Shown: positions 1 to 22,539 of the stretch, piece after piece
Layout of the letters: each line of letters opens with the position of its first letter
Numbering within the stretch: position 1 is the stretch's first letter
Translations under genes and position numbers: made by a program
Notes under the pieces: model-generated
Databases searched by the model: none
Told to the model about the DNA's origin: nothing
The model's input: the letters and a program-made list of their open reading frames with translations, nothing else
DNA from: a virus
IMG/VR virus record: IMGVR_UViG_3300030503_000146
Coordinates: 1 to 22,539 of that record
Strand: one strand, 5' to 3'
Length of the DNA: 22,539 nucleotides

Positions 1-2835
1 GGGTCCGGATTCATAGCAATGCACCGGGAGACTTGCCCACGGCTGACTTGAGATACCTGTTTTGAATGCCGCGAGGAGATTTATCGTCGACCCTACCCAT
101 CCTGCCGGGGAAACGCTCGGGTAGGTAACACTGCCATTTGCCGCAGTCCCTACGTTCTGATACATGCAGTTGAAGAAGTCGTCTAGCGGGTTTGTGACAC
201 CCATCATCGTAACGAAGTCGTTTGCGAAAGATGGAGTAACCGTAAACCCGCCAGTGCCTGTAGGAGTAACAGCCGCTCCACCTAGAGTTAACGATACCTC
301 GAACTGGCTTGATGTCAGATTGGTGGCTAGAACAAAATAATTTGTTCCAACGGTAAACCCACCAAAGGTTCTGTTGAACTGCACTTCCGTGCCGCTCAGG
401 AAACTATTAGAGCCCGCCAGAATGGGATTACCCGACGTCGCGGTTACCGCATACGAAGCGCCGCCGATAAAGTACGGCGCCATGCCCCAGTGCGTGAAAT
501 AAGTGTAGGGCTTATTGGTCAGGAAGCTGTTCGGATAGACACCACCCGCGATATTCGGTCCATTCATCATGTCGAGCAGGAATGACAGGCCATTGCCCGT
601 CGAGAACTCGGTCATGGGCCCGATCATGATGGTCGAGGCGAAACTCGCACCAAACACCGTCTGAAACGCTTGGCTTATCAAGGCATATTGCAAGGCGAAC
701 CACGAGAATGGATCATCCACACCGATTTGTGCGTACGCAATCGTGGCGACGTAAGGATAATCAGCCTCGATGAATACCTCGTTCGCTATTTCCAGGTAAC
801 ATTTAAGCCCTGGATTCAGAGTCGACTGCACAAGTTGCGCAAGGGATGTCCAAAACGCTTGCTGCCCTGTGAAGCTATTCGCCCACAGTGGAATGTTGAG
901 CCAGCAATCGGTGTTGGTGGCATTCGACATTGCAATGCAGACTTCGTACGGCAGCATCGGCGGCGTCCCGTTGCCGTTCGACCCTAGCCAAAAAGCCATT
1001 CCCGGCTGATTGCGTGTAGACCAGCCTGAAAAAGCGTGTATCCAGAGATTGGTGTTGCCTGCACTAACACTCTGTGTGAAGGCGCTCGAAAAAACTGCCG
1101 TAGCAGACCCGTTAACTAGAGTGACCGTGTTGTTCTGGGCGATGTCCGGAGGATTTGGAGTACCATTCCCCAGCACACAATTATAAACACCGCTCGCGCC
1201 CGCCCATGCGGCGGTCATAGTCTGCGTCAGGCTTGACCCTGTCGTCAGCGCTGGGACTTGAAATAAGTACACCTGCCCAGGAGAGGTGGTACTGGTCGTA
1301 TTGACCATTTGCAGCGCATCCATGTACCGGATGCGCTTGAATCCCCCTGCGCCATTGTTGGTGATCATCGCCACCCAATTGGGATCGATGAGGGTGCCAG
1401 AGTTGTAGTTCGCGACTTGAGATGTGCGAACGACCGAGTGATTCCTGAAGTAGTTCGTGTTCGACGGCAATGCCGTGATGTTCAGGAGGATGCCGCCAGT
1501 CGACGGCGTGACGTTGAAGGTTACAATGCCAGTCTGACCGCTGGTCATGGTGCTGGTGATCGTCAAACCACTGACTGAGACATTGGTCGAGGTCGTTGCT
1601 AGGGATCCCGATACCGCATCATTCGCCAGCACCAGCGTGCAAGCGCCCTGGAACGTCAAGGTATAAGACCCTGATGGGTATAATACTGAAGCACCGGGGG
1701 GCAAGCCGTTGCCGATCCCTGAGCCATTCGCACCCAAGGGATCCTCGTTGTTCATCCCCACATTCATGTACTGCGTGACCTTGTTCCCGCCGGGGAGCGA
1801 AGTCATATAGCCATTCGCATCGACTACGGCATTGATCTGATCCGAAGTTGTACTGCCCGAACTTGCCCAAGCCGTGAAGTTCGTGCCGTTTGAGCTTGAG
1901 ATCTTTGCGATATTGAGAAACGGCTGCTCAGTCGGGCTTGTCTGCAATACGCTGATATTGGCGCCTTCGTAAACAGAGGCGGAGGCGGCGTTGACCGTCA
2001 AACTAAATGATCCCGAAGTCGTATTACTTAAGCTGTCGGTTACGCTAATTATTAAAGTAGCCGTAGTAGCTGTCGCGGGGGTTCCCGAAAAAACCCCACT
2101 ACTTGAGAAAGATATCCCCGTAGGCAAGGTGCCCGAAGTAATCGCCCAGGTATATCCCGTCTCGGATCCACCCGTAGCTTGCATGGTGGCACCGTAAGGG
2201 GTTCCGGCAGTTGCATTGGGTAACGGGCTTGTGGTCGTAATCGTCAAGGGATTTACAGTGACAGACAACGTAAAGGGTTTGGAAGCCACATTGCTTTGGC
2301 TATCGGTGACCTGGATCGTGATACTCATCGAAGCAGTATTGGAAGTATGTCCCCCGAACACACCCGCACTTGAGAATGTCAATCCTGCATTTAAGCTTCC
2401 TGCAATAATCGCCCAGGTATATCCCGTTCCAGAGCCTCCCGTCGCATTCATGGTCTCACTGTAAGTTACATACTGAGTAACCGGCGGTAGGGGTGAGGAA
2501 GTCGTGATCGTCAACATCGCTTCTTGTTGACTAATCATCAGGTTAAAGGTCTTCTGAGAAGATAAATTATTAAGATCCGTACACTTAATTACGACAATAA
2601 ACGTCCCGTAAGTTGTCGGAGTCCCCGAAATAACCCCGTTAGACGCAAGACTGACCCCGGTTGGAAATGACCCAGAGACAAGACTCCAGGTATAGGGCAG
2701 CGTGCCCCCGTTGGCCAAAAGGGTATCCGTATAAACACTGTTCTGCGTGCCCGCCGGAAGTACCGCCGAAGATAGTATGTTCGGCCCCCCTGGTGGAGTC
2801 GGCATCAGCGCACATTCAAAGATAATCGGAGACAT
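1..2835 (-). CDS. Giant tail fibre / receptor-binding protein with Ig-like repeats and glycoside-hydrolase-like domain (3' end outside window)
   Basis: Translating the minus strand from the ATG at 2835 gives 945 uninterrupted codons to the window edge, so the C-terminus is missing. The ATG shares one base with the upstream stop (TAATG). Residues about 19-102, 108-195 and 196-282 are three putative Ig (He_PIG-type) repeats with the pattern Y-TW-(A/S)I-G-LP-G-(I/L)-F-S-G-(V/I)-F-SGTP-VTDS. From about residue 490 the protein resembles clan GH-A-type hypothetical glycosidases: RIRYMD near 501-506, a WLNIP strand, then LEIANEV with Glu686 (the NE acid/base motif) and LPVHCYESGP with Glu942 as candidate nucleophile. 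A separate Thr/Gly-rich module (about 795-868) sits between the two glutamates. The likely role is host-surface binding and polysaccharide cleavage at the tail tip. The glycosidase call rests on motifs only, and a non-catalytic carbohydrate-binding fold is possible. Confidence 0.85.
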   Translation of the reverse strand, partial: MSPIIFECALMPTPPGGPNILSSAVLPAGTQNSVYTDTLLANGGTLPYTWSLVSGSFPTGVSLASNGVISGTPTTYGTFIVVIKCTDLNNLSSQKTFNLMISQQEAMLTITTSSPLPPVTQYVTYSETMNATGGSGTGYTWAIIAGSLNAGLTFSSAGVFGGHTSNTASMSITIQVTDSQSNVASKPFTLSVTVNPLTITTTSPLPNATAGTPYGATMQATGGSETGYTWAITSGTLPTGISFSSSGVFSGTPATATTATLIISVTDSLSNTTSGSFSLTVNAASASVYEGANISVLQTSPTEQPFLNIAKISSSNGTNFTAWASSGSTTSDQINAVVDANGYMTSLPGGNKVTQYMNVGMNNEDPLGANGSGIGNGLPPGASVLYPSGSYTLTFQGACTLVLANDAVSGSLATTSTNVSVSGLTITSTMTSGQTGIVTFNVTPSTGGILLNITALPSNTNYFRNHSVVRTSQVANYNSGTLIDPNWVAMITNNGAGGFKRIRYMDALQMVNTTSTTSPGQVYLFQVPALTTGSSLTQTMTAAWAGASGVYNCVLGNGTPNPPDIAQNNTVTLVNGSATAVFSSAFTQSVSAGNTNLWIHAFSGWSTRNQPGMAFWLGSNGNGTPPMLPYEVCIAMSNATNTDCWLNIPLWANSFTGQQAFWTSLAQLVQSTLNPGLKCYLEIANEVFIEADYPYVATIAYAQIGVDDPFSWFALQYALISQAFQTVFGASFASTIMIGPMTEFSTGNGLSFLLDMMNGPNIAGGVYPNSFLTNKPYTYFTHWGMAPYFIGGASYAVTATSGNPILAGSNSFLSGTEVQFNRTFGGFTVGTNYFVLATNLTSSQFEVSLTLGGAAVTPTGTGGFTVTPSFANDFVTMMGVTNPLDDFFNCMYQNVGTAANGSVTYPSVSPAGWVGSTINLLAAFKTGISSQPWASLPVHCYESGP

Positions 2836-3281
2836 TACTGATACCTCAGTAACGCACTATTTGCTGCATTCCCAGGGAAGGTGACGGTAAAGGCATTTTG
2901 GCAAGAGATATCCAAACCAAAAGACAGAACACAAACAGAGCGATTAGACTGAGTAGCGTTATAAATGAGAGCACCGTTGGCCACAAAGGTAGCTGGAGAC
3001 CAAATAACCGTATTAAACGTGAAATAGGTAATTCCTCCTGTGTTGATCCCCGTGTTCGTCGGATTTGCAACAAGCGTTACAACTTGGCCTCCCGCCGTAT
3101 AACCCGATCCCACTACTTCATTGGTCGTAGAATAAGCCGTGGTGGTAGCATCAAGCTGAGACTGATCGGTGTATAACGCGATCATGAATGTATCGGCGGG
3201 TCGGTACAAAGAAGTAAATGCGTGGTAGCCCGAAAACAGCTCAGTCTTAAAGCTGTTCGTTTGTGTTTGGATAATACTCAC
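2835..3281 (-). CDS. Small virion-associated protein upstream of tail fibre
   Basis: This 148-residue protein starts at a GTG that overlaps the preceding stop by four bases (GTGA), and it ends in a TAATG overlap with the giant fibre gene. It is rich in Thr, Ser, Asn and Val and has no Cys cluster or membrane segment. The central part (about residues 30-70) reads like a beta-rich module, with TFMIALYTD followed by TTNEVVGSGYTAGG. Similar short beta proteins lie next to tail-fibre or connector genes in many environmental phages and are annotated only as structural. From position I infer a tail or tail-tip component, or a chaperone-like partner of the fibre. No enzymatic motif is visible. Confidence 0.8.
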   Translation of the reverse strand: MSIIQTQTNSFKTELFSGYHAFTSLYRPADTFMIALYTDQSQLDATTTAYSTTNEVVGSGYTAGGQVVTLVANPTNTGINTGGITYFTFNTVIWSPATFVANGALIYNATQSNRSVCVLSFGLDISCQNAFTVTFPGNAANSALLRYQ

Positions 3282-3940
3282 TTAACGGGTACTCGCACCT
3301 GCCCGTCACGGAAAGTAGTACGACGGAGCTTGCCGTCCGAGAGCTGCTTCAAAAGCGCCAAGGCTTCTTGATATTTACCCTCGTACATCTGGATTACATC
3401 AGCTTCGCCTTTCATAAAGACATAAGCCTCACGTAAGGCTCCATAGAGCAATACTTCAGCAAAGTTCTCACCAACCCAAGAGTTTCCCACCGTCACGATA
3501 CTGGGCGGATAATAATTATAGTGCAGCTCGACATTGTAACTTTGATCCGGGGTAGGTCCGACAATAAAAGTCTGATAATCGAACTGCCCGAAGTATTTCG
3601 GGGTCGCCGTAGCGGCCACACCAGGATAAGCTTCCCGAATAAACTCAACGTCTTTATCTATCAAGAAACTTTGATTACCCGAAGAATCTATAATAGACAA
3701 CGCCATGGTGCTCAAATAATCAGCAGGCAAGGTGAGATACTGATTTCCCCCGGTTAAACCTCCCGTCACACTTTTACGTAGGGCGGGCAACTGCACCGAG
3801 TTATAAATACGCTCTTCGGCCAACTCTACGAAATTGGGGATCTCGCTAACAAACGTAGCTTCTTGGTTCTGTGTGTAATCCTGGATTACCTGCCACAAAT
3901 TCCCGACAGATGTATTATTGGCCGTGTAGGTGAGAAGCAC
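3278..3940 (-). CDS. Head-tail adaptor / connector-like virion protein
   Basis: The 220-residue product starts at GTG (3940), two bases after the previous stop, with a GAGG ribosome-binding site just upstream. The N-terminus has the helical pattern VIQDYTQNQEATF...VELAEERIYNSVQLPALRK. This is followed by G-G-QYLTLPADYLS, a central beta region (YFGQFDYQTFIVGPTP, VELHYNYYPP) and a C-terminal helical stretch (LREAYVFMKGEADVIQMYEGKYQEAL). This layout, an AE-RI helix followed by LP-D and a late EGKY-EAL helix, is what I associate with short head-to-tail adaptor proteins of podovirus-like phages. Its neighbours, fibre on one side and small structural genes on the other, agree with a place in the neck or tail. 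The exact adaptor family is inferred. Confidence 0.75.
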   Translation of the reverse strand: MLLTYTANNTSVGNLWQVIQDYTQNQEATFVSEIPNFVELAEERIYNSVQLPALRKSVTGGLTGGNQYLTLPADYLSTMALSIIDSSGNQSFLIDKDVEFIREAYPGVAATATPKYFGQFDYQTFIVGPTPDQSYNVELHYNYYPPSIVTVGNSWVGENFAEVLLYGALREAYVFMKGEADVIQMYEGKYQEALALLKQLSDGKLRRTTFRDGQVRVPVK

Positions 3941-3942
3941 AC

Positions 3943-4212
3943 TCAGTCCTCAACAGAAAACCGCTTCTTGTTGACCATGAATCGCTTGCCCCTCTCAGCC
4001 GCGCCGGTACCACGCATGTCCATACGCTCTTTCTTTTTAGTACCCTTAGGCCACTTGCCTTTAACAAGTACGTCATCGTTATCGATACCCTCAATAGGGT
4101 ATCCCGATCCGGTCTCATCCGTGTTCTTTCTAGGCTGCGTATATTTCCCGATAGGATTCGGATCATCCACATCGAAATATTTATATACTTCCTTTGCGGG
4201 AATCTTAGGCAT
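3943..4212 (-). CDS. Small basic/acidic phage protein, function unknown
   Basis: The product is 89 residues and starts at ATG 4212, only three bases after the stop of the upstream mini-gene. That gene's end supplies an AAGGG ribosome-binding site. The protein is highly charged. The middle carries an Asp/Asn-rich segment (EGIDNDDVLVKGKWPKG), and the C-terminal third is Lys/Arg-rich (KKKERMDMRGTGAAERGKRF). The MRGTGAAERGKRF stretch resembles the basic GxG-AxRGxxF tail motifs found in small proteins of environmental phage structural clusters, and a similar motif closes the 6550-7035 product. It may be a nucleic-acid- or capsid-associated accessory protein, but I do not recognise a family. Confidence 0.75.
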   Translation of the reverse strand: MPKIPAKEVYKYFDVDDPNPIGKYTQPRKNTDETGSGYPIEGIDNDDVLVKGKWPKGTKKKERMDMRGTGAAERGKRFMVNKKRFSVED

Positions 4213-4215
4213 ATA

Positions 4216-4365
4216 TCAACCCTTTTTCCAAGATTTAGTCGGAACCAACGGATTACCAGACGGATACCCACCCTTTTTCTGGGCTTCAATCTTGGCCCGG
4301 TTATCGCCAAGCCGTTTCATCTCTTCGTTCGTCTTACCCATATGCTTAACTGATTTGATTTTCAT
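4216..4365 (-). CDS. 49-residue lysine-rich mini-protein
   Basis: This short frame opens with ATG overlapping the upstream stop by four bases (ATGA) and closes with TGA three bases before the next start. It therefore fits exactly into the coupled operon, which is the main evidence that it is real. The product begins MKIKSVKHMGKTNEEMKRLG and ends in PTKSWKKG. It is very basic, with a predicted short helix in the middle (NEEMKRLGDNRAKIEAQKK). No domain is recognisable. It could be a small DNA-binding or head-completion accessory peptide. Confidence 0.65.
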   Translation of the reverse strand: MKIKSVKHMGKTNEEMKRLGDNRAKIEAQKKGGYPSGNPLVPTKSWKKG

Positions 4366-4745
4366 GTTCCTGTTGCCTTTACGGTTCCTACTGAAGATTT
4401 ACCTACTAGGGGATTATAAGTCAGATAACTATCAAAGCCTCTCGCACCGCCCACGGGGTTGAAACCCCAGTTTGTCATCCTGCTTCCACCTGCGCCCGAG
4501 ACCTGGTTCGTTGAATAATACCCAGCATAGTCGGGGCGAGGATTCTCCAATGCTTGAGGATCATCCACGGGATACATTCCAAGCTGTAACTGCGGATGAT
4601 CGGGGTCCCAACACTCAGGACAAGCTAGCCAGTTCGTTGGCTTAGTCTTCCAGAACACCATTCGCAGATCATGCAGCTTGTAGCGAAATCCGCAGATGTC
4701 GCATTCGGCTATCGCATGTTTGCCACTAGCCCAAGTATTAGGCAT
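4362..4745 (-). CDS. Zinc-ribbon-like small virion-cluster protein
   Basis: This 127-residue protein starts at ATG 4745 within a TAATG overlap and ends in an ATGA overlap. The N-terminal half contains two Cys pairs, C-D-I-C and C-P-E-C, separated by about 25 residues with aromatic Phe/Tyr/Trp positions. That is the arrangement of a treble-clef or zinc-ribbon knuckle. The C-terminal half is Gly/Asn/Pro-rich and probably extended. In related phage clusters such proteins lie between capsid and tail genes, and their role is not established. The Cys pairs are seen directly. Zinc binding and any structural role are inferred. Confidence 0.8.
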   Translation of the reverse strand: MPNTWASGKHAIAECDICGFRYKLHDLRMVFWKTKPTNWLACPECWDPDHPQLQLGMYPVDDPQALENPRPDYAGYYSTNQVSGAGGSRMTNWGFNPVGGARGFDSYLTYNPLVGKSSVGTVKATGT

Positions 4746-5068
4746 TAGTTCACTACCAAGAAGTCACATTTGGGGGTGCCAGTCGTCGCGGCATTGGTAG
4801 TTACGACAAAAGACCCGGCCCCAGGAACCACCGTAACAGAAGTGGCTGTTGCATCTCCGGTCTGCAAACTCAAAAGCACGGCGCTTGTGGCTGCGCATAC
4901 ATTGCAAGTTATTGTTGCGGACGTACTCGCTGAAGTGAACGCAAAACGCCCGCGCGGAGTATTAGCAGTGCCGCTCCCAGGAGTACCCGAAATATCGGTA
5001 TAACCTTGTTTGATCGATCCCCCTGTTCCTTGGAGGACTGCGCTACCAGTACCCGGTGCCTTAAGCAT
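4745..5068 (-). CDS. Small beta-rich structural protein
   Basis: The frame is open further upstream, but the start at ATG 5068 is preferred. It forms a TAATG junction with the stop of the preceding gene, and the upstream extension is only the shadow of that gene. The resulting 107-residue protein begins MLKAPGTGSAVLQ. It is dominated by Ser, Thr, Ala, Val and Gly in alternating hydrophobic patterns (ATITCNVC, TSVTVVPGAGSFVVTT), which suggests a beta-sandwich. It has three Cys but no CxxC pair set typical of zinc ribbons. A decoration or tail-associated role is likely from context only. Confidence 0.75.
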   Translation of the reverse strand: MLKAPGTGSAVLQGTGGSIKQGYTDISGTPGSGTANTPRGRFAFTSASTSATITCNVCAATSAVLLSLQTGDATATSVTVVPGAGSFVVTTNAATTGTPKCDFLVVN

Positions 5069-5457
5069 TAGAGTCCAACTCCCCGAGTGAAGGTCACAGA
5101 GCCTGCTGTAGCTCCGGCCGCCAAAATTACAGAAGCCGTAGTCGCCAAGCCACTCACCGTCAATACCACGACCGCTCCCGGAGCTACGGGATAAGCACCC
5201 GCAACCGTTGCCGTAGTCAACGACGGAGGACCGATATTCACATAAGCCCACGCCGAGGTTTGATTTGCGATCTGTACCTGGTTATAGATCATCGGCTGCT
5301 GAGGATTCGCCTGCGCAGAGTTCCCAGTTGCCCCTGGTAGTGTGCCACTGGCCGCAGACGTAGAAGCCGCGATGGTGAGGCTATTAACGAAATCTGCCCC
5401 GCCAGCGACAGTATCCAGCAAAGGTTTAAAAGCCTGAAGTGTCGGTATCGCGTACAT
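5068..5457 (-). CDS. Small Ala/Thr/Val-rich structural protein
   Basis: This 129-residue product begins at ATG 5457, preceded by a good AGGAGA ribosome-binding site. The N-terminus (MYAIPTLQAFKPLLDTVAGG) is helical. The remainder is Ala/Ser/Thr/Val-rich with low charge, and it includes VVLTVSGLATTASVILAAG, probably beta strands rather than a membrane span given its Thr/Ser content. It is followed by another beta-rich small protein in a TAATG overlap, so the pair may be co-folded or paralogous accessory virion proteins. No family is recognised. Confidence 0.8.
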   Translation of the reverse strand: MYAIPTLQAFKPLLDTVAGGADFVNSLTIAASTSAASGTLPGATGNSAQANPQQPMIYNQVQIANQTSAWAYVNIGPPSLTTATVAGAYPVAPGAVVVLTVSGLATTASVILAAGATAGSVTFTRGVGL

Positions 5458-5465
5458 CTTTTCTC

Positions 5466-6215
5466 CTACTGCATAAACGTCTGACGGGGCACCAGTCTGA
5501 TAGATGCTTTCTCGCGGTCCTCAGTGGCCGCCGCATCCCAAGCCTCATCATAAGATTGTTTCAACATCTGCATCCGTTCTAAAGCTCCGGGGATCTTCCA
5601 ACTCATATGATATGCTAATCCAGCAATCAGAACTGGTAAAAATCTCCAAGGTATATCCATTCCATTACCGCCCAAGTTACCCACGTCTTGGATTTGTCTC
5701 AAGCGGTAATACACAAAGGTCCACGTCTGGGATCCATCTGGAGTCGGCCACACGGTAAAATACGGGTTATTAGTCCCGACTCCACCGGTCGCCGTATTAT
5801 TGGCCCCGGATTGCCGATTGATCCAAACTTGAATCGGTCTACCTTGGGTGAGCTTATTGGGGATCGTCATATACGTGGACTCGGAAATCCGCGAGATATT
5901 TAAATCCGTTTGATTAAATGTGCTTCCGGCAGAAGTCCGGATCACCATATCCAAAAGATCTACCGTATCGGCAGGGAGGGTATATTGATTAGTCCCTTGC
6001 ACAAGGGTGACACTGTACGGCCCATCGACCGTCCAGAGGTTAATCCCCCGGTTGGCCCAGTCCAGCATCATGAGACTTAAACTTCGGCGTGTAGTCCGGA
6101 GGTCATAACCTGACCGTGACTCAGAGCCGCATCTCTCGTAGACCTCTTCGCATATCTGGGTGATATCCAGATTGAAAGTAGTAGTCCCAGAAGTGGGATA
6201 AGTTGCGGTAGTCAT
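5466..6215 (-). CDS. Connector / tail-tubular-like virion protein
   Basis: This 249-residue protein begins MTTATYPTSGTTTFNLDITQ. The helical motif ICEEVYERCGSESRSGYDLRTTRRSLSL continues into MMLDWANRGINLWTVD, a block I recognise from a widespread virion protein of podovirus-like environmental phages. A beta-rich middle (QYTLPADTVDLLDMVIR, PIQVWINRQ, YFTVWPTPD, WTFVYYRLRQIQD) leads to a C-terminal helical region ending in ASIRLVPR. The layout resembles the 220-residue adaptor candidate at 3278-3940, so the two may form successive rings of the neck. It has little Shine-Dalgarno signal at ATG 6215, and a short TTGCC-A-GGCAA dyad lies just upstream. The connector role is inferred from fold pattern and position. 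Confidence 0.8.
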   Translation of the reverse strand: MTTATYPTSGTTTFNLDITQICEEVYERCGSESRSGYDLRTTRRSLSLMMLDWANRGINLWTVDGPYSVTLVQGTNQYTLPADTVDLLDMVIRTSAGSTFNQTDLNISRISESTYMTIPNKLTQGRPIQVWINRQSGANNTATGGVGTNNPYFTVWPTPDGSQTWTFVYYRLRQIQDVGNLGGNGMDIPWRFLPVLIAGLAYHMSWKIPGALERMQMLKQSYDEAWDAAATEDREKASIRLVPRQTFMQ

Positions 6216-6236
6216 GGACTACTACTTGCCAGGCAA

Positions 6237-6407
6237 TTACTTGCCGTGAAAAGTTTCCCGAACGTGATCCTGGTGCTTGGCAAAATCTCCTGGGTCAGAG
6301 CCCTCGTGCGGACCCGACTCGCCACTCTTGTGCGTCTTAAACGGAGTCTCGATCCCTTCGTAATGATCATTACCCTTTACTTCTCGTCCACCATGCTTGT
6401 CGGCCAT
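6237..6407 (-). CDS. 56-residue hydrophilic mini-protein (His/Lys/Glu-rich)
   Basis: This frame starts with ATG 6407 immediately after the stop of the HTH protein gene (TAAATG) and ends at 6237, 22 bases before the next gene. The product starts MADKHGGREVKGNDHYEG and ends in DHVRETFHGK. It is very hydrophilic and His-rich, with eight histidines. It has no membrane segment and no Cys. Exact packing between its neighbours supports expression. I recognise no family; metal binding through the histidines is conceivable but unsupported. Confidence 0.65.
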   Translation of the reverse strand: MADKHGGREVKGNDHYEGIETPFKTHKSGESGPHEGSDPGDFAKHQDHVRETFHGK

Positions 6408-6641
6408 TTAATCTCTCCAAATCTTACCGAGTTTAATAAGCGAAATTGTCTGTTGATCTACACCAAACATCACCGCTAACACTGACTGCTTTTCTTTGGA
6501 AGATCGTATGAACTTCACTTGAGTCCGTGTCAGAACGTACTTTCGTCCTCTACCTGAACGTGCCTCGGGTCCGTCCGCGTTCTGCACAACCGTCACCACG
6601 TACTGCACCGCCTTTAGAGTAGCCTTTGACACAGCCACCAC
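6408..6641 (-). CDS. Small helix-turn-helix protein embedded in structural cluster
   Basis: The 77-residue frame starts at GTG 6641, inside the upstream Gly/Lys-rich gene (92-base overlap), and ends directly before the next ATG. The unique C-terminal part carries a convincing HTH: LTRTQVKFIRSS, then SVLAVMFGVDQQTISLIKLGKIWRD. This is the LT-QV-IR...LA-FGVD-TIS-I--G--W pattern of HTH modules associated with homing endonucleases and phage regulators. The true start is uncertain. The upstream residues could be overlap noise, and an internal GTG might be used instead. It is probably a DNA-binding regulator, or the remnant of an HNH-type protein that lost its nuclease part. Confidence 0.6.
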   Translation of the reverse strand: MVAVSKATLKAVQYVVTVVQNADGPEARSGRGRKYVLTRTQVKFIRSSKEKQSVLAVMFGVDQQTISLIKLGKIWRD

Positions 6642-7035
6642 TCTTCATGGCGACTTTCATGCCCTTGGCATCCTTCTTCATGTCCGCATTCCACTTCTTC
6701 TCCTTGGTCTCATCCGAAGGAGTCGCAACAGTCTTAGGCACAACGCCGCCTTTCTTCATACCCATGCCGGACGGGGGCGGCGGAGCCGCTGGACCCGCTG
6801 CCGGACCTGCCATTGCATTCGGCGGGGGAGCATTCGCAGCCGCTGCCATCAACGCAGGCGGGAGCCTCGGAGCCTTTGGTTTCATTCCACCTTTCCTCAT
6901 GTGAATACCTTTTGCCTTATCGGCGTTAACAAACTCTTTCGCCACTTTCTCAGAAGGGCCTCCCCCTCCCGGCTTATACCACCCGTGAGCTACCGCGCGC
7001 ATTAAGCGCGCTTGCGCGGGGCTGGAACTTGGCAT
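6550..7035 (-). CDS. Gly/Lys/Pro/Ala-rich phage protein with basic C-terminal tail
   Basis: This 161-residue product starts at ATG 7035 in a TAATG overlap with the preceding gene. The N-terminal part (PSSSPAQARLMRAVAHGW, VAKEFVNADKAKG) matches a motif I know from small phage head-cluster proteins with SPAQ-RLM-A-AHGW. The middle is a low-complexity Ala/Pro/Gly stretch. The C-terminus ends in a Lys/Gly-rich segment (KSGGCVKGYSKGGAVRGDG, then RGRTRG), a tail frequently seen in proteins encoded between capsid and tail genes of environmental phages. The strong positive charge suggests DNA or RNA contact inside the head. Its function is not established. Confidence 0.85.
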   Translation of the reverse strand: MPSSSPAQARLMRAVAHGWYKPGGGGPSEKVAKEFVNADKAKGIHMRKGGMKPKAPRLPPALMAAAANAPPPNAMAGPAAGPAAPPPPSGMGMKKGGVVPKTVATPSDETKEKKWNADMKKDAKGMKVAMKSGGCVKGYSKGGAVRGDGCAERGRTRGTFR

Positions 7036-7685
7036 TAATAAGTGATAACCGGCGGATTAGTAATCGGATAAGTCGGGGTCTGCTGATACCAGGAACCATC
7101 CGGGTTACGCAGAACATAACCCACACCAATCGTACAAGCACCGGTCGTAGCACCCGTGCCAGTACCCGTGAACCACGCCTGTACGATCATATCGGTCGGG
7201 GTCGTCTGAGTGTTGCTGGAGTTGATCCAGTAAGGGATATTGGTATTAGCACCGGAACCCGAATAACACGCGAGGTTCGTTCCCACCACACCCAAAGCCC
7301 AACGTCCAATCGGAATCGAAACACCCGTACCCACCACCTGGAAGACCACCGTTCCTGCAACCCCATTGGTCGGAGCAATGGCAACTGAGATCGTGTTATT
7401 GGTACCTGCGTTAAAAGCCGTGGTCACATCGACGTTAAAATTCTCAATATACGAACCCGCTGGAATCACAACGACGCCTACCGGACCCGCCGCATTGGTC
7501 GGCGTATAAGTCAGGTTGGACGTGTTAGTAGTCGTTGTATAAGCCAACGTACCGAACTGATAAGCATCGGAAATGCCCATGTTCCTCATATAACCCGGAG
7601 TCGTTGAGTAGGTGGGATTCGTCTCCATCACCGTCCCAAAGGTCGCAGGACCAATATGTTGTGCAATATTGCCAATAGTCGGCAT
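7035..7685 (-). CDS. Virion structural protein following the major capsid gene
   Basis: This 216-residue protein starts at ATG 7685 with a clear AGGAGA ribosome-binding site, 12 bases after the capsid stop. It is rich in Thr, Asn, Gly and Val, with repeated beta-strand-like segments (GVVVIPAGSYIENFNVDVTT, VVFQVVGTGVSIPIG, DMIVQAWFTGTGTG) and the Tyr/Pro-rich C-terminal end YQQTPTYPITNPPVITY. Position directly after the major capsid protein and beta composition suggest a head decoration or minor head protein. No enzymatic motif is visible, and the family name is unknown to me. Confidence 0.8.
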   Translation of the reverse strand: MPTIGNIAQHIGPATFGTVMETNPTYSTTPGYMRNMGISDAYQFGTLAYTTTTNTSNLTYTPTNAAGPVGVVVIPAGSYIENFNVDVTTAFNAGTNNTISVAIAPTNGVAGTVVFQVVGTGVSIPIGRWALGVVGTNLACYSGSGANTNIPYWINSSNTQTTPTDMIVQAWFTGTGTGATTGACTIGVGYVLRNPDGSWYQQTPTYPITNPPVITY

Positions 7686-7697
7686 TAGATTCTCCTA

Positions 7698-8615
7698 TTA
7701 AGCAACACCGAACGCGCCGAGCGGATCCGACCAACCGAAGCTGTAACGCTCGCGGCTCTTGTAACGGACGTTGCCGGTATCGAAGTCTCCATCCATTGAG
7801 TTCTGCAACGGGACACGCACGAAGTGCTTCAAGCCATTCGGCACATCCGTCAAGAGGTACCAACCGTGGGTATCGGTCAAGAAGTGGTTGACCTTGTAAC
7901 CTTCCGGAATCGAACCCATCGCCTTCAGGGCATTGATGTCGTTGTCCGAGGTTCCGACCCGAAGCTCCGTATCGAGCAACCGCTTGGAGACGAACATCTG
8001 GTTCGGCGGAACAATCAGCTTCCTGGGCTTCGCAGCGATCAGAAGACCGCGCTCATCCGTCCAGGCAGCAATCGCGATCACTGCGGCTTCAAGGGAAGTC
8101 TCATTCAAGTCAGGCGAAGTCGAGAACGTGTTGGCATTCGTGCCACCGGAGACGAGCGGATGAGCCGAGGAGAACAAGGGCTGTCCGTCGCCAGGGGAGG
8201 CAACCGAGCTTCCCGTAGGCAGGGCAAACCCGGTATTGATCACATACGCGGCCTTGACCTGCTTGGTATACGCCATGGCTCGCGCCAGGGACTTGGTATA
8301 CCGCTTAGACAAGCTGTCGTACAAGTTGTCTTCAATGGCTTCCTCAGTGATCGCAAACCCGAGAGCGATCGTCTCGTGGTTGTAGCGAGCGGTCCAGGCT
8401 TCCTGCGCATTATCGTAGGCAATTGCAGTACCTTCGTTCTTGACCGGAGCTGCGTTAAAACCCGCCAGCTTGGTCTCTTCCTCGAAGGAGCGCTCTGAGG
8501 TCTCTACCTCATAGATCTCTTTATGCTCTTCGCCATAGGTGGCGTACTCCATACCAAACAGGGCGTTTAGTCCTGGGAGCAATTCCTTCAATAGTTGTGC
8601 GCGTGAAATAGCCAT
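7698..8615 (-). CDS. Major capsid protein (HK97-fold, Mu gpT-like)
   Basis: This 305-residue protein builds the icosahedral head shell. The N-terminal region has LLPGLNALFGMEYATYGEEHKEIYEV, followed by the E-loop-like acidic segment ETSERSFEEETKLAG. Typical Mu-like head-subunit features follow: FAITEEAIEDNLYD with a run of helical residues, GQPLFSSAHPLVSGGT, PRKLIVPPNQMFVSKRLL, and the C-terminal GNVRYKSRERYSFGWSDPLG. The length fits the gpT-type major head proteins. The start at 8615 has a strong AGGAG site five bases upstream. It is preceded by scaffold and decoration-type genes and followed by a structural gene, the standard head order. This is the most secure head assignment in the window. 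Confidence 0.93.
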   Translation of the reverse strand: MAISRAQLLKELLPGLNALFGMEYATYGEEHKEIYEVETSERSFEEETKLAGFNAAPVKNEGTAIAYDNAQEAWTARYNHETIALGFAITEEAIEDNLYDSLSKRYTKSLARAMAYTKQVKAAYVINTGFALPTGSSVASPGDGQPLFSSAHPLVSGGTNANTFSTSPDLNETSLEAAVIAIAAWTDERGLLIAAKPRKLIVPPNQMFVSKRLLDTELRVGTSDNDINALKAMGSIPEGYKVNHFLTDTHGWYLLTDVPNGLKHFVRVPLQNSMDGDFDTGNVRYKSRERYSFGWSDPLGAFGVA

Positions 8616-8631
8616 TTATTACTCCTAAGAA

Positions 8632-9567
8632 TTAAGCACCGACCGCGTTAAAGTAGCAGTTGTAACCGAAGTTCCAAGACACCAACACTTCCGGATATCC
8701 AATGAACGTCAAGTTGGAGCTGGCCGGAAGAGTAACCGCCGAGTCCAGCGTCAAGGTAGAACCTGTGGCAGCGATCACCGTTGCGTAGTTAGAGACGTTG
8801 GTACGCACCGTGCCCGAGCCGGTGCAGATCAACTGCATGCCGGGGACGATACCCAACGCAGCACTTGCGCCGGGAAGAGTCGGGCCGTAACTAGCAACAG
8901 TTGAAGTCATCGTCACCGTAGCGCTGGAACCCGAGGTCGAACCCGTGCCGTTGAAGGAAACCGCCGTATCCGGCACAACGCCCAAGCAGCGGAAGGGAAG
9001 GGTCGTAGTCACACGAGCACCGGCACCCGCGTTGCTGGTCGCAACCGTCACCGCGCCCGAAACACCCATCGCGGAGTCACCGGTAAGAGTGGAACCCGCC
9101 GTACCCGTCACCGAGTAGAGGTTAGAGCCAACATAGTAGGGATTGAGGTATCCCACTGCGGTCACGGTATTAGACAGGGTCGTCTGGGGCTGCTGGAGCA
9201 CTGCGACGCGGAACACTGCCTGCGGGTCATCAACCACATAAGCCAGGGCATCCTGTGCAACCGTGGAAGCGGCCCAGGTCTGATAGCGGTTCTTACCGTA
9301 GATGGGGCCGCTCGCCGAAGAGTACTCAGCACCTACGAAGATGCCGAGAGTTCCAGCGACCGGAGAGGCCGTGGAAGTCGTCATGCTGGTGGTGATTACC
9401 GTGCCAAAAGTAGCTGCGGTATTCAACTGGATAATGTCACCAGTAAAAAGTCCCGTGGCGTAAGCACTCTGAATGGGGTACATGCGGGTAGATCCCGAGT
9501 AGACCCGTCCACCGACGAGGTTGGATGGCTTAAAGCCGTAAGCCGCTGCAACGTAAGGATAACCCAT
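8632..9567 (-). CDS. Head-associated structural protein (putative decoration/minor capsid)
   Basis: This 311-residue protein begins MGYPYVAAAYGFKPSNLVGG at ATG 9567, which has an AGGAG site eight bases upstream. The YGFKP-NL-GG-V-SGSTR-YPI motif and the C-terminal VLVSWNFGYNCYFNAVGA end are seen in a protein family encoded just before the capsid gene in many environmental podovirus-like phages. The middle is rich in Thr/Ser/Ala/Gly (for instance VTATGS and TLDSAVTL repeats) and is probably beta-structured. Its size, a dedicated strong ribosome-binding site and its place between scaffold and capsid suggest an abundant virion protein such as a decoration or vertex protein. That role is inferred. 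Confidence 0.8.
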   Translation of the reverse strand: MGYPYVAAAYGFKPSNLVGGRVYSGSTRMYPIQSAYATGLFTGDIIQLNTAATFGTVITTSMTTSTASPVAGTLGIFVGAEYSSASGPIYGKNRYQTWAASTVAQDALAYVVDDPQAVFRVAVLQQPQTTLSNTVTAVGYLNPYYVGSNLYSVTGTAGSTLTGDSAMGVSGAVTVATSNAGAGARVTTTLPFRCLGVVPDTAVSFNGTGSTSGSSATVTMTSTVASYGPTLPGASAALGIVPGMQLICTGSGTVRTNVSNYATVIAATGSTLTLDSAVTLPASSNLTFIGYPEVLVSWNFGYNCYFNAVGA

Positions 9568-9581
9568 TGTCTAACTCCTAA

Positions 9582-10049
9582 TTAAGATTTACTGCCACGG
9601 CCAAAAGTAACTTCTGACTTCCGCTCCGCAAACAACTTCATGTTGGACCTTGAGTCCTGTGTCCGCATAAAACTATTATCTACTGCTTCAATCTGAGACT
9701 TCGCCAGGTTCTCGTAGTAGGCGCGCCGCTGCGCTACCACTTCGCTACGAATCTTACAAAGCAAAAGTCCACCAATCTCAATATTCCCTTTAAACCGACT
9801 CGTCGGGTTGTCATCTCCAAGATGCATCAACTCCGGATGGTCGTCTGCTTTACAAGGGGTCCACCCCTCACGGAAATTGGCAGAGACATTAGTCGGGTCC
9901 GGCTGACCCATCAGGCTGATGCGGATATATCGAAATTCCCAACCCGGTTGGGGTTTCGGAGTGGGGAGAAGCTGTGGCGGGGTCCACGACGCAGGGCGTT
10001 GTGCCAACTCACGAGTCTCCAATTCACGTTGAATCCGATTCTCAGCCAT
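9582..10049 (-). CDS. Conserved phage protein between scaffold and head genes
   Basis: The 155-residue product starts at ATG 10049, with a GGAG site contributed by the last codons of the scaffold gene two bases upstream. It opens with a charged helix (MAENRIQRELETRELAQRP). It continues with a Pro-rich linker, a beta segment (WEFRYIRISLMGQPDPTNVS), the motif REGWTPCKADDHPEL, a segment IGGLLLCKIRSEVVAQRRAYYENLAK that is likely a helix, and a basic Ser-rich end. The block with W-P and GLLLCKI-E-V-QR--YY is one I associate with unnamed proteins in the same syntenic position. A role in head assembly is likely. There is no enzymatic signature. Confidence 0.75.
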   Translation of the reverse strand: MAENRIQRELETRELAQRPASWTPPQLLPTPKPQPGWEFRYIRISLMGQPDPTNVSANFREGWTPCKADDHPELMHLGDDNPTSRFKGNIEIGGLLLCKIRSEVVAQRRAYYENLAKSQIEAVDNSFMRTQDSRSNMKLFAERKSEVTFGRGSKS

Positions 10050-10051
10050 GT

Positions 10052-11023
10052 TTACTTAATCTCCAGTTTTGCCATTTCACGTACATACGCTTCCGGCGTG
10101 ACACCCAAACGCTTGGCAATTGCTGCTGCCGATGCGGTAATAGTGACTCGTTTTGCGGAAGTGCTGCGTGAAGCAGGAGCGACAACTGTCGCGGGTTTGC
10201 GGGGAGAGGTTTTATCCTCTTTCGTTTCTTTCTCGTCTGCGGAGTCTTCTGTAAAGTACTCCGGGAAGCGTTTCCGCATATCAGAGTCTATTTGTTTATA
10301 GTACTCATCCGTGCGGGGGTCTACACCCTTCTCGACCAGTTTCTCATGCAGAGCCAGTGAGAGAGCGGTCATTTCTCTGTCAGTACCGAACCATCCGTTC
10401 TTAGCTCGCCAGGCGTCGGCTTTTGGATCGACGGCAGGAGCCTTGGTTTGTACTTGACTCTGTTGGGTATTATTTACAGGAGTTTCTTTCTCTTGTAAAG
10501 AGGGTTTAAAACTTTCTGCACGACCCACCTTAGCCTTAGCATCATATAAAGCTTCCTGCGCCTGAGAGATCAGATCCGCATCACCCGACGCATTAGCCTG
10601 GCGAAGCTTCTCACGAGCTGCTTCCAACTGTGCCTTAGCGGCCTCACCCACCTCGGTAACGAAGATCTTCTCGCCAGTTGCAAGCCTTTGCTTAAGCGCT
10701 TGATTTTCCTGATATTGTGCCTGGGCGAATCGAGCTGCTTCATCTCTCTCACGAGCAGATGCTTCTTTAAGACGACGCTCGTCATGGAAAGCCTTCTTTA
10801 GGGTTTTAAGCCTGGTTTGAACCTTCTCACTGTACTCATCAAGATCATCATCTTTATCAAGTGCCGCGACGATTTCTTTAGGCAGTGCTTGCCTATTACG
10901 ATCCTCTTCGGGGGTATCGTCTACTATCTCTATATTAATCTTCTCTTCTTCGGCTTCTACTTTCTTATTAGGCCCATCAACTCCCTTTGTGTCGGGAAAT
11001 TCAAACTTTTCACTGACTGCCAT
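10052..11023 (-). CDS. Capsid scaffolding protein
   Basis: This 323-residue protein is predicted to direct procapsid assembly. It has the composition of a scaffold: a highly acidic N-terminus (EAEEEKINIEIVDDTPEEDR), a long charged coiled coil (about residues 60-150, rich in Glu, Lys, Arg, Ala, Gln), a Gln/Thr linker, and a C-terminal globular part. The C-terminal part contains WFGTDREMTALSLALHEKLV and the D-YYKQIDSDMRKRFPEYF motif typical of environmental-phage scaffold proteins. The last 35 residues, SAKRVTITAS...AKRLGVTPEAYVREMAKLEIK, are basic and helical, like a capsid-binding end. The start at 11023 is backed by an AAAGGTGAT site. It overlaps the upstream small gene by 14 bases. Confidence 0.85.
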   Translation of the reverse strand: MAVSEKFEFPDTKGVDGPNKKVEAEEEKINIEIVDDTPEEDRNRQALPKEIVAALDKDDDLDEYSEKVQTRLKTLKKAFHDERRLKEASARERDEAARFAQAQYQENQALKQRLATGEKIFVTEVGEAAKAQLEAAREKLRQANASGDADLISQAQEALYDAKAKVGRAESFKPSLQEKETPVNNTQQSQVQTKAPAVDPKADAWRAKNGWFGTDREMTALSLALHEKLVEKGVDPRTDEYYKQIDSDMRKRFPEYFTEDSADEKETKEDKTSPRKPATVVAPASRSTSAKRVTITASAAAIAKRLGVTPEAYVREMAKLEIK

Positions 11024-11201
11024 TTGATATCACCTTTTGCGCTGTTTGAGGCGTTGTTAAATCTGCTTCACACCAAGGACAAAACTCATAAGACTTCTTG
11101 TCATACGCCCAACTAAAATGTTTGGGCCTCCATAACTTTCCATCCGGGGTTCCCATGAACTTACCCAACATAGAAAAGAATTCAGGACATTTACACTGCA
11201 C
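11010..11201 (-). CDS. Small Cys-rich (zinc-knuckle-like) protein
   Basis: This 63-residue protein starts at GTG 11201, overlapping the upstream stop by 11 bases, and runs 14 bases into the scaffold gene. It has C-K-C near the N-terminus and C-P-W-C-E-A-D-L near the C-terminus, the latter being a zinc-ribbon-like knuckle. The intervening segment is aromatic and basic (KLWRPKHFSWAYDKKSYEF). It lies in a run of three short genes between the GroES-like protein and the scaffold. The Cys arrangement is visible. Zinc binding and function are inferred. Confidence 0.65.
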   Translation of the reverse strand: MQCKCPEFFSMLGKFMGTPDGKLWRPKHFSWAYDKKSYEFCPWCEADLTTPQTAQKVISNGSQ

Positions 11202-11406
11202 TGCATACCTTGCACAGTTTCAAATTAGTCTGCCGCCATAGGTACCTTTTCCAGTACTTCCAGCCTTTCTCGGCCTGACGACCACAGGCTGTGGGGCCTT
11301 CACTGGTATTACCGAATTTGACGTGTACCGTGTTGCCGCCTGGAGAAGCCACGTAGATGAACCTTTTTAGTCTCATACTTTTTTTGATCGTTACTTTAGT
11401 GGTCAT
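11191..11406 (-). CDS. Small basic protein with Cys pairs
   Basis: The 71-residue product begins with ATG 11406, overlapping the GroES-like gene's stop by four bases (ATGA). It is strongly basic (MTTKVTIKKSMRLKRF) with a beta-like stretch (IYVASPGGNTVHVKFGNTS). It contains ACGRQ, then a Trp/Tyr/Lys-rich loop (KGWKYWKRYLWRQTNLK), and ends with LCKVCSAV. The TxCGR...C-x-x-C order resembles a small zinc-ribbon seen in phage proteins of unknown role. Operon coupling supports the gene. Its function is unknown. Confidence 0.7.
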   Translation of the reverse strand: MTTKVTIKKSMRLKRFIYVASPGGNTVHVKFGNTSEGPTACGRQAEKGWKYWKRYLWRQTNLKLCKVCSAV

Positions 11407-11786
11407 ACTCTACTAATTCCTCTTGGGTCGTCCACCACACCTTCCACACTATCGTCATTAATGAGTCGCCATTCGGTCCCATGAATAAGGATTCTGGTCC
11501 CGGTATAGGCACGAACGAGTACGAAGTCGCCTTCTTTGCACCACGGTCCCGAAGGAAAGCGTTTAGGATCTTTGTAAGCGTCCGGACCCACCTTAGCGAC
11601 ATAAAGCACCTGTGTGATTTGCTCCTCTACGGCTTTCACTTGATCTGGCTTCACGAGCTTACTGCCCGCCCACGCTCCCTCAATCTTCGGTACCATGGTC
11701 AAAATATGAAACCCCGAAGGCTCAGGAACCTGATGGGCCTTCATCTCGGCTTCTTCTTTCGTTTCCTTAATTGCTACATCACTCAC
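11403..11786 (-). CDS. Phage GroES-like co-chaperonin (Cpn10 fold)
   Basis: This 127-residue protein resembles bacterial GroES, which caps GroEL and helps fold large substrates such as capsid subunits. After an acidic leader, residues about 22-127 show the Cpn10 pattern: SGFHILTMVPKIE (first strand), AWAGSKLVKPDQ (the position of the mobile loop and LP-type motif), TQVLYVAKVGPDAYKD (GxVVxVG-type strand), WCKEGDFVLVRAYTGTRI (GD-V-F-YGT strand) and EWRLINDDSVEGVV (E--ll-e-DIlav end). The start is GTG 11786, eight bases inside the preceding gene, with a GAGGA site upstream. Its place between portal and scaffold genes fits a role in head-protein folding. The alternative is a Cpn10-fold structural protein that does not bind GroEL. 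Confidence 0.8.
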   Translation of the reverse strand: MSDVAIKETKEEAEMKAHQVPEPSGFHILTMVPKIEGAWAGSKLVKPDQVKAVEEQITQVLYVAKVGPDAYKDPKRFPSGPWCKEGDFVLVRAYTGTRILIHGTEWRLINDDSVEGVVDDPRGISRV

Positions 11787-11970
11787 CTTTGTCTTCCTCC
11801 TCTTGTGCTTTTTTGATTGCGTCCTCGATTACTTCTTTGCAGTAAATCAAACCTCGGATCTGCCCACACAAAAACCTATAATCGGACCAATCCGAACATT
11901 TGCCTGCCGCAATCGTAGAACCTAGATATTCAGCCTTTTCCTCCAATTCCTTCAAAATATAATCGATCAT
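11779..11970 (-). CDS. Small conserved helical phage protein downstream of portal
   Basis: This 63-residue protein starts at ATG 11970 in an ATGA overlap with the portal stop. It is almost entirely helical and charged (MIDYILKELEEKAEYLGSTI, YRFLCGQIRGLIYCKEVIEDAIKKAQEEE). The YR-L-G-IRGL---K--I-D pattern recurs in small proteins located immediately after portal genes in related phages and is usually annotated as hypothetical. It may bind the portal or the scaffold. Its role is not established. Confidence 0.75.
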   Translation of the reverse strand: MIDYILKELEEKAEYLGSTIAAGKCSDWSDYRFLCGQIRGLIYCKEVIEDAIKKAQEEEDKGE

Positions 11971-14846
11971 TTCTTACTCGCCCCTCCTGCTGGTTTACTG
12001 GCCTTGGCTTGCGCCGCAGCCGCCTTTGCTTGAACTGTCTTCTCTTTCTCTATTGCTTTCTCGTGTGCGTGCTCAGCCTCCATCTGCGCCTGATCCGCAT
12101 CCAACTGTGTATTATGTTTGTGAAGTTCTGTCTCCGTATCCCTGGCGTGCTTGTGGAGATCAGCCTTCAAGTCCAAGTTCTTCTGCCGCTCTTCCCGATG
12201 CTTCTGCGCCATCTCCACCATCTGGTCATTCCGCTGCTTGTGCAGGTCCACCATGTGGTCATCCACATGCTTGTGGGTGTCGTGCATCATCTCGGCTTTC
12301 TTCTGGGCTATGTCAGCGCCAACCTTGTAGCCCTCCATCTCGTGCTTACTCTCCTCAAGCCGTTGCTTATCGGCGTCGGCCGCCGCCTGGGTTGCCAACT
12401 GCTTACGCTGGATATCCGCCTGCTGATGAGTACTTGCGATCTGTACACCCAACTTCGACCCTTCTATATGGCCCTGCTGTGCCAACTGCTGATTCTGGAA
12501 ATCTTGACTGTCTTTCTTAGCCGCCGCATCCATGAGATCTTTCTGGCTCTTGCGCTGAATCTCAGCTTGTTTTAGCTGCATCTCTAACTGCTCGATCTGA
12601 GCTTTCTGCTGAGCTACTTGCTGCTTGAGCTGCAATTCCCCTTGCTTGATTTGCAATTCTTGCTGCTGCATCTGGATGAGCGGGTCTTGCTGCATTTGCT
12701 GGGCCTGCTGAGCTTGAGCTTCTTGTTTATCTTTTTGTAGTAGCTTGGCTGCTGCTTGAGCGGCGAGAGAAGACAGTTGAGCCTCAATTGCAGGAGGTAG
12801 ATAGCCCGTGTCATTCTCATAATCTGGCGGCGGAGGATAGGATCCTCCAAGTTGCTTTTCAATTTCACGTCGGTACTGCCATGCTACGTGCTCCATGATG
12901 TGTGCCATCGCCGCGCCCATGATCAACTGCGCCTGCGGGTTCTGGCCAATAACCTGCATAATTTTGGGGTCCTGAATAGCCGACATGTGCACAGCCAGGT
13001 GCGCCTCGTGGTCTTGCTCGATAAACGCCTTCACGGGCTTACCCATCATCACGGCCATATTCTCGGACACGGGGTCCACCGGCTTCATGTCATCTTTCAT
13101 CGGCACAATACGTTGGGAATTCTTGACCCCCAAGGTCTCGATCATTTGCCGGTGCAGATAAGGGAGGTCGTAAATCTGGGGCGCTGATGCAGCCAGTTGG
13201 ATAACAGCTTGAAACTGAACGACTCTCTGCGACATTGTTGACGCATTAGGATCAGATACTGGAATGATGTCGCAGGAATCATAGTCGGATTGTCGAGCAG
13301 CAGCCGACCCAACTTCCGGTGTGTAGGGGTAGTCGGGAGAAGCAGATTCTCGTATAATGGCTGCAAGGAGCTTGAACTCCTGTTTCATCGAGTAATAGAT
13401 CCGGGCCTGCACCGCCGACATGACCTTCAGAGTCCGTTCTAGAATAGCCAGCGTAGTCCCGACCGGGGCTTGCGAACTCATATCTGAGATCTTCAAATCT
13501 GCCACAGCGGCGAATCGACGCCCGTCCTCAATAACTTTGTCCATTAACTCAAGGAGGGTCTGTGAAGGCTCTTTATAAGGCAGCGGTAAAATATTATCTT
13601 TTATGGCTCCAGAGGGTAGGTCTACGTCCCGCCATTCGCCTGGAGCTATGGGAGTATCGTCACCCTTTATCCGCAACCCGCGTGATTTCATACCGCCGGG
13701 TAGATTTGACAATGTTCCTGCATCAATTAACTGACGCATCAGCGATGTCGCCGCTTTTGTATGACCCCCTATCAGGTGGATCATACCGAAGTAGTAAAAG
13801 CCAAACCCTGGGATATACCCGTAGTGTACAAAATGTTGGCGTCGCGCTTTTAAGGGGTCACTTTCCAGCCAGTTCCGCCGAATTGAGAGGACCGTGTTGG
13901 TACCTTTTTCAACAGTCACCACATAAGGCAACTTAATCCCAGTCTCTTCCCCGTCCTCATCCTTGTCCTCGTGTCCCGGCAAGTGCATGTCCACGTGCAT
14001 CTCAAGCAAGCAGAACCTGTGGTCCATCGTCGCCGACATGCCGGAGTCGAGTGCCTTCTGCTTCTCAACCTCATCGAGCACCAGCATGGGCTCACCCAAC
14101 GGGATATCCCGGTAGAACCCACTCACCTGGAGCCGTCGCATCTCATTCTTGGTCTTGCGCATCCGATGGGTGATGCGCTCAGCAGTCTGGATATTGGCCG
14201 CGCCATACGGGACGATCACATCCTCGGCAGCGATATAGACACTAGTCTGCCGGTCTAAGCTCGGATCGAAGTAAACTTTCTTAAACGAATTGCCCGACAG
14301 GCATAACGCCATGAGCATGCGCTCATGCTCGATCCGGTACTCTTGCATGACCTCGGTCAGCTCATAATTCATGTCATCGGCGACGCGCTTCGCCGAGGCT
14401 AGCTTTTCCGGGGTTTCTTTACCGATGACGTGGGTCTTGACGGGACCAGCAGCCGGAAACGTCTCCATAATAGTTTCAGACTGAAACCGTACCGCGCTCT
14501 CCATGAGCAGTGGATGATGAACACCGCATGCACCCGCCCAAGGTTCAGTACGATCTTCATACTTGAGCCCCAGTAGCTTCAAGCCTTTAATATAGGTATC
14601 CAGCCAATCCTTGCGGCTGGTGCAATCTTCCTCATAGTCGGCAACCAACGTGGAAGCCAAGCTCCCGAGATGCTTCTCAATCTCCGGATCTTCAGCTAAG
14701 TTCCTATCAAAGTCATCCCCAGGATCAGGCGCGCCATCCGGCTCGTAGTCATCCGATTCCCCTTCGATGATGATCTCTATTTCTGGACCTTCTTCTAAAG
14801 AGGCAATGCCCTGAGGGGCACGAGAGATGGACTTGTCGATGCTCAT
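11967..14846 (-). CDS. Portal protein (P22-like) with extended coiled-coil C-terminus
   Basis: This 959-residue protein forms the dodecameric DNA channel at one head vertex. After an acidic N-terminus, the core shows P22-type portal features: DRTEPWAGACGVHHPLLMES, VRFQSETIMETFPAAGPVK, then EYRIEHERMLMALCLSGNSF and KKVYFDPSLDRQTSVYIAAEDVIVPYG (about residues 95-225). Middle elements include PLKARRQHFVHYGYIPGFGFYYFG and MSSQAPVGTTLAILERTLKVMSA. From about residue 690 the protein is a Gln/Ala/Lys-rich, then His-rich, coiled coil of some 270 residues ending in KPAGGASKK. P22 portal also has a long helical barrel, but this tail is unusually long. The gene starts in an ATGA overlap and ends in one. 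It is the longest complete gene in the window. Confidence 0.93.
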   Translation of the reverse strand: MSIDKSISRAPQGIASLEEGPEIEIIIEGESDDYEPDGAPDPGDDFDRNLAEDPEIEKHLGSLASTLVADYEEDCTSRKDWLDTYIKGLKLLGLKYEDRTEPWAGACGVHHPLLMESAVRFQSETIMETFPAAGPVKTHVIGKETPEKLASAKRVADDMNYELTEVMQEYRIEHERMLMALCLSGNSFKKVYFDPSLDRQTSVYIAAEDVIVPYGAANIQTAERITHRMRKTKNEMRRLQVSGFYRDIPLGEPMLVLDEVEKQKALDSGMSATMDHRFCLLEMHVDMHLPGHEDKDEDGEETGIKLPYVVTVEKGTNTVLSIRRNWLESDPLKARRQHFVHYGYIPGFGFYYFGMIHLIGGHTKAATSLMRQLIDAGTLSNLPGGMKSRGLRIKGDDTPIAPGEWRDVDLPSGAIKDNILPLPYKEPSQTLLELMDKVIEDGRRFAAVADLKISDMSSQAPVGTTLAILERTLKVMSAVQARIYYSMKQEFKLLAAIIRESASPDYPYTPEVGSAAARQSDYDSCDIIPVSDPNASTMSQRVVQFQAVIQLAASAPQIYDLPYLHRQMIETLGVKNSQRIVPMKDDMKPVDPVSENMAVMMGKPVKAFIEQDHEAHLAVHMSAIQDPKIMQVIGQNPQAQLIMGAAMAHIMEHVAWQYRREIEKQLGGSYPPPPDYENDTGYLPPAIEAQLSSLAAQAAAKLLQKDKQEAQAQQAQQMQQDPLIQMQQQELQIKQGELQLKQQVAQQKAQIEQLEMQLKQAEIQRKSQKDLMDAAAKKDSQDFQNQQLAQQGHIEGSKLGVQIASTHQQADIQRKQLATQAAADADKQRLEESKHEMEGYKVGADIAQKKAEMMHDTHKHVDDHMVDLHKQRNDQMVEMAQKHREERQKNLDLKADLHKHARDTETELHKHNTQLDADQAQMEAEHAHEKAIEKEKTVQAKAAAAQAKASKPAGGASKK

Positions 14847-15055
14847 CGTTTAACTCGTGTCCAGCCAAAATCCGGATCTTTTACGAGTACGGTGTCACCT
14901 GAATCTTCTTTATCGTAAAATACTTTTGGGGGTTTGACGCGAAATCTGAAATACCACCTACGACTACCGATCATTAAATAAATTACAGGCCCCCGGCTCC
15001 AGCCGAAATTTAAGCCTTGTTTAATCAATCCCCCTTCGGGTCGATAGTGGATCAC
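14843..15055 (-). CDS. Small basic aromatic protein between terminase and portal
   Basis: The 70-residue product starts at GTG 15055 in a GTGA overlap with the previous mini-gene and overlaps the portal ATG by four bases, so it is translationally coupled on both sides. It is basic and aromatic (LNFGWSRGPVIYLMIGSRRWYFRFRVKPP) with a beta-like pattern, and it ends TVLVKDPDFGWTRVKR. It has no Cys and no convincing membrane helix. No family is recognised. Its place between large terminase and portal suggests packaging or neck assembly only by association. Confidence 0.7.
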   Translation of the reverse strand: MIHYRPEGGLIKQGLNFGWSRGPVIYLMIGSRRWYFRFRVKPPKVFYDKEDSGDTVLVKDPDFGWTRVKR

Positions 15056-15210
15056 TGTTTGTATCTCAAGAAGTAAGCGAAGGGTTCTGAGGGTCTAATC
15101 AAGCTGATCACCAGCCCCACAATCTCGTAACGCTCAGCATGTTGGATGGATCGGCGGAAGGTTTCAGCCTCTTCAAGCGTTTTATATCCAGTCTGAAAGG
15201 CTGTGACCAT
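15052..15210 (-). CDS. 52-residue mini-protein after terminase large subunit
   Basis: This frame starts at ATG 15210 in a TGATG junction with the terminase stop and ends in a GTGA overlap with the next gene. The product begins MVTAFQTGYKTLEEAETFRR and ends PFAYFLRYKQ. It is an amphipathic helix followed by two beta-like segments (YEIVGLVISLI, FAYFLRYK), a compact alpha-beta composition. The exact fit between coupled neighbours is the main support. The function is unknown. Confidence 0.65.
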   Translation of the reverse strand: MVTAFQTGYKTLEEAETFRRSIQHAERYEIVGLVISLIRPSEPFAYFLRYKQ

Positions 15211-16745
15211 CAGTAGTATCCTTGCATTCGTGCCCTGTTAGACTTGAAATACTTCTCCGGCTCTTTCTCATCGTCGGGCAGCCTGATAAACCCACCTTGT
15301 CTGAACCGAAGAAGTGCTAGAGTCATGCTGTCCACTTGGTCATCATTTTTGCCTGATGGAAAATCGTTACACTGCTCTTGGACTTCTCGCGCCCAGCGCA
15401 TATCAGGCATCCAAACTATACCTGACATAAACATATCAGCGATGGCGTTAACCCGCGAGATCTTATCAGTGCCGGTACCGGGAGTAAACTCAGAACAAGG
15501 TATTCCCATACGACGCAGCTCTTGAAACAAAGCCGCCCCGGTGTTCTTCTTCTCTACGATGAAGCTATCAGGCTTCCAAGCCTTGTACTCTTCTAATACG
15601 AGCTTCTTGAGTTCTGGAAACTCCAGCCGTTCGTTTATCGCATTTAGTAAGATTATATTATAGTTATTGACTGCTTCATTTAAGAACACTCCCCAGATCT
15701 GCAAGGCGTTATAATCCGCCCTATTATTCGTCTCTTGCGCCGTGTCCAAGCTCATGATGATGAACTCACATGCGGGCGGAGTATCTTGTTCCCATATCTT
15801 CCACCAGTCTCTTTTTATTAATGCCCCTTCCTCTGATGTCGGATTCTGGAGATATTGTGATTGCCAATAGCGCACGTCCATCGAGGCTTTTTTGGCCAGA
15901 AGCTCTTCTACAGGCCAGAACTCAGGCCATAAAGACTTATATCCTGACTCAGCGGTGGGATCCTCGAATACAGCCGGAAATTCGACTACCTGCCATTGAT
16001 CAGCTCCTTCATTACGTAAAGCATGATCAATAATCTGCCCGATCAGGTCGTTCTTAGACCACCGAGTCATCACGATAATAATCGCCCCACCCGGCATCAG
16101 ACGCTGTAGTGGACCTGCCTGGAACCACTGATAGGCGGTGTTGAAAACTTCCGGGTTCCCCATCTTGGCATCTTGCTCAGAATGAGGATCATCGATAATA
16201 CACAGGTCCGCGCCTTTACCTGCCATGGCGCCGCCGACACCCATGGCGTGATATTCACCATGAAATTTATCTATACCCCAGCGTCCGGCTGATTTACTAT
16301 CTATTTGAATACTTACTTGAGGAAAAATCTCTTTATAAGACTCACTGGAGACTAAGTTACGGACACGACGGCCGAAATTCACAGCCAAGTCTGCTGTATG
16401 GCTAGCCATGATTACCTTCTTCTGTGGGTAACGGCCGAGGAACCATGCTGGCGCGAGATAGCTGATCATCTCGCTTTTCCCCATCCTGGGTGCAATCGAA
16501 ACCATAATACGTTTCAATCGACCCGCCACTATCTCCTCCATAAAAAAGGCAAGCTTTTTATGATGTGGCCCTATCTTGTAGCCCGGATACACGTGCTGAA
16601 TGAAGTCCAGAAAGCTACTTTTCCCTAATTCACGGGTTTTTTGGGTTTGATAAGTACTCAATAACTCTAAAAGCTTCCGTTTGTCTGCTTCTGGCAGTGT
16701 TGGAAGGAGAGTTTTAAGCTTTGATAAGGCTTCCGGGGTTAGCAA
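15210..16745 (-). CDS. terL: Terminase large subunit (packaging ATPase-nuclease)
   Basis: This 511-residue motor pumps DNA into the procapsid and cuts the concatemer. The ATPase half has the Walker A-like motif SIAPRMGKSE (Lys90), the Walker B LCIIDDPHSE (Asp185/Asp186, next to the catalytic acidic position), and the coupling motif MTRW at 226-229. The RNase H-like nuclease half has SLDTAQ (Asp334), VEKKNTG (Glu398) and KNDDQVDSM (Asp468/469/472), the three acidic metal-binding sites. An in-frame stop lies just before TTG 16745. Because no ATG occurs for some 70 codons, TTG is the best start, directly after the upstream TAG. The length is normal for the family. All catalytic residues appear present. 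Confidence 0.95.
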   Translation of the reverse strand: MLTPEALSKLKTLLPTLPEADKRKLLELLSTYQTQKTRELGKSSFLDFIQHVYPGYKIGPHHKKLAFFMEEIVAGRLKRIMVSIAPRMGKSEMISYLAPAWFLGRYPQKKVIMASHTADLAVNFGRRVRNLVSSESYKEIFPQVSIQIDSKSAGRWGIDKFHGEYHAMGVGGAMAGKGADLCIIDDPHSEQDAKMGNPEVFNTAYQWFQAGPLQRLMPGGAIIIVMTRWSKNDLIGQIIDHALRNEGADQWQVVEFPAVFEDPTAESGYKSLWPEFWPVEELLAKKASMDVRYWQSQYLQNPTSEEGALIKRDWWKIWEQDTPPACEFIIMSLDTAQETNNRADYNALQIWGVFLNEAVNNYNIILLNAINERLEFPELKKLVLEEYKAWKPDSFIVEKKNTGAALFQELRRMGIPCSEFTPGTGTDKISRVNAIADMFMSGIVWMPDMRWAREVQEQCNDFPSGKNDDQVDSMTLALLRFRQGGFIRLPDDEKEPEKYFKSNRARMQGYY

Positions 16746-16958
16746 CTAGGCATTTCTTTTAAAGAAGGAGAGGGGGAAGACAAAATCACAGTTCACGCAG
16801 ATCCCAGACCGTCCTTCGACGCCTATACGAGGTAAAATATTGATTCCACCGCATTGAGGGCAGTGGACGTGTTCTTTCTGGGCCATTTTCTCCGAAATTC
16901 GGCTCTCTACGAGCTTATCTAGGACCTCTTGGGTGGGTGTTTTAGGTTTATCTGCCAC
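16746..16958 (-). CDS. Small zinc-ribbon protein between TerS candidate and TerL
   Basis: The open frame extends further upstream, but GTG 16958 is preferred. It lies 11 bases before the upstream gene's end and has an AGGGGGT site in front, giving a 70-residue protein beginning VADKPKTPTQEVLDKLVE. The C-terminal half holds CPQCGG and CVNCDF, two Cys pairs 20 residues apart, a typical zinc ribbon. The N-terminal half is a charged helix. Placement in the packaging operon suggests a role with the terminase, perhaps DNA recognition, but this is inference. HNH-type nucleases also sit here in some phages, but no HNH motif is visible. Confidence 0.75.
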   Translation of the reverse strand: MADKPKTPTQEVLDKLVESRISEKMAQKEHVHCPQCGGINILPRIGVEGRSGICVNCDFVFPLSFFKRNA

Positions 16959-17550
16959 CTTCGACCCCCTGTGTGGTTGTTTCGATGGGAGAGATGAGAG
17001 CTTCCTGAGTATTAATAGTCCGGTACTCAAGAGCAGACAAAGTCTCAAGAAGCTCTTGCTCGACTTGCCCCAGGGATTTGTGAGTGACTGTGATGTCTTG
17101 CCGTTTATTAAAGGCCCCGATACCATCGATTTCTCCTAGTTTAGAGAGCGCCACGAGCTTATTTTTCTGCGAATCTGGGTTTTCTATTACTTCTACGAGC
17201 TTAGTAATGATGTAATTTTTATAATCTGCTAGATCCTGGACTAGACTTTTGTTGCATCTAGCTACCATGCCTGCCAGATAAGCAATCGCCTCGTCTGGAT
17301 AAAGAGAGAAGTCCGGCTTGAGGGTCGGATCCTTGGACATGGCCTTAGCCAGCATCTCCGCATCAGATATATTTTCATCTGATGGTAAAAGAGGATTGCC
17401 GGATAAATCTGACAGCAGCTTAATCGTCCTAACTCGCATGTTTAATTCTTCTGAAGGGGTTAGCTCAGGCAGGGCTTCGGTCTGATTTTTAGGTAAAGGA
17501 ACGTCCTCCTCGATATTGAGAACTAGAAAATCATCAAGGGTTTGCTCCAT
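16948..17550 (-). CDS. Terminase small subunit candidate
   Basis: This 200-residue protein precedes the terminase genes, where the DNA-recognition subunit is normally encoded. The N-terminus is acidic (MEQTLDDFLVLNIEEDVPLP). The central part is helical (AEMLAKAMSKDP, DEAIAYLAGMVARCN). The C-terminal part includes KNKLVALSKLGEIDGIGAFNKRQDITV followed by VEQELLETLSALE. That block, KL-EIDGIGAF-KR--ITV with a following EVE-EL--TL helix, recurs in small-terminase-like proteins of environmental phages, where it probably mediates oligomer contact. I do not see a canonical N-terminal HTH, so the assignment rests on the C-terminal pattern and position. No Shine-Dalgarno sequence precedes ATG 17550, and the start lies in a small hairpin. 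Confidence 0.7.
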   Translation of the reverse strand: MEQTLDDFLVLNIEEDVPLPKNQTEALPELTPSEELNMRVRTIKLLSDLSGNPLLPSDENISDAEMLAKAMSKDPTLKPDFSLYPDEAIAYLAGMVARCNKSLVQDLADYKNYIITKLVEVIENPDSQKNKLVALSKLGEIDGIGAFNKRQDITVTHKSLGQVEQELLETLSALEYRTINTQEALISPIETTTQGVEGGR

Positions 17551-17560
17551 TTAAGGAGCA
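17543..17560. promoter_or_regulatory. Hairpin enclosing the start codon of the TerS candidate
   Basis: TGCTCC and GGAGCA (six-base arms, loop ATTTAA) flank the start codon, which lies half in the loop. On the minus-strand RNA this could hide the start, giving translational control. No other ribosome-binding site is present. Confidence 0.4.
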
Positions 17561-17579
17561 TATTGTAATTATTACAATA
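17561..17579. promoter_or_regulatory. 19-base operator-like dyad upstream of packaging operon
   Basis: The sequence TATTGTAAT-T-ATTACAATA is a perfect inverted repeat with nine-base arms and a one-base centre, lying 11 bases before ATG 17550. Its inner 15 bases differ by only one position from a second site at 19557-19571, in front of the other leftward transcription unit. A regulator binding site is likely. TACAAT on the minus strand could also serve as a -10 element. Confidence 0.5.
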
Positions 17580-17587
17580 AATAAATC

Positions 17588-17612
17588 TAATTAGGGGTGG
17601 TGTGGCCACCCC
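17588..17612 (-). terminator. GC-rich hairpin, possible leftward terminator
   Basis: GGGGTGG (17594-17600) and CCACCCC (17606-17612) form a seven-base stem with a five-base loop. On the minus strand it is followed by an AT-rich tract (TAATTAGATTTATTTATT) rather than a clean T-run. It lies between the PEP-CTERM-like gene and the packaging genes, where transcription could be separated. Confidence 0.4.
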
Positions 17613-17658
17613 GCAGGAAGCTTACTCGGCAAAGACCATCTTCCCATGGTCCTACCAT

Positions 17659-17681
17659 ACAAAGGTTGTCAGATGACAACC
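17659..17681 (-). terminator. Probable rho-independent terminator after the PEP-CTERM-like gene
   Basis: GGTTGTCAGATGACAACC is a perfect dyad. As minus-strand RNA it forms a seven-base stem with an AUCU tetraloop followed by UUUGU, 13 bases past the stop at 17695. The T-run is weak, and a protein-binding operator is an alternative because the DNA is also a symmetric 18-base palindrome. Confidence 0.5.
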
Positions 17682-17694
17682 TCGACTGCCTTAT

Positions 17695-18264
17695 TTAACT
17701 TCTAGCCCGACCTCGCATCACCAAGCCGATCCCACCCAAAAGTGTAAGGGCAAGTCCCGCACGGGTCCAGTCGATCTCAGGCGCTGCATGGGATGGGGGA
17801 TCTACCCAGGTACCGGGAGCGCTGGTCGCTGTGATAGCGGCACACGGCGAGCTTTCACACTGGAACCCGTTTGTCTGCTGGAAGTACGAATCGCCTTGTG
17901 AGGATATCGTCACGTCATAGGTTGTTGGACTGTTGGTCCCCTGAGTCGTGAAGCCGAAACCCATATCAAACGCCGTGATTTGACCGTTGGTGGTTGTCAA
18001 CTGAAACTCGGGCGCCCCGCCGGGTGCTTCGGAGAGAAAGCCGATTGACGGGACAGTGAATCCCCATATTCCCGCAATGTTCATCGATGTTGGAGTCACA
18101 TCGACCGTACCGTTCTGAGGCAGTGCGGAGGCTAGTGTGATTGTTGAGTCAAAGAGGGGATTGCCGTCACTGTAATTCCATACCTGCTGCGCATATGCGC
18201 TGAAGCCGATCGTGGTTAGCAGTAGCAGCCATAGAGCTTTAGTCGCAGATTTCAGCTCGCGCAT
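17695..18264 (-). CDS. Secreted protein with PEP-CTERM-like sorting signal
   Basis: The frame is open from GTG 18309, but ATG 18264 is favoured. It follows the stop of the preceding mini-gene by 22 bases and gives a clean signal peptide: MRELKSATKALW, then a hydrophobic core (LLLLTTIGF) and an AYA cleavage site near residue 25. The 189-residue precursor has a Thr/Gly/Ser-rich exported domain (TTTNGQITAFDMGFGF, TTYDVTISSQGDSYFQQ), one Cys pair (CESSPC), and a C-terminal PEID motif at residue 162. The PEID is followed by a hydrophobic segment (AGLALTLLGGIGLVM) and an Arg-rich end (RGRARS). That is the tripartite arrangement of PEP-CTERM proteins, which exosortase cleaves and anchors or secretes in biofilm-forming Proteobacteria. 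On a phage it is probably a host-derived accessory gene. Confidence 0.8.
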   Translation of the reverse strand: MRELKSATKALWLLLLTTIGFSAYAQQVWNYSDGNPLFDSTITLASALPQNGTVDVTPTSMNIAGIWGFTVPSIGFLSEAPGGAPEFQLTTTNGQITAFDMGFGFTTQGTNSPTTYDVTISSQGDSYFQQTNGFQCESSPCAAITATSAPGTWVDPPSHAAPEIDWTRAGLALTLLGGIGLVMRGRARS

Positions 18265-18286
18265 GATGTGACGTTCTCGTATTTCG

Positions 18287-18424
18287 TTATTTGGATTCAT
18301 GTTTGCCACACTTCATGCAAACGGGTTCTCCGCGCCTAAATGCATGCTGGCATCGTATTGGCCAGAAAAACCATACTAGAAATCCGCATAACAAAATTAT
18401 CATGATGATCACGGTTGTCTCCAT
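18287..18424 (-). CDS. 45-residue single-span membrane peptide with CxxC
   Basis: The frame starts at ATG 18424, inside the end of the upstream mini-gene (16-base overlap), and ends before the PEP-CTERM-like gene. The product begins METTVIIMIILLCGFLVWFF, a hydrophobic transmembrane helix. It continues into a basic cytoplasmic or periplasmic tail with two Cys-containing segments (RCQHAF, VCMKCGK), a possible small zinc site. Similar membrane-plus-CxxC peptides are common in phage accessory regions, usually without known function. It might belong to a lysis or membrane-modifying set, but no holin or spanin signature is certain. Confidence 0.6.
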   Translation of the reverse strand: METTVIIMIILLCGFLVWFFWPIRCQHAFRRGEPVCMKCGKHESK

Positions 18425-18564
18425 CTAGGTACGATCGCCCCGGGCCTATAGCCACGAGGCGTATGGTGTATGCAATGTGCATCGAATTCGCGCGAGATGC
18501 GGCGGCGCATATACCATACGAGGGCGATAAGCGCGGCTGGGATGAGCCAGAGAAGGTGCGTCAT
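18409..18564 (-). CDS. 51-residue membrane-anchored peptide
   Basis: ATG 18564 overlaps the preceding gene's stop in an ATGA junction. The protein starts MTHLLWLIPAALIALVWYM, a transmembrane helix, followed by RRRISREFDAHCIHHTPRGYRPG, a basic cytoplasmic-type tail with three His and one Cys. The positive charges after the helix suggest an N-out, C-in orientation. The function is unknown. Coupled start and end junctions and the membrane character support it as a real gene rather than noise. Confidence 0.6.
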   Translation of the reverse strand: MTHLLWLIPAALIALVWYMRRRISREFDAHCIHHTPRGYRPGAIVPRWRQP

Positions 18565-18839
18565 GGCTTCTCCGAGGCATCAGACTGAGATGGTCGCTGG
18601 TGCCAACCGCAGTGCGTGCAATACGTCGAGCCGTCCGTCCAAACTTTCCATTCAGGATTCAGGCACCCGCAGTACACGCGATCATCTCCCACCCATTCGA
18701 GCGCGGCAGTTTCCCAAAGGCTATCGACTAAGCGGCCTGACTCCAGCACCTCGCGAATCAATCTCTCGGCTTCTTCAAGCCGCTTTGCCGCTGGCGCGTG
18801 CTGTGCCTTGATCGAATCAACGATTCCGATGTAGGTCAC
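18561..18839 (-). CDS. Small Cys-rich protein (putative zinc ribbon)
   Basis: The 92-residue product starts at GTG 18839 with a GGAG-type site upstream and a GTGA overlap with a tiny frame before it. The N-terminal 55 residues are helical (IVDSIKAQHAPAAKRLEEAERLIREVLESGRLVD), followed by WVGDDRVYCGCLNPEWKVW and STYCTHCGWHQ. The Cys pattern CxC...CxxC with Trp neighbours suggests a zinc ribbon. It ends in SQSDASEKP, a tail that resembles the tail of the mini-ORF directly upstream. Its role is unknown. Confidence 0.75.
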   Translation of the reverse strand: MTYIGIVDSIKAQHAPAAKRLEEAERLIREVLESGRLVDSLWETAALEWVGDDRVYCGCLNPEWKVWTDGSTYCTHCGWHQRPSQSDASEKP

Positions 18840-18910
18840 GGCTTCGTTTCTCCGCTGTTAGGTGTCGGCCTCGTTGCGGCATCAGACTGTGAGTCGTTGC
18901 CCTTTATCAA
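18836..18910 (-). CDS. Possible 24-residue mini-ORF ending in an SQSDA tail
   Basis: A frame from TTG 18910 reads MIKGNDSQSDAATRPTPNSG and ends in ETKP. Its TGA overlaps the next GTG by four bases. The SQSDA motif and the final KP are shared with the end of the following gene, 18561-18839, which hints at duplicated 3' ends. A TTG start and the tiny size make this uncertain. It may instead be the tail of a longer, degraded gene. Confidence 0.3.
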   Translation of the reverse strand: MIKGNDSQSDAATRPTPNSGETKP

Positions 18911-18916
18911 TAAATA

Positions 18917-19119
18917 CCGGTTACGTTATCCACTGCCAGATAACAGCACCTTTATCTTCCGGCTTAAAGAAATGGACCAATTTTCCGTAAGGTACTTGTC
19001 CATCTTTAGTTACAGGGATACCTTTTTCAGTAAGAACTTCCCAGATTCTGGAAGAATCTTCCACACTTATTTTAACTTCAATCATAATTTCCTCTCTAAG
19101 CAAGCCGGTTACGTTATCC
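18917..19119. repeat. 15-base direct repeat flanking a small gene
   Basis: CCGGTTACGTTATCC occurs at 18917-18931 and again at 19105-19119. The copies bracket gene 18921-19085 and each contains a stop codon for a leftward frame. This arrangement could allow insertion or loss of the enclosed small gene by recombination. Confidence 0.6.
18921..19085 (-). CDS. 54-residue small alpha-beta protein
   Basis: The start is placed at ATG 19085, because GAGGAAATT lies directly upstream as a ribosome-binding site. A TTG 18 bases earlier is less likely. The product MIEVKISVEDSSRIWEVLTE continues KGIPVTKDGQVPYGKLVHFF and ends KGAVIWQWIT. It has no Cys or membrane segment and looks like a compact soluble domain. 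The stop codon lies within one copy of a 15-base direct repeat whose second copy lies beyond the start. No family is recognised. Confidence 0.7.
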   Translation of the reverse strand: MIEVKISVEDSSRIWEVLTEKGIPVTKDGQVPYGKLVHFFKPEDKGAVIWQWIT

Positions 19120-19255
19120 GGCGTGTTCCGCTGCGGTATAGAGTTAAAGCGGTCACCGTCGCCCAGTGGGGCTTGATCAAGAGTCTAACAGTTCCCGGCC
19201 ATCGTGGAACACCCAGCTCCCGTGCGGTCGTCGGATCCACCCGATCCCGGCTCAT
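19109..19255 (-). CDS. Doubtful 48-residue ORF ending in repeat copy
   Basis: From ATG 19255 a frame reads MSRDRVDPTTARELGVPRWP and ends SGTRRIT. It overlaps the end of the membrane peptide gene 19185-19346 by 71 bases, and its TAA lies inside the second copy of the 15-base repeat, as does the stop of 18921-19085. The shared ending (ATAACG before TAA) may reflect duplication. No ribosome-binding site is strong and no family is recognised, so it may be noise. Confidence 0.3.
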   Translation of the reverse strand: MSRDRVDPTTARELGVPRWPGTVRLLIKPHWATVTALTLYRSGTRRIT

Positions 19256-19346
19256 ACTTGCCGTGATGTGGCCATTGGATCATGAAATAGACTCCGAACA
19301 AGAAGGCAAGCCATAAATAAGGTGCGGCGCGTTTCAAAGTTTTCAT
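19185..19346 (-). CDS. 53-residue membrane peptide
   Basis: ATG 19346 overlaps the previous stop by four bases (ATGA). The N-terminus MKTLKRAAPYLWLAFLFGVY, with the following FMIQW, forms a basic start plus a hydrophobic helix. This is either a single transmembrane anchor with the C-terminal part outside or an uncleaved signal. The rest is short, polar and Gly/Ser/Asp-rich, with two Cys (GAGCSTMAGNC). It is the second of two adjacent coupled membrane peptides at the head of the leftward operon. A lysis or superinfection-exclusion role is possible but unsupported. Confidence 0.6.
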   Translation of the reverse strand: MKTLKRAAPYLWLAFLFGVYFMIQWPHHGKYEPGSGGSDDRTGAGCSTMAGNC

Positions 19347-19474
19347 GGCATAAGCTTCCAATTGCGATAATGATTTCTGATTAATTTTTGTCGGTCCTTG
19401 TGAATAGTGAAGAAATGAATCCCTGCAAGAATAAAGGGGAGGACCCCGACTACGAAGGCGATTAGAAACAACAT
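19343..19474 (-). CDS. 43-residue membrane peptide, first gene of leftward operon
   Basis: The product begins MLFLIAFVVGVLPFILAGIH, a strongly hydrophobic helix, followed by a basic tail (FFTIHKDRQKLIRNHYRNWK). It starts at ATG 19474, about 25 bases after a predicted transcription start, with a weak GGGAAG site. The stop overlaps the next gene (ATGA). The short hydrophobic head plus basic tail fits an inner-membrane anchored peptide. No family is recognised. Confidence 0.65.
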   Translation of the reverse strand: MLFLIAFVVGVLPFILAGIHFFTIHKDRQKLIRNHYRNWKLMP

Positions 19475-19505
19475 AGTGCTTCCCGTATTTATTGACCTAT
19501 TTTAA

Positions 19506-19534
19506 CTATACCAGATACTTTGAATTTTTGCTAG
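19506..19534 (-). promoter_or_regulatory. Extended -10 promoter for the leftward operon
   Basis: On the minus strand TGGTATAGT provides a TG-extended -10 (TATAGT at 19511-19506) with no good -35, in front of the first leftward gene at 19474. Placement and 5' leader length are typical of a bacterial sigma-70-like promoter. Confidence 0.55.
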
Positions 19535-19556
19535 AAAAATTTTTAGAAACCGGAGT

Positions 19557-19571
19557 TGTAATTTTTACAAA
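19557..19571. promoter_or_regulatory. TTGTAA...TTACAA dyad upstream of leftward promoter
   Basis: TTGTAATTTTTACAA differs at one position from the core of the dyad at 17561-17579. It lies about 45-60 bases upstream of the predicted leftward -10. It is a candidate shared binding site, in activator-like position here. Confidence 0.45.
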
Positions 19572-19647
19572 ATGTTCGGGTTGCGCTTAGTGTCGCCGCG
19601 CCCAGGGACTCCAAAGCTAAAATGGGTCCCCCCGTCCCCGGTAGGTC

Positions 19648-19665
19648 TCCTATCACCTGATAGGA
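19648..19665. promoter_or_regulatory. TCCTATCA-CC-TGATAGGA operator-like dyad, copy 1
   Basis: This is a perfect inverted repeat with eight-base arms and a two-base centre. It lies nine bases upstream of a TTGACT -35 candidate in the divergent region. Identical arms recur at 20533-20552 and 21813-21830, so a repressor or activator site is likely. Confidence 0.6.
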
Positions 19666-19674
19666 CAGAAAAAC

Positions 19675-19704
19675 TTGACTATTACTATGGATTGTGAGAC
19701 TATA
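19675..19704 (+). promoter_or_regulatory. Possible rightward promoter before gene 19810
   Basis: TTGACT (19675-19680) matches a -35 box. An ACTATA/TATATG stretch near 19699-19706 could act as the -10, though spacing and sequence are imperfect. The adjacent dyad at 19648-19665 fits regulation of this promoter. Confidence 0.35.
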
Positions 19705-19795
19705 TGACCACGCTGCAAGTACAGCGGATATGTTCTCTAACAATCAGTGCGTATCATCTAATCGACTAACACTCGACGCGATGCGCTGCGCACAC

Positions 19796-19801
19796 AAGGA
19801 G
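19796..19801 (+). promoter_or_regulatory. Strong ribosome-binding site of gene 19810
   Basis: AAGGAG lies eight bases before ATG 19810. It is the best Shine-Dalgarno match among the rightward genes, suggesting high expression. A short TGCGC-T-GCGCA dyad sits just upstream at 19782-19792. Confidence 0.7.
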
Positions 19802-19809
19802 TATTAATC

Positions 19810-20403
19810 ATGACTACTATCTTCAAAAGCTTTCAGGATCTAGGCTATCAGTTCGCAGGACACATCGATGCTGAAGTCTCTTATGCATCGTACCTGGTTG
19901 AACATGTCCCTGACTTGACCGCAGTGCCGCAAGATGTGATCGATCAGGTCAAAGCGGGTTTCATCCTGCGCTATGCGGAACTACATCCCGCCAAGCATTA
20001 CATGCAAGACGGTGAGGACACGTTTGTCGAGTGCGAGTCGGAGGATCTCAAAGACACAGCAGGGTTTGAATGTTCGGTTGGATACTGTGTTTCTTTACCG
20101 AGACATGAGTTCGGCGAACTGAAACCCAACAAGAAAAACTTGGTCAAGAAGATCCGCGATGCAGCCAAGATGTATGCAGACATCCGTTGGTCTCGTTTGT
20201 TGAAAGCCGCAGTCGGTATCACGCAGGACGCCGCAGGCAAAGTGCGAGCCGCCAATAAAAGCTTTCAGGAATGGTTGGACAAGATGCTAGCCGATGCTGT
20301 GACTAAGGCGCGTGTTGCCGTCAAAAATGGCGATCCGACAGCGATTGATCCGGCTAAACTGCAAGTGAGGATCGAGCAGTTCAAGAATAATCTGAAAGCT
20401 TAA
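19810..20403 (+). CDS. 197-residue unknown protein, first rightward gene
   Basis: This protein opens the rightward direction and is followed by a clear terminator, so it appears to be monocistronic. It begins MTTIFKSFQDLGYQFAGHID. An acidic N-terminal half contains DVIDQVKAGFILRYAELHPA and FVECESEDLKDTAGFECSVG. The C-terminal half is basic and helical (LVKKIRDAAKMYADIRWSR, NKSFQEWLDKMLADAVTKAR). Two Cys (FVEC, FEC) lie in the middle. No enzymatic or DNA-binding motif is certain. The strong ribosome-binding site, nearby operator and terminator suggest an abundant, regulated early protein. A single-stranded DNA-binding or replication-accessory role would fit the context but is only a guess. Confidence 0.9.
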   Translation: MTTIFKSFQDLGYQFAGHIDAEVSYASYLVEHVPDLTAVPQDVIDQVKAGFILRYAELHPAKHYMQDGEDTFVECESEDLKDTAGFECSVGYCVSLPRHEFGELKPNKKNLVKKIRDAAKMYADIRWSRLLKAAVGITQDAAGKVRAANKSFQEWLDKMLADAVTKARVAVKNGDPTAIDPAKLQVRIEQFKNNLKA

Positions 20404-20424
20404 TAACACAAATCAATGACTTAT

Positions 20425-20454
20425 AAAGCCTCAGGCGAAAGCTTGAGGCTTTTT
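20425..20454 (+). terminator. Strong rho-independent terminator after gene 19810
   Basis: AAAGCCTCA and TGAGGCTTT form a nine-base stem, extended by GGC/GCT around a GAAA loop and followed by TTTTT. It lies 22 bases after the stop of the 197-residue gene. This is the best terminator in the window. Confidence 0.9.
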
Positions 20455-20532
20455 CTTATGAACTCGATTTCATATGTCCAAACACAAATCAATAACTTAC
20501 GTCACGTCAGAACATCATTTCTGATTTTTAGT

Positions 20533-20552
20533 TTCCTATCACTTGATAGGAA
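20533..20552. promoter_or_regulatory. TTCCTATCA-CT-TGATAGGAA dyad, copy 2
   Basis: This is a perfect inverted repeat with nine-base arms, immediately before the second terminator in the gene-free region. It shares the core of the sites at 19648-19665 and 21813-21830. A further half-site (CCTATCA) lies at 20590-20596. Confidence 0.6.
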
Positions 20553-20554
20553 TT

Positions 20555-20585
20555 GCCCCAGAGGACTACAAACTCTGGGGCTTTT
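20555..20585 (+). terminator. Second rho-independent terminator
   Basis: GCCCCAGAG (20555-20563) and CTCTGGGGC (20573-20581) form a nine-base stem with loop GACTACAAA, followed by TTTT. No gene ends nearby on the plus strand, so it may terminate a short non-coding transcript or serve as a back-up to the first terminator. Confidence 0.8.
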
Positions 20586-20792
20586 GTTTGCCTATCAGTT
20601 TTGGATATATAACAACTAAGTCCATCAAGAAATAAACTACATCCAAGCCAAAAAGACAAATCTGACCATTTCGGTACTATTCGTAAACCATTGATTTGTG
20701 TCGTCAAATCTGGAAAACCACGATATACCTAACCAGCTTTTATTTCGTGCTTAAGTCATTGATTTGTGCCCCACAACTTTACAATTTTCGAG

Positions 20793-20935
20793 CTTAACGC
20801 ATTCCGTGCCAATCTGTGTAGGCACAATATACCCGGACGCTTTGACATTTTTCATTTCGTTTTGGTGGGGGCGCAAGCGTTTGTCCCCTACCTAGTCGTT
20901 TTATGCCTACACAGATTGGCACGGAATGCATTAAG
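20793..20935. repeat. Long inverted repeat (35-base arms, 73-base loop)
   Basis: The arms at 20793-20827 and 20901-20935 match in 33 of 35 positions. Both differences are C on the left against A on the right, so in minus-strand RNA they become G-U pairs and the stem is fully paired. The loop holds a second GC hairpin (20864-20892). It could be a structured non-coding RNA, a cruciform at an origin, or a small transposon-like element. Confidence 0.75.
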
Positions 20936-21004
20936 ATATATATTTATATAATTATTAATAAGTAGTAGTAGTAGAGAAGTGAAAAATCAAGCACTTACAA
21001 TTCC

Positions 21005-21033
21005 TTGACCCCTCCCAAAAAAGCTGGTAAGGT
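21005..21033 (+). promoter_or_regulatory. Possible promoter of the rightward HTH operon
   Basis: TTGACC (21005-21010) is followed after 17 bases by TAAGGT, a rough -10. The first HTH gene starts 40 bases later. The -35 is good and the -10 is poor, so activation may be needed. Confidence 0.4.
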
Positions 21034-21072
21034 CTATCGTTTCAGGCCAATAGATAAGGTTTAATACGCTTT

Positions 21073-21360
21073 ATGCCCCGCCTCATGCCCACTCAAGAGA
21101 CTAAGTCATTGATTCGCAAGATGTATTACGAGGAGCACATTCCACGTGCCAGAATCCGCGCCAAGTACGATATCAGCGAGAACACACTCAGCGACGTATT
21201 GCGTGATCCTAACCGTAAACCCTATCGCTATCTAAACCCCACTCAATATCCCCTCATACATGCCGATAAGCGGGCAGGCATGAGCTATCGCGAGATAGCA
21301 GCCAAGTACAATAGCTCGCGCGCCAATATCGTCCGGGTGATAAAACTCTATGGGATATAA
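21073..21360 (+). CDS. Small protein with two HTH segments
   Basis: The 95-residue product contains two helix-turn-helix-like segments. The first is at about residues 11-43 (IRKMYYEEHIPRARIRAKYD, then ISENTLSDVLRD). The second is at about 61-91 (IHADKRAGMSYREIAAKYNS, then SRANIVRVIK). Both follow the L-R-I-A-KY-xS---I--V pattern of transcription regulators and homing-endonuclease-associated HTH domains. Pro/Arg/Tyr-rich residues link them. It is followed by an 11-base overlap with a larger multi-HTH gene, so the pair probably act together at the dyads nearby. No catalytic domain is seen. Its DNA target is unknown. Confidence 0.75.
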   Translation: MPRLMPTQETKSLIRKMYYEEHIPRARIRAKYDISENTLSDVLRDPNRKPYRYLNPTQYPLIHADKRAGMSYREIAAKYNSSRANIVRVIKLYGI

Positions 21361-22018
21361 ACTATCTGACGATGATAAAGAAATAATCTTAGAATTGTAT
21401 TCATCGCATAAATACACTCAGCGAGAACTATCAAAAAAGATGCAAATTCCTGAAGGTTTAATCGCTGCCTACATAAGATCAATGATGCAGCCCCATCGAT
21501 ATCAGCCGAACGAGCCTATAAATTTCAGCACCTCCAATGCAATTCTGTCCGATTGGCGCAATGGTATTAAGAAAAACTCCTGGTCACTGCGGTATAAACC
21601 CTCCAAGGCTGAGCTAGGACGCAAATACAAGGTCCATCGCACGACGGTAGCCAGGATAATCAAAGCTGAGCGCAAAACGATGTCCGATGGCCTGGTGCGG
21701 GCACACAGAGCACGTAGGCACAAGGATAAGGTGCAGCGTGCACGCAATAGGAAGTGGATTGACAAGCGCCGGACGGGGTTTGTGAGTCGGCCTGGTGCTG
21801 AGCCGGAGCAAATCCTATCACTTGATAGGAAAGAGATTAAGCCAAGGGATCGCAAGAACTACCGGATCAAAAAGTCTAGTGCTATAATGCTAATTAACGC
21901 TGCGGCGAAAGGCATGCCACGAGATCAGTTATTGCGTGATTACCGGATCACTGAGGGGTTGCTGGACATGTGTCTGCGACATGGGGTCGAGATTAAGCAG
22001 GGGAAGCCAATTGAGTAG
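21350..22018 (+). CDS. Large multi-HTH DNA-binding protein
   Basis: This 222-residue protein starts at ATG 21350, 11 bases inside the previous gene. Several HTH-like segments are visible: residues about 8-43 (DKEIILELYSSHKYTQRELS, IPEGLIAAYIRS), about 64-106 (SKAELGRKYKVHRTTVARII) and about 175-213 (MLINAAAKGMPRDQLLRDYR, ITEGLLDMCLRHG). Between the second and third lies a highly basic region (VRAHRARRHKDKVQRARNRK, then WIDKRR) that could contact DNA or RNA. There are no nuclease or recombinase residues that I recognise. The gene carries an intragenic copy of the TCCTATCA dyad at 21813-21830. It is probably a regulator, and auto-regulation is possible. Confidence 0.8.
   Translation: MGYKLSDDDKEIILELYSSHKYTQRELSKKMQIPEGLIAAYIRSMMQPHRYQPNEPINFSTSNAILSDWRNGIKKNSWSLRYKPSKAELGRKYKVHRTTVARIIKAERKTMSDGLVRAHRARRHKDKVQRARNRKWIDKRRTGFVSRPGAEPEQILSLDRKEIKPRDRKNYRIKKSSAIMLINAAAKGMPRDQLLRDYRITEGLLDMCLRHGVEIKQGKPIE
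21813..21830. promoter_or_regulatory. TCCTATCA-CT-TGATAGGA dyad, copy 3, inside the HTH gene
   Basis: This 18-base perfect inverted repeat lies inside the coding region, encoding part of QILSLDRK. It is identical to the core of copy 2 and differs from copy 1 in one central base. It may be an intragenic operator. Confidence 0.5.
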
Positions 22019-22340
22019 TTATACTAAATACACAAAAATATATAATACCCTCGGTAAGCGTGTTACGGAGGCTTGCATAAAGCGGGTCGATTTACAGCTT
22101 ATGCAGGGAAACGCCAAGATAGACGATACCGTTGAACGTAAAAAAACTATACCGCTCAATAAACAAAGAATAGAACTCAGAACATTTGATGAGATTTATG
22201 AGCGCCAAGAACTTATCGAGCGTGTGATGGCTGATAATCATTTGGATAAAATCAGCTTTAAATTAGTGCGTGAGTATGTGGCGAATGTAATCAAGATGTC
22301 TCAAGCCGCATTTGACGACTGGGAGAAATTCCACAAATGA
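22011..22340 (+). CDS. 109-residue protein of unknown function
   Basis: The frame is open further upstream, but TTG 22011 is chosen because GGGGAAG lies just upstream within the end of the HTH gene, with which it overlaps by eight bases. The product begins LSSYTKYTKIYNTLGKRVTE. It has a charged helical middle (KTIPLNKQRIELRTFDEIYE, RQELIERVMADNH) and ends SQAAFDDWEKFHK. It has one Cys, no membrane segment and no known domain. Clustered with regulatory genes, it may be an early accessory protein. Confidence 0.7.
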   Translation: MSSYTKYTKIYNTLGKRVTEACIKRVDLQLMQGNAKIDDTVERKKTIPLNKQRIELRTFDEIYERQELIERVMADNHLDKISFKLVREYVANVIKMSQAAFDDWEKFHK

Positions 22341-22420
22341 GAGCATTTACACCTGCGATGAGCACGGGCCACAAGCTTTTCTCGCCGAACAAGTCCAGGC
22401 AACTTAAGGGGTTGAAATGA
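22337..22420 (+). CDS. 27-residue mini-ORF
   Basis: ATG 22337 overlaps the previous stop (ATGA) and the TGA at 22418 overlaps the next ATG (ATGA). The product begins MRAFTPAMSTGHKLFSPNKS and ends RQLKGLK. It is short and basic. The double coupling is the evidence; function is unknown. Confidence 0.45.
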   Translation: MRAFTPAMSTGHKLFSPNKSRQLKGLK

Positions 22421-22539
22421 AATTAACGGAAAAGTCTCTAGCCTGTTTAGAGTGGCTGCCGCCTTTAATCGCGGTACCGCTGTTCGTTGCGGGAACCCTA
22501 ATTTTCTTTCTGCTAGCGATATTGCTTCTGCCGATGAAG
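22417..22539 (+). CDS. Membrane protein, truncated by window end
   Basis: From ATG 22417 (ATGA overlap) 41 codons are open to the window edge. The start MKLTEKSLACLEWLPPLIAV is followed by a long hydrophobic helix (PLFVAGTLIFFLLAILLLPM), a clear transmembrane segment. The rest lies outside. The function cannot be judged from this much. Confidence 0.65.
   Translation, partial: MKLTEKSLACLEWLPPLIAVPLFVAGTLIFFLLAILLLPMK

Follow-up and report, generated by a model that had tools for sequence, protein, structure and literature searches.

A phage accessory gene probably encodes a substrate of the host exosortase E/protease

In this work we describe an accessory phage gene whose product is probably a substrate of the exosortase E/protease (XrtE) of its host. 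The gene is located in a 22,539-base virus record (the window, meaning the whole stretch of DNA analysed). Because the encoded protein carries an exosortase-E-type tag and has a chromosomal relative in a bacterium with XrtE, the phage probably makes use of the sorting apparatus of its host to modify the cell surface. In biofilm-forming bacteria, exosortases and the proteins on which they act are known to be chromosomally encoded. Exosortase E, to which no role has been assigned to our knowledge, is a rare bacterial membrane enzyme that is thought to recognise a PEID-type tag. We infer that the host has XrtE, that this enzyme processes the window protein and that the phage benefits from it.

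Results

The PEID gene and its product

The gene and the parts of its product are listed in Table 1. Alternative in-frame starts exist upstream, at 18300 (ATG) and 18309 (GTG), and no strong ribosome-binding site was found at these two or at 18264. The other five frames across the gene contain 7-10 stops each, and a homologous bacterial protein (see below) supports its coding status. The protein starts with MRELKSATKALWLLLLTTIGFSAYA, followed by QQ, and its full ending is SHAAPEIDWTRAGLALTLLGGIGLVMRGRARS, the C-terminus reading HAAPEIDWTRAGLALTLLGGIGLVMRGRARS. According to this translation, an earlier note on this DNA was right in describing a signal peptide with an AYA site, an exported Thr/Gly-rich domain and a C-terminal PEID motif followed by a hydrophobic helix and an Arg-rich end. 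Two cysteines of the mature domain, Cys 136 and Cys 141, are kept in the bacterial homologue. An AlphaFold2 model made from two sequences showed beta-rich secondary structure between two helices, with a mean pLDDT of 46.8 that makes it usable for secondary structure only.

Table 1. Features of the window and of the bacterial and viral loci compared with it
Feature	Position	Strand	Basis or remarks
Terminase large subunit (TerL)	15210..16745	-	phrog_38, E 1.8e-99
Packaging-module gene upstream of TerL, in the terminase small subunit position; boundary of the PEID gene	16948..17550	-	Homologues in 54 related viral loci
AT-rich palindrome, possible operator, located between PEID gene and terminase-proximal gene	17561..17579	.	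Sequence
GC-rich terminator-like hairpin GGGGTGG..CCACCCC, then AT-rich run	17594..17612	-	z -4.0, 108-nt region
Perfect 9-bp-stem hairpin directly after the stop codon	17663..17682	-	z -3 to -4 for downstream hairpins
PEID gene: PEID-tailed, putatively exported protein, 189 aa	17695..18264 (ATG 18264, stop 17695)	-	Translation; full-length homologue in L158
Basic end RGRARS	17698..17715	-	Translation, tail alignment
Hydrophobic helix AGLALTLLGGIGLVM	17716..17760	-	Translation, tail alignment, structure model
PEID motif, residues 162-165, presumed recognition/cleavage site	17770..17781	-	13 aligned PEID tails
Mature Thr/Gly/Ser-rich, probably beta-rich domain, residues 26-161	17782..18189	-	Homologue alignment; structure model
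Signal peptide, residues 1-25, predicted cut between AYA and QQ	18190..18264	-	Translation; N-terminal helix 3-22 in low-confidence model
197-aa phage gene, opposite boundary	19810..20403	+	Homologues in the corresponding position of viral loci L020 and L021
Chromosomal PEID-tailed protein, 215 residues	L158:1495-2142	-	35% identical to the window protein end to end
PEID-tailed XrtE neighbours	L113-L116, L152, L156, L157, L175, L177, L178, L180-L183		Family loci
Viral PEID-tailed ORF	L098:12299-12580		Signal-peptide-like start, lipoprotein-like (LLPGC)
Viral PEID-tailed ORF	L099:6440-7042		Signal-peptide-like start; repair gene beside
Viral PEID-tailed ORF	L100:1513-1743		Signal-peptide-like start; terminase and head-tail genes beside
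Viral PEID-tailed ORF	L101:51-245		Signal-peptide-like start
Viral PEID-tailed ORF	L102:1065-1265		No clear signal peptide; overlaps holin gene end, opposite strand
Viral PEID-tailed ORF	L103:3134-3322		No clear signal peptide
Viral PEID-tailed ORF	L141:4955-5260		Signal-peptide-like start; exonuclease-type gene beside

Type of the sorting signal

The protein matched no Pfam or NCBIfam family, and only a chance-level match was obtained in PHROGs. The earlier note had taken its ending for a PEP-CTERM-like signal and had held that a lack of match to the PEP-CTERM profiles would speak against this. In fact, neither TIGR02595 nor PF07589 matched the protein even at E 10, a negative result that is informative because a canonical PEP-CTERM sequence used as a control reached 32.9 and 38.5 bits, respectively, with the same models. 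Since the motif is PEID and not PEP, we discard a canonical PEP-CTERM identity, and what stands of that proposal is the tripartite exosortase-type tail, now of the PEID type. The VPEID-CTERM model TIGR04161 (cut-off 33 bits) also matched neither the protein nor its tail nor, even at E 10, the window, so the protein cannot be filed under TIGR04161 or PEP-CTERM. The VPEID-CTERM layout, with PEID, a hydrophobic stretch, a basic end and an N-terminal signal peptide, is present. PEID itself is invariant in 13 of 13 aligned tails, but these had been chosen by a PEID pattern. The window tail departs from the bacterial consensus in having W for P after PEID and R in the next turn.

A profile was built from five XrtE-adjacent tails, none of them obtained via the window's pattern, and it picked the window ORF alone from the six frames (28.7 bits, E 2.2e-8). 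Furthermore, the real tail scored above all 20,000 segment-wise shuffles in which the three-part layout was kept. With a second profile, of eleven tails, the window ORF was found at E 4e-8 and the real tail exceeded 50,000 such shuffles. The window tail is not made by chance.

The PEID tail and exosortase E in bacteria

The tail was searched for with a DNA pattern for PEID-x7-LTLL-x-G, either alone or extended by RGR. In the RGR form, PEID-x7-LTLL-x-G-x5-RGR, it occurred in eight stretches among 84,980 genomes, seven labelled as Proteobacteria/Gammaproteobacteria MAGs and one as Terriglobia; according to group searches, seven of the eight come from MAGs that belong to a single bacterial family. 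When translated, the ORFs have the ending PEIDP..LTLLxGxLxVxRGRR. XrtE, which in the one genome analysed with Pfam consists of an exosortase domain and an Rce1-like CAAX protease domain, was above the TIGR04162 cut-off in six of the eight tail-selected genomes, as compared with a single genome, the centre genome itself, in a sample of 369 from the class.

As the tail-selected genomes had been picked by a window-derived pattern, XrtE was also searched by itself to remove this circularity, in 296 genomes of the order and in all 217 genomes of the family. The family contains 14 tail-positive and 18 XrtE-positive genomes, 12 being both (Fisher p 1e-13), and when the pattern-selected genomes were dropped XrtE was present in 7/7 tail-positive genomes (p 5e-10), although both p-values overstate independence because the genomes are related. 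XrtE was not found in two of the 14 tail-positive genomes, assemblies whose completeness is not given. Moreover, 14 of the 18 family loci have a small gene with a signal peptide and a PEID-type tail at most 1.5 kb from XrtE (Table 1). These small genes encode a signal peptide, a short and often His/Asp-rich segment and the tail.

The LTLL-type tails of XrtE-adjacent genes that were tested score below the TIGR04161 cut-off, and for this reason such genes are probably missed by current annotation, a gap caused by where the NCBIfam model leaves the tails of this lineage. Two XrtE neighbours elsewhere in the order do pass this cut-off. The window tail is of the PEID kind associated with exosortase E/protease rather than of the EpsH/XrtA type. 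As PEID-tailed genes adjoin XrtE, some of them passing TIGR04161 and the LTLL-type ones falling below, we take the LTLL tail to be most probably a variant of the VPEID-CTERM signal in this lineage, with XrtE as the presumed cognate enzyme. The idea underlying the earlier note thus survives, because the bacteria with the PEID tail carry an exosortase.

The Terriglobia (acidobacterial) genome contains, at L094, two full-length XrtE genes together with small genes that have PEID/PEIS tails; the LTLL-type tail thus also occurs outside the Gammaproteobacteria. A search for the host by DNA similarity among the 217 family genomes gave only chance-level matches of 28-44 bases (E 0.002-0.01).

Other PEID tails in phages

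The pattern PEID-x7-LTLL-x-G also matched six viral contigs, and a seventh PEID-tailed contig is L141 (Table 1). The matches to a looser viral pattern (L193-L195) were rejected as chance matches that are not C-terminal tails. The mature part of the L099 product, the only one compared directly, is unrelated to the window protein, and the remaining viral ORFs have little mature part, several being tiny; the sorting tail is therefore the shared element. This suggests that phages have captured PEID tails repeatedly and independently. XrtE was not found in the six records L098-L103, nor in the window record itself. We incline, with some reserve, to the view that phages of environmental bacteria with XrtE have repeatedly come to encode exported proteins with a PEID tail, which use, or compete for, the exosortase E of the host during infection.

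A chromosomal relative of the window protein

Among 396 genomes of the order, a single whole-protein relative was found (E 2.6e-10), encoded at L158 (Table 1) in G603, which is one of the few XrtE-positive genomes of the order. It has a signal peptide and the tail SAPEIDSASAAGALTLFLGALAILRSKRRPG, and shares with the window protein the motifs APG, GTNSP, VTI, GD, the two Cys and SAPG-W. Its gene lies between two metabolic genes, one aminodeoxychorismate-synthase-like and the other for a molybdopterin oxidoreductase, which indicates that it is chromosomal. No second full-length relative was revealed in the 217-genome family by a profile of the window protein and this relative. Given the homology of the mature domain of the window protein to a PEID-tailed protein of bacteria, a bacterium is the most likely source of the phage gene.

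This relative also bears on another explanation of the tail, namely that it is a mere inner-membrane anchor facing the periplasm, for example of a superinfection-exclusion or lysis-timing factor, with no action of an exosortase. Such a function would fit a tail that deviates from the bacterial consensus and is recognised by none of the curated models, and the other phage PEID ORFs, being short in most cases, could encode simple membrane proteins. However, a plain anchor needs hydrophobicity only, whereas here PEID and the LTLL-x-G spacing are kept, the shuffled tails with the same three-part layout score below the real one, and the bacterial homologue ends in the same signal in an XrtE-positive genome. 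We consider the anchor explanation unlikely and favour the sorting of the protein by XrtE.

Phage setting and accessory status

The presence of the terminase large subunit identifies the contig as a phage. On the minus strand, a cluster of short ORFs is followed by the PEID gene, the gene at 17550-16948, TerL and the portal gene (phrog_1216), beyond which there are more genes common to related phages, on the same strand. The PEID gene is thus placed beside the packaging genes, as the earlier note had stated, and its immediate neighbour has no PHROG match despite its homologues in related viruses. The isolates nearest by terminase are phages of 57-65 kb, such as DSL-LC04 and the Pelagibacter phages HTVC023P and HTVC027P (44-49% identity), and terminase relatives at about 70% identity are present in IMG/VR.

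The region 18287-19474 (minus strand), which separates the PEID gene from the divergent gene at 19810, contains five to six short ORFs, several of them with one likely membrane helix; no convincing family match was obtained for those scanned. To judge by the sequence, the cluster of small membrane peptides mentioned in the earlier note is plausible. At 1-2835 (minus strand) there is a protein of at least 945 residues, clipped by the contig end, in which repeated Ig-like blocks are followed by a glycosidase-like-looking stretch; it is probably a tail fibre or tailspike. Two overlapping consecutive ORFs at 21073-22018 (plus strand) show repeated helix-turn-helix-like segments.

The earlier note had also placed terminator-like hairpins on both flanks of the PEID gene. 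We found them downstream (Table 1), where the two hairpins, the second with an AT-rich run, could end the PEID transcript ahead of the packaging genes, and none was found upstream. Promoter-like matches at the gene are no more frequent than in shuffled sequences and none stands out.

No ORF with an exosortase-type tail was found in 88 related terminase loci, many of which, not all, reach the site. This agrees with the non-conserved accessory gene that the earlier note had proposed, and with it we reject a conserved position of the gene; the homologues in the same place of other phages that the note had suggested looking for did not appear. A direct search with the single protein found no whole-protein relatives in 50,697 phage records, 72,556 plasmids, IMG/VR or 84,980 GTDB representative genomes. 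The same was true in phage records for tblastn with the bacterial homologue and with the consensus tail (a short query that the low-complexity filter may affect), and in IMG/VR for a two-sequence profile of the window protein and the bacterial homologue.

In another explanation the gene is an inert passenger, namely a surface gene that the phage acquired from its host, or a decoy tying up XrtE and thereby keeping host substrates from being processed, the mature domain being functionless in either case. Its GC content (0.554, versus 0.45-0.47 in the adjacent packaging genes), the lowest codon fit to the phage core genes of those measured and its absence from related phages would all be expected of a passenger, and the other phage PEID ORFs, which are mostly tail with little mature domain, look like decoys. 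Yet the codon difference is small, the ORF is intact at only 35% identity to its bacterial relative, suggesting long retention, and the mature domain has been preserved, with its APG, GTNSP, VTI and GD motifs and the two Cys. We therefore regard a functionless domain as improbable and keep to a probable XrtE substrate that would serve the phage.

Discussion

The mechanism that we propose is taken from the PEP-CTERM/EpsH model (Haft et al. 2006, PMC1569441). The signal peptide would carry the protein through the Sec channel, and the C-terminal helix with the Arg-rich end would anchor it in the inner membrane so that PEID lies on the periplasmic side. The XrtE of the host would then cut or transfer the protein at PEID, freeing the beta-rich domain to the outer surface or the matrix, and the phage would use it during infection to alter the surface of the infected cell. 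Export and tail type are supported by the sequence, and the processing and final location would be those of the model. As for the benefit, our first choice, a tentative and rather doubtful one, is the masking of surface receptors or another form of superinfection exclusion; the alternatives are an effect on aggregation or on the matrix, a decoy for XrtE and a simple role in the inner membrane.

In the literature on PEP-CTERM, phages and exosortases, subscription papers aside, the titles and the first part of the abstracts do not report a phage-encoded substrate, and 'VPEID-CTERM' was not found as a term in the literature searched, with the same exception. Phage-encoded presumed substrates for a host sortase are thus apparently undescribed. 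If our proposal is true, viruses put proteins on infected cells by means of a host sortase, a route to the host surface that has not been described before, and this would suggest that envelope delivery via XrtE matters in the conflict between phage and host. The phage-borne substrates could also offer a handle on the role of the still uncharacterised XrtE system, and the PEID tail a sequence marker for guessing the hosts of uncultured phages. We know of no phage surface-modifying or exclusion factor that uses a host sortase-type signal.

The nearest known protein is that of G603, which resembles the window protein in its signal peptide, length, cysteines, SAPG-W and PEID tail, and differs in being only 35% identical and encoded on a bacterial chromosome beside metabolic genes. 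With the VPEID-CTERM/XrtE system (TIGR04161, TIGR04162) the window protein shares PEID, the hydrophobic stretch, the basic end and the signal peptide, and the bacterial family that has the same tail carries XrtE beside PEID-tailed genes. In contrast to that system, the gene sits in a phage, its tail, like the tested LTLL-type tails of the family, scores below the TIGR04161 cut-off, and its basic cluster follows at a shorter distance than in the TIGR04161 members of this study. The PEP-CTERM/EpsH (XrtA) system is similar in having a motif at the periplasmic face, a helix, a basic end and a signal peptide, as well as few homologues (Haft et al. 2006, PMC1569441), whereas the window protein has PEID for PEP and does not match TIGR02595 or PF07589. 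Finally, SieA of phage P22 (PMC10883804) is comparable by analogy only, with no sequence relation claimed, as an accessory phage product located in the envelope of the infected cell.
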